From Cyclobacteriaceae bacterium (lineage in GTDB: Bacteria > Bacteroidota > Bacteroidia > Cytophagales > Cyclobacteriaceae), in contig JALONI010000016.1 of NCBI GenBank assembly GCA_025455015.1, positions 1-64,000 of the forward strand: a DNA stretch of 64,000 nt. Direction: 5' to 3'. Positions within the stretch are counted from its first letter, which is position 1. Every line of letters begins with the position of its first letter. Shown here piece by piece: positions 1 through 64,000 of this stretch. The notes under the pieces were generated by a model. That model was not told the DNA's origin. It saw only the letters and a list, made by a program, of their open reading frames with translations, and made no database searches. The translations under genes were made by a program, and so were the position numbers.

Positions 1-67
1 CCAAGGTTGGCAAATATAGCAACCCCCCGTCAAAACCGCTACCGGCCCGCCTAAACAAGGCGGGGGA

Positions 68-517
68 TTATTCCTTCATCCATTCGTACATCTGGTAATG
101 CTCGCCATTCATGCCCAGCTTTTCGTACACCCCTTGGGCAGTCTTGTTTGTTTTGTCGACATACAGGCGAATGCCGCGATACCCCGGCTCAGTGCGCACC
201 TGTGCCTGCACGTGCGCATACAACTGGCCGTACACCCCGCGTCCGCGGTACCCCGGGGCAATGTACACGCTCTGGATCCAAAGCACGGTACCGTTGCGCC
301 AGTCGCTCCATTCGTACGTGACCATCAGGCAGCCGATGACCACGCCTGCGTCTTCGGCCACATAATAGTGTCCCTTGGACGGATCGGAAAAGAGTGCCTG
401 CAAGCCCTGGCGCAGGATGTTTTCGTCCAGCGTAAGACCTTCTGTTTCCGAGGCCATGTTTTTTTGAAACGCGGCCAACACCGGAATGTCGTGCGCAATG
501 CCTTGGCGGATATGCAT
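68..517 (-). CDS. GNAT family N-acetyltransferase
   Basis: ORF trimmed to internal Met (MHIRQGIAHDIPVL...); GNAT-like VYIAPGYRGRGVYGQLYAHV and GIRLYVDKTNKTAQGVYEKLGM. Confidence 0.9.
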   Translation of the reverse strand: MHIRQGIAHDIPVLAAFQKNMASETEGLTLDENILRQGLQALFSDPSKGHYYVAEDAGVVIGCLMVTYEWSDWRNGTVLWIQSVYIAPGYRGRGVYGQLYAHVQAQVRTEPGYRGIRLYVDKTNKTAQGVYEKLGMNGEHYQMYEWMKE

Positions 518-527
518 GGCGTGAGAT

Positions 528-1655
528 TTACAGCGCTTGTTTGATGTCCTGGATGAGGTCATCCGCCTCTTCAATGCCCACCGACAGGCGTACGAGGCGT
601 TGGGTGATGCCTTGTTGTTTGCGTTCGGCCTCGGGCATCTTGGCATGCGATGTTTTCACCGGCTCGGTAATGGTAGATTCCACCCCGCCCAAGCTCACGG
701 CCTTTTTGATGTATTTGAGTTTGCGTATGAAACGGGCGGTGTCCGTTTTGATGTCGAACGAAAGCATGCCTCCAAAGCCTCCGGGCATCTGACGCTTAGC
801 GATGGCATAGCCGGGATGGCTTCGTAACCCTGGGTAGTACACGTTGGTCACTTTGCTTTCGGCCTCCAGAAACTGTGCAATCTTGAGGGCATTCTTGTTT
901 TGTTGCTGTACGCGCAACACAATCGTTTTTAAGCTGCGCTCCACCAGCCAGCACGTTTGCGCGTCCAAACTGCCGCCAAAGTGCAGCGCGCTGGCCGTGA
1001 TGGTTTCCATCAGCTTCCTGGAAGCCACCGCAATTCCACAACACAAGTCGCTGTGACCCCCGATGTATTTGGTGCCGCTGTGCGTTACAATGTCAATGCC
1101 GAAATCAATGGGATTTTGGTTGACCGGTGAAGCAAACGTATTGTCGATGAGGGTGACCAGCCCGTGTTTTTTGGCGATGCGGGCCACCGCGGCCATATCG
1201 GTGATGCGCAGCAGGGGGTTGGACGGAGTTTCAAGGTAGAGCACGCGCGTGTTTTTCTGGATCGCCCGTTCAAAATTTTGGGGGTCGTGCGCATCCACCA
1301 TGCTGTAGGTAATGCCGTACCGATTCAGTTCGTGTACTGCGGCATGGTGCGTGCCACCGTACAACTCGCGTTGGAAAATGATGTGATCGCCTGCCCGCAG
1401 CATGGCCATCATGCTGGTCATGATGGCCGCCATGCCGCTGCTGAATACCAAGGCTGCCTCGCCATGTTCCAACGCGGCCATCTTTTCGGCTACGGCCAGT
1501 TGATTGGGAGTGTTATAGTAGCGCGGGTAGCGCACCACTTCGTCATAGTTGTATGCGGCTGACGGGAAGATGGGGTTTACCACGCCCCCAAAAAGACTGT
1601 CGCCCGGGGAACCTACGTGTACGCTTTGGGTAAGTTTGGATACTGATTTTGTCAT
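528..1655 (-). CDS. Cys/Met metabolism PLP-dependent enzyme (cystathionine gamma-synthase/lyase or methionine gamma-lyase-like)
   Basis: PLP-lysine region THSGTKYIGGHSD, YETPSNPLLRITD, LVRLSVGIEEADDLIQDI; start trimmed to MTKSVSKLTQSVH. Confidence 0.93.
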   Translation of the reverse strand: MTKSVSKLTQSVHVGSPGDSLFGGVVNPIFPSAAYNYDEVVRYPRYYNTPNQLAVAEKMAALEHGEAALVFSSGMAAIMTSMMAMLRAGDHIIFQRELYGGTHHAAVHELNRYGITYSMVDAHDPQNFERAIQKNTRVLYLETPSNPLLRITDMAAVARIAKKHGLVTLIDNTFASPVNQNPIDFGIDIVTHSGTKYIGGHSDLCCGIAVASRKLMETITASALHFGGSLDAQTCWLVERSLKTIVLRVQQQNKNALKIAQFLEAESKVTNVYYPGLRSHPGYAIAKRQMPGGFGGMLSFDIKTDTARFIRKLKYIKKAVSLGGVESTITEPVKTSHAKMPEAERKQQGITQRLVRLSVGIEEADDLIQDIKQAL

Positions 1656-1842
1656 GCCCATGGGTTGTGCGCGAAAGATACGCGCCCCTGGGCGTTTCTC
1701 GTGGGGTAAACAGGGCCCGAAGGGCAAAAATTTTTGGATGTACTTTGCGTTGTACTTTCGCGGCATGAAAATGGCTTTTGGCTGACGGCAGCAGCCCGTT
1801 GGACAAACTTCCGTTGAAGTCGCGCGGTGACGGCACCATGAT

Positions 1843-1850
1843 TACTTTTG
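1843..1850 (+). promoter_or_regulatory. Putative Bacteroidota -7 box TACTTTTG upstream of the response regulator
   Basis: Matches TAnnTTTG about 30 nt before ATG 1880. Confidence 0.4.
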
Positions 1851-1879
1851 TGAGGAACGATAAGAAAAAACCGGGGTAG

Positions 1880-2524
1880 ATGCCTGCAACCATTGACATT
1901 TGTGTAACCGATGATCATCCGCTTTTTCGCAAAGCCATCGTGCGGCTCTTGCAGACCTTTGCGCGCATCGGGAACCTGTACGAAGCGGAAAACGGGAAAC
2001 AGTGCCTGGAGGTGGTGGCTGCGCAAAAGGTAGACATTGTGCTGCTGGACATGGAGATGCCCGTCATGAACGGATTGGACGTGGCCCGGGTATTGGTGCG
2101 CGACTACCCTGACATCAAAATCGTGGTGCTTACCATGCACGACAGCGAGGCGCACCTGCGCAAAATGCTCGAAATCGGTGTGCACTCCTTCCTGCTCAAA
2201 ACCACGCACCCCGAAGAATTGCAGGCGGCCATCCATGCCGTGGTGGACCGCGACTTCTATCACAACGAAATGATGATGTCGGCCCTGCGCAAAACCTACA
2301 CGCCAAGCGGCCCCAAGGGCGCCCAAGAGGCTGACCTGAGCCCGCGCGAACTGGAAATCCTGCGCCTGATCTACGAAGATCTGTCACTCAAGGAAATCGG
2401 CCAGCGCCTCCAGATTTCCGAGCACACGGTGCACCGCCACAAACACAACCTGCAGCAAAAATTAGGGGTTAACGGCACGGCCGGCCTCATCAAATGGGCC
2501 TTACAACAAGGCGTTGTGCTGTAA
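1880..2524 (+). CDS. NarL/FixJ-type response regulator (REC + LuxR HTH)
   Basis: Canonical receiver (VTDDHP, LLDMEMPVMNG, KTTHPEEL) and HTH LSPRELEILRLIYEDLSLKEIGQRLQISEHTVHRHKHNLQQKLG. Confidence 0.95.
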   Translation: MPATIDICVTDDHPLFRKAIVRLLQTFARIGNLYEAENGKQCLEVVAAQKVDIVLLDMEMPVMNGLDVARVLVRDYPDIKIVVLTMHDSEAHLRKMLEIGVHSFLLKTTHPEELQAAIHAVVDRDFYHNEMMMSALRKTYTPSGPKGAQEADLSPRELEILRLIYEDLSLKEIGQRLQISEHTVHRHKHNLQQKLGVNGTAGLIKWALQQGVVL

Positions 2525-2539
2525 AAAGCAATCCGGTGT

Positions 2540-2581
2540 CCCTCACGATTTCGTGATTTTTTGCCGCAATTTTCGTGAGGG
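2540..2581 (+). promoter_or_regulatory. Alternative hairpins: terminator-like TCACGA-TT-TCGTGA-TTTTTT nested with CCCTCACGA...TCGTGAGGG
   Basis: Perfect 9-bp arms 2540-2548/2573-2581; inner perfect 6-bp hairpin 2543-2556 followed by T-run. Confidence 0.5.
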
Positions 2582-2763
2582 AAAACGGCTTTCGGTTGTC
2601 CCGCTGGGCGGCATAAAGCCCAAATCAGCTCAAAAATCACGTTTCTCCATCGGGTTAATGGACTATGGCTCGCCCCCGTAGCCCCCACGCCAAATAGGCT
2701 TTTGCATCTGTGCTGCATCTTTCGGTCGTAGTGAGGGTAAGCGTTGTTTAAACATCACAGCAC

Positions 2764-3186
2764 GTGAAAGTATTGGTAGCACACTGGCACGCTCGCACAC
2801 GCGAGGAGGCAGAGCAGATGGTACGGGAAAAGTTTGTGGCATCCGTTAGCGCGGTAGACCATGGCTTAGAGGCCGTTTTCAGGGTTCAGGCCGAAGCCTT
2901 TGATCTGATCCTTTGCGGGATGGAGCTGCCGGTGGTTACCGGTTTTGAAATCGTGCGCACCATGCGGCACTACCCCGCCAACAAGTATACCCCGGCCATT
3001 GTGTTGGCCAATGTGTTTGACCAACGCCACATCAACTTGGCAGAGCAATTGAAACGATGCCGCATGGCCAATGTGCTCACGCTCACACACGAGATCAACA
3101 GCATGGCCGGCCATCCGCGGAAGCAGAGCTACATGAACCGCCCGCTCTTTCATGCCTGGCATGGCCCCATTCCGCTGTTTGGGTAG
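2764..3186 (+). CDS. Degenerate receiver-domain (pseudo-receiver) protein
   Basis: REC-like FDLILCGMELPVVTGFEIVRTMRHYP; phosphoacceptor position is Gly. Confidence 0.65.
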   Translation: MKVLVAHWHARTREEAEQMVREKFVASVSAVDHGLEAVFRVQAEAFDLILCGMELPVVTGFEIVRTMRHYPANKYTPAIVLANVFDQRHINLAEQLKRCRMANVLTLTHEINSMAGHPRKQSYMNRPLFHAWHGPIPLFG

Positions 3187-3404
3187 ATCTGTTTTTCGTT
3201 TCGTAAAACCTACTGCGGCCGGATGACGAAAACCGGGCGTAGAAGACTTCACTACGCAGGACTTTTCACGTACCCGCGTCTTCGAAAAAGGAAGTACATT
3301 TATCAGGTCGGTTGGCAACAGGGTTGCCACAGTGTGGGAGCGTTACCCTCCTGTGGTGCCTGCACGATGCCGTTGTGCATCGCCTCACCAAAAACACCTC
3401 AGCC

Positions 3405-5627
3405 ATGAAGTTGCGCGAGTTTGCCCGCTACCTTCTTCCCTCCCTTTGGCTTTTTGGCCCGGGCGTCATCACCGTGTTATTGGGTTATTTCTTGCTCATC
3501 CAGTTGTCGCAGGGGCGCGATGTACTGATGCAAGCCGGGGAAGACACAGTGGCCTTTGTCGCTACGATCGGGGCGGTATTGCTGTGGGCGTTTTTTGTCT
3601 GGTACGGGTCGCGCATCATCGGCTATGAGAAAAAATTCAACGCGCCCGCATGGCCGGTGCCGATGCTGTCACTCTTCCCGCGGCTGCTGGCTTACAACAC
3701 CTTTGTCAGCGTGCAGGTGGCTATCCTGTGTTTGCCCACGTTTCATCCCGCGTGGCATGGGGGTCATGCGTTTGCCGTAGCCTGCCTGCACAATGCGGCA
3801 TACTATGTTTTTCACCAAACGCTCGCGCATCTGGTCACGGATGAAAAGAGAAATCGCTCCGCTGCCCGCGGGTGGGCGTTTGCCTCGGTGTTGCTGATTC
3901 TCTTGTATGTGGCGTTTTTGTTGTCGCACCGCCATGCGCACTCCACCCATCAACAAACCTTGCCGTGGCTGGCGTGCCTGGTGTTGGCGTGCCAGTTGTT
4001 TGCCCTGTGGATTTTCTTTTGGCGCAGATCAAACATGCCCGCGCCAGCGGCCGGGGACTTTGCGCCCAACGCCCAGGCCTACCTTCGCGTGCTGGGCTAT
4101 GCCCTCATACGCGTGCCGGCACCGTTTCAGGCGCACGAGCAGGGTACGTTTCAACTCTTCCACGCGTTTGCCTTGGCCGCCATTGCATTGTTTGCTACCA
4201 CACTTATCTCCCTGCTGGCGGCCGATGCTTTTGGGCCGTTGGCCATTGTCTTGCTCAGCTTTGCCTTGCTGGTGGGCGGATTCAACATCATCGCCTACCT
4301 GTCCGCCCGCGTCCGTTTCAACTTGTTCGTGCCGCTGCTCCTGGTGGCATGGCTGGTGGGCCACTACTTGCCCGATCCCTACCGCGTGGTGCTGAACCCT
4401 GCGCCTCAGGCCCACGTCCATCAGTCGCGGCCCACGTTGCAAGCCTTCCTGGACCGTTGGATGAGCTACCGCCACACACAAATCGACTCGTCCGCTGCCT
4501 ACCCGGTGTATGTGGTGCTGGCCGATGGCGGTGCCAGCCGTGCCGGCTACTGGGTGGCATCGGTATTGGCACAGTGGCAAGAACAAAGCCTGCAACAAGG
4601 CGATCCGCTCAGCGACCACCTACTCACCCTGTCGGGAGCTTCGGGCGGCAGCCTCGGTAACGGAACCTTCTACAGCTTACTTCATACGCCACCACCCGAC
4701 ACCGCCTGGGTGCGTGCCACCCAGGCATTTCTGGGGCAAGATTACCTGTCGTACACACTCGCGCGCTACTTTGGCACCGATTTGGCCAACCACGTGGTGC
4801 CCATTTTTTACGACCGCGCAGCTGCGCTGGCGCGGGTCATGAACCACTGGGGCGATGTCTATTTGCAGGGCGCCTTTCGCCAAAACATCCACGAGTTGTA
4901 TGCAAACGATGGACGTTTGCCCATTTGGTTCATCAACACCACCCGTGTGCAAGAAGGTACGCCCTCGGTGGTGAGCAACGTGCGTTTGACGGGCCTGCCC
5001 GCGAGAGACACGCTCAACCGGTTCACGCAACGCCTTGATGTGCTGGCGCGCATTGACGCCCATGGCTATGGCCACGAAAAAGAGCGCGCGCTTGCGATGA
5101 GCACTGCGGTGATGCTCAGTGCCCGCTTTCCATACGTATCGCCCGCGGGAGCTATCGGCCACGATCAATTTGTGGACGGTGGCTACTTCGACAACAGCGG
5201 GGCCGGCATCGTGCACGAGATGCTACAGGCCATCCAAAAAATGCAACGCGACACCACGCAGCACGCCACTTTCCTAAGCCGTCTGCGCAAACTTCGCATC
5301 CACGTCATCCACATTGCCAATACGCCCCCGCCTGGCAGCCCGGCCGAAGCGATGCACCCGCTGGTGAACGACTTGGCCGCCCCGCTGCTCACGGTGCTCA
5401 ACACCTACGGTACACAAACGACTGTAAACGACCAACGCCTGCGGACGTTTGTAGACGAACGGTGCGCCTGTGCCAACGCCTATCACACGATCAACCTATA
5501 CCGCCCGAATGACTCCCGCTACTATCCGATGAACTGGGCCATCAGCCGCTATCATCTGGACCTGATGAACGAGCGGTTGCAAGAGATCACCTACCCGTCA
5601 TTTGCATCACCGCACCATCATCCGTAA
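3405..5627 (+). CDS. Membrane-anchored patatin-like phospholipase family protein
   Basis: Several N-terminal TM segments; nucleophile motif LSGASGGSLGNG and DGG motif FVDGGYFDNSGAG; start set at MKLREFARYL. Confidence 0.8.
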   Translation: MKLREFARYLLPSLWLFGPGVITVLLGYFLLIQLSQGRDVLMQAGEDTVAFVATIGAVLLWAFFVWYGSRIIGYEKKFNAPAWPVPMLSLFPRLLAYNTFVSVQVAILCLPTFHPAWHGGHAFAVACLHNAAYYVFHQTLAHLVTDEKRNRSAARGWAFASVLLILLYVAFLLSHRHAHSTHQQTLPWLACLVLACQLFALWIFFWRRSNMPAPAAGDFAPNAQAYLRVLGYALIRVPAPFQAHEQGTFQLFHAFALAAIALFATTLISLLAADAFGPLAIVLLSFALLVGGFNIIAYLSARVRFNLFVPLLLVAWLVGHYLPDPYRVVLNPAPQAHVHQSRPTLQAFLDRWMSYRHTQIDSSAAYPVYVVLADGGASRAGYWVASVLAQWQEQSLQQGDPLSDHLLTLSGASGGSLGNGTFYSLLHTPPPDTAWVRATQAFLGQDYLSYTLARYFGTDLANHVVPIFYDRAAALARVMNHWGDVYLQGAFRQNIHELYANDGRLPIWFINTTRVQEGTPSVVSNVRLTGLPARDTLNRFTQRLDVLARIDAHGYGHEKERALAMSTAVMLSARFPYVSPAGAIGHDQFVDGGYFDNSGAGIVHEMLQAIQKMQRDTTQHATFLSRLRKLRIHVIHIANTPPPGSPAEAMHPLVNDLAAPLLTVLNTYGTQTTVNDQRLRTFVDERCACANAYHTINLYRPNDSRYYPMNWAISRYHLDLMNERLQEITYPSFASPHHHP

Positions 5628-5638
5628 ACCCTGTGGCC

Positions 5639-7195
5639 ATGTTTTTTGATTTTCATGTTCATCCTACGTTGAAGTCACTCTTCAGCGATCCCCCGGAAAA
5701 ATTCAGCCCGTGGGAGAACCTCGACACGCGCCTCATCCCCGACCTGCTGCGGTGGTGCACGGACTTCCCCTACATCCTGCGGTCACAAGCCAACCTAAGT
5801 CAGCTTTGGTACAACGAGTGCCGCCTGGTGTGCGTGGCCTTGTACGCCCCGGAGCGCCAACTGCTGAACAACCCACTCATCCTCGGGCAATCGGGAAAGT
5901 CATTGGGGGTTTACCTGAACCGTAGCAAGATTGAGAACATCATCAATGGCACGCTGAAGCCTTTTGACCTGTTGCTGCACGATGACCTGCCCACATTGCT
6001 GAACCCGGCCGCTTTTGGCGTCACCGACAAGCACGTACAACCGCTGACGCTTGCCCAGGACTTTGACGAGACCCGAACCGACACGATTTATGTTGTCTTT
6101 TCCGTGGAAGGGTGCCACTCGCTGGCCAACTCGCTCAACTTACGTCAGCCCAGCTTGTCGCAAATGCTCACCAACCTTGACACGCTGCGCGCACGTGTGC
6201 CCGTGTTGTCCATCAACCTCACGCACATGGAGCAGTCCGGCTTGTGTAACCATGCGTATGGCATGCAGTTTCTTAAACATGCGGACTTCAAACCCACGGG
6301 CAAGGGCCTTTCCGGCAACGGGGCAAAAATGGTGGAACACTGTTACCGACACGGCATTCTCATAGACCTGAAGCACATGAGTGTAATGGCGCGGCAGCAG
6401 TTGTATTCGCTGCGCCAAAGCCCCGGCTTTCAGGCCATCCAACAGCCGCTGATCTGCACGCATGCCGGCTTTACGGGCATTCCTCTGGGCCACGTGCCCA
6501 ACTACATTTACCGGTTTCATCGCTACCGTACCAAGGGGTATGCGCGGCTGTACATGGGCAAGCCGTGGCTGCATTGCACGCAGGGTACGCGCCCTTCGTT
6601 CAACTCGTCCAGCATCAATCTTTATGATGAAGAGATTGTGTTGATTCTCCAGTCCGGAGGGCTCATCGGCCTTTCGATGGACAAACGTATTCTGGGCTAT
6701 GCCGACCCGGAGGGGTCTCAGTTGGCCAACCAGGACATTTATCCGCTGGAAGAAGAGTTTATCTCCCTGCGCGAGGCGGCCTACTTCTTCTCCAAGGCAA
6801 GCGTGGGCAGCGCTTTTGCCGATGGGGCCTGCATTGAAAACCGCGAAGTGGAGGAAGCCGGTCCGGTGAACCCGCGCCTGGGCGAATATCACTTGCGCCA
6901 CTTCATGGGCCATGTCGTTCACCTCATCAAGGTGGCGCGCGCAGCCGGCTATCCGGTGGCGCAGGCGTTGAAGCAGGTATGCCTCGGCACAGACTTTGAC
7001 GGCATGATCAACCCGCTGTGGGTGTGCGACAGTGTGGATCAGCTTGTTTACTTTCGGGCGCAGTTTGAGCGTGCCTTTGTGCGCTTTGCCCATCACTGCG
7101 AGGTGCCTTTGCCACCCGGCTTTGACGTGGCCGCCTTGGCGCAAGACCTCTTCTATGAAAACGGAAAGCGGTTTGTGTTGACGCGGTTGCCATGA
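5639..7195 (+). CDS. Peptidase family M19 (membrane dipeptidase)-like metallohydrolase
   Basis: FDFHVHP, FSVEGCHSL, ILIDLKHMS, ICTHAGFTGIP, LGTDFDGMINP. Confidence 0.85.
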   Translation: MFFDFHVHPTLKSLFSDPPEKFSPWENLDTRLIPDLLRWCTDFPYILRSQANLSQLWYNECRLVCVALYAPERQLLNNPLILGQSGKSLGVYLNRSKIENIINGTLKPFDLLLHDDLPTLLNPAAFGVTDKHVQPLTLAQDFDETRTDTIYVVFSVEGCHSLANSLNLRQPSLSQMLTNLDTLRARVPVLSINLTHMEQSGLCNHAYGMQFLKHADFKPTGKGLSGNGAKMVEHCYRHGILIDLKHMSVMARQQLYSLRQSPGFQAIQQPLICTHAGFTGIPLGHVPNYIYRFHRYRTKGYARLYMGKPWLHCTQGTRPSFNSSSINLYDEEIVLILQSGGLIGLSMDKRILGYADPEGSQLANQDIYPLEEEFISLREAAYFFSKASVGSAFADGACIENREVEEAGPVNPRLGEYHLRHFMGHVVHLIKVARAAGYPVAQALKQVCLGTDFDGMINPLWVCDSVDQLVYFRAQFERAFVRFAHHCEVPLPPGFDVAALAQDLFYENGKRFVLTRLP

Positions 7196-7249
7196 GGTGC
7201 CTCAGCCCCCGCCACAGGGCCAAGCGCGGGGAAGTGCTCGCCACGCGAG

Positions 7250-8623
7250 TCAATTAAACGCTACCAGCTCTACCCCCTTGGGGTTGGTCAGGTAGGAGTT
7301 AATCAGGTTTTGTACCACGCGGTTCTCTTTGCTCGGCTTGATCAGCATTTTGGCCGCTTCCCAATCGCGCACGTTTTGATCGCCATCGTAAAAGCCAAAG
7401 CCGAGGTAGTTGCCATTCTCCACCAGCACCACGGATTTTTCGTCTGGCTGGCGGCCCCGGCCGATGATGGCTACCGTGGCTCCTTTCTCAAAAAAGGAAT
7501 CCACCGCTTTTTGCACGCGCTTATTGTATTTTTTTATCGTCTCCACCCCTTGGCAAGCACCCTTGCACGAACCAGACTGGTGACTGAAGCAGAGGCCCTT
7601 GGCCAGTTGCAAGCCGGATAGCTTGGGGCACAGGTCGTGCGCCTTTACTTTCTCCCACAAAAAATTCCAAGCATCCGTTTTGTTGGAAAAGGAAATCAGC
7701 GGCTTGGTGTGTTTGTTTACTACGTTCACCACAAAGCGCAAGTAGCCGTTGCGGTCTTCGTAGTCGTAAATGCCCCACTCTTCGGTTTTGAACTTCTGTG
7801 CCAGGTTGTACTTGGGCCACAGCCTGCGTATCTCTTGCGATTCGAGGATGAGCGCAATCAGTTCATTGCCGGTGAGCTCGTAGCTGATGTGGTGGATTTC
7901 ATTGCGGATGTTGGAGCGGTTCCATTCGCGCGCTTCGCCCACAAAATGGCCTGCAATGCGCTTCTTGATGTGGATGGCTTTGCCCACGTAAATCACTTGC
8001 CCGCGGGCATCGTGAAAATAATACACGCCCGGCTTGGCGGGCAGTTTGTCAAACTCGGCTTTGGGCAGGTTGGGGGGCAAAATGGTTTCGCCCGAGTTGC
8101 GCTTGAGTGCTTTGGCGACTACGCCCTCATGGTCGCGCTTGAGCAACAGGTCAAAAATGGTGGCCGTGGCCAGGGCATCGCCCCCGGCCCGGTGGCGGTC
8201 GTGCATGCGAACACCCAAGCTTTCGGCCAGACGGCCCAAACTATACGAAGGTAACCCGGGAATGATCTTGCGACTGAGCCGAACGGTGCACAACTTTTTA
8301 GTAACCCAGTTCTTTTGCACCTCGTCAAATTCCTTTTTGAGAAAACTGTAGTCAAAGTGGGCGTTGTGGGCCACCAGCACGCGGCCCTCCAGCCGCTGCA
8401 GGATGTCGTCCGCCACCTCTTCAAACGCGGGCGCGTGTTGTACCATTTGCGAGGTGATGCCCGTAAGTCCGGTGATGTAGTGCGGGATGTGGCGCCCGGG
8501 GTTGATCAGCGTATGAAAAAAATCGGTGATGCGGGTGCCGTCATGATGGTAAATCGCGATTTCGGTGATGCGGTGATTGGCCGCATAGCCGCCCGTGGTC
8601 TCAACGTCAACAATGGCATACAT
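7250..8623 (-). CDS. DnaQ-like DEDDh exonuclease fused to UvrC-type GIY-YIG nuclease
   Basis: Exonuclease IVDVETTGG, NAHFDYSFLKKEF, HRAGGDALATA; GIY-YIG KPGVYYFHDARGQVIYVGKAIHIKKRI; Cys motif CPKLSGLQLAKGLCFSHQSGSCKGAC. Confidence 0.92.
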   Translation of the reverse strand: MYAIVDVETTGGYAANHRITEIAIYHHDGTRITDFFHTLINPGRHIPHYITGLTGITSQMVQHAPAFEEVADDILQRLEGRVLVAHNAHFDYSFLKKEFDEVQKNWVTKKLCTVRLSRKIIPGLPSYSLGRLAESLGVRMHDRHRAGGDALATATIFDLLLKRDHEGVVAKALKRNSGETILPPNLPKAEFDKLPAKPGVYYFHDARGQVIYVGKAIHIKKRIAGHFVGEAREWNRSNIRNEIHHISYELTGNELIALILESQEIRRLWPKYNLAQKFKTEEWGIYDYEDRNGYLRFVVNVVNKHTKPLISFSNKTDAWNFLWEKVKAHDLCPKLSGLQLAKGLCFSHQSGSCKGACQGVETIKKYNKRVQKAVDSFFEKGATVAIIGRGRQPDEKSVVLVENGNYLGFGFYDGDQNVRDWEAAKMLIKPSKENRVVQNLINSYLTNPKGVELVAFN

Positions 8624-8944
8624 GGGGAAGCGAAGGTACACATTTCCGCGTGCCAGAAAACGGTTGTTTGCGGTTGGTTTTTCCTGCACATTTCCGTTGG
8701 GTGAGTTCCTGGTGCCATGTGCCACACCACCGAGCGTTTTTGCGGAATGGTAAACAACGATCGGTTGGGCAAAGGGCAGTCATCGCCCATATCGATGGTC
8801 AGCACGCAGTTGGAGCAACGTGCGTGCCGCAAGAAACGTTGGCCAGCGTAGACGACACCCCGGCAGCTTTCTTGCGAAGCGGTTTAATTGACATGAGAGG
8901 GGCTGAGCCTCGTCAACGCAGAACTTCTTTGGCCGATCAGGGTT

Positions 8945-10243
8945 ATGACCCATATGGCTGAAAATATTCTGCTTTGGTTCAAGAACGACTTGCGTTTGCG
9001 CGACCATGAACCCTTGTGGCATGCCGCCCAACGCGGAAATGTGCTGCCGGTTTACGTGGTTGACCCACGGGCGTTTGCCGCTCACCCGCTTGGCTTTCCG
9101 CGCACCGGTTCGTTTCGTGCGGAGTTTTTGATGGAATCGTTAGCCGCCTTGCGCGGTAGTCTGCGGGCCATTGGGAGCGATTTGGCCATTCAAACAGGCA
9201 AACCCGAAGAAGTGCTTCCCGTGTTGTGCGCGCAGCACAACATCCGCCAGATTTATACCTCGGCCGAAATAGCCGATGAAGAGCAGCGCGTAATGATGCA
9301 CACGCAGAAAGCCGTGGAGCCGTTGGGCGTAGAAGTGTGCGCGTTTGAGAACAATGCTCTTTACCGGCTGAGCGATTTGCCCTGGCCGATGGAACGCCTA
9401 CCCGATGTCTTTACCCGTTTTCGAAATGACGTGGAAAAGAAGTCGGTCGTGCGGCCCGCCTGGCCGGCACCCTCCGCGCTGGCAACATCTTTCTCCCTTG
9501 ATTGGGGCGTGGTGCCCATGTGCGAGTCGCTCGGGGCGGCCGCCCCGCCCCCGGACGCTCGCAGCGCGATCACCTATGGCGGTGGCGAGCCCGAAGCATG
9601 GAGACGGGTGGAGGAGTACCTCTGGCAAAAAGACCTGCTGCGCGTATACAAAGAAACGCGTAATGGCCTCATCGGCCCCGACTATTCTTCCAAGTTCAGT
9701 GCCGCGCTGGCCTGTGGCTGTCTTTCGCCCCGCAGCCTTTACGAGGAGGTATTGCGCTATGAGCGCGAGCGCGTAAAAAATGAGTCAACTTATTGGCTGG
9801 TTTTTGAGTTGCGTTGGCGCGAATACTTTCGGTTGACTGCGCTGAAGTACGGGGCGCGTATCTTTCACCGCGAAGGCATACGCCAACAGCCTGTGGCCTG
9901 GCATCAAAACAAAAAATGGTTTGAAAAATGGCGCAGGGGCGAAACCGGAGTTGACTTTGTTGACGCCAACATGCGCGAGCTGTGGCACACTGGCTTTATG
10001 AGCAACCGCGGCCGCCAAAATGTGGCAAGTTATCTGACCAAGGATTTGAAAATTGACTGGCGATGGGGTGCCGCCTGGTTTGAAAGCCAACTGATCGACT
10101 ACGATGTGCACAGCAACTGGCTTAACTGGGCCTATGTGGCCGGGGTAGGCAACGACCCGCGCGAGGATCGGTATTTTAACATCACCACCCAGGCAGCGCG
10201 ATATGACGCGGAGGGGCTGTATCGGCAGTTGTGGATTTCATAG
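8945..10243 (+). CDS. DASH-family cryptochrome/photolyase
   Basis: LLWFKNDLRLRDHEPL, YVVDPRAF, TYWLVFELRWREYFR, NANMRELWHTGFMSNRGRQNVASYL, DYDVHSNWLNWAYVAGVGNDPREDRYFN-type motifs. Confidence 0.95.
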   Translation: MTHMAENILLWFKNDLRLRDHEPLWHAAQRGNVLPVYVVDPRAFAAHPLGFPRTGSFRAEFLMESLAALRGSLRAIGSDLAIQTGKPEEVLPVLCAQHNIRQIYTSAEIADEEQRVMMHTQKAVEPLGVEVCAFENNALYRLSDLPWPMERLPDVFTRFRNDVEKKSVVRPAWPAPSALATSFSLDWGVVPMCESLGAAAPPPDARSAITYGGGEPEAWRRVEEYLWQKDLLRVYKETRNGLIGPDYSSKFSAALACGCLSPRSLYEEVLRYERERVKNESTYWLVFELRWREYFRLTALKYGARIFHREGIRQQPVAWHQNKKWFEKWRRGETGVDFVDANMRELWHTGFMSNRGRQNVASYLTKDLKIDWRWGAAWFESQLIDYDVHSNWLNWAYVAGVGNDPREDRYFNITTQAARYDAEGLYRQLWIS

Positions 10244-10331
10244 CCGGTATTGACGCTGACCGGGCTGCAGCAGTCAGGGAAAACTACGCTTCTGCGGGCG
10301 GTGGGCGAGAGGTAAACACCTATCGACTTTA

Positions 10332-10865
10332 TCAAAAAACCCGCGTCAACCGATAGTAGTCTGCCAGCGTTACGCGAAAGGCCTCGCGGTCATTGTCCGT
10401 GGCGAACAGCGGCACAAAAACGCTGTCCTGCTTTACCCGTATGTCCTGCCCTTTTTGGATGCCTTCGTAGATGCGGCTGCCAAACTCCAGCATCCGTTCG
10501 CGGCCGCGCTCGCGCAAGTCAACCGTTACGCTGTCATTCACCCGTACTGACAAAAACGGCTCGGCATCCAGCGGTTCATTGTTTTCAATCAGAACGTAGG
10601 CCTCGTCTTCGAGCCAGTTGATGACAATGGCCGGGGTGATCAGCGGGCGCTCCTGACCGGTGTAGCGATCAGCAAAGCGATAAACTTCGGTTTTTCCGTC
10701 CGGGGCGGTGGCGCGGTCGTAGTAGATGGCGCGCACGTTTTTGAAAAACAGCTCGCTGTCATCGCCCATCTTGAATTGAAATTTCTCGCGGTCCACTTTC
10801 TTGTTCCCGTCTAACGTGCAGGCCCCGAGCATCAGGGCCCCTGTCAAAAAAAGGATGGCTTTCAT
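10332..10865 (-). CDS. Hypothetical lipoprotein
   Basis: MKAILFLTGALMLGACTLDG lipobox; start trimmed. Confidence 0.75.
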   Translation of the reverse strand: MKAILFLTGALMLGACTLDGNKKVDREKFQFKMGDDSELFFKNVRAIYYDRATAPDGKTEVYRFADRYTGQERPLITPAIVINWLEDEAYVLIENNEPLDAEPFLSVRVNDSVTVDLRERGRERMLEFGSRIYEGIQKGQDIRVKQDSVFVPLFATDNDREAFRVTLADYYRLTRVF

Positions 10866-10869
10866 TTTG

Positions 10870-10877
10870 TACTTTTG
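10870..10877 (+). promoter_or_regulatory. Putative -7 box TACTTTTG for lemA
   Basis: TAnnTTTG, 32 nt upstream of ATG 10910. Confidence 0.4.
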
Positions 10878-10909
10878 CCGTTCACTTGCGTGAGTAACTA
10901 ACAACAAAA

Positions 10910-11491
10910 ATGAACAAAAGTCTAATCATCGGGGTGGTGGCCGTACTGGCGGCCGTGGTCATTTTTTACCTTTGGGGCGCGGGCGTATACAACAAGGCCG
11001 TGGGGTTGCAGGAAGGTGCAAACGAAAGCTGGGCCAACGTGCAGGCCGCCTACCAGCGCAGGGCCGACTTGGTACCCAACCTGGTGGCCACCGTGCGCGA
11101 AGCAGCCGAAAATGAGCGCGGCATTTTGACCCAGGTAACCGAAGCGCGGGCCGGCATTTCAAAGGCGACCACGCCCGAGGAGTTGGAAAGCGCAGGCAAG
11201 CAGATCAACAGCGCCATCAACCTCGCGTTTGAAGCCTACCCGCAAATACGCTCCACCGAAAATTTTCAGGACTTGCAAGTGCAATTGGAAGGCACGGAAA
11301 ACCGCATCAATGTGGCGCGGCAGGAGTACAACGGAACCATCAAAAGCTACAACACGCACATCCGCGGTTATTTTACCAGCATGGCGTTAAATTGGTTTGG
11401 CAAAGGCGAAACGTTTGAGCCGCTCAAAGGCTTTACCGCTTCCGAAGGGGCTGAGAATGCGCCCAAGGTAGATGAGCTGTTCAACAAGTAA
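10910..11491 (+). CDS. lemA: LemA family protein
   Basis: Single N-terminal TM then YNKAVGLQEGANESWANVQAAYQRRADLVPNLVATV. Confidence 0.95.
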   Translation: MNKSLIIGVVAVLAAVVIFYLWGAGVYNKAVGLQEGANESWANVQAAYQRRADLVPNLVATVREAAENERGILTQVTEARAGISKATTPEELESAGKQINSAINLAFEAYPQIRSTENFQDLQVQLEGTENRINVARQEYNGTIKSYNTHIRGYFTSMALNWFGKGETFEPLKGFTASEGAENAPKVDELFNK

Positions 11492-11496
11492 ACCCA

Positions 11497-12156
11497 CTAC
11501 GGGCGGGCGGCAAACTTCGTCCGGTAAAACCGGATTGTCCGACTGATCAGCATCCCTCCCACCAGTGAAGGTAAAATCCACAACACCCATTGGAATTGGG
11601 GCAACTGAATGTTCACCACGACAAACGCGGTAACGGCCGAGATGTAGCTGCCGCCCATGCCATTGATATGCCCATACCACCAGTGCATCTTATCGGTGGG
11701 CGGGGTGCGGAATTTACGAATGTCAAGCGCTACCGTGGCACATCCAATCGTGCCAAAAACTAACGCCACCACGCCCATCATGGTCCCGTGCGCCAACACA
11801 TACCCGCCCCACGCCAACAAGGCCACCAGAAATACGGCCGACAGCGCCACGATAAGCCAGTCGACTGCGGTGGCACGCTGGCCATTGTGCAGGTTTTTAA
11901 GCCGCAGCACGCGGTAGCCGCGCACGGTCAGGTAATAACTGAAAAAGCCGACCATCAGCAGAAAGTGGTTTTGGTGGCCGATGGCTACCACCACTGCGCC
12001 CAGGAATACGGCCGTCATGCCGCCAAAATAGAATTTGCCCGCCAGGCGATGCGCTTTTCCGCCCTTGGCGGTGAGCAGGGCCACCAACCCACTGAGTAGA
12101 GCTGTGGTGCCCCCGGCAATGTGCACGGCCAGCATGATCGTGAGAAACTTTTCCAT
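11497..12156 (-). CDS. DUF2306-like multi-pass membrane protein
   Basis: Hydrophobic segments; HIAGGTTALLSGLVALLTAKGGKAHRLAGKFYF. Confidence 0.75.
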   Translation of the reverse strand: MEKFLTIMLAVHIAGGTTALLSGLVALLTAKGGKAHRLAGKFYFGGMTAVFLGAVVVAIGHQNHFLLMVGFFSYYLTVRGYRVLRLKNLHNGQRATAVDWLIVALSAVFLVALLAWGGYVLAHGTMMGVVALVFGTIGCATVALDIRKFRTPPTDKMHWWYGHINGMGGSYISAVTAFVVVNIQLPQFQWVLWILPSLVGGMLISRTIRFYRTKFAARP

Positions 12157-12244
12157 GGCGTTGATTTTCCCGAAACATGCCATGATCCGGTCGGAGCATC
12201 AAATTCGCCTGACTGAATTGGCGAACGGGCCCAACGGAGTGCAC

Positions 12245-12274
12245 AAAAAAGCCGATGGATCGGAATCCATCGGC
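12245..12274 (-). terminator. Rho-independent terminator
   Basis: 10-bp perfect stem GCCGATGGAT/ATCCATCGGC, T6 on the minus strand. Confidence 0.85.
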
Positions 12275-12284
12275 CGGCAGAAAT

Positions 12285-12515
12285 TCAATGCTTTTCTTGT
12301 AGCCCGCGAGCCTGAGAGAGGATGTTTTCCACCACTGAGGCCCTGGGCGTCAGTTGTGCATCGTTCAATTGTTGTTGCGTTTGCAGCAATTCATGGTATC
12401 GCTGCAACAACTCGCTTTCGCAGATCAGCGCGTTACGTATTTCCTGCGATTCCTCCTCCGAGGTCTCGTGGTATATATACCTGATCAGGTCGTTTTGGGT
12501 AAATGTTTTTATCAT
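12285..12515 (-). CDS. Small cytosolic protein downstream of ECF sigma factor (possible anti-sigma/regulatory partner)
   Basis: 76 aa, MIKTFTQNDLIRYIYHETSEEESQEIRNALICE...; overlaps sigma gene by 83 nt in another frame. Confidence 0.7.
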   Translation of the reverse strand: MIKTFTQNDLIRYIYHETSEEESQEIRNALICESELLQRYHELLQTQQQLNDAQLTPRASVVENILSQARGLQEKH

Positions 12516-13089
12516 AGGCGTGCGGGTTGAGCATCATTTTCTTGCGCAGGTTGATTAACGCATAGCGCATGCGGCCCAGGGCGGTGTTGATACTCACCCC
12601 GGTGCGCTCGGCAATCTCTTGAAAACTGAGTTGAAAGTAATGTCGCATGATCAGCACCTGCTTTTGTTCGGCTGGCAACTCTTTGATCAACGTGCGAAGC
12701 CGGTCTTTGGTATCCTGCCACACCTGCAAATCTTCAAAAGAGCTTTCCGAAAAACGCAGCGAATCAAACACCCGGCTTCCGTTCTCCAGGGTGATTTCGG
12801 GGTGGCGCTTGTTCTTGCGGAAATGGTCGATGGCCAGGTTGTGGGCAATGCGGCTGATCCAAGGCAAAAATTTACCTTCCTCGTTGTAGCGGCCGTTTTT
12901 GATGGTGTGTATGGCCTTGATGAAGGTCTCCTGCAAAAGATCCTCTGCGGTGTAGCGGTCTTTGACAATCAGGTAAATGGCCGTGTAGACACGCGATTTG
13001 TGTCTGTGAAGTAGCATTTCGAACGCCTCTTCGTTACCGTTTTGATAAAGCGCAACCAGGTGGCTGTCGCTGCATCTGCTGTTAATCAT
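12433..13089 (-). CDS. ECF-type sigma-70 family RNA polymerase sigma factor
   Basis: Region 2 DLLQETFIKAIHTIKNGRYNEEGKFLPWISRIAHNLAIDHFRKNKR; region 4 MRHYFQLSFQEIAERTGVSINTALGRMRYALINLRKK. Confidence 0.93.
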   Translation of the reverse strand: MINSRCSDSHLVALYQNGNEEAFEMLLHRHKSRVYTAIYLIVKDRYTAEDLLQETFIKAIHTIKNGRYNEEGKFLPWISRIAHNLAIDHFRKNKRHPEITLENGSRVFDSLRFSESSFEDLQVWQDTKDRLRTLIKELPAEQKQVLIMRHYFQLSFQEIAERTGVSINTALGRMRYALINLRKKMMLNPHAYDKNIYPKRPDQVYIPRDLGGGIAGNT

Positions 13090-13260
13090 TCTCGTGTTCG
13101 TTTAGGTAACGTAGAGGTCTGTTTCGATAGAAAGAGGTTTAAGTGCAACGGTTTGAGAAATGAAAAGTAGCATCTTCGGGGCAAATCGCAAAATTTTTTT
13201 TAAAAATGTTGCCTACAGTAGCATTCTTTCGCTATTTCACACCGTTTTTTAACATTGCAC

Positions 13261-13656
13261 CCCTGCATGGCAGCACCGAAGAAAAGAGCGATCAAAAGCT
13301 TGGAGAATTTGAATGAGGAATTGAGGGATTTGCTGCGGCAACAGTATCCCAACGGATACGAAGCCAGCATCACGCGTATCAGCAATGCCAAGAACGAACC
13401 CATTTTTGTCTTTCCGCTGGAGACGGACGATGCCATTTACCTGGTCAAAGTGCCGGCCACCAAAAACTCGGAAGGCGAATACGATGTAGAGTCAGGTAAG
13501 AAGCAAGAGTTTGAAGACAGCGGGGACGACTTTGACAACTCGGGCGATGACTATGACGAAAATGGCGAAAGCGACTATGGCGAGGAAGAAGAGGGCGGAG
13601 GCAACAACAGTCGCGGAAACCGCGAAAGCAGCTACGAGCCCGATTTTGACAATTAG
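13261..13656 (+). CDS. Hypothetical protein with highly acidic Gly/Asp/Glu-rich C-terminus
   Basis: ORF 13255..13656; ordered N-terminal part then EDSGDDFDNSGDDYDENGESDYGEEEEGGGNN; start between 13255 and 13267 uncertain. Confidence 0.65.
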   Translation, partial: PCMAAPKKRAIKSLENLNEELRDLLRQQYPNGYEASITRISNAKNEPIFVFPLETDDAIYLVKVPATKNSEGEYDVESGKKQEFEDSGDDFDNSGDDYDENGESDYGEEEEGGGNNSRGNRESSYEPDFDN

Positions 13657-13709
13657 CGGCCCGCTGCGTCCGTTGGTTGACAGTCCTAAAAATTAATAAT
13701 ACCTGCGCG

Positions 13710-13733
13710 AACACCATCCCGGCCGATGGTGTT
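13710..13733 (+). promoter_or_regulatory. Perfect 9-bp inverted repeat AACACCATC-ccggcc-GATGGTGTT before uvrA
   Basis: Direct reading; ends 4 nt before the putative -7 box. Confidence 0.5.
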
Positions 13734-13736
13734 CTC

Positions 13737-13744
13737 TATTTTTG
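13737..13744 (+). promoter_or_regulatory. Putative -7 box TATTTTTG immediately upstream of uvrA
   Basis: TAnnTTTG, 8 nt from ATG 13753. Confidence 0.5.
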
Positions 13745-13752
13745 CCCTCTCC

Positions 13753-16632
13753 ATGAAAAAACCCACCCTGCCTTTCTCCGATGCCGCGCTGGATCAACTC
13801 AGCCCCAAAGAATACATCATCATTAAGCGGGCGCGGGTAAACAACCTGAAGAACTTGAGCGTAGCCATACCCCGCAACAAGTTGGTGGTGGTAACGGGCC
13901 TCTCCGGCTCGGGCAAATCATCGCTGGCGTTTGATACGCTTTTTGCCGAGGGGCAACGGATGTACGTGGAAAGCCTGAGCGCCTACGCGCGCCAGTTTTT
14001 GGGCCGGATGGAAAAACCCGAGGTGGATTACATCCGGGGTGTATCGCCCGCGATCGCCATCGAGCAGAAGGTGAATACGCGCAACCCGCGCTCCACGGTG
14101 GGCACCACCACTGAAATCTACGACTACCTCAAGCTGCTGTTTGCCCGCATTGGCAAAACGTATTCGCCCATCAGCGGCAAGGAAGTAAAGCGCGATACCG
14201 TGACAGACGTAGTCGACTTCATCCACCGGCAGCGCGAAGGCACGCGCATCATGATAGCGTGCCCGCTGCGCGTGCAGCGAGGCCGCAAGCTGGCCGATGA
14301 ATTTGGCATTCTGCTCAGCAAGGGTTTTGCCCGCGTGTTGGTCAATGGCGAAATGCAATTCATTGAAGAGCTGACCGGCCCCGCCACCGATGCGGAATCC
14401 GCGGAAGCGAAAAAGAAACCCAAAAAGCCTGCGGCCATCAACAAACTGGCGCCCGAAACGGTGGAAATCCTCATAGACCGCGCGGCTGTTAACGCAGCCG
14501 ATGAGGACCTGACGTTCCGCCTGAGCGATTCGGTACAAACCGCTTTTTTTGAGGGCCACGGTGACTGCACCGTGTACGTGGAAGGCAAAGGGCGCGAAAC
14601 GTTTTCAGATCGGTTTGAGTTGGATGGCGTGGTGTTTACGGAGCCATCGGTAAACTTGTTTAGTTTCAACAACCCCTTTGGCGCGTGCCAAACCTGCGAA
14701 GGCTTTGGCAGGGTGCTGGGCATTGACGAAGACTTGGTCATACCCGACAAGAGTCTGTCGGTTTACGAGGGAGCCATTGCCCCCTGGCGGGGCGAGGTGA
14801 TGAGCGAGTGGGCCAAGCCGCTGATCAAAAACGGCATCAAGTTCGATTTTCCCATCCACCGCCCTTACAGCGATTTGACGGCCAGGCAGCGCGACCTGCT
14901 GTGGGCGGGCAATGAATACTTTGACGGCATCCACGACTTTTTCAAACACCTCGAATCAAAACTTCATAAAATTCAATACCGCGTCATGCTGTCGCGCTAC
15001 CGCGGCCGCACCACCTGCCCCGACTGCCGGGGCACGCGCTTGCGCAAAGATGCGGGCTACGTAAAAATTGCGGATACCTCCATCACGGACCTGGTGCTGA
15101 TGCCCATCGAGGACGCGCTGGTATTCTTTCAAAAACTGGAACTGGCCGAGCACGACCGCAAAATATCGGAGCGCATCCTCACCGAAATACGCACGCGGCT
15201 GGAGTACATGACCAAAGTGGGCCTCGGTTACCTGACGCTGAACCGGCTCACCAACACTCTTTCGGGGGGCGAGTTTCAGCGGATCAAGTTGGCGACCTCG
15301 CTGGGCAGTGCGCTGGTGGGCTCCATGTACATTTTGGATGAGCCCAGCATTGGGCTTCATCCCAAAGATACCGAGCGCATGGTGGAGGTGCTGCTGGGCT
15401 TGCGCGATTTGGGCAACACCGTTATTGTGGTGGAGCACGAAGAGGAGATCATGCGCGCGGCCGATCAAATCATTGACATCGGGCCGGAAGCGGGCTCGCA
15501 CGGAGGCGAACTGGTGTTTCAAGGAAGCATTGATGACATAAACGGGCAACCGCACTCGCACACCATTGCCTACCTGAGCGGGCAAGATAAGATAGCCGTG
15601 CCCGCCCAGCGCAGGAAATGGAAGGACGCCATCAAGATTGTGGGCGCCCGCGAAAACAACCTCAAAAACCTGACGGTGAAAATCCCGCTGGGCGTGCTCA
15701 CGGTGGTAACGGGGGTCAGTGGCTCGGGCAAATCCACGTTGATCAAGAAGATCCTGTATCCGGCCGTGGGGCGGCTGAGCGGGTCCGTCAGCGAAAGCCC
15801 GGGCCGCTATGATAAACTGGAGGGCGACTTTCAAAAAGTAACGCAGGTGGAGTTTGTCGATCAAAATCCCATTGGCAAGTCGTCACGCTCAAACCCGATT
15901 AGTTATGTGAAGGCCTATGATGCCATTCGCCAGTTATATGCCGACCAGCCCCTGGCCAAGCAACGCGGGTACAAGCCCTCGCACTTTTCTTTCAACGTAG
16001 AGGGCGGGCGATGCGAAACCTGCGAGGGCGAGGGTGAAATCAAGGTGGAGATGCAGTTCATGGCCGACATTTACCTCACGTGCGAAAGCTGTCACGGCAA
16101 GCGGTTCAAACAAGAAGTGCTGGACATCACCCATCACGACAAGTCCATCTCAGACGTGTTGGACATGACGGTGGAGGAAGCGTTAACGTTCTTCAAAGAC
16201 AAAAAAACCATCTACGAAAAGATACTGCCGCTGTTTGAGGTGGGGTTGGGCTATGTCAAATTGGGGCAATCGTCCAATTCGCTCAGCGGGGGCGAGGCGC
16301 AGCGCGTAAAGCTGGCTTCCTTTTTGGGCAAGAATGCCATCGAAGGCAAAAGCCACGTGCTGTTTATCTTTAACGAGCCCACCACCGGTCTTCACTTTCA
16401 CGACATTTCCAAACTGCTCAAAGCGATTTATGCGCTGGTGAACGAAGGCCACAGCGTGGTCATCATCGAACACAACCTGGAGGTGATCAAATGTGCCGAT
16501 TGGATCATTGACCTGGGCCCGGAGGGGGGCGAAAAGAAAGGTGGGAATTTGTTGTTTGAAGGCACCCCGGAAGACATGGTGAAGAAGGGCAAAGGCTACA
16601 CAGCCGAGTTTTTGCGGGGGAAGCTACGGTAA
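13753..16632 (+). CDS. uvrA: Excinuclease ABC subunit A
   Basis: [75 protein letters not shown]; starts at MKKPTLPF. Confidence 0.97.
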
Positions 16633-16716
16633 ACGGAAAGGCAGAAGACACAGGAATAGGCCGCGGCCCCGCGTTGATCCCGTGACAGAAGATAGGTAGT
16701 CCATAAAAGCGATCGA

Positions 16717-17097
16717 TCAGACAGGCTTTTTGGTTTTCGCTTGTTGCCTAAAGTAGAGTTCGTACAAGGCAGTGAGAACGCAGAAAAATGACATCCATGC
16801 GATCGTACCAGCCGGGTACGATTTTTTTGCAAAAGCAAATGTGACTACGGCAACAAAGCCAGCGAGAAAACTGATAATCCAAACGGCCAACGTCAATAGC
16901 ACTATTCTCTTCAGCTGAATGTTGCGGAACAACAACAGAGATGTTACAAACTGACTACACAACGTGATCACAATGATGCCAAGAGGGTCTACTTTACCTT
17001 CTTTGCTTAATTCTCTGGCGACAAAAAACAGTGCCAACACAAGAGTAAAAGTAGTGGCATAAAAAAGCACTCTCTTTTGAAACGTTGGGATTTCCAT
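16717..17097 (-). CDS. Hypothetical small multi-pass membrane protein
   Basis: 126 aa with four hydrophobic segments. Confidence 0.6.
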   Translation of the reverse strand: MEIPTFQKRVLFYATTFTLVLALFFVARELSKEGKVDPLGIIVITLCSQFVTSLLLFRNIQLKRIVLLTLAVWIISFLAGFVAVVTFAFAKKSYPAGTIAWMSFFCVLTALYELYFRQQAKTKKPV

Positions 17098-17137
17098 TCT
17101 CCAAAGTTATTCAAGAAAACGTATCCCGGCAGAGGTG

Positions 17138-17932
17138 CTACATCGTCTTTATCTTCTGATATGATGCCGCCACCCCGCGGATCAGCGAAGAGCTAAAGCC
17201 CCGGTGCTCCATCTCGTTCAGCCCGGCAATGGTGCAGCCCATAGGGGTAGTGACCTTGTCAATTTCTTCTTCCGGGTGGCGGTTGCCTTTCAACAACAAC
17301 TCGGCTGCGCCCTTTACCGTTTGGGCGGCAATGAGGCTGGCGGTTTTGGCATCAAAGCCGATTTCAATACCGCCCTGCGTAGCTGCGCGGATAAACCGCA
17401 GCGCATAGGCAATGCCACACGCGCCCAGCACCGTGGCCGCATCCATCAGCTTTTCGTCTATCTGCACCGTGGTGCCCAACTGGTCAAACAATTCGGTTAC
17501 GTATTCGATCTGTTGCGCGGAAGCGTTTTGCGAGCAGATACACGTCACGGATTCCTGCAGGGCAATAGCGGTATTGGGCATGGCCCGAAAAACAGCGATG
17601 CCCGCGGGCAACAGTTGTGTCAGGTCGGCCAGCGACAAGCCGGTGACCACGCTGATGATCACGTGACGTTGGGGATCAAAAGACGCAGCCAGCTCGCGCA
17701 GCACTTCGCGCACCGTGTAGGGCTTAAGCGACAAGATGATGACGTCACGCTGCTGTATGGCCGCTGCGTTGTCGGACGTGACGTGCACGCCTTCGGACTT
17801 GAGCGGGAACAGGCGCTCGGTGTTTCTGCGGGTTACGGTCAGGTGTTCGGCCGGACAGAACTGACTCCGCACCAGCCCGTGGGCTATGGACGAGCCGAGG
17901 TTGCCCCCGCCAATGATGGCTATCGTAGACAT
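17138..17932 (-). CDS. proC: Pyrroline-5-carboxylate reductase
   Basis: IAIIGGGNLGSSIAHGL, FRAMPNTAIALQESVTCI, DAATVLGACGIAYALRF, VTTPMGCTIAGLNEMEHRGF. Confidence 0.94.
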   Translation of the reverse strand: MSTIAIIGGGNLGSSIAHGLVRSQFCPAEHLTVTRRNTERLFPLKSEGVHVTSDNAAAIQQRDVIILSLKPYTVREVLRELAASFDPQRHVIISVVTGLSLADLTQLLPAGIAVFRAMPNTAIALQESVTCICSQNASAQQIEYVTELFDQLGTTVQIDEKLMDAATVLGACGIAYALRFIRAATQGGIEIGFDAKTASLIAAQTVKGAAELLLKGNRHPEEEIDKVTTPMGCTIAGLNEMEHRGFSSSLIRGVAASYQKIKTM

Positions 17933-17996
17933 AAATCAAAACCGTGAAGGTACAAATTGAATTCTTTCCGTGCGTGGCGAAGGCAACACCGGCCGG

Positions 17997-19400
17997 CTAT
18001 CGGCCCCTGATAAACCCACCCGTGATACGCACCAAGCTGGCCTGCGAGGCGAGGGCGTTAAAGACAGCCTGTGACTTTTCAAGCGCGGCTGTCCGGTAGT
18101 TTTCTTGAACGATACGCAAATCAATGTTCTTGTAGCGCTCGTTTGCCAACTGCAGGTTCAATTCAGCTGCCCGGAGTTTTGTTTCGGCAATGCTTACGAG
18201 CTGCCTTCGCAAATTGTATAAGTCCAGCGTGGACACAAGGTCAAACTGGAGCGACAGTTTAACTTGTTCGGTGGTGAGCTGCCCGATTTTTTCGCGTATC
18301 TGGGCTTGCTCCATGGCGCGTTTTATTTGCCCTCCATTAAACAGGGTCCAGCGCAATGTTAAGTTGCCATACGCTCCATATGAGTTACCCGTTTGTGTTG
18401 AATACTCAGGCAGAAAGCGCGTGTTCAGCACCGGCTGACTCGAGTTGCCGTTTAAAAACCCAACCGTCACCGTTTCGGGAGTCCCTCCAGACAGAGGGCG
18501 AAATTGGGCATTCAATCGATCAAGGCTGCCGGTGGCTCCGATATTCAGAAACACAGAAGGCGACATGTCCGCCCGCTGCAAGCGCGTGGTGGTGCGCAAA
18601 ATTTCCTGGTTGATAAATTGGTTGCGCAAATTGGTATTGGAGCTGGCCATGCGGCTTTTCAACTCATCCAGTTGGTAGTTTTCGTTCCCAAACTGCAGGG
18701 CATCGGTTAACTCATAGGTAGCCTCAATGCTATCGCTCATCAAAAGATTGAGATTGCGCAAGGCATTTTTGTATTGAATGCCCTGTTGCAATACGTTGGC
18801 ACTGTCGGTCAGGTAGTTGTTTTGTTCCTGCAGCACATCAAACGTGATGGCGCCACCCAATTGCTTGCGCAAGCGCACAAACTCGTAGCGCTCCTTGGAG
18901 TATTCCAGGTTCTTTTCCAAGATCTCCAGGTTTTCTTTGTCAACCAAGGCCTGGTAGTATGCCAGCAGGATGGCCTCGGTGGTGCCCTCAATCACAAAGG
19001 AGGCGTTGCCATAGCTGAGTTGCTCCAATTGTTCCAGTTGGCGTTTGGTCATGCGCACCGAGAAGCCGTCAAACAGGGTAAACTGTACATCCAATTGCCC
19101 CGTGATGTTGTCAGAGATGTTTCGTCCGGCTACCGCAAAGGGGTTGGCAGGTTTGCGCTGCACCACGCTGTTGTTTTGCCCGTTCAAAAGGTTGACGGTT
19201 GGCAACCGCCCGGCCTGGCCCCAGGTGTTGTTCTCCTGCGCGTTGATGACGTTTTGTTCTTCGATCTGCACATTGAAATTGTTGAGCAATCCTTTTTCGA
19301 TGGCCTGCTGCAAGCTCAGTTTTTGCTGCGCCTGACAGGGCGCAACGGCTACTGTGCCAAGGATTAGCAACCATCCCAAACGAAATCGAAAATCAAGCAC
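17997..19400 (-). CDS. TolC-family outer membrane efflux protein
   Basis: LSLQQAIEKGLLNNFNVQIEEQNV, coiled-coil TolC pattern; probable GTG start (VLDFRFRLGW) overlapping the RND stop. Confidence 0.88.
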   Translation of the reverse strand: MLDFRFRLGWLLILGTVAVAPCQAQQKLSLQQAIEKGLLNNFNVQIEEQNVINAQENNTWGQAGRLPTVNLLNGQNNSVVQRKPANPFAVAGRNISDNITGQLDVQFTLFDGFSVRMTKRQLEQLEQLSYGNASFVIEGTTEAILLAYYQALVDKENLEILEKNLEYSKERYEFVRLRKQLGGAITFDVLQEQNNYLTDSANVLQQGIQYKNALRNLNLLMSDSIEATYELTDALQFGNENYQLDELKSRMASSNTNLRNQFINQEILRTTTRLQRADMSPSVFLNIGATGSLDRLNAQFRPLSGGTPETVTVGFLNGNSSQPVLNTRFLPEYSTQTGNSYGAYGNLTLRWTLFNGGQIKRAMEQAQIREKIGQLTTEQVKLSLQFDLVSTLDLYNLRRQLVSIAETKLRAAELNLQLANERYKNIDLRIVQENYRTAALEKSQAVFNALASQASLVRITGGFIRGR

Positions 19401-22400
19401 GGGTATGAGCGGTTTTGCTGGTAAGGTAGGTGTAAATGGCCGGGATGACGTACAGCGTGAGCACGGTGGCAAACAACATGCCGCCAATGACGGCAATACC
19501 CATGGACACGCGGCTTTCAGAACCTGCGCCCAGCGCCAGGGCAATGGGCAAGATGCCGAGAATCGTGGAAAGGCTGGTCATCAAAATAGGACGGAAGCGC
19601 GACTCGGCCGCTTTCTTTGCGGCTGTCATCACATCCATGCCTTGTTCTTTGGCCTGGTTGGCAAACTCCACAATCAAAATACCATTTTTGGTCACCAAGC
19701 CAATGAGCATGATGATGCCGATCTGGCTAAAGATGTTGAGCGTCTGGTTGAAATACCAAAGCGTGAGCAGCGCGCCCCCAATGGCCAGCGGCACGGTGAA
19801 CATGATGATAAAGGGGTCGCGGAAGCTCTCAAACTGCCCCGCCAGCACCAGGTAAATAATGGCCAACGCAATCAACAACGCCAGATAGATACTGGAGCTG
19901 CTCTCGGCAAACTCGCGCGAAGCGCCATCCAGGCTGGTGGTGTAGCGCTCGTCCAGCACCTCTTGCGCGATGCGCTGCATTTCCTTGATGCCCGCACCCA
20001 ACGCCACGCCTTTGGCCAGTTGCGCCTGCACTTTGGCCGATGAGTACCGGTTGAAGCGATACAACTGGGGGGGGCTGCTCATTTCTTGCATGGTCACCAG
20101 ATTGTCCAGTTGGATCAGTTCACCATTTCGGTTTTTGACGTACAGCGTTTTCAGGTCCAGTGGCTCGTTGCGGTCTCCGCGCTCCACTTGACCGATAACC
20201 TGGTATTGTTTGCCATCCATGATGAAATAACCAAAGCGCGACCCGCTGAGCCCCAATTGCAGGGTCTGTGCCACGTCCAGCACGTTCACGCCCAGGTTGC
20301 GCGCCTTGTCGCGATCAATGTTGATATTGATTTCGGGCTTGTTGAATTTCAAATCCAAATCGACAAACGCAAACAGCGGACTGGCTTGTGCCTTTTGGAT
20401 AAACAGGGGCAGCACTTCTTTCAACTGCTCGATCTCGGGCGCTTGCACCACAAATTGTACGGGAAACCCACCGCGTCTGTCCCCAATGGTTTGGTTTACG
20501 GTGATCCACGTGCGCACGCCCGTATATTTCTTTGACTTGGCGGTGATCTCATCCACGATTTGCTGTTGTGTTCGGTCGCGTTCCGTGGGCGACTTCAAAA
20601 TCACCCTCACAAAACCTGAGTTTACGCCCGAGCCACCAAAGCCGGGGGCTGTCACGCTCACGCGGCCGGCCACCTCGGGTACTTCCTGTTCGATGAAGCG
20701 CGTCAGCTCCATCACGTACCCGTCCATGTACTCAAACGTAGCCCCTTCGGGGGCTTGTGCCTGCAACCGAAACTCGCTGCGGTCTTCCAGGGGGGCCAGC
20801 TCCGAAGGCAAGCGCGTGCCCAGCCAGTAGATCAGGCCCACAGCCAACAGCACCACCATAAAACCCAACCACCTGCGCCTCATGAAGCCTTCCAGCGAGG
20901 AGGCGTACGAGGAGGTGAGCCAGAGGAAGAAAGGTTCTGTCTTGCGATACAACCACGGTTGCACGGCCCTGCGCTTGAGCAGTTTGGCACTCATCATGGG
21001 CGTGAGCGTCAGCGACACAAAAGCTGAAATGGCCACCGAGCTGGCCACCACCAGCCCAAATTCGCGAAACAAACGCCCCGTGAGGCCCTGCAAAAAAATC
21101 ACCGGCAAAAACACCGCCACCACCGACACCGTGGTGGAGATAACGGCAAAGTAGATTTCGGTCGATCCCTTGCGGGCGGCTTCCTCCGGCTCCATGCCTT
21201 CTTCGACTTTAACATAGATGTTTTCGAGCACCACAATGGCGTCATCCACCACGAGCCCGATGGCGAGCACGATACCCAGCAGCGTCAGCACGTTGATGGT
21301 GAAACCCAACAGGTACATGACAAAAAAGGCCCCGATGAGCGAGATCGGAATGGTGACCACCGGAATGACCGTGGTGCGCCAATCGCGCAGAAACAAAAAG
21401 ATGATGGACAACACGAGCCCAAAAGCAATAAAGATGGTTTCTTCCACTTCGGAAATGGAGGCGCGGATGTATTTGGTGGAGTCATAGCTCATTTGATAAG
21501 TTACATCCGGAGGCAAGTCGCGCTCGATTTGTGCGAGCTTTTGATACAATCGGTCGGCAATGTCAATGTTGTTGGCGCCCGGTTGCGCCACGATGGCCAG
21601 CGCACATCCGGGTATGCCATCGCGCCTCAAAATGGTGCGATCGTTTTCCGGATACAGCTCCGCGCGCCCGATGTCCTGAAAGCGCACCACGTTGCCATTG
21701 CTTTCTTTCACGATCAGGTTGTTGAAGTCCTCGGGCGTATTCAACCGCCCCAGGGTGCGCACGGTCAGTTCGGTATTGCTTCCTTCCACCCTTCCGGATG
21801 GCAGCTCCACATTTTCGCGGTTCACAGCCTGGAGCACATCCGAAGGGGCCAGCTTGAGCGAAGCCAACTTGATGGGGTCCATCCACAGGCGCATGGAGTA
21901 CCTGCGCTGCCCCCAGATCTGTACGGAGCTTACGCCCGGTATCGTTTGGATTCGTTCTTTGAACATGATTTCGGCAATGCGCGAAATCTCGAGCAGGTCA
22001 CGCTTGTCGCTGCGCACGGTCAAAAAGATGATGGGGCTGGAGTCGGCATCGGCCTTCTCCACCACGGGCGGGTCAACATCGGGCGGCAGGCGGTTCAGCG
22101 CCCCGGATACCTTGTCGCGCACATCGTTGGCGGCCGCTTCGATGTTTACGCCTAGTTCAAACTCAACCGAAATGCTGCTGCGGCCCTCGCGACTGACCGA
22201 AGTGAGGGTGCGAATGCCGGGCACGCCATTGATGGCGTCTTCCAGCGGCTCGGTGATCTGCGATTCGATCACATCGGCATTGGCCCCTACGTATACGGTG
22301 GAAACCGTGACCACGGGCGGGTCAACGCTCGGGAACTCGCGCACGCCCAAAAACGAAAATCCGATCACGCCAAAAAGCACGATGACCAACGACATGACGA

Positions 22401-22446
22401 TGGCCAGTACGGGGCGGTTAATGCTTACGATAGATAAACTTGCCAT
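19393..22446 (-). CDS. RND (HAE1/AcrB-type) efflux transporter permease
   Basis: NRPVLAIVMSLVIVLFGVIGFSFLGVREFPSVDPPVVTV; GIVLAIGLVVDDAIVVLEN; 12-TM RND architecture. Confidence 0.96.
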   Translation of the reverse strand: MASLSIVSINRPVLAIVMSLVIVLFGVIGFSFLGVREFPSVDPPVVTVSTVYVGANADVIESQITEPLEDAINGVPGIRTLTSVSREGRSSISVEFELGVNIEAAANDVRDKVSGALNRLPPDVDPPVVEKADADSSPIIFLTVRSDKRDLLEISRIAEIMFKERIQTIPGVSSVQIWGQRRYSMRLWMDPIKLASLKLAPSDVLQAVNRENVELPSGRVEGSNTELTVRTLGRLNTPEDFNNLIVKESNGNVVRFQDIGRAELYPENDRTILRRDGIPGCALAIVAQPGANNIDIADRLYQKLAQIERDLPPDVTYQMSYDSTKYIRASISEVEETIFIAFGLVLSIIFLFLRDWRTTVIPVVTIPISLIGAFFVMYLLGFTINVLTLLGIVLAIGLVVDDAIVVLENIYVKVEEGMEPEEAARKGSTEIYFAVISTTVSVVAVFLPVIFLQGLTGRLFREFGLVVASSVAISAFVSLTLTPMMSAKLLKRRAVQPWLYRKTEPFFLWLTSSYASSLEGFMRRRWLGFMVVLLAVGLIYWLGTRLPSELAPLEDRSEFRLQAQAPEGATFEYMDGYVMELTRFIEQEVPEVAGRVSVTAPGFGGSGVNSGFVRVILKSPTERDRTQQQIVDEITAKSKKYTGVRTWITVNQTIGDRRGGFPVQFVVQAPEIEQLKEVLPLFIQKAQASPLFAFVDLDLKFNKPEININIDRDKARNLGVNVLDVAQTLQLGLSGSRFGYFIMDGKQYQVIGQVERGDRNEPLDLKTLYVKNRNGELIQLDNLVTMQEMSSPPQLYRFNRYSSAKVQAQLAKGVALGAGIKEMQRIAQEVLDERYTTSLDGASREFAESSSSIYLALLIALAIIYLVLAGQFESFRDPFIIMFTVPLAIGGALLTLWYFNQTLNIFSQIGIIMLIGLVTKNGILIVEFANQAKEQGMDVMTAAKKAAESRFRPILMTSLSTILGILPIALALGAGSESRVSMGIAVIGGMLFATVLTLYVIPAIYTYLTSKTAHTRA

Positions 22447-22450
22447 GAGG

Positions 22451-23512
22451 TTAGTTGCGTTTTACGATCTGCACGTCCATTCCATTTCGCAATTGAAGCA
22501 TGCCCGTGGTCAGCAGCGTATCACCTGCTTGTAACCCGGCCACAACTTCCAAGTCCTTTTCGGTGCGCAGGCCCGTTTCAATTCGCACCTCGGTGGCTTT
22601 GCCGCCCTTGAGCACAAACACCTTTTTGCCGGCTTGCTCGGGTATCACGGCCTGCGTGGGCACCAAGATGGCGTTGGTGATTGACTGTAGGATCAGGTCG
22701 ACTTTTACGAACTGCCCCGGCAGCAACAGCCCGCGTTTGTTGTCTGCAATGGCCCGTATTTTCAGGGTGCGGGTTTCGGTGTCAATGCGCGGCTCAAGGG
22801 CATATACCGCGCCTTCGTAGCGGTTGGTGTCGCCCTCCACCGTGAAGCGTATTTTTTTGCCGGGCGTCACCTGAGCACTGTAGCGGCTGGGCACGGCAAA
22901 CTCCAGCTTGGCGGGGTTGATGCTGTACAGCGTGGCAATGATGGTGCTGGGCGAGATGTACGCCCCCTCGCTCACATAGCGCAACCCAATGGCGCCATCA
23001 AACGGTGCGCGGATGCGTGTTTTTTCTACCTGGGCCTCCAGCAATTTGATGTCCGCCTCGGTGGTTTTCAACCGGTTTAGTGCGTTGTCATATTCTTCCT
23101 GGCTGATGGCGTCTTTTTCCAGGAGTTTGCGCTGCCGAAATTCCACATCCTGGTTCAACTGGCGGTTGTAGCGCTGTTTGATCAGTTGGGCTTCGATTTC
23201 TTCATCGTTGATGCTTACCAGCAGGTCGCCTTTGCGCACGCTTTTGCCTTCCTGAAACAGCAAGGCCGTGATTTTGCCGGAGGTTTCGCTGCGCAGCTCC
23301 AGCGATTCGTTGGGGAGGATGGATCCGGTAACGATGAGTTTGTCCTCCAACTTTTGGGGTGTCAACACCAGCGCTTCCACCGGCAGTTTGGCAGCGCCCG
23401 GGGCGGTGGCCGCGGGGGCGGCTTCCTTTTTGCCCACCACGCCCAGCTTAGGCAACGCCAGCAAGGCGATGACGGCCAACACAACGGCTATCGTAATCCA
23501 TGTTTTTTTCAT
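22451..23512 (-). CDS. RND efflux periplasmic adaptor subunit (MFP)
   Basis: GSILPNESLELRSETSGKITALLFQEGKSVRKGDLLVSIND, IRAPFDGAIGLRYVSEGAYISP. Confidence 0.94.
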   Translation of the reverse strand: MKKTWITIAVVLAVIALLALPKLGVVGKKEAAPAATAPGAAKLPVEALVLTPQKLEDKLIVTGSILPNESLELRSETSGKITALLFQEGKSVRKGDLLVSINDEEIEAQLIKQRYNRQLNQDVEFRQRKLLEKDAISQEEYDNALNRLKTTEADIKLLEAQVEKTRIRAPFDGAIGLRYVSEGAYISPSTIIATLYSINPAKLEFAVPSRYSAQVTPGKKIRFTVEGDTNRYEGAVYALEPRIDTETRTLKIRAIADNKRGLLLPGQFVKVDLILQSITNAILVPTQAVIPEQAGKKVFVLKGGKATEVRIETGLRTEKDLEVVAGLQAGDTLLTTGMLQLRNGMDVQIVKRN

Positions 23513-23563
23513 CGTTCGAGGTAAGTTCGGTATCTCCGAAAGCGTGGAGAGTAGTACAATGCT

Positions 23564-24166
23564 TTAAACGTCCTTTTGGTTTCCGCGGAGGAGCCGCTCA
23601 TGTAATTTTAGCACTTGGGGGATGACCAACTGGGTTTCATCGTTGACGATCACGGCATCGGCCCGTTTTATTTTTTCCTCTTCCGGCCACTGCCGTGCCA
23701 TGATGTTCTGGATGTCAGCCGCGGTGCGGTGCGGGTCGCGCTGCCGCACACGCTGTAGGCGCAACGCCTCGGGCGCGGTCACCACAATCATGAAATCCAC
23801 CGTGCGGTAGGCTCCGGCTTCATACATCAATGCGGCCTCTCGCAGCACGTAGGGGCTTTGTTGGGCGGAGGCCCACGCCTGGTAGTCCATCGCTACCCGC
23901 GGGTGCACAAGCGCATTCAGCCGTTGCCGCTTCTCCTCCTCGCCAAAAACCACGCGCGCCAAGTACACCCGGTTGAGCCCACCGGCCTCATCATACGACA
24001 AGGTTCCGAACTCTTTTTTGATTTGACTCACCAATATTCCGTCAGTGGTCATTAATTCCTTCGCTCGGCTGTCGGCATCGTATACGGGAATGCCCACGCA
24101 TTTGAAAATGTCGCACACCAGGCTTTTGCCGGTGCCGATTCCTCCCGTGATGCCAACGTGAAACAT
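23564..24166 (-). CDS. coaE: Dephospho-CoA kinase
   Basis: VGITGGIGTGKSLVCDIF, VYDADSRAKELM, LNALVHPRV. Confidence 0.93.
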   Translation of the reverse strand: MFHVGITGGIGTGKSLVCDIFKCVGIPVYDADSRAKELMTTDGILVSQIKKEFGTLSYDEAGGLNRVYLARVVFGEEEKRQRLNALVHPRVAMDYQAWASAQQSPYVLREAALMYEAGAYRTVDFMIVVTAPEALRLQRVRQRDPHRTAADIQNIMARQWPEEEKIKRADAVIVNDETQLVIPQVLKLHERLLRGNQKDV

Positions 24167-24171
24167 GGCGG

Positions 24172-25107
24172 TCAGAAGGTGATGAGGACGGTGACGGAAT
24201 CCACGGAAGTGACCTGAAACGAGGCGGGTAGCGCGCGCACGCTGGGCAGCAACCGGTGGCGGCCGGTTGGCAACTTCCGGCAGTCGATCACCAAGCGGGC
24301 AGGCGTGGCGGGTAGGGGCTCGTCTGCGGGTGTTTGCACGCCAATCGTTTGGGGGGCGTATTCCACCGCTACTTTTTGCCCCGGCCTGACGCGCACTTCG
24401 TTAACCACCGGCAGGGCGGAGGTTGTTACGCGGCCTACGTCAAACGAAACGGTCACCCGCTCCGGTTCGCTTACGCTATAATCGACCACCAGGGGCACCG
24501 CCTCCGAAAAGCGGGTTGTCACATCTTCGCCTCGCGGAGCCAAAGCAATGGAGTCGGGCAATTGATGAAGAATGTGTTTGGGGCCGGTGAGCTTGACCTG
24601 GTTTGCCGACAGCACCACCGGGCCGATGCGCCCATGGCCTTCGCGAAAGCTGAGTTGTGAAAGATCGGCATACAGTGAAAACGTGTACGATTCGCGCTGG
24701 TCGATGGGCACAAACAACGTGTCCGTTACCACAAAGTTGATTTTGATGTCGGGCAACTGCGTACTGAGTGGTGGCACCAACACCGCTCCGGGCAACTTCA
24801 TGTTTTCGGAGGGCCGCTCCACGGGAATGACCAAGGCGGGCTCTTTGAGGGCGAAGCGTTTGCGGAACAGATCCCAGCCGCTGCCATTGACGTTTACGGT
24901 TACATGCTCGGGCAGCGCGCGCGTGGCGATGTAGCGGTCTTGATCATATTCAAACTGGATCGGAAAGCGTATGTTGGTGGAGTAGGTCTTGTTCAGCGCA
25001 TTGAAAAACCAAAAAACACCGGCCGCAAAAAAACACAGCGCCACGGCTTTCCAGTTGGTGCGGTTGAAGTGAAACAAGTTCGAGATGGCCTTGAGCAGTC
25101 GCATACG
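24172..25107 (-). CDS. YbbR-like domain protein
   Basis: N-terminal TM then repeated YbbR-like beta domains (PEHVTVNVNGSGWDLFRKRF, VNEVRVRPGQKVAVEY); start approximate. Confidence 0.75.
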   Translation of the reverse strand, partial: RMRLLKAISNLFHFNRTNWKAVALCFFAAGVFWFFNALNKTYSTNIRFPIQFEYDQDRYIATRALPEHVTVNVNGSGWDLFRKRFALKEPALVIPVERPSENMKLPGAVLVPPLSTQLPDIKINFVVTDTLFVPIDQRESYTFSLYADLSQLSFREGHGRIGPVVLSANQVKLTGPKHILHQLPDSIALAPRGEDVTTRFSEAVPLVVDYSVSEPERVTVSFDVGRVTTSALPVVNEVRVRPGQKVAVEYAPQTIGVQTPADEPLPATPARLVIDCRKLPTGRHRLLPSVRALPASFQVTSVDSVTVLITF

Positions 25108-25237
25108 CGGGCAAAGGTAGCACATAGTATCGCACGATCACGCAGGCAGTGGCCGTTGCCGAGCGGAACGGCCACTCACAAAATTCCATTAGGGTTTTTG
25201 CGTGGTGTTCACGACTTTTCAGCATAAACCCCACCCT

Positions 25238-28200
25238 ATGAAACGTGTTCTCGTGCTTGCCCTTGCCGGCCTTTGTCTTTCTGCGGCTGCGCAGAAGTCA
25301 AAATCAACAAAGCCGACTGCCGCGGCACCCGCGGTTCATGCCGATCTGTTTAAAGGACTGAAGTGGCGTAACATCGGTCCCTTTCGGGGAGGCCGGGCCA
25401 ACGCCATTGCCGGCCACCCTACTGATGCGATGACGTATTACGTGGGCTACACGGGCGGAGGCATTGCCAAAACCGATGATGGCGGCATGACCTGGAAGAA
25501 CATCTCCGATGGGTTTTTCAAAGTGGGCTCCATTGGCGACATCGCCATCAGCGAAAGCGACCCCAACGTCATCTACGTGGGCTCGGGCGAGCATGCCGTG
25601 CGCGGAGTAATGACCTCGTATGGCGATGGCGTGTATAAATCCACCGATGGCGGCAAAAGCTGGAAGAACATCGGCTTGGAAAAAACCCGACACATTTCAG
25701 ATGTGGTCATTCACCCCAACAACCCCGAGGTGGTGTACGTGGCTGCCCAAGGTGCCGTGCATGGGCCCAATCCGGAGCGCGGCATTTTCAAATCCACCGA
25801 TGGGGGCATGACCTGGAAGAAAACATTGTATGTCGATGAAAACACAGGGGCTTCTTCCTTAAGTATGGACATGACCAACCCGCGCATTTTGTACGCGGCC
25901 ACCTGGCAGCACAGACGCTATCCGTGGAAAGTGGAAAGTGGCGGTGCGGGCTGTGCCATTTGGAAATCGACCGATGGCGGTGAAACGTGGAATAAAATAA
26001 ACGAAGGGCTACCCAAAGAGATGGGCAAAATTGGCGTGAGCGTGTCGCGCGCCAACCCCAACCGCGTGTTTGCCATTGTTGAGGCGGAGAAGTCCAAAGC
26101 AGGTGTGTACCGCAGCGATGATGGCGGCAAGAAGTGGAACCTGCTCACGAATAACCAAACCCTTACGGCCCGCTCGTGGTATTACATGGAAATTTTTGCT
26201 GACCCGGTGAATGCGGATGTCGTATACGTACTCAACGCACCCATGATGCGCTCGATTGACGGTGGTGCAACGTTTACCAACATACGCGTGGGCCATGGCG
26301 ACACACACGATTTGTGGATCAACCCGCAGAACAACACCAACCTGGCGCTGGCCGATGATGGGGGTGGTGAAATTACGTACAACACCGGGCGTACCTGGTC
26401 TCCCATCAACAACCAGGCAACCGCGCAGTTCTATCGCGTCAACGTGGACAACCGTTTTCCCTATTGGGTGTATGGCGGCCAGCAAGACAACTCGTCTGTG
26501 GCCACCCCCAGCCGCAATGGCAGTTTTGGCATCACCGAAAAGGACTGGTTCAATGGCCCGGGTTGCGAAAGTGCGTGGGTAGCCTTTAACGATCCGAACA
26601 ATCCCGAATTGCTGTATGGCGGATGTTACCAGGGGCAAATTGACGTGCTCGACACCCGCACGGGCGAGGCCAAAGACCTGCAAGAATATCCGGCTACCAA
26701 CCTGGCGTTCGCACCCAAAAAAATGAAATACCGCTTCAACTGGAATGCGCCCTTCCTTAACTCGCCCCACGACCCCAAGATCATGTACCACGCGGGCAAC
26801 GTGCTGTTCAAAACCATAAATGGCGGCATGAACTGGGAGGTGATCAGCCCCGACCTCACGCGCAACGACACCACGAAACAAGATGTGAGCGGAGGCCCCA
26901 TCACCAACGAAGGGGCAGGCGGTGAAAACTACAATACTATTTACTACGTGATGGAGTCGCCTCACGAAGCAGGCGTGATTTACACGGGCAGCGACTGTGG
27001 CCTGGTGCACATTACCAAAGACGGAGGCAAGAACTGGAGCAACATCACGCCCGCGGGTCTGCCCGAAGCGATGATCCACTCCATCGAAGTATCGCCACAC
27101 GATAAAGGCACGGTGTATATTTCCGCTTCGCGTTACAAGTTCAACGATTATGGCAACATGACGTATAAGTCGGTCGACTATGGCAAAACGTGGAGCAAGA
27201 TTGGCAATGGCGTGGAGGCCGATGATTTTATCAAAGTGATTCGCGAAGACAGAAAAGTGAAAGACCTGTTGTATGCCGGTTCGGAGCGCGGGTTCTACTT
27301 GTCGTTTAATGGCGGTACGAGCTTCAGCAAATTTCAGCTTAACATGCCGGTGGTGCCCATTACAGATCTCGCCATTCGCGATAATGACCTGATTGCGGCC
27401 ACCGCGGGCCGGTCGTTCTGGATTCTGGACGACCTGGCCGCCCTTCAACAAAGCAGGGGCTCGTTTGGCGATGTCACGGTGAAAGTATTTTCACCCAAGC
27501 CTACGTACCGCCTTTCTTCGGTGACTATCCCCGAATATTTTGGCGACATCCCCGGCCTGGGTCGCAACCCGATGAATGGAGTGATCTTGGATTACTACCT
27601 CAAAGACAAAGCAGACACGGCCAAAGTTACCTTGCAGATTTTCGATGCGTCCGGTAAACTTATTCGCAGCTACACCAATAAAAAAGATGAGAGCTTCAAG
27701 CCTTGGCCCGGGGGCCCGCCCGCCAAACAAACCATTCCGGCCGAAGCCGGGCTCAATCGCTTTGCGTGGGATTTCCGTACCGAAGCCCTCACAGGCGTGC
27801 CGGGCGTTTTTGTTTATGGCGACCACAGTGGCTATCGTGTTGCCCCGGGCACCTACAAGGCACGCGTTACGTACAAGGGGCAATCATCGGAAACAGACCT
27901 GGAGATTATTTCCGACCCCAAAGTAACGGCCACGGCTGCCGAGTGGGCTGCGCAGCAAGAGTTCTTGCGCCAGGCCAGCGAGGGCTTTGAAGAGGTGCAC
28001 AAGTCCGTGAACAAAATGCGACAGGTAAAAAAGCAAATTGAAACCCTCAATGAGTCGTTGAAAGACAACGCCACAGCCAAGGACTTGGTGACCACGGGCA
28101 AAGAGCTGATCAAGAAAATCGATTCCTGGGAGAGCAACCTGGTGGAGCCTCGCAGCAAGAATTTTCAGGATGTGATCAACTTTCCGAATAAGCTCAATGC

Positions 28201-28420
28201 AGAGTTTTTACAATTGCGTAGTGTGGTTGATACGCACGACCCGCGCCTGACGAAAGGGGCCCAGGATCGCGCCCGCGATGTGCAGGCCGACTGGGCGAAG
28301 TATAAGCAGCAGATAAATCAATTGATTCAGAAAGATATTGCCCAGTATAACCAACTGTTCAAGGAGAAGAATCTCCCGGTGCTGATCACCGAAGGGAAAG
28401 AAGCGGTGGTGAATAATTGA
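25238..28420 (+). CDS. Sortilin/VPS10-like BNR-repeat secreted protein (glycosyl hydrolase-like propeller)
   Basis: Signal peptide MKRVLVLALAGLCLSAAAQ; repeated S/T-x-D-G-G-x-(T/S)-W BNR motifs (STDGGKSWKNIG, TTDGG-type). Confidence 0.9.
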   Translation: MKRVLVLALAGLCLSAAAQKSKSTKPTAAAPAVHADLFKGLKWRNIGPFRGGRANAIAGHPTDAMTYYVGYTGGGIAKTDDGGMTWKNISDGFFKVGSIGDIAISESDPNVIYVGSGEHAVRGVMTSYGDGVYKSTDGGKSWKNIGLEKTRHISDVVIHPNNPEVVYVAAQGAVHGPNPERGIFKSTDGGMTWKKTLYVDENTGASSLSMDMTNPRILYAATWQHRRYPWKVESGGAGCAIWKSTDGGETWNKINEGLPKEMGKIGVSVSRANPNRVFAIVEAEKSKAGVYRSDDGGKKWNLLTNNQTLTARSWYYMEIFADPVNADVVYVLNAPMMRSIDGGATFTNIRVGHGDTHDLWINPQNNTNLALADDGGGEITYNTGRTWSPINNQATAQFYRVNVDNRFPYWVYGGQQDNSSVATPSRNGSFGITEKDWFNGPGCESAWVAFNDPNNPELLYGGCYQGQIDVLDTRTGEAKDLQEYPATNLAFAPKKMKYRFNWNAPFLNSPHDPKIMYHAGNVLFKTINGGMNWEVISPDLTRNDTTKQDVSGGPITNEGAGGENYNTIYYVMESPHEAGVIYTGSDCGLVHITKDGGKNWSNITPAGLPEAMIHSIEVSPHDKGTVYISASRYKFNDYGNMTYKSVDYGKTWSKIGNGVEADDFIKVIREDRKVKDLLYAGSERGFYLSFNGGTSFSKFQLNMPVVPITDLAIRDNDLIAATAGRSFWILDDLAALQQSRGSFGDVTVKVFSPKPTYRLSSVTIPEYFGDIPGLGRNPMNGVILDYYLKDKADTAKVTLQIFDASGKLIRSYTNKKDESFKPWPGGPPAKQTIPAEAGLNRFAWDFRTEALTGVPGVFVYGDHSGYRVAPGTYKARVTYKGQSSETDLEIISDPKVTATAAEWAAQQEFLRQASEGFEEVHKSVNKMRQVKKQIETLNESLKDNATAKDLVTTGKELIKKIDSWESNLVEPRSKNFQDVINFPNKLNAEFLQLRSVVDTHDPRLTKGAQDRARDVQADWAKYKQQINQLIQKDIAQYNQLFKEKNLPVLITEGKEAVVNN

Positions 28421-28667
28421 GTTTTGCGGATAGCTGTACACAGAGGGCGCAAAGAAGCACAGAGTTGCACGGAGATTGATGGATCTTTAGGGCGCTTTGT
28501 GTGGCTTTGTGGTTCTTCGCGAAACTTTGTGGGATAGCTGTACCCAGAGGACACAAAGAAGTACCGGAGTTGCACAGAGATTGATAAATCTTGAAGCCGC
28601 TTTGTGGTTTTTGGTGCTTCTTTGTGAACTTTTGTGGAATGGCTGTAGGCAGCAAGACACGGAGTTA
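28421..28667. repeat. Two tandem plus one partial copy of an about 105-112 bp imperfect hairpin repeat
   Basis: GGATAGCTGTACacAGAGGgCgCAAAGAAGcACaGAGTTGCACgGAGATTGAT...CTTTGTGG repeated at 28429, 28532 and partially at 28638; halves are imperfect inverted repeats. Confidence 0.85.
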
Positions 28668-28687
28668 GTGCGCCTGGCAACGATTAC

Positions 28688-29281
28688 TCAAAAAAGAAAA
28701 CCGAGATTGAACGAAATAGTTTTATACCACAGATCTTGCGTTTCAAAAGACACCAGCCCCGTGGAGTTGTCTATTACGAAGTATCCTGCTCGCTTTATTT
28801 GTTGTGTCTGAATGCCAATACTTGGTGCCAAGCGCAATCGCCCAAGGTTGACCCTTTTCCCCAACGACAGATGGAGTAACGTGCCTCGCTCAAACTCCTG
28901 ACCAATATGTAATGAATACCCGACATTGCTCGAAAGGAAAAATGCGTTTGGCTTGGCTGAAAGGCGGTAGCGCACATCGATGAATGCGGGGGCTGTGTTT
29001 GCACCGGGCTCTTGATAGCCGTCCAGCCCAAATCCAAGACCCATTCCGAGCCGTTCACTCACCCGGTAGCCCAGTTGGGTACGCAGTCTGAAAAATCGGC
29101 CTTGATAGCCCACCTTAGCATTGATGCGGTCAAACGTTAGTTTACCTATTCCGGTACCATAGCCTATTTCAGTGATGTTGTAGAATTTGGTATCCTGCTG
29201 ACTTTCACGTTGGGCCCACGTGTCCGGATGGCTGAAAAACAAAATGCAGGCGACAGTAGCAAACAGGAACTCCGATTTCAT
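28688..29281 (-). CDS. Hypothetical outer-membrane beta-barrel-like protein
   Basis: Signal peptide MKSEFLFATVACILFFSHPDTWA; alternating amphipathic strands; Phe-terminal LGFLF. Confidence 0.65.
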   Translation of the reverse strand: MKSEFLFATVACILFFSHPDTWAQRESQQDTKFYNITEIGYGTGIGKLTFDRINAKVGYQGRFFRLRTQLGYRVSERLGMGLGFGLDGYQEPGANTAPAFIDVRYRLSAKPNAFFLSSNVGYSLHIGQEFERGTLLHLSLGKRVNLGRLRLAPSIGIQTQQIKRAGYFVIDNSTGLVSFETQDLWYKTISFNLGFLF

Positions 29282-29411
29282 AGAGCGAAAATAAAAATAT
29301 CGCTCCCTTCCACACAACTCTCAAACTCCCATTTCAGCGGTCACAATTAAAAAGCCTGCAACTATTTCCCGCCCTCCACGGTTTTACCGTTTTTATCCTT
29401 ACCTTTTTCAC

Positions 29412-30812
29412 ATGATTCATTCGCTGGCCGATAGCCTGCGCAGCGTGCCCGAGTTTGCGGGCCTGCCCGAAGAACAACTCCAATGGCTCGTCAAAAAGGG
29501 CGAGGTCAAGGAATTTTCCGATGGCGAAAAAGTCTTTTCCAAAGGCGACATCGTGCCGGGGTTTCAGGTGGTCATTCGCGGCCGCATTGACATCCGACTG
29601 GTGCGCGGCAACAATCAGGTGAACCTGGGCACGTATGAACCGGGAGAAATTCTGGGCAAATTGCCTTACTCCCGCATGAAAGCGGCCGCGGCCGAAGGCA
29701 TCGCCCTGGGCGAAACCGTGGTGTTCCTGCTGCGCGAGGAGTTCTTCCCCGAAATGATCACGCACTGCCACCAACTCACCGAAGTGTTGGTGCACAACAT
29801 GACCGACCGCGCCCGCGACTTTGTGAAGTTTCAGCAACAGAACGACAAGATGATGGCGCTCGGCAAACTCTCTGCGGGCCTCGCCCATGAACTCAACAAT
29901 CCCTCGGCAGCCGTAGTGCGCAGCGCCCAGGAATTAAAGAAGCACCTGGGCGGCTTACCGGCAAGGTTTAAGCGCGTGATCAAAATCAAAACCACTGACG
30001 AGGTAGTGGACAAAGTCAATGACTTTGTTTTTGCCAAGATGGCCCAAGCCGGCAAAGGGCAACGCACCATGATGCAAAAATCGGCTTGCGAAGAAGAAGT
30101 CATTGCGTGGTTGGAAAACGAAGGTTTTGAAAATGGCTATGAGCTGGCCGAAACCTTGGCGGAATTTGACATCAGCCCGGCCGACCTGAACACCATCAAG
30201 AGCTGGCTGCTGCCGCCTGACGTAAACCCGGTGGTGAATTGGATCACCCAGGTGCTCACCACGGAAAAATTGGTTTCAGAAATCGAGGAAGCGTCCAAAC
30301 GCATCAATACACTTGTCACGTCCATCAAAGGCTATACACACATGGACCAAACCGCTGAGCGTATTCAGGTAAATATTCACGAAGGGATCCGAAACACGCT
30401 TACGATGCTCAACCACAAAATCAAGCGCAGCCAGGTCAAGGTGTCGGAACGGTTTGCGGCCGACTTACCCACGGCCTCGGTATACGCGGGCCCTCTCAAC
30501 CAGGTGTGGACGAACATCATTGACAATGCGCTCGATGCTATGGAAGGCCGCCCTCATAACACGCTGGACATCGAAACCGAGCGCGACCGCGAGTTTATTA
30601 ACGTAACCATTACCGACAACGGCCCGGGCATCCCGGCCGATATCGTTGATCAGATTTTTGATCCTTTTTTCACCACCAAGCCCATTGGCAAAGGTACGGG
30701 CCTGGGGCTGGAAGTAGTGCGGCAAATCGTACACCAGCACAATGGCAAAGTAGAAGTGAAATCCGAACCCGGAAAAACAACATTTAAGATCTGTTTCCCC
30801 TGGGCCGGTTGA
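29412..30812 (+). CDS. Cyclic-nucleotide-binding-domain sensor histidine kinase
   Basis: cNMP-like domain (FSDGEKVFSKGDIVPGFQVVIRGRIDIRL); H-box GKLSAGLAHELNNPSAAVVRSAQELK; HATPase VWTNIIDNALDAM, DNGPGIPADIVDQIFDPFFTTKPIGKGTGLGLEV. Confidence 0.93.
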   Translation: MIHSLADSLRSVPEFAGLPEEQLQWLVKKGEVKEFSDGEKVFSKGDIVPGFQVVIRGRIDIRLVRGNNQVNLGTYEPGEILGKLPYSRMKAAAAEGIALGETVVFLLREEFFPEMITHCHQLTEVLVHNMTDRARDFVKFQQQNDKMMALGKLSAGLAHELNNPSAAVVRSAQELKKHLGGLPARFKRVIKIKTTDEVVDKVNDFVFAKMAQAGKGQRTMMQKSACEEEVIAWLENEGFENGYELAETLAEFDISPADLNTIKSWLLPPDVNPVVNWITQVLTTEKLVSEIEEASKRINTLVTSIKGYTHMDQTAERIQVNIHEGIRNTLTMLNHKIKRSQVKVSERFAADLPTASVYAGPLNQVWTNIIDNALDAMEGRPHNTLDIETERDREFINVTITDNGPGIPADIVDQIFDPFFTTKPIGKGTGLGLEVVRQIVHQHNGKVEVKSEPGKTTFKICFPWAG

Positions 30813-30864
30813 GTATTCCAATCATTGTTCTTTCGAGTCTTGAATTTCCCAATTTTGAATTTTC

Positions 30865-32526
30865 ATGTCCAAACCGATTCTCTTAGCCCTCGATGACGAT
30901 CCGCAAGTGCTGCGGGCCGTGGTGCGCGACCTGCGCAACGCATACGGCAAAGATTACCGTATTCTCAGCACCGTCAGTGCCCACGAAGCGTTAGAGTCGC
31001 TCAAAGAGCTCAAGAACAAAAACGAAACCGTGGCCTTGTTTCTTTCAGACCAGCGCATGCCCGAAATGCTGGGGGTCGACTTCCTGAAGCAGGCGCGCGT
31101 CTTGTTCCCCGATGCCAAACGCATCTTGCTCACCGCCTATTCTGATACCGAAGCAGCCATCCGCGCCATCAACGATGTGCAGTTGGATTACTACCTGATG
31201 AAACCGTGGGATCCGCCCGAAGAAAAACTCTTCCCGGTGCTTCATGAGCACCTGGACGAATGGCACAGTAATTTTCGCCCCGTCTTTCAAGGCATTCGCG
31301 TAGTGGGTTATCAATGGTCGCCACGTTCGCATCAAATCAAAGATTTTTTGTCGGGCAATTTGATCCCCTACCAGTGGTTGGATGTGGAAGTGCCGGGGCC
31401 TGCGCAGGAGTTGACCCAGCTAAACGGAATTGACGCCACGCAGCTACCCGCAGTGTTTTTTGAAGATGGCACTTTTTTGATCAATCCCGAGGTGGCGGCC
31501 GTGGGCGAAAAAACGGGGATGAAAACCCGTGCTTCCAAAACGATGTACGATGTGGCCATCGTGGGCGCGGGACCGGCCGGTCTTGCGGCTGCCGTTTACG
31601 GGGGTTCGGAAGGGTTGAACACGGCACTCATCGAAAAACGCGCGCCCGGAGGCCAGGCGGGTACCAGCTCGCGCATTGAAAACTATCTGGGGTTTCCGAA
31701 TGGGCTTAGCGGAGCCGAGCTTTCGCGCAGAGCCATTGCCCAGGCCACGCGGTTTGGCGTTGAAGTAGTATCGCCACAGGAAGTAGCCGACATTGCGCTC
31801 AAAGACCATTACAAAATCATCACGCTGCGCGATGGCACCACCGTTAACGCGCGGGCCGTTATCATCACTACGGGCGTAGACTATCGCGCGTTGGAGGCCA
31901 CAGACATTGACAAGTTTACGGGCGCAGGCATTTACTACGGGGCTTCCAATACGGAAGCGCATGCCTGCAAGAACCAGGACGTGTACATCGTGGGCGGTGG
32001 CAACTCTGCCGGGCAGTCAGCCATGTACTTATCGGCCCATGCGAAAAATGTCTTCATCGTGGTGCGCAAAAAAGATTTGTCGGCCACCATGAGTCAGTAC
32101 CTGATCGATCAAATACACGCCACCCCAAACATTCAGGTATTGGGCGAGCGGATCGTGGGGCAGGTATTCGGTCATGAAAAACTGGAGGAAATTTGTATTG
32201 AATCGCTCACCGATGGCTCGCGTGTGCAACGAAAGGCCGCAGCGCTTTTCATTTTTATCGGAGCTAAACCGGTGACGGATTGGTTGAAGTTGGACATCAT
32301 CAAGGATGACAAGGGCTTTATCGAAACGGGGCGCGATCTGTTAAAATACGAATCCTTCAAAAAATCGTGGAAGCTGGCGCGTGAGCCGTTTCTTTTGGAG
32401 ACGTGCAGCCCCGGCATTTTTGCGGCAGGCGATGTGCGGGCCGGTGCCATGAACCGCGTAGCCTCGGCCGTAGGCGAAGGCGCCATGGCCATCAAGTTTG
32501 TGCACGAGTATCTGGCCGAAGCGTAG
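30865..32526 (+). CDS. Fused response-regulator receiver / glutaredoxin-like / thioredoxin-reductase-like FAD oxidoreductase
   Basis: REC (LALDDDPQVLRAV, LFLSDQRMPEMLG, LLTAYSD, YLMKPW); FAD VAIVGAGPAGLAAAVYGGSEG; NADPH VYIVGGGNSAGQSA; GIFAAGDVRAGAMNRVASAVGEGA. Confidence 0.95.
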   Translation: MSKPILLALDDDPQVLRAVVRDLRNAYGKDYRILSTVSAHEALESLKELKNKNETVALFLSDQRMPEMLGVDFLKQARVLFPDAKRILLTAYSDTEAAIRAINDVQLDYYLMKPWDPPEEKLFPVLHEHLDEWHSNFRPVFQGIRVVGYQWSPRSHQIKDFLSGNLIPYQWLDVEVPGPAQELTQLNGIDATQLPAVFFEDGTFLINPEVAAVGEKTGMKTRASKTMYDVAIVGAGPAGLAAAVYGGSEGLNTALIEKRAPGGQAGTSSRIENYLGFPNGLSGAELSRRAIAQATRFGVEVVSPQEVADIALKDHYKIITLRDGTTVNARAVIITTGVDYRALEATDIDKFTGAGIYYGASNTEAHACKNQDVYIVGGGNSAGQSAMYLSAHAKNVFIVVRKKDLSATMSQYLIDQIHATPNIQVLGERIVGQVFGHEKLEEICIESLTDGSRVQRKAAALFIFIGAKPVTDWLKLDIIKDDKGFIETGRDLLKYESFKKSWKLAREPFLLETCSPGIFAAGDVRAGAMNRVASAVGEGAMAIKFVHEYLAEA

Positions 32527-32550
32527 CGCGTCACGGACAGGCCAAAAACA

Positions 32551-32580
32551 AAAAAGCAGGTGACGCCCACCTGCTTTTTT
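32551..32580. terminator. Bidirectional terminator between convergent genes
   Basis: AAAAAGCAGGTGacgcCCACCTGCTTTTTT. Confidence 0.9.
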
Positions 32581-32600
32581 GTTGGCTAACGCTGTTTGGC

Positions 32601-33143
32601 TTACTTGGCCGTAGGGCCGTTTTCGCCCGTAGGCTTGGCGGTCACCATCGCTTTGAAGCGAAGGGTGGTGGTCTTGGGCCATGTGTTGGCCGTGACCGCG
32701 ATGGTTTTATTTTGCACGCCTGGCTTTCCTTGGCTGTCAAACTCCGCTTCCACGAAGCCTTCTCCTCCTACCGGAATGGGCTCGCGCGACCAGTTGGGTG
32801 CCGTGCAGCCACACGAAGGTTGTGCGCTTTGGATGATCAGCGGGGCTTCGCCCGTGTTTTTGAACTTGTATACGTGTTTCACTTTTTGGCCTTCGTTGAT
32901 GGTGCCAAAATCATGCTCGACCGAAGCAAACTGCGCCACGGGCAGGGGGCCTTCCGGCTTTTCTTCCGGGGCTGGCGCGGGCGTGGTGGCGGCCGGGTTG
33001 GCATTGGCCGTGCCTTTGTTGCCTTCCATTTGGCTCAGGCGACTTTCCAATTCGGCAATGCGCTTTTCGGCCGCACGGTCTTTGCAGCCGATGGACAGGG
33101 TGGCCACCAGCGCAAATGCGAGAAGGGAGGATGCTATTTTCAT
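32601..33143 (-). CDS. DUF1573 domain lipoprotein
   Basis: MKIASSLLAFALVATLSIGCKD; VEHDFGTINEGQKVKHVYKFKNTGEAPLIIQSAQPSCGCTAP. Confidence 0.9.
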   Translation of the reverse strand: MKIASSLLAFALVATLSIGCKDRAAEKRIAELESRLSQMEGNKGTANANPAATTPAPAPEEKPEGPLPVAQFASVEHDFGTINEGQKVKHVYKFKNTGEAPLIIQSAQPSCGCTAPNWSREPIPVGGEGFVEAEFDSQGKPGVQNKTIAVTANTWPKTTTLRFKAMVTAKPTGENGPTAK

Positions 33144-33230
33144 AAGACGCTTAGTTTTTTCGATTTTGAGTGCCAAAGGTACGTTGGCCGGCCTACGCCA
33201 CGCAAGCCTAACCATCCGATTAACAAAGCA

Positions 33231-33542
33231 TTAACTGTTTTTGTTGCCGCGCAGCTGCTCCAGCAGGTCGTCCACGTCCTCCAGGAGGCGCTCGGCCTTT
33301 GTTTTGGCCTCGTTTACGACTTTGTCACCCTGGGCTTTGGCCTCCGTGGTCAGAGGTGTCTCTTTCCCTTCCACCAAGTCGCTCAAAAAGTCTTCCAGCA
33401 TCTTTTTGTATTTGTCCAGCCGAAACGACAGCTTTTCGCGTGTGACCGACCCCTTGTCAGGGGCATAGAGTACGCCCAAAATGGCGCCCACGGCCGCCCC
33501 GGCCAGAAAAGTGATGAGTGCGTTGTTGGATTTTTTTCCCAT
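33231..33542 (-). CDS. YtxH domain protein
   Basis: MGKKSNNALITFLAGAAVGAILGVLYAPDKGSVTREKLSFRL. Confidence 0.88.
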   Translation of the reverse strand: MGKKSNNALITFLAGAAVGAILGVLYAPDKGSVTREKLSFRLDKYKKMLEDFLSDLVEGKETPLTTEAKAQGDKVVNEAKTKAERLLEDVDDLLEQLRGNKNS

Positions 33543-33623
33543 GGCGAAAACGTAGCTTGTTCGTGGCCTCAAAGATAGGCAATGACGGCTAAACACGACT
33601 TATCAACCCAACGCCCGCACCGG

Positions 33624-34748
33624 CTATTTGTTGTCGATCAACCCGCGCCCGCTTTTTTTGATTTTGCCCTGCTCAAGAAGCTTTTTCGCCATCACGTCCA
33701 AAATGCCGTTGATAAACTGCTTGCTTTTGGGCGTGCTGTACTCTTTGGTCAGCTCAATGTATTCGTTGATGGTGACCTTAACGGGGATGTTTTGGAAAAA
33801 GAGCATTTCGGCCAACGCCATTTCCAGAATCACGCGGTCGGTCAGGGGCAGCCGGTCTACCTCCCAGTTTTTGGTGTTTTGGGCGATCAGTTGCTTGTAT
33901 TCTTCGGGCAGCCGGGCCGTTTCGGTGAATAGTTTTTCGATAAAACGCAGGTCATCGTCCCAATCGATAGACACCTTTTGTTCGGTGATTTTGCCATCGG
34001 CAAATGACTTGATGGTTTTTTCGACCAGGCTTTTGATAATGTCGCGATCTTCGGCCCACCGCAGGTCTTTTTCTTCAAAGTAATCGTTGATGATGGTCTT
34101 GCCCAGAATCACCCTGCGCACAATGTGGCGAAGAATGGTTTGTTGCTGTTCGGTGTTCGGGCTTTTGCTGTCGATAAATTTTTGGTAGTCGGCATCTTCT
34201 TTGAGCACTTCGCGGAACCACGTGCGCACGCGTTCGGGCTCAACTTGGGTTTCTGCACTTTTGATCCATTCCTTGTGCAGCTTCTCGTCTTGCGCGATGG
34301 AGGCCAGTACGTTGTTTTTGATGAAGTTGGTATGGCTGCCACGCTTGTCGGCTGCGGCCACCTCTCCCAGCGACACCAGCAGCCGCAACACGGTATGGTA
34401 CAGGCCGGTGAGCTTTTGTATCTCACTGATCAGGTTGCGTAGCAAAAACTGCTGGTCTTTGGCTACTTGTTGGGCATAGGTGGCCAGGGCTTGATCCACC
34501 ATGGCATTTACCGTTTCGTCTTCGGTGGCCTCGGTCAGCGGGGTGGCAAACTTTTTTTCAAAATGGGCCCTGCCGGCCTTCCGTTGTTTTTTGAGAAGTT
34601 CCTTGTCCTGCACTTCCATGCTGTTGAGGTCGGGCTGAAAGCGGGTGTCAATGGCGGCCAGCGCCAGTTGATAGTTGGCCTCCTTGCACTGATCGAAGGC
34701 GAAGAGGCTTTGCATGATTTTGATGCGCAGTGTACGTCTGTTGAGCAT
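33624..34748 (-). CDS. nusB: Transcription antitermination factor NusB (extended Bacteroidota form)
   Basis: MLNRRTLRIKIMQSLFAFDQ; VDRLPLTDRVILEMALAEMLFFQNIPVKVTINEYIELTKEYSTPKSKQFINGILD. Confidence 0.93.
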   Translation of the reverse strand: MLNRRTLRIKIMQSLFAFDQCKEANYQLALAAIDTRFQPDLNSMEVQDKELLKKQRKAGRAHFEKKFATPLTEATEDETVNAMVDQALATYAQQVAKDQQFLLRNLISEIQKLTGLYHTVLRLLVSLGEVAAADKRGSHTNFIKNNVLASIAQDEKLHKEWIKSAETQVEPERVRTWFREVLKEDADYQKFIDSKSPNTEQQQTILRHIVRRVILGKTIINDYFEEKDLRWAEDRDIIKSLVEKTIKSFADGKITEQKVSIDWDDDLRFIEKLFTETARLPEEYKQLIAQNTKNWEVDRLPLTDRVILEMALAEMLFFQNIPVKVTINEYIELTKEYSTPKSKQFINGILDVMAKKLLEQGKIKKSGRGLIDNK

Positions 34749-34853
34749 ACCAAAGAACGAATGAGTGGCAAAGATAGGGAAAACCCCACGAGCAAAAGCG
34801 CCATGCGGGAACTTCTGTGCGCGTCCTTCGTTTTTATTCACGGCCGGGGTCGT

Positions 34854-34861
34854 TACCTTTG
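34854..34861 (+). promoter_or_regulatory. Putative -7 box TACCTTTG for the ABC transporter gene
   Basis: TAnnTTTG, 12 nt from ATG 34874. Confidence 0.5.
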
Positions 34862-34873
34862 CCGCTCCCCGAA

Positions 34874-36661
34874 ATGAAAGAACTCCGCCACCTCAACCCG
34901 TATTTGCTGCGCTACAAATGGCACCTGATCTTCGGGCTGGTCTTTGTCGTTATTTCAAACTTGTTTCAGATTGTGCCCGCGCAGATGGTGCGCAACGCCA
35001 TCGACCTGGTCACCGAAAATATTCGGCTCAACCGCGCGCTGAAAGATACCTCCGTGCAGGCCGACTTCTTGGCCATCTTCTCGCACGGCATTTTTATTTA
35101 TGCCGCCCTCATTCTCGTGATGGCCCTGTTGCGTGGCGTATTCCTGTATTTTGTACGCCAGACCTTGATTGTCATGAGCCGCTTGGTGGAGTATGATCTG
35201 AAAAACGACATCTACGCCCACTACCAAACTCTGCCCCTCAGCTTTTATCGCAGAAACAGCACAGGCGATCTGATGAACCGCATCAGCGAAGATGTGGGCC
35301 GTGTGCGCATGTACCTCGGCCCCTCCATCATGTATGGCCTGCAGTTGATTACGCTGTTTGTGATCTTGATCCCCATCATGTTCAGCATCAGCGCCAAATT
35401 GACCTGGTATTCGCTCATTCCGCTGCCGATTTTGTCCATCAGCATTTTCTATGTCAACAACATCATTGAGCACCGCGCGGAGGAGATTCAAAAAAGCCAG
35501 TCGCGCCTGAGTACGTTTGTGCAGGAGGCTTTTTCAGGCATTCGCGTATTGAAGTCGTTTACGCGCGAAGAAGACAGCGTGGCAGACTTTGCCCGCGAAA
35601 GCAACGAGTACAAACGCCAGTCGCTCAAGCTCACCCGGGTGCAGGCGCTGTTTTTCCCGCTCATCATGGGGTTGATCGGGCTCAGCACCCTGCTGACTGT
35701 GTATGCGGGCAGCGTGGAGGTAATCAACGGCTCGCTGACGTTTGGTAACATTGCCGAGTTCATCATTTATGTGAACTTGCTCACCTGGCCGGTGGCTTCG
35801 CTCGGGTGGACGTTCAGCCTGGTGCAGCGGGCCGAGGCATCGCAGAAACGCATCAATGAATTTTTGCAAACGAAGACGGACATCGTGTCCACGGATAACC
35901 TCGCGGTGGACATTCGCGGCAAAATTGAGTTTTCCAACGTCTCGTTTACCTATCCGGACACGGGCATCCACGCCTTGAAAGGCATTTCATTTCAAATCAA
36001 CCCGGGCGAGTCGCTCGCGATCATCGGAGGCACGGGCTCGGGCAAGAGCACCGTATCATACCTGGTGGCGCGCTTGTACGATGTGACCGCAGGCACGGTA
36101 ACCATTGACGACCGGCCCATTCAACAATACAACCTGGTTCACTTGCGCCAGCAACTGGGAGTGGTGCCGCAAGATGTATTTCTCTTCAGCGACACGATCT
36201 ACAACAACATTGGTTTTGGGTTGGATGCGCCCACCGAAGAGAAGATCCTACAGGCGGCCAAAGATGCCGATGTATACCAAAACATCGTGGACTTCCCCCA
36301 GGGCTTTGCCACGCGCATAGGCGAGCGCGGCATCACGCTTTCAGGCGGGCAAAAACAGCGCGTGTCCATTGCCCGGGCCATCGTGCGCGAACCCAAAATA
36401 CTTATCCTGGACGATGCCCTTTCGGCCGTGGATACGAAAACAGAAAACACGATCCTCAACAGCATGAAAAAGATCATGCAAGGGCGCACCAGCATCGTCA
36501 TCTCGCACCGGGTGTCATCGGCCAAACTGGCCAACAGGATCATCGTGCTGCAAGATGGCCACATGGCCGAGCAGGGCACTCATGAAGAACTGATCGAAAA
36601 GCAGGGCCTCTACCACGAACTGTACGAGAAGCAGATGGCGGTGGACGAGGTAGAAGGGTAA
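34874..36661 (+). CDS. ABC transporter ATP-binding/permease protein (MsbA-like)
   Basis: Six-TM exporter domain; Walker A GGTGSGKST; signature LSGGQKQRVSIARAI; Walker B ILILDDALSAVD. Confidence 0.95.
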   Translation: MKELRHLNPYLLRYKWHLIFGLVFVVISNLFQIVPAQMVRNAIDLVTENIRLNRALKDTSVQADFLAIFSHGIFIYAALILVMALLRGVFLYFVRQTLIVMSRLVEYDLKNDIYAHYQTLPLSFYRRNSTGDLMNRISEDVGRVRMYLGPSIMYGLQLITLFVILIPIMFSISAKLTWYSLIPLPILSISIFYVNNIIEHRAEEIQKSQSRLSTFVQEAFSGIRVLKSFTREEDSVADFARESNEYKRQSLKLTRVQALFFPLIMGLIGLSTLLTVYAGSVEVINGSLTFGNIAEFIIYVNLLTWPVASLGWTFSLVQRAEASQKRINEFLQTKTDIVSTDNLAVDIRGKIEFSNVSFTYPDTGIHALKGISFQINPGESLAIIGGTGSGKSTVSYLVARLYDVTAGTVTIDDRPIQQYNLVHLRQQLGVVPQDVFLFSDTIYNNIGFGLDAPTEEKILQAAKDADVYQNIVDFPQGFATRIGERGITLSGGQKQRVSIARAIVREPKILILDDALSAVDTKTENTILNSMKKIMQGRTSIVISHRVSSAKLANRIIVLQDGHMAEQGTHEELIEKQGLYHELYEKQMAVDEVEG

Positions 36662-36761
36662 CCGCTCCGGGGCAGGGCCTCTGCGGCCGCCAACCGATCA
36701 TCAAAAACCCGGCTTTCGGTTGGGTGTGCTTTTGTTTCTTTGTCTTCCATACCCCAAGCGC

Positions 36762-38816
36762 ATGAAAAAGATAGTACTCGCCCTCGCCTTTTTGCCGTGC
36801 GTGGCCACGGCCCAATATGTGCCCACGATCGAAGAGGTGATCTCGCTGCGCAGCGTGGGCAACGTACACCTCGCGCCCGATGGCAAAGCCGTAGTGTTTA
36901 CCGTGCAGTCCACCGATTGGAACGAAAACCGCTATGACACCGAACTGTGGCTCAGTCGCGAAGGGGCCCCTCCGTTTCAACTTACCCACTACGCGAAGGG
37001 CAGCAGCGTAGCACCCCTGTTTTCGCCCGATGGCCAGTGGATTGCTTTTCTGTCCGATCGCGGAAACAAGAATCAGATTCATGTGATTCGCACACAAGGC
37101 GGTGAAGCGCGTGCAATAACCAAAGAAGAGGAAGGTATTTCGTTTTACGAGTGGCACCCGGATGGCCAACGCCTGGTGTTTGTGAAGCCCGACAAAGAAG
37201 ATAAAGCCAGGAAAGACCGCGAAAAGCGCTACGGTGCCTTTGAAGCCGATGACAAGGAGTTCACGCGCTCGCACCTGTGGCAAATCGAGTTCAAGCCCGA
37301 CATGGCTGACCCTGCCGAGCGCCCCTGCTACCAACCGGTGGATTCACTGAAAGCGAAAGCCGGCTGCCTGGAATGGCCCAAAGCCCAACGCATCACCGAA
37401 GGAAACTTTACCGTCACCGGCTTTTCCGTATCGCCCGATGGCAAACACATCGCCTTCAGCCATCAGCCCGATCCGTTAATCAACTCGTTTGTCAAATCCG
37501 ACCTTTCGATGGTGGAGCTGGCAACGAAAAAAGTGACCGCCTTGGTCACCCACCCCAGTGCTGATTCGTTTGAAGACTGGTCGCCCGACTCGCGCGAGGT
37601 TTTGTTCACGAGCAACGGCTCGGATACCCTTTCAAACTTCTACACCAACTCCAGGTTGTTTGCCATCCGCGTAGACACCAAGGCCATTCGCCCGTTGGCA
37701 AAAGACTGGGACGAAGACCTGGGAGGATTCACCTGGGAGGCTACCGGCATTTACAGCGCTATGTGGAACAAAACCAACCGCCCGCTCTACCGCGTTGATC
37801 CTTCCTCAGGCACCCATGCCGCGGTAGCGGCCCTGCCCCAACACGTGACAGGCCCTTCTTTTTCGCGCGATGGACGGACCGTGGCCTTTGTGGGACGCAA
37901 CGGAGATGAACTGGGCGAGGTGTACCTGGCGGCCGTGGGCAGTCAGGCTCAACGGCTCACGCAGATGAACGCCCAAATCAGCCAGTGGAAGGTAGCGAAG
38001 AGCGAAGTCATCGCCTGGAAAAGCAAAGACGGTACCACCATTGAAGGGGTGTTGCACAAACCCGCGCACTACGATCCTTCCAAAAAGTATCCTTTGCTGG
38101 TCATTATCCACGGGGGGCCCACCGGCATCGATACACCCTCACCGGTGCCCACACCCGGTCCCTATCCGGTGTTGCAGTGGCTCGACAAGGGCTGCCTTGT
38201 GCTACGGCCCAACTATCGCGGCTCGGCCGGATATGGCGAGGCGTTTCGAGCCCTCAACGTCAAGAACCTGGGCCTTGGCGATATGTGGGATGTGATGAGC
38301 GGCATTGACTACCTCGACAAAAAGGGGATGATCGACAAAACCAAAATGGGCTGCATGGGCTGGAGCCAGGGAGGCTATATTTCGGCCTTTCTCACCACCA
38401 ACACCGATGCGTTCAAAGCCATCTCCGTGGGCGCGGGCATCAGCAACTGGATGACGTACTACGTGAACACCGATATTCACCCGTTTACGCGTCAATACCT
38501 GAAGGCGACCCCCTGGAGCGATGAGGGCATCTACAAAAGGACATCGCCCATGACGACCATCCGCAAAGCCAAAACGCCCACGCTGATCCAACATGGAGAG
38601 TTTGACAAGCGTGTGCCCATCGCCAATGCATACGAGTTGTTGCAGGGCTTGCGCGACAACCGCGTGCCGGCCGAGCTGATGGTGTACAAAGGCTTTGGGC
38701 ATGGCATCACCAAACCCAAAGAGCGCCTGGCCGCCCACTGGCATAACTGGCAGTGGTTTGCCAAATACGTGTGGGGGGAAACGGTGGAGTTACCGTTGGG
38801 CGAGTCTGCAAAGTAA
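36762..38816 (+). CDS. S9 family prolyl oligopeptidase/acylaminoacyl-peptidase
   Basis: Signal peptide; propeller repeats; LLVIIHGGPTG, MGWSQGGYISAFL, QHGEFDKRVPIANAYEL. Confidence 0.95.
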   Translation: MKKIVLALAFLPCVATAQYVPTIEEVISLRSVGNVHLAPDGKAVVFTVQSTDWNENRYDTELWLSREGAPPFQLTHYAKGSSVAPLFSPDGQWIAFLSDRGNKNQIHVIRTQGGEARAITKEEEGISFYEWHPDGQRLVFVKPDKEDKARKDREKRYGAFEADDKEFTRSHLWQIEFKPDMADPAERPCYQPVDSLKAKAGCLEWPKAQRITEGNFTVTGFSVSPDGKHIAFSHQPDPLINSFVKSDLSMVELATKKVTALVTHPSADSFEDWSPDSREVLFTSNGSDTLSNFYTNSRLFAIRVDTKAIRPLAKDWDEDLGGFTWEATGIYSAMWNKTNRPLYRVDPSSGTHAAVAALPQHVTGPSFSRDGRTVAFVGRNGDELGEVYLAAVGSQAQRLTQMNAQISQWKVAKSEVIAWKSKDGTTIEGVLHKPAHYDPSKKYPLLVIIHGGPTGIDTPSPVPTPGPYPVLQWLDKGCLVLRPNYRGSAGYGEAFRALNVKNLGLGDMWDVMSGIDYLDKKGMIDKTKMGCMGWSQGGYISAFLTTNTDAFKAISVGAGISNWMTYYVNTDIHPFTRQYLKATPWSDEGIYKRTSPMTTIRKAKTPTLIQHGEFDKRVPIANAYELLQGLRDNRVPAELMVYKGFGHGITKPKERLAAHWHNWQWFAKYVWGETVELPLGESAK

Positions 38817-38818
38817 CG

Positions 38819-39229
38819 TTAGCGCGGGCGCGAAGCGATGCCCTGCACCACCACCAACCAGGGGACGCCAAACCGATCGGTGAGTGGTACACCCCGGGCG
38901 TGAGACGCAAAGCGTGCGCGCCTTCCGGTCTGTGAAAGCTGGCGGTAGCGCAGGTGCGCCTCGCGCGGGGTAGCGCAGCGCAACACCAATGACACCGCAT
39001 TGCCTTTGACAAGCCCCGTGTCGGCCGGCAAGTCGGTGCCGCACAAAGTGAAAGAATCCGTACGCAAGGTACCCTGCACGATCAGGTTTTTCATTGTCTC
39101 GGGTAAGCGGCTGCTCCGCGGTGATTCGCCTACGGTTTGGAGTGTGAGTGTTCCGCCCAGGCACTTTTGATAAAATGCCAGGGCCTGGCGGCAATTGCCG
39201 TTGAAGGTGAGGTGCGCCTGCAGGGTCAT
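38819..39229 (-). CDS. VOC/PhnB-like family protein
   Basis: LTFNGNCRQALAFYQKCLGGTLTLQTVGESP. Confidence 0.88.
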   Translation of the reverse strand: MTLQAHLTFNGNCRQALAFYQKCLGGTLTLQTVGESPRSSRLPETMKNLIVQGTLRTDSFTLCGTDLPADTGLVKGNAVSLVLRCATPREAHLRYRQLSQTGRRARFASHARGVPLTDRFGVPWLVVVQGIASRPR

Positions 39230-39242
39230 GCGTGTGAAAGCC

Positions 39243-39707
39243 CTAATCCGCCAATTCAGCTACCATGATTTTTTTCATTTGAAGCATGGCCTCCAGGGCT
39301 CGTTGCCGCGTTGCCTTGTTCTTATGGTTGGCCAGTTGGAAGTATACCTCGGGCACCACCTGCCACGACAGCCCATATTTATCTTTTACCCACCCACACG
39401 GGCCCTCGCTGCCACCCTGCGCGGTGAGTGACTCCCAATAGTAGTCGACTTCTGCCTGATCTTTGCACGTGATCACAAACGAGACCGACTCGTTGAACGC
39501 AAACAACGGCCCGGCCGCCAGCAGTTGAAAATCCATACCCATCAGGTTAACGGTGGCGGTGTCAAAGTTTCGGCCGGGCGCGGGCACATCGTTGTAGACC
39601 TGATAGGATTTTAACTTCCCTTTTTTGAAAATGGACAAGTAGTACTCGGCCGCTGTCTTGGCATCCTTTTCAATCCAGACACAAGGCGTGATTTTTTGTT
39701 TGATCAT
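39243..39707 (-). CDS. VOC/PhnB-like family protein (3-demethylubiquinone methyltransferase-like fold)
   Basis: ITPCVWIEKDAKTAAEYYLSIFKKGKL, CGWVKDKYGLSWQVVPEVYF. Confidence 0.9.
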   Translation of the reverse strand: MIKQKITPCVWIEKDAKTAAEYYLSIFKKGKLKSYQVYNDVPAPGRNFDTATVNLMGMDFQLLAAGPLFAFNESVSFVITCKDQAEVDYYWESLTAQGGSEGPCGWVKDKYGLSWQVVPEVYFQLANHKNKATRQRALEAMLQMKKIMVAELAD

Positions 39708-39765
39708 GGTGGATGGGTTTGACGTTTGAAGGGTACAGAGTTTTCCGGTTGTTGTCGCACCGGTC

Positions 39766-40215
39766 TCAGGCATCCGGAATATGGGGTTCGACCAGTTTTT
39801 TTAACTTCTCAAGCGATTCCTGCCAGCCCAGGTAGCACATCTCTGCCGGGATGGCAGCCGGTATCCCTTCTTGCGTAACCACCAGTTCGGTACCACAAGA
39901 CACCGCCTTGAGACGAAGAGTCGTGGTCATTTCGCCCGGCAGGTTAGGATCGTCAAAGCAGTCGGTGTATTGAATCAACTGAGGCGGCACGATCGCCAAA
40001 TACCGTCCGCCAAAGGCATGGCTGTGGCCCGTGGTAAAGTTGGTGAAGGACATCCGGTACGTGCCACCTACGTTCACATCCAGGGTATGTACCTTGGCTA
40101 CAAATCCGTAAGGCGGCAGCCAGGCAGCCATCGCATCGGGATCGGTAAAGGCCTTGAACACTTTTTCGGGAGGTGCCATAAGCACGCGGTGCAGGTGTAC
40201 ATTATTCGTTGACAT
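39766..40215 (-). CDS. SRPBCC/AHSA1 family protein
   Basis: HRVLMAPPEKVFKAFTDPDAMAAWLPPYGF, ...CYLGWQESLEKLKKLVEPHIPDA. Confidence 0.9.
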   Translation of the reverse strand: MSTNNVHLHRVLMAPPEKVFKAFTDPDAMAAWLPPYGFVAKVHTLDVNVGGTYRMSFTNFTTGHSHAFGGRYLAIVPPQLIQYTDCFDDPNLPGEMTTTLRLKAVSCGTELVVTQEGIPAAIPAEMCYLGWQESLEKLKKLVEPHIPDA

Positions 40216-40369
40216 GGTTCATGGGGGTTGGTGATTTACGGCTGTATTGCCGACCTGTGATGGCAGCGGTACAAAGCGGCCAATGGTGGTCGGGGTTTGT
40301 CCACACATTCCACACCGTATGGATGCGGGCATTGATCGCTGCCGCACGGGTGATTTTTGGATGGCTCAT
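40202..40369 (-). pseudogene. Truncated AHSA1/SRPBCC N-terminal remnant
   Basis: MSHPKITRAAAINARIHTVWNVWTNPDHHW resembles an AHSA1 N-terminus but the domain then stops. Confidence 0.5.
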
Positions 40370-40380
40370 GGCGTTAGGCG

Positions 40381-40785
40381 TTAACGTGTTGCTACGGGTA
40401 GTCGTTCCAAACGGCCTTTGCGTTTCACAATGTTGTGGTAGTCCCATTGTATGTTTTTTGATTTCTTCAGCCAGCGTTTGACATCGCTCAGGGTTACTTC
40501 GGACGGGCTATTGAGAAAAATAGATGCGTCTTTAAACGATCCGCCTCGCACGTTCAGTTTTTCTTCGTCAAAGCTCGCACCGCTCCAGAACATCAAGCGG
40601 ATGCCCTTTTTCTGTTTGCTGTATCCCACCACAGGATTGCCGTTTAAAAACCAAACCGGATGGCCGTGCCAGATTTTGCGCTCGGCATCCGTTAACTCGG
40701 TGTCGATAGCGGCCGCCAAGCGGTCGCAAATTTCTTGGTCAGTTGTCGTTTGGCGGTGGTGATAGTCCTGGATGGCGGTGTTCAT
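40381..40785 (-). CDS. DUF1801-family protein
   Basis: IWHGHPVWFLNGNPVVGYSKQKKGIRLMFWSGASFDE. Confidence 0.8.
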   Translation of the reverse strand: MNTAIQDYHHRQTTTDQEICDRLAAAIDTELTDAERKIWHGHPVWFLNGNPVVGYSKQKKGIRLMFWSGASFDEEKLNVRGGSFKDASIFLNSPSEVTLSDVKRWLKKSKNIQWDYHNIVKRKGRLERLPVATR

Positions 40786-40799
40786 CGGGTTGGCCGGTT

Positions 40800-41204
40800 T
40801 TAAGATAAGGATTGCTGGAGCAAGGGGCTCGCGCTTTTGGTTGCCGCGTGTGGATAATAAAAATACGAGACCGCCAGGATGGCCAAAAATACCATCGGCA
40901 TGGCGATGAAGCCGATGTTGCCATCAACCACTGCGTGGCTGAGTGCGGCAAACAGCAGGTTGAAGGTGAACCCGGCATAGGCCCACTCTTTGAGTTTAAC
41001 CGGAGTGGCCGGAAGCACAATCGCCATCACCCCCAGCACCTTGCATACGATCAGGGCATAGGCAAAATAATCGGGGTAGCCGAGCGCTTGGGTGCCCACC
41101 GTAGCGTAGTGCGGGGCAACGAGTAGGGTACCCAGGGGCATTACGCCCTCCCATAATGCGATGATCGTGGTGGCGATCCAGAAAAATGTCTTTTGTTTTT
41201 TCAT
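40800..41204 (-). CDS. DoxX-like family membrane protein
   Basis: TIIALWEGVMPLGTLL...LGYPDYFAYALIVCKVLGVMAIVLPATPVKLKEWAYAGFTFNLLFA. Confidence 0.85.
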   Translation of the reverse strand: MKKQKTFFWIATTIIALWEGVMPLGTLLVAPHYATVGTQALGYPDYFAYALIVCKVLGVMAIVLPATPVKLKEWAYAGFTFNLLFAALSHAVVDGNIGFIAMPMVFLAILAVSYFYYPHAATKSASPLLQQSLS

Positions 41205-41356
41205 GTGTGTGGTGTTTAATATTGGCCGCGAAGTTTTTGTCGTTTGCTGAGGCAAAGGTGGGGGACCACCCGGTAGGATGGCGGGTGCAAAAGCGACAAC
41301 TGCAGGGGTTGATTGTGACAATGGGTGTCGGTAGCTTTGAGACTCAATCCAAAGCC

Positions 41357-42334
41357 ATGAAGATATCGGTGTTTGTGCCCGAGTATGGTGTTATCGAAGC
41401 GATCACTCCCCCCTACCGCTCCTTCCAAACCGCCAATGAGTTTTTGACAGCATTTGGCAAAAAGCCGGCTTTTCAAGTGGAGTACGTGGGGCTGAGCAAA
41501 CACGTGCTGGCCAACAACGGGGAGTATTCCATCAAAACCGACCGGCTGCTGAAGGACGTGGCCGCCACCGACCTGTTGATCATACCGCCTACGTTTGGCG
41601 ATACCGCGCGCGGTATCGCGGCCAATGCCAAAGCCATCCCGCACTTCAAAAAGCTATACCACAACGGCAGTCGCCTGGCCAGTCTTTGCATTGGCGCATT
41701 TCTGCTGGCCGAAACCGGATTGCTGAATGGAAAAAAATGTTCCACGCATTGGGCCTATGTGTCGGAATTCAAGCAAAAATACCCTCAAGTTGAGGTGGCC
41801 GATGGCGCCATCATCACCGAGCAGGACAACCTTTACAGCAGTGGCGGGGCCAACAGTCTGTGGAATTTGGTGCTGTACTTGATTGAGAAATTCGCGGATC
41901 GGCAAACGGCCATTCTGATCTCCAAATACTTTGCGCTGGACATTGACCGCAACAGCCAGGCGGCCTTCACAATTTTTCGCGGCCAACGAAACCACGCAGA
42001 CGCAGAAATACTCGCCATACAAGAGCACATCGAACAGCATTATGCCGATAAGCTGACCATTGATGACCTGGCTGCCCGGTGCCACCTGGGCCGCAGAACC
42101 TTTGAGCGCAGGTTCAAACAGGCCACCACCAATACGGCCATTGAATACATTCAGCGTGTGCGCATGGAAGCGGCCAAAAAATTTTTTGAGGCGTCCCGCA
42201 AAAACGTTTCGGAAGTGATGTTTGATGTGGGCTACACAGATACCAAGGCATTTCGCGATATCTTCAAAAAAATAACAGGACTTACGCCCATCGAATACCG
42301 CACCAAGTACGCAAAAGTGGCCAGCGAGCGGTAG
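41357..42334 (+). CDS. GlxA-type regulator: DJ-1/PfpI domain + AraC HTH
   Basis: DJ-1 nucleophile region LASLCIGAFLLAETGLLNGKKCSTHW; AraC LTIDDLAARCHLGRRTFERRFKQATTNTAIEYIQRVRMEAAKKFFE. Confidence 0.94.
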   Translation: MKISVFVPEYGVIEAITPPYRSFQTANEFLTAFGKKPAFQVEYVGLSKHVLANNGEYSIKTDRLLKDVAATDLLIIPPTFGDTARGIAANAKAIPHFKKLYHNGSRLASLCIGAFLLAETGLLNGKKCSTHWAYVSEFKQKYPQVEVADGAIITEQDNLYSSGGANSLWNLVLYLIEKFADRQTAILISKYFALDIDRNSQAAFTIFRGQRNHADAEILAIQEHIEQHYADKLTIDDLAARCHLGRRTFERRFKQATTNTAIEYIQRVRMEAAKKFFEASRKNVSEVMFDVGYTDTKAFRDIFKKITGLTPIEYRTKYAKVASER

Positions 42335-42440
42335 GGTACGGCTACCCGTGGTAAAACCCGTGCCCGCTTAGGGTCAGCGGCAGGCGGTTGCCGTCCTTTA
42401 AACGAAACCATGCCGGACCAACAATTTGCGCCTGCGCGAC

Positions 42441-42448
42441 TATCTTTG
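42441..42448 (+). promoter_or_regulatory. Putative -7 box TATCTTTG for the histidine kinase gene
   Basis: TAnnTTTG, 11 nt from ATG 42460. Confidence 0.5.
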
Positions 42449-42459
42449 TGCCGCACACT

Positions 42460-43293
42460 ATGATCTACTACTCATTCATCTTGTTTACGTTGGCCGTGGT
42501 GGCGCTGGGCGCCTACGCCTTGTATGAGTGGCTCGAGAAAAATACCAATAGCCGAAAACGCGAACTGGAGGCATTGGAGAAAAAACTATTTGAAGAAAAA
42601 ACCCGCATGCTGCTGCTGCGCGATTCGCTGCTGGAGCAGGAACGTGAACGCATCTCGGGCGAACTGCACGATGACATCCTGCAGCGCATGACAGCCCTTC
42701 ACTTGCTTACCCTGCGGTTGCATCTGCACCACGCCATGAATGATGCCCTGCATGACGAATTGCAGGCCATGGCCACCGAGCAGCGCCACATCATTGACTC
42801 CCTCCGCCTCACCGTAACGGGACTGCGCGGCTACGTCCTGCACGACAAGACATTGGTGGAGGGGATTGCGCATCTGTGCGAAACACTGAACAAGTCTATT
42901 CACCAAAAGGTCGTGTTCACCCATGTGATGGAAGAATGGGAAAAGCCGATGAATGAATTTGTGAAGGCCACCCTTTATCACGCGGTGCAGGAATTGATTC
43001 AAAATGCCTATCGCCATGCCCGCGCATGGCGCATTCTGGTAACGGTGCAATGGCGCAGCCAAGACCTACTCGTAGAAATTTCCGACAACGGTGATGGATT
43101 TGAACTCGACTGGGGGAAAAATCAATCGGGACTGCGCAGCACGCGCAACCGATGCGAAGCCATCGGAGCCACCCTCACCATCGACACCAAACCCCGCAGC
43201 GGAACAAAAGCCACGCTGATTATGCCTTACCCCGCCATGATCAGCCGCGCGGTGGAAAACATCCCCCTGCCTGCGCCCCTCACGGCTTCCTAG
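42460..43293 (+). CDS. NarX/DesK-type sensor histidine kinase
   Basis: Single TM; HisKA_3-like ERERISGELHDDILQRMTALHLL; HATPase VQELIQNAYRHARA, ISDNGDGFELD, GLRSTRNRCEAIGATLTI. Confidence 0.9.
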   Translation: MIYYSFILFTLAVVALGAYALYEWLEKNTNSRKRELEALEKKLFEEKTRMLLLRDSLLEQERERISGELHDDILQRMTALHLLTLRLHLHHAMNDALHDELQAMATEQRHIIDSLRLTVTGLRGYVLHDKTLVEGIAHLCETLNKSIHQKVVFTHVMEEWEKPMNEFVKATLYHAVQELIQNAYRHARAWRILVTVQWRSQDLLVEISDNGDGFELDWGKNQSGLRSTRNRCEAIGATLTIDTKPRSGTKATLIMPYPAMISRAVENIPLPAPLTAS

Positions 43294-43315
43294 CTGAGCC
43301 GGGCAAAGGCGCGAC

Positions 43316-44107
43316 TCAATTCAACGGGGTTTCGGGAGCGGGTTCATTTACCTCTTCCTCTTTCGGCAGCACCCAAAAGTTGTTAAAGCCCTCGCCCTGC
43401 TGAAGCGTCAATTGGCCATAGGCCAGCATTTCGAGGATGGCTAAAAAATTAAAAATCAAGGCAATGCGGGTGGGGGCTTTTTCGAAGAGCTCCACAAACG
43501 CCACGCGCCTGCGGCTCACGACTTCTTGCAAGATGAATTCTTTTTGTCCTTCGATAGTGTAGGGGTATTGGATAATCTGGTGAACGGGCTTGTTTTTTTC
43601 CTCTTCCGCACGCTTGAGCACTTTTTCAAAAACCATCAGCAACTTAAACATGTCCACATCCTGCAGTTCGGCTTCCACATTGGTGCTTTCGGCCAGGGCG
43701 CGCAGTTCCTTCATCAGGTTGCCGCGCTTTTCCTTCATCAGTTCGGTTTCCTCCATCCGGTGGAACTGGTCCACCACCGACTTGTATTTTTTATACTCAA
43801 GCAGGTGGCGTACCAACTCCTCGCGCGGGTCAATCTCATTGCCCTGCTCGTCCAATTGCGGGCGGGGCAGCAGCATTTTGGACTTAATGCGCATGAGCGT
43901 GGCGGCCACCAGAATAAATTCGCTGGCAAGCTCTACGTTCAGCTGTTCCAGCCGGTGGATGTAGTCCAAAAAATCCCCGGTGATCTTGGCGATGGGGATG
44001 TCGTGGATGTCCAACTCATCGCGCTCGATAAAAAACAACAACAGGTCAAAAGGCCCCTCAAACAAGGGGAGGCGGATTTCAAAGTTTTCCGAAACGGCTG
44101 TGCTCAT
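43316..44107 (-). CDS. scpA: Segregation and condensation protein A
   Basis: FEIRLPLFEGPFDLLLFFIERDELDIHDIPIAKITGDFLDYI. Confidence 0.94.
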   Translation of the reverse strand: MSTAVSENFEIRLPLFEGPFDLLLFFIERDELDIHDIPIAKITGDFLDYIHRLEQLNVELASEFILVAATLMRIKSKMLLPRPQLDEQGNEIDPREELVRHLLEYKKYKSVVDQFHRMEETELMKEKRGNLMKELRALAESTNVEAELQDVDMFKLLMVFEKVLKRAEEEKNKPVHQIIQYPYTIEGQKEFILQEVVSRRRVAFVELFEKAPTRIALIFNFLAILEMLAYGQLTLQQGEGFNNFWVLPKEEEVNEPAPETPLN

Positions 44108-44253
44108 AAGGCGACAAAAATAGGCATCCCGCGCCCAAAAAGCAGGCCGGGATATGCACGAGTTTCCCACAAACCATGCACCACCAGTCGCAAATCCCGG
44201 AAAAACACTTACCTTCATGTCTTGTTTTAGATTTATTACGTCTCCGAACGCCC

Positions 44254-46179
44254 ATGCTGATCACTCCCGGTAAACTGCTGTCGCAGATCGACAGCCCTGC
44301 CGACCTCAAAAAGCTTAGTCAGGCCGAACTGGTTACCCTATGCGAAGAACTGCGCCAGTTCATTGTCGACAACGTGTCAGTGTACGGAGGGCACTTTGGG
44401 GCCAGTCTGGGTGTGGTGGAGCTCACGGTGGCGCTGCACTACGTCTTCAACACCCCATACGACCAACTCGTGTGGGATGTGGGCCACCAGGCCTATGGCC
44501 ATAAAATCTTGACCGGCAGACGCGAGGTGTTTCACACCAACCGCATGTACCGGGGCATTTCAGGCTTTCCCAAACGAAACGAAAGCGAGTACGATACATT
44601 TGGCGTAGGGCACTCGTCCACGTCCGTATCGGCCGCGTTGGGCATGGCCGTAGCATCGGCCTACAAAAATGAGCGCGACCGCCAGCACGTAGCCGTGATT
44701 GGCGATGGCGCCCTTACCGGGGGCATGGCCTTTGAGGGATTGAACCACGCGGGCGTGGCCGATAGCAACATCCTCATCATCCTCAACGACAACTGCATGT
44801 CCATCGACCCCAATGTGGGCGCACTCAAGGACTACCTGACCGACATTACTACCTCCAAAACATACAACAAACTCAAGGACGAAGTGTGGAACTTGCTTGG
44901 CAAGCTCTCCACCTTTGGCAAAAGTGCGCAAGAGATTGTTTCGAAAGTTGAAAACGGGATCAAGTCCACCTTGCTCAGCCAAAGCAACCTGTTTGAGTCG
45001 CTGAACCTGCGCTACTTTGGCCCGGTGGATGGCCACGATGTGGACCACTTGGTGGCCGTGCTGAACGACCTGAAGAACATCAAAGGCCCCAAAATTCTCC
45101 ATTGCGTAACCGTGAAGGGAAAAGGCTATGGCCCGGCCGAGAAAGGCAACGCCACCACCTGGCATGCGCCCGGCACCTTTGACAAGATCACAGGCGAGAT
45201 TTACAAGAAAACATACGACACCCCGCAGCCACCCAAATACCAGGATGTGTTTGGCCACACGCTGGTGGAGCTGGCGAAAAGCAATAGCAAAATCGTGGGC
45301 ATCACCCCGGCCATGCCCTCGGGCTCCTCCCTGAACATGATGATGAAGGAGATGCCGGAGCGCGCATTTGATGTGGGCATTGCCGAGCAGCACGCGGTAA
45401 CGTTTTCGGCCGGGTTGGCCACCCAGGGCCTGGTGCCTTTCTGCAACATCTACAGCTCGTTTATGCAACGCGCCTATGACCAAGTCATCCACGATGTGTG
45501 CATCCAAAACTTACCGGTAAACTTTTGCTTGGACCGGGCCGGTTTCGCAGGGGCGGATGGCCCCACCCACCACGGGGCTTATGACATCGCCTACTTCCGC
45601 TGCATCCCCAACATGGTGGTGGCCGCACCAATGAATGAGCAAGAGTTGCGCAACCTCATGTACACCGCACAGCTTCCGCGCGAAGGCGGTGCCTTTTCGA
45701 TTCGCTACCCTCGCGGCCAGGGGGTGATGCCTCATTGGCGCACGCCCTTTGAAAAGATCGCCCTGGGTACGGGCCGCAAAATCAAAGACGGTGACGAAGT
45801 GGCCCTGCTCACCATTGGCCATATCGGAAACTATGCCGTGGCGGTGTGCGAACAGCTCTCCAAAGAGGGCCTTGAGATCGCGCACTATGACCTTCGGTTT
45901 GTAAAGCCGCTGGATGAGGCCATGCTGCACGAAGTGTTTTCGAAATACAAAAAAGTAATCACCGTGGAAGATGGCTGCCTGCAAGGCGGGATGGGCAGCG
46001 CAGTATTGGAATTTATGGCCGATCACGAATACCGCGCCTCCGTGAAGCGCTTGGGTATCCCCGATGATGTGATCGAACATGGCGAGCAGAGTGAGTTGCA
46101 TGCCGAGTGTGGCTTTGATGCTGCGGGCATCCGCAAGGCGGTGGAACACATGCTGGAACGCGTGCCTACGCTGGCCTGA
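44254..46179 (+). CDS. dxs: 1-deoxy-D-xylulose-5-phosphate synthase
   Basis: GGHFGASLGVVELTVALHYVFNTPYDQLVWDVGHQAYGHKILTGRR; VIGDGALTGGMAFEGLNHAG; GIAEQHAVTFSAGLA. Confidence 0.97.
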   Translation: MLITPGKLLSQIDSPADLKKLSQAELVTLCEELRQFIVDNVSVYGGHFGASLGVVELTVALHYVFNTPYDQLVWDVGHQAYGHKILTGRREVFHTNRMYRGISGFPKRNESEYDTFGVGHSSTSVSAALGMAVASAYKNERDRQHVAVIGDGALTGGMAFEGLNHAGVADSNILIILNDNCMSIDPNVGALKDYLTDITTSKTYNKLKDEVWNLLGKLSTFGKSAQEIVSKVENGIKSTLLSQSNLFESLNLRYFGPVDGHDVDHLVAVLNDLKNIKGPKILHCVTVKGKGYGPAEKGNATTWHAPGTFDKITGEIYKKTYDTPQPPKYQDVFGHTLVELAKSNSKIVGITPAMPSGSSLNMMMKEMPERAFDVGIAEQHAVTFSAGLATQGLVPFCNIYSSFMQRAYDQVIHDVCIQNLPVNFCLDRAGFAGADGPTHHGAYDIAYFRCIPNMVVAAPMNEQELRNLMYTAQLPREGGAFSIRYPRGQGVMPHWRTPFEKIALGTGRKIKDGDEVALLTIGHIGNYAVAVCEQLSKEGLEIAHYDLRFVKPLDEAMLHEVFSKYKKVITVEDGCLQGGMGSAVLEFMADHEYRASVKRLGIPDDVIEHGEQSELHAECGFDAAGIRKAVEHMLERVPTLA

Positions 46180-46181
46180 CC

Positions 46182-46934
46182 ATGGCCCTCCACGTGTCGA
46201 AAACGGGCCGCGGCCCGGCTGTCGTTTTGCTTCACGGCTTCTGCGAAACCCATCAGGTGTGGACTGTTTTTTCACCGCTTCTCGCGGACGATTTTACCGT
46301 CTATGCCATTGATATGCCGGGTTTTGGCCACAGGCCTGCCTTGTCAGGAGGCTTTTCCCTGGCGGCCGTAGCGGGTGATGTGGGGCGGTGGCTGCAAGAA
46401 ATGCCGGTTCCGCCACGCGCCATCATCGGCCACTCGTTGGGCGGCTATGTTGCGTTGGAGTTGCTGGCGCAGTCTCCGCACTTGGCCGATGCGTTTGGGC
46501 TGTTCCACTCCACGTATCTGGCCGATGCCCCGGAGCGAAAAGAAGGCCGCACCAAGGCCATGGAGTTTGTGGCTAAACAAGGCGTGGCACCGTTCGTGCG
46601 AAACCTCATTCCAACGCTTTTCCACCAAAAAGACCACCCCGCCATCCCCCGCGTGCTGGAGATGGCACTGGCCACCCGGGCCGAAACAGTGATCGAGTAC
46701 ACCCGCGCGATGCGCGACAGGCCCACCCACGAAACCACCGCGGCCACCTGGCGCGACAAGCTGTTTCTAATTCACGGGGAATCGGATGCCGTTATCTCCG
46801 AGCAAACCGCCCGGAAAATGGAGGCCGGACTGCCCGCGGGCCACACCCTGCACCTGGCAGAAACCGGCCACATGGGCATGTACGAAAGCCCATCACGAGC
46901 CGCGGCATTCATCAAAACATTACTGGCGCGTTAA
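46182..46934 (+). CDS. Alpha/beta hydrolase
   Basis: VVLLHGFCETHQVW; IIGHSLGGYVALELL; ETGHMGMYESP. Confidence 0.93.
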   Translation: MALHVSKTGRGPAVVLLHGFCETHQVWTVFSPLLADDFTVYAIDMPGFGHRPALSGGFSLAAVAGDVGRWLQEMPVPPRAIIGHSLGGYVALELLAQSPHLADAFGLFHSTYLADAPERKEGRTKAMEFVAKQGVAPFVRNLIPTLFHQKDHPAIPRVLEMALATRAETVIEYTRAMRDRPTHETTAATWRDKLFLIHGESDAVISEQTARKMEAGLPAGHTLHLAETGHMGMYESPSRAAAFIKTLLAR

Positions 46935-47005
46935 ATTAATCCCCTCCACCCCCCTATTTTTTGGTTTTTTGCCCTAAACTGTGCTAAAATTGTGTTGATT
47001 TGCAT

Positions 47006-47013
47006 TATGTTTG
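47006..47013 (+). promoter_or_regulatory. Putative -7 box TATGTTTG
   Basis: TAnnTTTG upstream of ATG 47091. Confidence 0.4.
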
Positions 47014-47090
47014 TTTAACCTCCGCAAAAGCGGGTTGAATGGCTTACCAAATCGGTCAAACGCGGATTAAAACACCTAACTTATACTAAC

Positions 47091-47828
47091 ATGACTGTTT
47101 CTCCTGGATGGAATGACCTGATGATGCAATTTGCCTTTGCATTCTGGGGTCTGGGTTTACTCGTGGCCGTGGGATACTTCGTTTTGTTGGCCGTTCGAGG
47201 CGACAACAAATACAAGTATGACTTCATCAACCGCTACGAAATCAAAACCCTGTGGGTGGCGGTGATCTTATTGATCACGGGCGGTGCCTGCTTCTTCAAT
47301 GCCAACGTAAAAGGCGATTGGATCACGATATTCTGGCTCTTTGTTCGCATTTTCAGCACGGTAGCGGTAGCAATTTTGATCGCCCTGATCATGCAAAACC
47401 TACTCAAGTTTTATTATCCTTTTTTCATTGAGAAACGGTTGAAAGTACTGCGCTACAAGCCGCGGATTTCCCCCAAAACGGGCAAGCCGATGAAGCTGTT
47501 GAGCGAAGAAGAAGAAGACGCCTACATGGACGAGGGTATGATCGCAGAAGAGAACGTGTTTTCGGTTGACTATGACGTATGGAAAGACGAAGAGACGGGC
47601 TATATCAAAATTGAAAAATATGCGGGCCACTTGCATGCGTTGCAGTGCCCCGAGTGCAACTACCAAACCTTCAAAGTGGTTCGCGAGGAAATACTCCGTC
47701 AGCCTGCGCCCACCGAAGATGGCGAAGTGTTGAAACATTACGAGTGCGGCTACTGCGGCTACAAGGCCAAGAAGTCGGTGCACTTGCGCTACACGTCAAA
47801 AATGGAGGCCACCGCAGCGGCTACCTAG
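47091..47828 (+). CDS. Membrane protein with C-terminal zinc-ribbon-like domain
   Basis: Three hydrophobic segments; CPECNYQTF...HYECGYCGYKAKKSVHL. Confidence 0.8.
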   Translation: MTVSPGWNDLMMQFAFAFWGLGLLVAVGYFVLLAVRGDNKYKYDFINRYEIKTLWVAVILLITGGACFFNANVKGDWITIFWLFVRIFSTVAVAILIALIMQNLLKFYYPFFIEKRLKVLRYKPRISPKTGKPMKLLSEEEEDAYMDEGMIAEENVFSVDYDVWKDEETGYIKIEKYAGHLHALQCPECNYQTFKVVREEILRQPAPTEDGEVLKHYECGYCGYKAKKSVHLRYTSKMEATAAAT

Positions 47829-47851
47829 TTTTTACCTGAACCCTGACAAAG

Positions 47852-47881
47852 AGCCGCTCACCCCGTGAGCGGCTTTTTTTA
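47852..47881 (+). terminator. Rho-independent terminator
   Basis: AGCCGCTCACcccGTGAGCGGCTTTTTTT. Confidence 0.92.
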
Positions 47882-48025
47882 TGCCGTCACAAGCGTGTTC
47901 GCCCGCGTTCGGCACCTGCGCATAAGTTGTTCGCGCGTGAACAGCCCGTGGGCGAACAGAGGCTCTATCGGGGTAAAAAAAGGCCTTTTGTCGCATGGCC
48001 GTCTTTTTGCGGGGCACCGCAACAA

Positions 48026-48226
48026 ATGAAGACATTTATCGCGCTCGTAGGTTGGTTTTTGCTGTTCGCAATTTGTTGGCCGTTGGCTATAGCGGTGCTT
48101 TTTTTGTTCCCCCTCGTTTGGCTTTTGCTGCTGCCCTTTCGCTTGGTGGGGCTCACGGTGGAGGCCGTTTTTAAATTGGTGGGAGCCATCCTGTCGCTGC
48201 CGTTGCGCTGGGTAAAGGCTTGGTAG
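48026..48226 (+). CDS. Small (66-aa) hydrophobic membrane protein
   Basis: MKTFIALVGWFLLFAICWPLAIAVLFLFPLVWLLLLPFRLVGLTVEAVFKLVGAILSLPLRWVKAW. Confidence 0.6.
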   Translation: MKTFIALVGWFLLFAICWPLAIAVLFLFPLVWLLLLPFRLVGLTVEAVFKLVGAILSLPLRWVKAW

Positions 48227-48279
48227 GGCGTCAAATCTCGGTTTCTTTTGTACTTTGGCTTCGCAAACCAAGCGTTGTG

Positions 48280-48894
48280 ATGCGAGCGTATTTGATGTGG
48301 GTGGTGATGTGCCTGGCGGCCTGCTCGGCCAAACAGCCAGCGGCCGATGATGTGACAGCCGATGTTTTTTTGAGCGAAGCCAAGAAAGACCCGGCCCAAT
48401 TGCTGGACGTGCGTACGCTGTCCGAGTTAGAGGCGGGCTATGTGCCCGGCTCGTGGCACGTGGATTACAAAGACCCCCGCTTCGAGGACGCTGTCGATGC
48501 GTTGGATCGCAGTAAAACATACCTCGTGTTTTGTGCCTCCGGTGTGCGCAGCGGCCGCGCAGCTGCGGCCATGAGGGCCAAGGGCTTTACGGTACTCACC
48601 TTGCGGGGTGGGTTGGGGGCCGGAGGGGTCGTAACATCCCCAGCGCTGCCGATGCCCGAAGGGCTGACCTGGCGCGCGGCTGAGCCAACCGATTCACAAC
48701 AACGCATCTTCTCCCTGCCCAATGGCGAGGTGTACGCTGCCGTGGCATGCCAGAAGGGTACACCTGCTTTTTGTCCACGGTTCGAAGCCAAATTTGCCAA
48801 GCCCGCGTTTGGTCGCGATTCGGTTTTTGCCAATCCCGTGGAAACGCAGGACTATATCGTACGCCAGTTTCGGTCAAACCCTATTTCACAGTAA
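48280..48894 (+). CDS. Rhodanese-like domain lipoprotein
   Basis: Lipobox VMCLAACSA; LLDVRTLSELEAGYVPGSWHVDYKD; YLVFCASGVRSGRAAAAMRAKGF. Confidence 0.9.
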   Translation: MRAYLMWVVMCLAACSAKQPAADDVTADVFLSEAKKDPAQLLDVRTLSELEAGYVPGSWHVDYKDPRFEDAVDALDRSKTYLVFCASGVRSGRAAAAMRAKGFTVLTLRGGLGAGGVVTSPALPMPEGLTWRAAEPTDSQQRIFSLPNGEVYAAVACQKGTPAFCPRFEAKFAKPAFGRDSVFANPVETQDYIVRQFRSNPISQ

Positions 48895-48900
48895 AATCTT

Positions 48901-50559
48901 ATGAGCGCACAAAAACCTTGGTTGATCAGCTATCCTGAAAATGTGCCCCACGCCTGTCCGGCCAACCCGCACAAGGCCCTGGTGAACGTTTTTGAAGACG
49001 CTTTTTTGCGCTTCCGGCAAAAACCGGCCCTCACCAACATGGGTGCCACACTCACCTACGGGCAATTGGATGAACGATCGCGGCAGTTTGCCTCCTACCT
49101 GCAGCACCAAGCGGGCCTGAAGCCGGGCGACCGCATCGCTTTGCAGATGCCCAACGTCTTTCAATATCCCATCGCCTTCATCGGGGCGTTGCGGGCGGGT
49201 CTCACGGTGGTCAACACCAATCCGCTGTATACCCCGCGCGAGATGGAGTATCAATTCAAAGACAGCGGGGCTGTGGCCATTGTCATCGTAGCCAACTTTG
49301 CTTTTAACCTGGAGAAAATCCTGGCCCACACGTCCATCAAAACGGTGATTGTAACCGAATTGGGAGACCAGCTCGGGGGCCTCAAAAAGACGCTCGTCAA
49401 TTTCGTGGTCAAACGCATCAAGAAGATGGTGCCACCCTTTCACCTGCCGGGCGCGGTTCCGTTCAACAAGGCCCTGGAGCAAGGGGCCCAAAAGCCATTT
49501 CAAAAAATTGATCACCGCCCGGAAGACGTCATCCTGTTGCAGTACACGGGCGGCACTACCGGGTTTAGCAAAGGAGCCATGCTCACCAATGCTAACCTCA
49601 CGCATCACCTGGTGCAGTTTGGTTCGGTTTACGATGCGCACATCAAAGAGGATGATATTTGCATTGTGCCCCTGCCGGTGTATCACATCACGGCTCTGTT
49701 TGGCTTGATCTTTACACTCAGCCGCGGCCTCAAAGATGTGCTGATCACCAATCCGCGCGACATACCCGCGTTTGTAAAGGAGTTGCGTAAGCATCCGTTC
49801 ACCATGTTTTTTGGATTGAATACGCTGTACAACGCATTGCTCAACCACCCGGATTTCAATAAGGTCGATTTTTCGCGCGTGAAAGTATGCCTGGCCGGTG
49901 GTATGGCCATGCAAACGGTTGTGTCCGAGCGATGGGAAAAGCAAACGGGCGTGCCCATCCTGGAGGGCTACGGCTTGAGTGAGACGTCCCCCATCCTAAC
50001 CATCAACATGGTGGGCAAAAACCGCCAGGGTACGGTGGGATTGCCCATTCCCGGCACCGAAATACTCATTGCCGACAGCGAAGGCAAACCCGTGCCGCTG
50101 GGCGAGGCGGGCGAGCTATGTGCCCGCGGGCCGCAAGTCTTTCAGGGGTATTGGCAAAAAGACAACCGCGAAGTATTTCTGCCCGGGGGCTGGTTCAAAA
50201 CGGGCGACATCGCGCAGATGGATGAGGACGGCTACTTTCGCATTGTCGATCGAAAAAAAGACATGATCCTCGTGTCCGGATTCAACGTGTACCCCAACGA
50301 GATCGAAAACGTGGTGGCCAGCCACCCCAAGGTGTTGGAAGTGGCGGCCATCGGTGTGAAAGACGATCATTCGGGCGAAGTAGTCAAACTTTGTGTGGTC
50401 AAACGCGAGGCGTCACTGACCGAAGAGGAGCTCAAAGACTACTGCAAAGAAAACCTGACCGCCTACAAGCGGCCCAAGTACATCGAATTCAAGACCGAGT
50501 TGCCCAAGGCCAACACAGGCAAAATCCTGAGGCGCCTGCTGCGCGAGGTAGAGGCCTGA
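48901..50559 (+). CDS. fadD: Long-chain fatty acid-CoA ligase
   Basis: LLQYTGGTTGFSKGAMLTNANL; GYGLSETSPILTIN; GWFKTGDIAQMDEDGYFRIVDRKKDMILVSGFNVYPNEIE. Confidence 0.95.
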   Translation: MSAQKPWLISYPENVPHACPANPHKALVNVFEDAFLRFRQKPALTNMGATLTYGQLDERSRQFASYLQHQAGLKPGDRIALQMPNVFQYPIAFIGALRAGLTVVNTNPLYTPREMEYQFKDSGAVAIVIVANFAFNLEKILAHTSIKTVIVTELGDQLGGLKKTLVNFVVKRIKKMVPPFHLPGAVPFNKALEQGAQKPFQKIDHRPEDVILLQYTGGTTGFSKGAMLTNANLTHHLVQFGSVYDAHIKEDDICIVPLPVYHITALFGLIFTLSRGLKDVLITNPRDIPAFVKELRKHPFTMFFGLNTLYNALLNHPDFNKVDFSRVKVCLAGGMAMQTVVSERWEKQTGVPILEGYGLSETSPILTINMVGKNRQGTVGLPIPGTEILIADSEGKPVPLGEAGELCARGPQVFQGYWQKDNREVFLPGGWFKTGDIAQMDEDGYFRIVDRKKDMILVSGFNVYPNEIENVVASHPKVLEVAAIGVKDDHSGEVVKLCVVKREASLTEEELKDYCKENLTAYKRPKYIEFKTELPKANTGKILRRLLREVEA

Positions 50560-50562
50560 CGG

Positions 50563-51111
50563 TTAATCCTTGTCCTCTTCGTCAGCCTTTTGAATTTGTT
50601 CGTCCAAAATCTGTTCGATTAGCGCCCGCTGTTTTTCGTTGATCGTGTTGTCTAACTTGGCCTGGCGTTTCATAAACCGGAACATGGCGTTTTTCTTGAT
50701 TTCGTAGGCCATGAACACGGTGTATTTCTTCTCTTTTTCGTTGTAGAACTTTTCTTCGCCCATCTTACGTAAGTCGGCAATGCTCGTATTCATGGTCTGG
50801 CGTACCAGGCTTTGAAACTTGTCGGCCACATCGGCTGCATTTTCGTTTTCGGTTTGCCCCAGGTATTGGTCAGCCACTTGCTTCATGGTCGTGTTCACCT
50901 GACCGGCCAATTGGGCTTTGGCCTCAATATCCGCTTTGGCGCGCGCAATGTTGTCTTGCGAGCTTTCGCCTTTGCCGGTGCCGCGGAAAAAGCGGTTGTT
51001 GGACTCATACGCATTGCCGCTGAAAGGCTCGCGCACTTTTTTGCCGAGCACGCCCGAACTGCACGAGGCGATAACAAGCGCCAGTGCGCTGTAGAAAACC
51101 AAGTTTTTCAT
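50563..51111 (-). CDS. LPP20-like lipoprotein
   Basis: MKNLVFYSALALVIASCSS lipobox; RGTGKGESSQDNIARAKADIEAKAQLAGQV. Confidence 0.75.
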   Translation of the reverse strand: MKNLVFYSALALVIASCSSGVLGKKVREPFSGNAYESNNRFFRGTGKGESSQDNIARAKADIEAKAQLAGQVNTTMKQVADQYLGQTENENAADVADKFQSLVRQTMNTSIADLRKMGEEKFYNEKEKKYTVFMAYEIKKNAMFRFMKRQAKLDNTINEKQRALIEQILDEQIQKADEEDKD

Positions 51112-51240
51112 GGATGGGTTGTTTACAGGGCCAAAAGTAGAAAAAATTGTGCCAGAGTGGCGGAGGGATTAAAACGCAATTAAACCGGGCCCTACCCCAA
51201 ACAAATAGAAGTCCGTCACGTATTCATTCTTACACACACC

Positions 51241-51696
51241 ATGAACCGCAAAGTATATAGTGCCAAACGAGGAGGCTTTTTTCTGTTAGCCGTTCTGCTG
51301 CCGTTGGCTTTTGCCGTTTGGGTGACGTATCGCTATGCGGCCGGGCTGGGCACCCTCATCCCGTTGCTGCCACTGGTGCCTACGGTGCTGTTCACCTGGT
51401 GGTTGTTCTTTGCCACCCGGTACTGGATTGAGGGTTCCTTTTTTCATTACCAATGCGGGTGGATGGTGGGCCGGATAGACATTCGTACGATACAAAAACT
51501 GGAAGTAGGCCGCACCTTGTGGGTGGGTACCAAACCCGCCCTGGGTTCGCGCGGCATCGTAATTCACGTTGGCAAGGTCGAAGAAATTTATGTAGCGCCC
51601 GAAGACAACGAGGTGCTTGTGCGCGATTTGCTGGCGGTCAATCCGGGCATTGACGTGTACGGCATGGCGGTGTCGCGCATCAATTCAACGCGGTAG
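51241..51696 (+). CDS. PH-domain-like membrane protein
   Basis: Two TM segments; YWIEGSFFHYQCGWMVGRIDIRTIQKLEVGRTL...APEDNEVLVRDLLAVNPGI. Confidence 0.75.
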   Translation: MNRKVYSAKRGGFFLLAVLLPLAFAVWVTYRYAAGLGTLIPLLPLVPTVLFTWWLFFATRYWIEGSFFHYQCGWMVGRIDIRTIQKLEVGRTLWVGTKPALGSRGIVIHVGKVEEIYVAPEDNEVLVRDLLAVNPGIDVYGMAVSRINSTR

Positions 51697-52401
51697 CATT
51701 GCTGCGGTGGTATCAATGACCAATTGCCACCGAAAGGCCCATCTCCACCGAAGCTTATAGCGTTCCAGGCCGGCCTCGGCCAGGATGTGTTTCCATTCGC
51801 TGCGCGTAAATGACCTTCGCACCGAAAGGGGGGCATCGAATTTGACCATCGCGGATCGCGAAAATGCCTGCGTAAGCCATTTGATCGAGTAGTAGGCAAG
51901 CGGGTGCCGGTGGATGTCGTTGACGACAATGGCCACGCGTGCTTGGGTTTTCAGGGATTGAAAAAGAGCGACCAGTTCGGCATGGGTAAAATGGTGGGTG
52001 AATAGCGTTGCCACGATGATGTCAAACGTTTGCTTTCGAAACGCGTCCGAAAAGACATTGACGGCCTCAAACGACAACTGCAGCTGTGGGTGATGCGCCC
52101 GCGCGAAGGCTACGATGTGGGGGTTGGCATCAATACCCACCCCGCGCATGGCGATGCCGTTTGCCTGGGCCCACCGCGCCACGCGCGCCAGCATGTCGCC
52201 ACTGCCACACCCCAGATCCGCAATGACCACCGGTGAAGCGGCCCGGGCCAGCAAGCGTTTAACAGCCGATAGCGTGACGGCATTGCCACCCAGCCACTTA
52301 TTGATGAAGTCCAGCTCACGCAGGGTCTGATCTACCACGGGCCCCCGGCATGCCAGGTCATCCATGATTTCTACTTCGGTGCTGCGCTGCGATAAGTTCA
52401 T
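51685..52401 (-). CDS. SAM-dependent methyltransferase (polyketide-associated)
   Basis: VVIADLGCGSGDMLARVARWA; ATGA overlap with upstream T3PKS. Confidence 0.9.
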   Translation of the reverse strand: MNLSQRSTEVEIMDDLACRGPVVDQTLRELDFINKWLGGNAVTLSAVKRLLARAASPVVIADLGCGSGDMLARVARWAQANGIAMRGVGIDANPHIVAFARAHHPQLQLSFEAVNVFSDAFRKQTFDIIVATLFTHHFTHAELVALFQSLKTQARVAIVVNDIHRHPLAYYSIKWLTQAFSRSAMVKFDAPLSVRRSFTRSEWKHILAEAGLERYKLRWRWAFRWQLVIDTTAAMLPR

Positions 52402-53504
52402 GCTTCGTTGTGGACAGACAGCACCATGCTCTCCAGCGTCAGGCCGGGGCCAAAGGCAAAGCTTAAAATCTTTTTGTCGCTATCCACGCCATTGAGCGTT
52501 GCCCGCAGCGCTTGCAACACAAAAAGCACTGTTGGGGATGACATGTTGCCGTGGTTGCGAAGCACCTGGTAGGCGTGTTGATTTTGTGTTTTGGTGATCG
52601 TGAGTGCCTCTTCGATGGCCTCCAGTATTTTCTTCCCGCCCGGGTGGATGGCAAAGTAGCTGATGTCGTCAAACGAAACATGCAAGTTGCCAAGCAGCGT
52701 GTTGGTCAATGCGCGGATGCCGTGTCGGATAATGTCAGGAACGTAGGAGGTCAGGCGCATTTCAAAGCCAAGGTCACCCACCGTCCACGCCATCTCGCGT
52801 TCCCCTTGCAGGGCCAGGTCACAAAAAAAGCCTTCGGGTTTCAAGTTGAGGCCTGCGCGCGGTTTTCCTTCTACCAACACCGCGGCTGAGCCATCGGCAA
52901 ACAACGCATTGGCCAGCAGGTTGTCTTCCGTGTTTTTCTTTTGAAAGTGGATGCTGCATAACTCTGTACACACCACCAGCACCTTGGCGTTCGCATCAGC
53001 TTGGCAAAAGGTATCCGCCAGCTTAATGCCGTTGAAGGCAGCATAGCACCCCATGAAGTTGATGCACAACCGCTGCACGTTGGAGCGTAGCCCAAGGGCT
53101 TTTACCAAGTCGATATCTAACCCCGGGGCGTACATGCCTGTGCAACTGACCACCACCAGGTGTGTAATGGCGCCCCACTGAAAGTCCGTAAGGTGCTTTA
53201 CTGCCTCCCGTATCGCGCGCTCACTCAAGGCCACTGAGTGTGTGCGATATAGTTCAAGCCGTTGCCGCGTGGTGGGAAAGGGCTCCATCGTGTCGGAGTT
53301 GGCATAAAAAGCAAATGCCTCGTGGCGACCATAGTCTTCGATGACGGAGTGCCGGAAGTCAATGCCCGTGGCGCGGTACAAGGCCCGAAGTTTGCGGGCT
53401 TCGTCACCCTCCAACTGCATGGCTTTGATCATAAAGTCTGCGATGGTCGATTGGGCCAGGCGCGTGGGTGGAGTGGCCGTGCCGAGGGCGGTAATAAAAC
53501 TCAT
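52398..53504 (-). CDS. Type III polyketide synthase (chalcone/stilbene synthase family)
   Basis: Active-site Cys INFMGCYAAFNGIKLADTFC; FAIHPGGKKILEAIEEAL; HGNMSSPTVLFVLQAL; FAFGPGLTLESMVL. Confidence 0.96.
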   Translation of the reverse strand: MSFITALGTATPPTRLAQSTIADFMIKAMQLEGDEARKLRALYRATGIDFRHSVIEDYGRHEAFAFYANSDTMEPFPTTRQRLELYRTHSVALSERAIREAVKHLTDFQWGAITHLVVVSCTGMYAPGLDIDLVKALGLRSNVQRLCINFMGCYAAFNGIKLADTFCQADANAKVLVVCTELCSIHFQKKNTEDNLLANALFADGSAAVLVEGKPRAGLNLKPEGFFCDLALQGEREMAWTVGDLGFEMRLTSYVPDIIRHGIRALTNTLLGNLHVSFDDISYFAIHPGGKKILEAIEEALTITKTQNQHAYQVLRNHGNMSSPTVLFVLQALRATLNGVDSDKKILSFAFGPGLTLESMVLSVHNEA

Positions 53505-53596
53505 GTGGTCAATTATACAAAATAACCCGCGCCTTTCGCGTATGGTTTCGGCAAGACGCAAAAAAATCAACTATCTTTCAGTTCTCTTGCTGTGCT

Positions 53597-54478
53597 ATGG
53601 TATCCACGCTGGCTCATTTGCGTTTTCCGTTTTCGTATTTTTTGCTGCCGGTGTATTTGTTCGCACTGGCTATCTCGCCCAACCTGGGCGAAAAGCGGCT
53701 GCTATGGTCTTTTATCATCATTCATGTGTTGCTGTATCCTGCCAGCAATGGATATAACAGTTACTTTGACAAAGACGAAAAGTCGATCGGTGGCCTGAAG
53801 AACCCGCCTCCGGTAAACAAGAGCTTGTACTATGCCGCCTGGGCACTGGATGTACTGGCGGTGGGCCTCGGGTGGTATTTCATCAACGCGCCTTTTGCGC
53901 TCCTGCTGTTGCTCTACGGGTTGGTGTCGAAAGCGTATAGCCACCCTTCGGTGCGATTGAAAAAATACCCGATTGGCGGGTGGCTTACGGTGTCCCTTTT
54001 TCAGGGATTCTTCACGTTTTTGATGTGCTACGTAGGCATCAATGGGTTTGGTTGGGGCAACTTGCTTCAGGCGAAAGTGTTGGTGCCGGCCACGCTTTCC
54101 ACGGTGTTGCTGCTGGGCACTTACCCGATGACGCAGGTCTACCAACACGAAGAAGACGCTGCCCGCGGAGACCGCACCCTGAGTCTGCTCCTGGGCATCC
54201 GCGGCACGTTTTGGTTTGTGTTGGTCGTATTTACCCTGGCCACCGCGGCCTTTGCCGCCTACTTCCATTTCTTTTTGGCGAACCGGTATGTGTGGGCCTT
54301 TGTGTTGGCCTTGGCACCCGTGGTGGTTTATTTCTTGATCTGGTTTTACCGCGTATACCGGCACCCCGCGGCCGCCAACTATGGCGGTACCATGTGGCTC
54401 AATTTTTTATCAGCCACGTGTTTGAATGCGTTTTTTATCTGGTTGTTTGCCGATTTAAGCCACATCGGACAGTTGTAG
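53597..54478 (+). CDS. UbiA-family prenyltransferase
   Basis: PASNGYNSYFDKDEKSIGGLKNPP; LGTYPMTQVYQHEEDAARGDRTLSLLLG; about 8 TM. Confidence 0.92.
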   Translation: MVSTLAHLRFPFSYFLLPVYLFALAISPNLGEKRLLWSFIIIHVLLYPASNGYNSYFDKDEKSIGGLKNPPPVNKSLYYAAWALDVLAVGLGWYFINAPFALLLLLYGLVSKAYSHPSVRLKKYPIGGWLTVSLFQGFFTFLMCYVGINGFGWGNLLQAKVLVPATLSTVLLLGTYPMTQVYQHEEDAARGDRTLSLLLGIRGTFWFVLVVFTLATAAFAAYFHFFLANRYVWAFVLALAPVVVYFLIWFYRVYRHPAAANYGGTMWLNFLSATCLNAFFIWLFADLSHIGQL

Positions 54479-54489
54479 TTTATCAAGCC

Positions 54490-55398
54490 ATGGACAAAAA
54501 AGAGATCACCTATCGTTTTGTGTATGCCGAACGGTGCAATATGTGTGGGCGCAACGATTTCAAAGTATTGGGCAAGCGGCTGAGCCAACACCAGGGCAGA
54601 AACCCAAGGCAAAAAATGGGGATCACCACCACCGTGGTGCAGTGCCGGACATGCGGGCTCATCTTCGCCAATCCGTTGCCCATACCCCACCGAATGGCCG
54701 ATCATTATGAAGTGGCGGTCGACCAGTACTTTGGCGAACACCTGAAGGAAATACCCGAAACCTATTTTCAACAGGAGATGGACACCTTCAAGGCCATTTA
54801 CCCCGCCAGGGTAGGTATGCGCGGCCTCGACATTGGTACGGGGCTAGGCGGTGTGATGAAGGCATTGGTTCGAAATGACGTGGACGCCTACGGGTTGGAG
54901 CCCTCCAAAAGTTTTTACGACTATGCCCTGACACGGGGGTTTGCGGATGACCGCCTGTTTAACCAGAGCCTGGAGGAGGCCTCTTTCCCCGACAGTTTTT
55001 TCGACCTGATTCTTTTCAGCGCGGTGTTTGAGCATTTGTATGACCCCAACCAGGCCTTGGTGAGCGCGCTAAGATGGTTAAAACCGGGAGGACTGGTGTA
55101 CATCAGTGTCCCCTCCAACCGGATATTGGTTCAACTACTGGCGAATCTGTTTTACCGCTTCAAGGGATTGGATTACGTGTCAAATATTTCTCCCATGCAC
55201 GCTCCGTTTCACTTGTATGAATTTGGAAAAGAAACGTTTGAGGAAAATGCCCGGTTGAATGACTACTCGATTGCCCAGTTTGATTTTTGGACAACGCACG
55301 ACTACGTATTCGCGAAGCCAAGCCCTGTCATTAAAAAGATAACTAAGCTTACACGAACGGACATGAACATGACCTTGTGGCTGCGGAAGAACGGATGA
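54490..55398 (+). CDS. Class I SAM methyltransferase with N-terminal zinc-ribbon-like motif
   Basis: CNMCG...CRTCGLIFANP; GLDIGTGLGGVMKALV; FDLILFSAVFEHLYDPNQALVSALRWLKPGGLVYISVPS. Confidence 0.92.
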   Translation: MDKKEITYRFVYAERCNMCGRNDFKVLGKRLSQHQGRNPRQKMGITTTVVQCRTCGLIFANPLPIPHRMADHYEVAVDQYFGEHLKEIPETYFQQEMDTFKAIYPARVGMRGLDIGTGLGGVMKALVRNDVDAYGLEPSKSFYDYALTRGFADDRLFNQSLEEASFPDSFFDLILFSAVFEHLYDPNQALVSALRWLKPGGLVYISVPSNRILVQLLANLFYRFKGLDYVSNISPMHAPFHLYEFGKETFEENARLNDYSIAQFDFWTTHDYVFAKPSPVIKKITKLTRTDMNMTLWLRKNG

Positions 55399-55430
55399 TC
55401 GCATGACGAAAAAAACAACGGCTGATGCCG

Positions 55431-55559
55431 ATGACTTCTTTTTCATCGCTTGCTCCTAACGTGGGGGTGGAGATGCGCACCACATGCTATGGAGCCCGGG
55501 AATTTGCCATTGAAGACATCCATGGGAACTTCCTCGTGTGTGCCGAAGATAAAGAATGA
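55431..55559 (+). pseudogene. C-terminal remnant of a VOC/glyoxalase-like gene
   Basis: 42-aa frame MTSFSSLAPNVGVEMRTTCYGAREFAIEDIHGNFLVCAEDKE resembles a VOC C-terminus; no complete domain. Confidence 0.5.
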
Positions 55560-55560
55560 G

Positions 55561-56781
55561 TTACGCGTAGGCCGCCAATACCGCTTCGACAGGCTGGGCG
55601 GTGGAAAAGAATTCCAACAGCCGGAGCATCACCCGATCGACCACGGTGTCCGGACAACTGGCCCCGCTGGTCAAAATGATTCTGAGGGGCCGTGCGTCCG
55701 GCAGGTAGCCGTGGGTGACCCTCTTTTCTTTTCGGTGGTAGATGAAGTGATGAATTTCGTTGGCCGATTTTATTTCCTGCTCACCACTGATAAAGTATGT
55801 AGCGAACTTTCGTTCGCACAGTTCCACAATGTGCGAGGTGTTGGAGCTGTTGTAGCCGCCTACCACCAATGCCAAATGGGCATCGGTTTTTAGCAGCTCG
55901 TAGGTGGCATCCTGGTTGTCGTTAGTGGCGTAGCACAACGTATCGCGTGTATCGGCAAAGTGCTGTTTAATGGCCTCTTCGCCATACCGTTGGGCCATTA
56001 CTTGCTTGAAGAAGTCGGCAATGGCTTGGGTTTCCGTGGCCAGCATAGTGGTTTGATTCACCACGCCTACGCGCAGTAAATCACTTTCGGGATCAAAGCC
56101 TGAAGAGTATTTGCCCGCAAACTCGTCATAGAACTCCGCCTTCGTTTTGCTGCCCAGCAGGTAATTGGCCAGCCGCTGCGCCTCTTCCATGTCACGCACT
56201 ATTACGGCCGGCCCGCTGCGGGCGCTGTGCGAGAAGGTGGCGCGTGTTTCTTCGTGTTTTGGCTTGCCGTGAATGATCACGGTGTAATGGTCCTTGCCCA
56301 GTTTATCGGCCCGGTTCCAAACCTTTTCCACAAAGGGGCACGTGGTATTGTATTTCTGAAGTTCCACCCCTTTGTCCAGCAGCAAGTGCTCAATTTCGAG
56401 CGTGGTACCGAAGGCCGGGATAATCACCACGTCATCCTGGCTGATTTCATTCCAGGGGATAAACTGCGTACCATCGGTGTCCATAATGAACCGGATACCC
56501 CGGCTGCGCAGGTCTTCATTCACCTCAGGATTATGGATCATCTGGCTTAGCAGCAACACGTTCTTCCCCGGGTTTTCTTCCAGCGCCTTGTAACTGATTT
56601 CGATTGCATTTTCTACGCCATAGCAAAAGCCAAAATGGCGCGGCAGGATGAACTGAACCGGCCCAAAGTCCACCGTCACGGGAGAGAAATCCTGCTTGCG
56701 CAAGTCTTGCTTTCTGCGTGCTTCCTTGATGCGCCCGGTGATGGACGATCGGTAGTGGGCCGGTATCTCGAATTTTTTGAT
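55561..56781 (-). CDS. ispH: 4-hydroxy-3-methylbut-2-enyl diphosphate reductase (start codon uncertain)
   Basis: ARHFGFCYGVENAIEIS-type LPRHFGFCYGVENAIEI, LLSQMIHNPEVNEDL, TTCPFVEKVW, HGKPKHEETRATFSHS, GASCPDTVVDRVM; ORF track begins at TTG 56703 but frame is open to 56781 and beyond. Confidence 0.93.
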   Translation of the reverse strand: MKKFEIPAHYRSSITGRIKEARRKQDLRKQDFSPVTVDFGPVQFILPRHFGFCYGVENAIEISYKALEENPGKNVLLLSQMIHNPEVNEDLRSRGIRFIMDTDGTQFIPWNEISQDDVVIIPAFGTTLEIEHLLLDKGVELQKYNTTCPFVEKVWNRADKLGKDHYTVIIHGKPKHEETRATFSHSARSGPAVIVRDMEEAQRLANYLLGSKTKAEFYDEFAGKYSSGFDPESDLLRVGVVNQTTMLATETQAIADFFKQVMAQRYGEEAIKQHFADTRDTLCYATNDNQDATYELLKTDAHLALVVGGYNSSNTSHIVELCERKFATYFISGEQEIKSANEIHHFIYHRKEKRVTHGYLPDARPLRIILTSGASCPDTVVDRVMLRLLEFFSTAQPVEAVLAAYA

Positions 56782-56798
56782 ACGATTGGGGTAGGTAG

Positions 56799-56806
56799 CA
56801 AAGATA
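56799..56806 (-). promoter_or_regulatory. Putative -7 box TATCTTTG for ispH
   Basis: Reverse complement of caaagata. Confidence 0.45.
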
Positions 56807-56992
56807 CGGTTTTCCTGATACGCGCGCTTCGGGGCAACTTGTTAGCAGACAATTTTGTGTCCATCAGCCTCAGTTTGACCGCTCCGAAAATCACGTACAT
56901 CAGTACGTTGGGCGCTGACAGTGAAAACCAATTTGATACGCTCGCGTTTATTCCGGAAAACAAGCGTTAATTCATACGCGCATCGTCAAATA

Positions 56993-57020
56993 AAAAACCC
57001 CGCCCAGCGGGGTTTTTTTT
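56993..57020. terminator. Bidirectional Rho-independent terminator
   Basis: AAAAACCCCGCccaGCGGGGTTTTTTTT. Confidence 0.92.
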
Positions 57021-57192
57021 ATGCAGCTTTGGATAGTTTGTCTTCTCTCATCTTTTTGAGGCGTACCTCTTTAGAATCCAGATCGAACCATTTCAACTCC
57101 ACCAGGTTCGACTTCAAATACTTCAGCACCTCCATCACCTTTCCATCTACCTTGCTGCGAACGCGTTCGCCCTTTTTAAACAGTCTTCTCAT
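57019..57192 (-). CDS. Small basic 57-aa protein, possibly DUF2158/YodC-like
   Basis: Read directly: MRRLFKKGERVRSKVDGKVMEVLKYLKSNLVELKWFDLDSKEVRLKKMREDKLSKAA; stop abuts terminator; below ORF-track cutoff. Confidence 0.75.
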   Translation of the reverse strand: MRRLFKKGERVRSKVDGKVMEVLKYLKSNLVELKWFDLDSKEVRLKKMREDKLSKAA

Positions 57193-57211
57193 TCATCTTT
57201 CGGATTAAGTT

Positions 57212-58717
57212 CTACATACGTAACGCATAAATATACTCACGCGGAAAGTTTTCATATACTCCGCCAAATAAAATTGCCTCGCCCGTTTTTTTGGTTTTCA
57301 ACAGTTCGTTTGCGTCTTTGGCTGATTTTACGGGTTTTTCATCGATATGGGTGATGATAAACCCTTCGCGCATGTCGGTATACCGGGCCACTTTGCCATT
57401 GTCAAGCGCCTTTACCTTCACGCCCGAGGCCAGCTCCAGCGACTTCAGTGTTTTGCTGTCCATATCTTCCAAGGTGATTCCGAGCGAAGCGAGGGCATCC
57501 TTCTCATCGCGTTTGACGGTGCCAATCTCGCCATCGCGTGTTTTCAACGTCACGGGAATAGCCTTGGTTTTCCCGCCCCGGTTCACCGTCACGTTCACCT
57601 TGTCGCCAGGCCGTTTGCGGCCGATATATTCAATCAACGCGGTGCTTGATTTGATGTCGGTCTCGTCCAGCTTCACAATGACATCGCCTTTTTCGATGCC
57701 TGCCTCCTTGGCCGAACTTTTATCAGCAAAGTCGCTCACATACGCGCCCTCACTCACCGACAAGTCGTTTTCTTTTGCCAATTGCTGCGTGACACTCGTG
57801 ACCTGAACGCCCAGCCATCCGCGCTGCACCGTACCATACGCAATCAAGTCTTCGGTTACTTTACTTACGATGTTGGCCGGCACTGCAAAGCCATAGCCGG
57901 CATAGGAGCCGGTGTTGCTGGCAATGGCTGTATTGATACCAATGAGCCCCCCGTTCAAATTGACTAACGCGCCACCGCTGTTTCCCGGGTTAATGGCGGC
58001 ATCCGTTTGGATGAACGACTCAATGGCGGTATTGCCATTGCGCTCCAGGTCTTCCATGCTGCGGTTGCTGTTGATGATGTTAATATTGCGGCCTTTGGCG
58101 CTGATGATACCTGCCGTGACGGTAGAGTTCAAGTTAAATGGATTGCCCACCGCCAATACCCACTCGCCTACTTTTGCTTCGTCCGAATTCACGAATGATA
58201 AATGGGGCAGACTTTTCTGGCTGATTTTGATAACCGCCAGGTCGGTATCAGGGTCGGTGCCAATCACCTCCGCTTTGAATACCCGGTTGTCGTTGAGCGT
58301 GACCTCGACTACTTCGGCCCCCTGCACCACGTGGTTGTTGGTTACGATGTAGCCCTCGGGATTGATAATCACACCCGACCCGGTGCCTACCTGCGGGCCG
58401 CGTTGTTCAAACGGATTGCCGGGGCCAAAGAAAAATTCCTGAATGGGATCGCTTCGGTCATTGCGCGAGGTAATACGCCCCTGGCTGCTGGACTTAATAT
58501 GGACGACTGCTTTCGTTACCTTATCGGCCACGCCCGTGAAATCCAGCGGTACGGCTTCTCCCTTTTCGTTGACCGTGTAGGCCACTTGCGCGGCAGGTAT
58601 CCCCGAGCTGCGTTCGATGATCACCCCTGGCTGGGTTGGACGCGCGTAGTGATTTACCGCCAACGTGATGACGCTACCCGCGATGGCAGCCAAGAGCCAA
58701 CTTGCAAATTGTTTCAT
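57212..58717 (-). CDS. HtrA/Deg-family serine protease with PDZ domains
   Basis: GSGVIINPEGYIVTNNHVV; DTDLAVIKI; QTDAAINPGNSGGALVNLNGGLIGINTAI. Confidence 0.96.
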   Translation of the reverse strand: MKQFASWLLAAIAGSVITLAVNHYARPTQPGVIIERSSGIPAAQVAYTVNEKGEAVPLDFTGVADKVTKAVVHIKSSSQGRITSRNDRSDPIQEFFFGPGNPFEQRGPQVGTGSGVIINPEGYIVTNNHVVQGAEVVEVTLNDNRVFKAEVIGTDPDTDLAVIKISQKSLPHLSFVNSDEAKVGEWVLAVGNPFNLNSTVTAGIISAKGRNINIINSNRSMEDLERNGNTAIESFIQTDAAINPGNSGGALVNLNGGLIGINTAIASNTGSYAGYGFAVPANIVSKVTEDLIAYGTVQRGWLGVQVTSVTQQLAKENDLSVSEGAYVSDFADKSSAKEAGIEKGDVIVKLDETDIKSSTALIEYIGRKRPGDKVNVTVNRGGKTKAIPVTLKTRDGEIGTVKRDEKDALASLGITLEDMDSKTLKSLELASGVKVKALDNGKVARYTDMREGFIITHIDEKPVKSAKDANELLKTKKTGEAILFGGVYENFPREYIYALRM

Positions 58718-58837
58718 AGTGTTTACTGGTTAAATCCCCTGGACCGGGAAGTGCTGTTGTTTCCTCAGGCTATTTCTCCCCGAACCCATCTCAGCTTATC
58801 AAATTAAGTGCCTGACCTAGGACAATACGAAATTCTG

Positions 58838-59431
58838 TTATTTTTTCACGAGTTGGCCCTCGTTGTACTCGTATTCGATCGTGACGTTGCCCTGCTGGTC
58901 ATACCACTTGGACAGGCCGTGGCGCGTACCGTTTTTGTAGGTGCCTTCTTCCATGATTTTGCCTCCGGGATAATAGATTTTCACGAGGCCCTCCAATTTG
59001 TCGTTTTGATAAAAACGCTCCTCTTTGGTACTCATGTATTCGAACTCCTTGTATTCACCGTGGCGCATGTTGTTGTGGTATTCAATCTTGCGCGTTACCT
59101 GGCCGTTGTTGTTTACTTCTACGTACCAGCCTTCCTTTTTGCCATCGATGTAGCCGGTCATGGATTTAATGGCCCCGTTGTTCTGAAATTCCGTCCACAC
59201 ACCCGTGCGCTTGCCGCTGAGCACGGTGCCGGATTGAATAATAGCCCCGCTGCCATCACGCAGGGTAATTTTTTCTAAAGCCGGATTGTCGGGGAATGGC
59301 TCGCGCTGGGCACCCGCGGGGATGTCAGCACTTTCCGTTGTGCCTGCCGCAACATCAACAGGGTTGGTGCTGGGCGCTGAGCAGGAACCCACAGCCACCA
59401 GCAACAAGAGCAAGAAGTACCGATTTCTCAT
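58838..59431 (-). CDS. MORN/YwqK-like repeat lipoprotein
   Basis: MRNRYFLLLLLVAVGSCSAP; repeats GYIDGKKEGWYVEVNNNGQV, HNNMRHGEYKEF, YPGGKIMEEGTYKNGTRHGLSKWYDQQGNV. Confidence 0.88.
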   Translation of the reverse strand: MRNRYFLLLLLVAVGSCSAPSTNPVDVAAGTTESADIPAGAQREPFPDNPALEKITLRDGSGAIIQSGTVLSGKRTGVWTEFQNNGAIKSMTGYIDGKKEGWYVEVNNNGQVTRKIEYHNNMRHGEYKEFEYMSTKEERFYQNDKLEGLVKIYYPGGKIMEEGTYKNGTRHGLSKWYDQQGNVTIEYEYNEGQLVKK

Positions 59432-59542
59432 AAAAGGACAAATTATGTTTACCGGCAAATATAGAATGTGCCAATTAATAAGACCATGCATTTTTGGCTC
59501 GAACAGATTCCTGTAACTTGCCACCCAATTCGGTTTTTACGT

Positions 59543-60898
59543 ATGGTCAAGCAATACATCCACCAACACCAGGAACGTTTCCTCCAAGAGCTTTTTGAAT
59601 TACTGCGCCTGCCCTCGGTCAGTGCCGACAGCCGCCACAAAGGCGATGTGCGCAAAACGGCCGAGTTAGTACGGCAGCGCATCCAAGAAGCCGGTGCCGA
59701 TACGGCTGAACTCGTGGAGACCAACGGCCATCCTATCGTGTTTGGCGAAAAGCGGGTGGACCCCGCGGCCCCTACCGTATTGGTCTATGGCCACTATGAT
59801 GTGCAGCCGCCCGATCCGCTGGAACGATGGCACACACCTCCGTTTGAACCCACCGTGCGCGAAGGAAAAATTTATGCCCGCGGTGCCTGTGACGACAAAG
59901 GCCAGTTTTACATGCATATCAAGGCCTTCGAGTTGTTGATGAAACAACAGGCACTCACGTGCAACGTCAAGTTTATGATTGAGGGCGAAGAGGAGGTGGG
60001 TTCGGACAACCTGCCCCTGTTTGTGAAAACCCATCGCGATAAGCTGAAAGCTGATGTGATCCTGATTTCGGATACCGCCCTGATCTCGCTCGACCAGCCT
60101 TCAATTACCGTGGGCCTGCGGGGCTTGAGTTATGTGGAGGTGGAGGTAACAGGTGCCAACCGCGACTTGCACAGCGGAGTGTATGGCGGGGCGGTGGCCA
60201 ATCCGATCAATGTGCTGGCCAAGATGATTGCTTCGCTGCACGATGAGAACGGACGCATTACCATACCCGGCTTTTATGATCGGGTGGCGGAGTTGTCGGC
60301 CGCGGAGCGGCAAGCCCTGAACAACGCCCCGTTTGATTTGGCTGCGTACAAAAAAGAGTTGGGCATTGCCGAAGTGATAGGCGAAAAAGGGTACACCACC
60401 CTGGAGCGAACCGGCATACGCCCCACGCTGGACTGCAACGGCATCTGGGGCGGCTACACAGGCGAAGGTGCCAAGACGGTGTTACCCTCAAAAGCCTATG
60501 CGAAGATTTCCATGAGGCTGGTGCCCGATCAACAGCCCGCTGAAATCACGGAGCTTTTCACCAAGCATTTCATATCCCTAGCCCCCCCCTCGGTACGCGT
60601 AAAAGTAACACCCCATCATGGCGGTGAGCCCGCGGTAACGCCCACCACGTCCAAAGCCTACAAGGCTGCCGAAGAGGCATTTAAGGAAGTATGGGGCAAA
60701 GCGCCCATCCCCACGCGCGATGGCGGCAGCATACCCATTGTGGCGCTGTTCAAAAAAGAACTCGGGTTGGATACTGTGCTGATGGGCTTTGGGCTGGACA
60801 GCGATGCCTTGCACTCGCCCAACGAGCACTATGGTATTGCCAATTTCTTGCGGGGCATTGAAACGATTGCCACGTTTTACAAGCACTTTGCGAAGTGA
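59543..60898 (+). CDS. M20 family dipeptidase
   Basis: VLVYGHYDVQPPDPLERWHTPPFEP; ARGACDDKGQFYMHIKA; FMIEGEEEVGSDNL. Confidence 0.96.
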   Translation: MVKQYIHQHQERFLQELFELLRLPSVSADSRHKGDVRKTAELVRQRIQEAGADTAELVETNGHPIVFGEKRVDPAAPTVLVYGHYDVQPPDPLERWHTPPFEPTVREGKIYARGACDDKGQFYMHIKAFELLMKQQALTCNVKFMIEGEEEVGSDNLPLFVKTHRDKLKADVILISDTALISLDQPSITVGLRGLSYVEVEVTGANRDLHSGVYGGAVANPINVLAKMIASLHDENGRITIPGFYDRVAELSAAERQALNNAPFDLAAYKKELGIAEVIGEKGYTTLERTGIRPTLDCNGIWGGYTGEGAKTVLPSKAYAKISMRLVPDQQPAEITELFTKHFISLAPPSVRVKVTPHHGGEPAVTPTTSKAYKAAEEAFKEVWGKAPIPTRDGGSIPIVALFKKELGLDTVLMGFGLDSDALHSPNEHYGIANFLRGIETIATFYKHFAK

Positions 60899-60916
60899 CA
60901 GCGCGATGAAAAAATG

Positions 60917-60951
60917 AAAGAGGCTGCCTTTTTGAGACAGCCTCTTTTTTT
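60917..60951 (+). terminator. Rho-independent terminator
   Basis: AGAGGCTGcctttttgagaCAGCCTCTTTTTTT. Confidence 0.9.
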
Positions 60952-60974
60952 GGTAAGCTTACGCTCGGGCGATG

Positions 60975-63900
60975 CTACTGAGACGACTTGATGAACTCGT
61001 CAAACGATTTAATTACTACCGGCTCTAACTTATTCTTGCTGCTTACCTCGGTCAATTTAGACAGGTGTTTGTCTTTGATTTTTTTGAATTCGGCTTTTGC
61101 CGCAGCGAAGCGTTCGGATAGTGCCTCCAGGTTTCTCATTTCTGCGTCCGAGGGTTTGTAAAACGTACCGGCTACTTTTCCGTATAGTTCGGCTATGTCT
61201 TCGCGCAGTTGGGGTTCTCCTGCACCCACATAATTGTCGCCCTTGGTAATCAACAGTTTGTCTTTCAATTTTGAAAGGTCGTTGATAAGAGGCGTAACGG
61301 TTTTGGCCGCGGAAGAGCTTTTTGCTTTGACGTTTTCAGCGGCTTTGGCCGTTTCATCCAACTCATACACGAGGTAGGCGAGCTCCTGATTCATATCAAA
61401 CAGCTTTTTGGCAATTTTTTGATTTTGCTCACGATCGGCCAACGGAATGCTTGAGTTTGGATCGTTTTGAACAACAAACTCATTCGTAAAGGTGTCTTTT
61501 CCTTTTTGAATAACGGCTCTGTACGTACCGGCCTGCACACGCAACGGAGTAAAGCCACCGAACACAAACGTTTTACCGGCAGCTACTTTTGGCGGTTTGA
61601 TGTTGTAGGGCCATTGAATGATGTTGATTCCTTTTGATTTGCCGGCATCAAGCTCTGTTATTTTGTTGCCGTTCAAATCCTGAATCTCCACGCTCATTTT
61701 GCCCAGTGTGTGTCGCTTTTTCAGGTAGTACACGATTTTGGCTGACCGACTTGCGTTGCTGCCGACAAATTGTGTTTCTGTGGCAGTGCCGCCAAACCCA
61801 TTTGACTCAGGTATAATGGCAGGTGCCGTTTTGAAGAAGTGCAAATCTTTTGCCATCGCCTCTTCGGTTAATTGACGTAACGGGCTGATGTCATCAATGA
61901 TGATCACACCCCGGCCATGCGTGCCCATCACAAGATCATTGGTTCGCTTTTGCAAATCACAAAAGTGAACTGACACCGCGGGCATATTGTTGGTGAATTT
62001 CATCCAGCTCTTGCCACCGTCTAACGTGATGTACAGGCCCAGCTCGGTGCCCAAGAACAATAAATTTTCGTTAACATAGTCTTCTTGAATGTTGCGGGCG
62101 AAGCTGGTGATTTCAGGGGTGACGATCGACTTCCAGGTGGCGCCAAAATCGGTTGTCTTGTACGCATAGGTGGCCATGTCTCCTTTTTGATAGCCGGTAA
62201 ACACCGCGTAGGCATGACCTTTGCCAAACACGCTTGCTTCAATATGCCAGCATGCGGTGTTTTTAGGAAGGCCCGCAATGTTGCCCACCACATTTGCCCA
62301 TGTCTTGCCGCCATCTTTGGTCACTTGAACGTTTCCGTCATCGGTACCTGCCCATACGATATTTTCATCGAGGGGTGACTCAGCGATGGTAAAAACGGTA
62401 CAGTGATTTTCGGCCCCGGAGTTGTCTCGCGATAGCCCACCAGACTTGCCCTGTTCGGTTTTGATCGGATCGTTCGTGGTTAAATCGGGCGAAATCTTCA
62501 CCCATGTTTCACCCATATCTTCCGATCGGTGAACAAACTGGCTACCCATGTAGAAACGATCGGGTTTGATGGCACTGGTGGCCATGGGCGAGTTCCAGTT
62601 AAATCGCAGTTTGGGATCGCCTTTTTCGGCCAAGGGCTGAATGGTTTTTGCTTGATCCTTGGCAGGATCAAAACGCCACACATTTTCGGCTCCCTGCATT
62701 TCAGAATAAATGAGTTTTTTGGTCGGGTGCGGCAGAACTCGGTAGCCATCACCCACGCCTACGCGCACCCAATCGCTTGCCTCCACACCGCCAGGCGAGG
62801 AAGAAGGCCCAAACCAGGAACCATTGTCTTGTAGGCCGCCATAAACGTTGTATGGATCTTCATTGTCTACGCTGATGTGGTAAAACTGAGAAACGGGAAT
62901 GTTTTCGACTATCTCCATGGTGGTTCCTCCATCCCACGAGCGGTACACGCCCCCATCGGTGGCAGCATACAGGCGATCGGAGTTTTTGATGTCGAACACT
63001 ACATCGTGAATGTCAGAATGCATGGGGCCGAGTGTCTTAAATGTTTTGCCGCCATCGCGCGAAATAGACCCAGATAGGCCTGCTTTAACAACTACATCGG
63101 GATTGCGCGGATCAATTTCAATGCGAGAAAAATAGAAAGGTCTAACCACCAGCTCAAAATCACCGTTGAGTTTAGACCAATTTGCGCCCCCGTCATCGCT
63201 GCGATATAATCCTTTGTCTTTGTCTTGCTCGGACTCAAGCACCGCGTACAAAATCTGTGTGTTGGAGGTGGCCGCGGCAAACGCGATACGACCAAGTTTG
63301 CCCGAGGGGAATCCTTTGTGAATTTTTGCCCATGTTTTTCCTCCATCCAATGATTTGTAGAGCGCACTGTTGTTCCCGCCCGAGTTGAAGTTCCAGGCAG
63401 ACCGCCTAAACTCCCAAAAAGATGCGTACACGATGGAGGGGTTTGAGGGGTCAATGATCAAATCGCTACAGCCGGTAGTCTTATCTACAAACAAGATTTT
63501 GCTCCAGGTTTTGCCACCATCGGTGGTCTTGTACACGCCACGGTCGTCACTGTCGTTGAATAGTGCTCCCAGCACGCCTACGTATACTTCGTTTGAGTTT
63601 TTCGGATTGACCTGGATGGCCGCAATGCGTTCAGATTTTTCGAATCCGGGTATCTTATTCCAGGTGGTGCCCCCATCGATTGTTTTGTATAGCCCATCGC
63701 CCACGGAAACACTGTTACGTGTCCACGTCTCACCCGTGCCTACCCATACAACATTATCCGGATTGCCAGGGTCTACTTCCACGCACCCAATCGATTGGCA
63801 ATGCTCGTCAAAAATAGCGTTAAAGGTGGCGCCTCCATTGCTGCTTTTCCACACCCCCCCACCTGCGGTGCCCGCGTAGATGACCCGGTCATTTGATGGG

Positions 63901-64000
63901 TGTAATTCCATATCGGTAATGCGCCCGCTCATTAAGGCAGGCCCAATGTGGCGCGCCTTCATGTCGCCAAATAGTTCTTTACCTTTGGTGATAGCGTCTT
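60975..64000 (-). CDS. Sortilin/VPS10-like BNR-repeat protein (5' end beyond window)
   Basis: Repeated TTDGGKTWSK, SLDGGKTWAK, SRDGGKTFKT, TKDGGKTWAN; frame open through the window edge (ITKGKELFGDMKARHIGPAL). Confidence 0.9.
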   Translation of the reverse strand, partial: DAITKGKELFGDMKARHIGPALMSGRITDMELHPSNDRVIYAGTAGGGVWKSSNGGATFNAIFDEHCQSIGCVEVDPGNPDNVVWVGTGETWTRNSVSVGDGLYKTIDGGTTWNKIPGFEKSERIAAIQVNPKNSNEVYVGVLGALFNDSDDRGVYKTTDGGKTWSKILFVDKTTGCSDLIIDPSNPSIVYASFWEFRRSAWNFNSGGNNSALYKSLDGGKTWAKIHKGFPSGKLGRIAFAAATSNTQILYAVLESEQDKDKGLYRSDDGGANWSKLNGDFELVVRPFYFSRIEIDPRNPDVVVKAGLSGSISRDGGKTFKTLGPMHSDIHDVVFDIKNSDRLYAATDGGVYRSWDGGTTMEIVENIPVSQFYHISVDNEDPYNVYGGLQDNGSWFGPSSSPGGVEASDWVRVGVGDGYRVLPHPTKKLIYSEMQGAENVWRFDPAKDQAKTIQPLAEKGDPKLRFNWNSPMATSAIKPDRFYMGSQFVHRSEDMGETWVKISPDLTTNDPIKTEQGKSGGLSRDNSGAENHCTVFTIAESPLDENIVWAGTDDGNVQVTKDGGKTWANVVGNIAGLPKNTACWHIEASVFGKGHAYAVFTGYQKGDMATYAYKTTDFGATWKSIVTPEITSFARNIQEDYVNENLLFLGTELGLYITLDGGKSWMKFTNNMPAVSVHFCDLQKRTNDLVMGTHGRGVIIIDDISPLRQLTEEAMAKDLHFFKTAPAIIPESNGFGGTATETQFVGSNASRSAKIVYYLKKRHTLGKMSVEIQDLNGNKITELDAGKSKGINIIQWPYNIKPPKVAAGKTFVFGGFTPLRVQAGTYRAVIQKGKDTFTNEFVVQNDPNSSIPLADREQNQKIAKKLFDMNQELAYLVYELDETAKAAENVKAKSSSAAKTVTPLINDLSKLKDKLLITKGDNYVGAGEPQLREDIAELYGKVAGTFYKPSDAEMRNLEALSERFAAAKAEFKKIKDKHLSKLTEVSSKNKLEPVVIKSFDEFIKSSQ

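Follow-up and report, generated by a model that had tools for sequence, protein, structure and literature searches.

A type III polyketide synthase, a methyltransferase, an FAD oxidoreductase and a divergent UbiA protein are inherited together in Cytophagales and probably build a prenylated phenolic lipid

Known routes to oxidized and prenylated phenolic lipids

The closest described system is agqA-D of Actinoplanes missouriensis, which yields 6-alkyl-4-O-dihydrogeranyl-2-methoxyhydroquinones (Awakawa et al. 2011, as cited in PMC10896814, PMC7692728 and PMC3569393). As summarized there, the product implies that a type III polyketide synthase (T3PKS) makes alkylresorcinols and that hydroxylation, methylation and prenylation follow. 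The likeness to the gene set described here is one of implied activities: the four gene families are present and co-inherited, but in another phylum (Bacteroidota), with altered UbiA motifs, with UbiA divergent from or fused to T3PKS, and order-wide.

Plant meroterpenoids such as cannabigerolic acid and daurichromenic acid also begin with an alkylresorcinol-type ring made by a T3PKS and prenylated by a membrane UbiA, a separate cyclase forming the acid in cannabis. Only this logic is shared; the assembly is unrelated and the comparison is an analogy. In the srs cluster of Streptomyces griseus, a methyltransferase and an FAD hydroxylase act after the T3PKS SrsA, and we know of no UbiA prenyltransferase in it. 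The SrsA alkylresorcinol is oxidized to alkylquinone phenolic lipids (PMC10896814), and it is by this description that srs resembles our set. The cyanobacterial hidABC cluster (hierridins) and the planctomycete mtr-fdo-t3pks cluster combine a methyltransferase, an FAD oxidoreductase and a T3PKS in one operon (PMC8086630, PMC10896814), an arrangement found in Pedobacter but not in our source genome, where the FAD oxidoreductase (FDO) gene is on another contig. They lack a UbiA partner; the exception is one Raphidiopsis cluster, in which a prenyltransferase has been reported (PMC8086630). The Paludisphaera T3PKS and methyltransferase were 38% and 28% identical to the window proteins, and its FDO was 26% identical to that of Pedobacter.

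T3PKS clusters of Bacteroidota have repeatedly been flagged by genome mining; in the literature searched, we found no product for clusters of this type.

Layout of the locus

The window, i.e., the whole 64,000-nucleotide stretch of DNA that was analyzed, comes from a Cyclobacteriaceae bacterium. All ORFs and coordinates of an initial annotation checked out, and its gene identities (T3PKS, two methyltransferases, UbiA, acyl-CoA ligase and ispH) were supported by Pfam. The features are as follows.

48901..50559, plus strand: FadD-like acyl-CoA ligase; adjacency specific to the source genome, outside the conserved module
50563..51111, minus strand: P8, small putative lipoprotein, downstream of MT1 in Cyclobacteriaceae-like genomes
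51685..52401, minus strand: MT1, class I SAM methyltransferase (PRK06202-like); ATGA overlap with the T3PKS stop
52398..53504, minus strand: T3PKS; start MSFITALGTATP; Cys153-His287-Asn320
53505..53596, no strand: T3PKS/UbiA divergent intergenic region, 92 bp
53597..54478, plus strand: UbiA-superfamily protein, predicted prenyltransferase; metal motifs altered (N54, S55, D58, D60; Q180, Q183, D187)
54490..55398, plus strand: MT2, zinc-ribbon methyltransferase; local neighbor only, outside the conserved module
55561..56703, minus strand: IspH, the shortest ORF listed, with upstream extension possible; adjacency not kept in relatives, outside the module
G000:C53:31060-32166, other contig of the same genome: FDO, FAD oxidoreductase, the fourth partner

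Pfam matches were PF00195 (5e-30) and PF02797 (7e-22) for T3PKS and PF01040 (7e-17) for UbiA; MT1 and MT2 were recognized as two class I methyltransferases, and the FadD-like ligase and IspH were matched as well. The ATGA overlap at 52398-52401, the 92-bp divergent gap and the 11 nt between UbiA and MT2 were read in the sequence as annotated, as were two CxxC pairs in MT2.

The conserved gene set and its co-inheritance

T3PKS, MT1 and UbiA belong together, and the cluster boundaries drawn initially were wrong. Neighbor clustering of 81 loci (80 relatives and the window) found T3PKS in 81, MT1 in 67, UbiA in 64 and FDO in 52; the window's own UbiA is missing from its count, since the ORF caller kept a longer ORF that overlaps it. 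MT1 adjoined T3PKS in 67 of the 80 related loci, and UbiA lay upstream of and divergent to T3PKS in 64 of the 80 related loci, usually across a gap of ~30 to 130 bp. In Pedobacter, FDO joins the T3PKS-MT1 operon, the three genes being contiguous or overlapping with UbiA divergent, and such contiguity was also seen in other relatives. Furthermore, in four genomes of one genus UbiA and T3PKS were fused in frame into a single ORF of 652 aa, with MT1 and FDO coming after it; the fusion may be made as one full-length protein or be initiated separately at an in-frame TTG. The remark that no aromatic oxidoreductase lies within the cluster holds for the locus but not for the genome, which has an FDO on another contig that co-occurs with T3PKS. 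The window contains three genes (T3PKS, MT1 and UbiA) of a four-enzyme pathway.

In Cytophagales, an order of environmental bacteria, the four-gene pathway is retained or lost as a whole. All four genes were present in 118 and none in 47 of 195 genomes. T3PKS and UbiA occurred together in 140 and were both absent from 48, with 3 and 4 genomes carrying only one of them (p ~4e-37, uncorrected for phylogeny). They were adjacent in 65 of these 140 genomes and at least 335 kb apart on one contig in 15, so their pairing cannot be put down to linkage alone. T3PKS and FDO were both present in 133 genomes, both absent from 50 and discordant in 12, and T3PKS was accompanied by MT1 in 123. The set mostly occurs in a single copy. 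Several families contain both genomes with it and genomes without it, and so does one genus, in which genome G144 has no set. Separation of the genes in relatives had been named as an outcome that would refute the original grouping; it was observed for MT2, while UbiA ran counter to the expectation, being often unlinked yet still co-inherited.

Among the genomes with T3PKS, 20 were without MT1 and 10 without FDO. These gaps count against the proposed four-enzyme pathway.

The actual gene set is now defined as T3PKS, MT1, FDO and UbiA, and in most of the order these genes are inherited together even where they lie scattered on the chromosome. The compact Pedobacter operons and the natural UbiA-T3PKS fusion are tractable targets.

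T3PKS and FDO

The T3PKS is a member of its family by Pfam scores over the cut-off, the Cys-His-Asn triad and a matching fold. The catalytic residues C153, H287 and N320 were invariant in 24 relatives, and the AlphaFold2 model (pLDDT 92) was closest to the solved folds of Ectocarpus PKS1, the Mycobacterium marinum T3PKS, PKS18 and Steely1 (TM ~0.86 to 0.9). A T3PKS tree with outgroups was set aside for its poor resolution and very long branches.

FDO was equally close to ring hydroxylases, geranylgeranyl reductases and FADH2 halogenases. Its best NCBIfam match was the geranylgeranyl reductase superfamily, and given this proximity it might reduce a prenyl chain. Its top PDB sequence matches were halogenases; the WxWxI halogenase motif (WxWxIP in full) was absent from the genome's own FDO, P0009 and the comparators, and a role as an FADH2-dependent halogenase was rejected on this ground.

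Proposed pathway and alternative products

The initial idea of a prenylated, methylated phenolic lipid fits the conserved gene set. By analogy to agqA-D, we consider it probable that the four enzymes make a prenylated methoxy-(hydro)quinone phenolic lipid. T3PKS would extend a fatty-acyl thioester with malonyl-CoA and cyclize it to an alkylresorcinol-type ring, which FDO would hydroxylate to the hydroquinone level and MT1 would O-methylate, and UbiA, acting in the membrane, would attach the isoprenoid tail. The product is probably an oily, prenyl-tagged phenol. We infer the starter, ring type and step order, as well as the prenyl length, C- or O-attachment and biological role. An alkylresorcinol-type ring is suggested by the UbiA and FDO partners and by planctomycete relatives, while the T3PKS sequence alone would fit an alkylpyrone equally. 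Homologous T3PKS-MT-FDO triads without UbiA occur in Planctomycetota and Deinococcota, and the planctomycete type starts with alkylresorcinols (PMC10896814).

Co-expression of the planctomycete FDO and methyltransferase pointed to probable C-methylation and left the role of FDO open (PMC10896814). This result counts against the proposed scheme.

The enzymes also mirror the ubiquinone route (ring source, UbiA, flavin hydroxylase and O-methyltransferase), which could mean that the product is a redox-active prenylated benzoquinone that acts as an antioxidant or carries electrons in an auxiliary role. FDO weakly matched UbiH/Ubi-OHases and MT1 weakly matched UbiE/UbiG, the set occurs widely (118 of 195 genomes) and mostly once per genome, the source genome has a separate MenA, and polyketide quinones carry electrons at low oxygen in M. 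tuberculosis, according to work cited in PMC10896814. However, all Ubi-family matches were far below the cut-off, and MK-7 was reported as the sole respiratory quinone of the one relevant strain checked, a Sphingobacterium that has a T3PKS cluster (PMC8448689), so a major additional quinone is unlikely. We hold a polyketide quinone to be rather unlikely. In its broadest form, the idea would be that most Cytophagales and many other Bacteroidia use ubiquinone-like logic, with a T3PKS-made ring and an altered-motif UbiA, to make an undescribed isoprenoid-tailed polyketide quinone lipid that has a redox or protective function in the membrane beside menaquinone; this is speculative and, in our judgment, unlikely.

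There is a similarly small chance that the product is a methylated, perhaps prenylated alkylpyrone lipid and that FDO reduces a prenyl or acyl chain instead of hydroxylating the ring. The nearest solved T3PKS sequences included PKS18 and other pyrone synthases, and the NCBIfam match of FDO would suit a reductase. On the other hand, UbiA acceptors are typically aromatic (PMC7839719), and the triads without a nearby UbiA speak against FDO as a prenyl reductase.

Altered metal motifs in a divergent UbiA subfamily

A profile search of the PDB with the UbiA alignment gave no match at E 0.001, and a fold search was therefore used. The AlphaFold2 model (pLDDT 93) had approximately nine membrane helices, and its best 16 PDB matches were all UbiA-superfamily structures (e.g., 4tq4, 7bpu, 8djk and 4od4). 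In place of the canonical NDxxDxxxD and DxxxD motifs, the protein has NSxxDxD and QxxQHxxD, a reading also made by alignment with the genome's own canonical UbiAs. N54, S55, D58, D60, Q180, Q183 and D187 were invariant in 68 sequences. S55 and Q183 stand where NDxxD and DxxxD have aspartates, and with these two missing, use of a prenyl diphosphate is uncertain. The model and the half-canonical motifs are consistent with a divergent UbiA-fold subfamily of predicted prenyltransferases, now named as one with systematically replaced metal-binding residues that is biochemically testable. A search of plasmid records returned no member of the subfamily. A menaquinone or heme O enzyme was ruled out, since the source genome has separate MenA and CyoE and a third canonical UbiA.

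The invariant replacement of both aspartates would also suit a protein that is not a prenyltransferase, e.g., a cyclase working within the membrane or a scaffold without activity. We regard this as improbable, because N54, D58, D187 and the flanking motif were likewise invariant in the 68 sequences and the UbiA fold was predicted with high confidence.

Neighbors outside the module

The initial annotation had placed MT2 in one locus with T3PKS, MT1 and UbiA and had noted FadD and ispH on its flanks, with FadD as a plausible starter supplier. The neighborhood comparison upheld T3PKS, MT1 and UbiA as a unit, but MT2 and FadD were near T3PKS in 0 and IspH in 2 of 80 related loci. Synteny and co-occurrence thus reject all three as pathway members. 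Across the 195 genomes, MT2 presence was independent of T3PKS (Fisher p=1), and MT2 was present in G144, a genome without the other genes. A local T3PKS-MT1-UbiA-MT2 cluster with FadD supplying the starter is therefore highly improbable, even if the 11-nt spacing would permit co-transcription of MT2 with UbiA. MT2 often adjoined glycosyltransferase genes and was also seen next to surface-polysaccharide-like ones.

The next most common neighbor of T3PKS was the P8 lipoprotein, found in 39 of 81 loci and limited to certain lineages. Kept in only part of the sample, P8 was rejected as a core part, and it is probably a syntenic neighbor rather than an enzyme.

The T3PKS belongs to a conserved gene set

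The initial annotation proposed a compact locus of a type III polyketide synthase (T3PKS), two methyltransferases (MT1 and MT2) and a UbiA prenyltransferase-superfamily gene. Every ORF it named was present in the window, and family scans concurred:

48901-50559, +, FadD-like
51685-52401, -, MT1
52398-53504, -, T3PKS (Cys153 in the motif NFMGCYAA)
53597-54478, +, UbiA
54490-55398, +, MT2, zinc-ribbon methyltransferase
55561-56703, -, IspH

The T3PKS triad C153/H287/N320 was unvaried in 24 relatives, and the confident structure model (pLDDT 92) matched solved T3PKSs at TM 0.86-0.9. The nearest relatives of the window are MAGs of Cyclobacteriaceae-like Cytophagales. We clustered all proteins neighboring the T3PKS in 81 loci (80 related loci and the window). 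The families present at most loci were T3PKS (81/81), MT1 (67), UbiA (64, omitting the window's own UbiA, which was masked by a longer overlapping ORF in mechanical ORF calling) and a FAD-dependent oxidoreductase (FDO; 52). A fifth family, a lipoprotein found at 39 loci, was lineage-limited. The annotated ORFs and positions stood, but among the loci compared, MT2 and FadD were near the T3PKS in the window alone, and the suggestion that FadD supplies the starter had no comparative support. IspH was near the T3PKS in the window and two other loci.

The annotation also saw no aromatic oxidoreductase in the cluster. This holds for the window locus (G000:C145:1-64000), but the genome (3.4 Mb, 154 contigs) carries an FDO on a separate contig (G000:C53:31060-32166), with 49% identity to the Pedobacter FDO. 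Its adjoining gene, Tat/TIM-barrel-like, is the same one that comes after the FDO in sister genomes. The Pedobacter layout is UbiA(-) / T3PKS(+) MT1(+) FDO(+), with genes abutting or overlapping; many Cyclobacteriaceae-like loci have their FDO past UbiA, 0.9-2.7 kb upstream of the T3PKS.

Several features of the surroundings were recorded. A dxs-like ORF (44176-46179) and ispH (55561-56703), both of the MEP pathway, flank the cluster on two sides about 10 kb apart; the ispH placement is not kept in relatives. A putative 182-aa lipoprotein (window:50563-51111) without a Pfam match shows 60-82% identity among Cyclobacteriaceae-like loci, often above the adjoining pathway enzymes. MT2 is sporadic and elsewhere adjoins glycosyltransferase-like or surface-polysaccharide-like genes (L115, L118, L119).

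Co-inheritance across genomes

Each protein was searched against one common set of 195 genomes from the order. T3PKS, MT1, FDO and UbiA were all present in 118 and all absent from 47. Counts for both, T3PKS only, partner only and neither were 140, 3, 4 and 48 for UbiA, 133, 10, 2 and 50 for FDO, and 123, 20, 2 and 50 for MT1 (Fisher p 1e-27 to 4e-37 for gene pairings, phylogeny ignored). MT2 was independent of the T3PKS (8, 135, 2 and 50; p=1). Even so, the whole set was absent from G144, a member of the window's own genus, and, in several families that otherwise carry it, from individual genomes.

In the 140 genomes with both genes, T3PKS and UbiA were adjacent in 65, near in 1, on the same contig at least 335 kb apart in 15 and on separate contigs in 59, some of the last due to assembly fragmentation. 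Given the 15 distant pairs, chromosomal linkage alone is insufficient to explain the pairing. In a phylum-wide sample of 297 genomes, T3PKSs of class Bacteroidia above ~40% identity were mostly paired with UbiA; those of other families, at ~30% identity, were not.

FDO and the proposed pathway

The FDO is a group-A flavoprotein, kin to geranylgeranyl reductases, UbiH-like hydroxylases and FADH2 halogenases; the WxWxI motif was not found in it. T3PKS-MT-FDO triads with no UbiA nearby were seen in Deinococcus and Paludisphaera, and a Psychrobacter plasmid has a looser set. The T3PKS and MT of these sets are homologues of the window's; the Paludisphaera FDO shows only 26% identity to the Pedobacter FDO, and the Deinococcus flavoprotein gave no match to the FDO at E 1e-5. 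Since triads exist without nearby UbiA, the polyketide ring, not the prenyl chain, is the most likely target of the FDO.

Genomes of genus g34 with a divergent T3PKS have FDO and MT1 beside it and lack UbiA. In one g34 genome without the UbiA (G059, L131:3870-6847), FDO-MT1 is followed by a different T3PKS at 28% identity and then by what looks like a fatty-acid/type II PKS gene set with reductase, KS and phosphopantetheinyl transferase-like members. Bacteroidota-like T3PKSs (47-48% identity) also occur in gammaproteobacteria, on the Psychrobacter plasmid with FDO and MT (L140:5995-8818) and on a Tatlockia-labelled MAG contig (L111:2539-3624), which suggests horizontal transfer or misbinning.

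In the best-supported route, the T3PKS would form an alkylresorcinol-type ring, FDO would hydroxylate it, MT1 would O-methylate it and UbiA would prenylate it within the membrane; the product would be a prenylated methoxy-hydroquinone lipid. What the analysis establishes is the gene content, the co-inheritance and the folds, and each chemical step is inferred. Actinoplanes missouriensis agqA-D yields 6-alkyl-4-O-dihydrogeranyl-2-methoxyhydroquinones (PMC3569393, PMC7692728), its alkylresorcinols being later prenylated and hydroxylated (PMC10896814). Methylated alkylresorcinols are products of hidABC and planctomycete mtr-fdo-t3pks operons (PMC10896814, PMC8086630), and one Raphidiopsis hierridin-like cluster has an added prenyltransferase (PMC8086630). 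The Bacteroidota set would work like agq, a likeness of activities, and may be a member of the agq type. No product of it was found in searches of openly accessible papers. The set is a variation on an already known type of system, new in form. The initial annotation is borne out in part, both as an observation and in its interpretation; gained over it are the right gene set with its missing oxidoreductase, the co-inheritance, the altered UbiA motif and fusion ORFs.

UbiA motifs and UbiA-T3PKS fusions

The confident window UbiA model (pLDDT 93) had top PDB matches all within the UbiA superfamily. Solved structures show NDxxDxxxD and DxxxD together with prenyl diphosphate and Mg2+ (PMC7839719), whereas 68 sequences of this family have NSxxDxD (N54, S55, D58, D60) and QxxQHxxD (Q180, Q183, D187). 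Aligned to MenA of the same genome, Q183 and D187 are the first and second Asp positions of DxxxD; aligned to another canonical UbiA, S55 is the Asp position of ND. The remaining UbiAs of the genome (CyoE, MenA and a third) retain the usual motifs. On a plasmid of Streptomyces sp. NBC_01237 (L143:4013-6056), a T3PKS is divergent from a UbiA-like gene with canonical NDxxDxxxD, apparently an independent association.

Four genomes belonging to a single genus (G073, G184, G159 and G127) have UbiA and T3PKS as one stop-free ORF of 652 residues, in frame with zero linker and followed by overlapping MT1 and FDO:

L121:4006-5964, fusion ORF
L122:1991-3949, fusion ORF
L123:1624-3582, fusion ORF
L124:3670-5628, fusion ORF

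The junction is conserved (...INRIPLSYISAI...). The T3PKS may be separately initiated, since all four ORFs have an in-frame TTG exactly at its start. Model helices and motif positions suggest nine helices, N-in, for UbiA; this topology would place the fused T3PKS on the outer face of the membrane, a location difficult to square with its use of malonyl-CoA. Judged by eye, the fused cluster has an isoprenoid neighborhood in L121, L122 and L124, with IPP isomerase-like and carotenoid hydroxylase-like genes in all three flanks and a phytoene synthase-like gene in that of L121.
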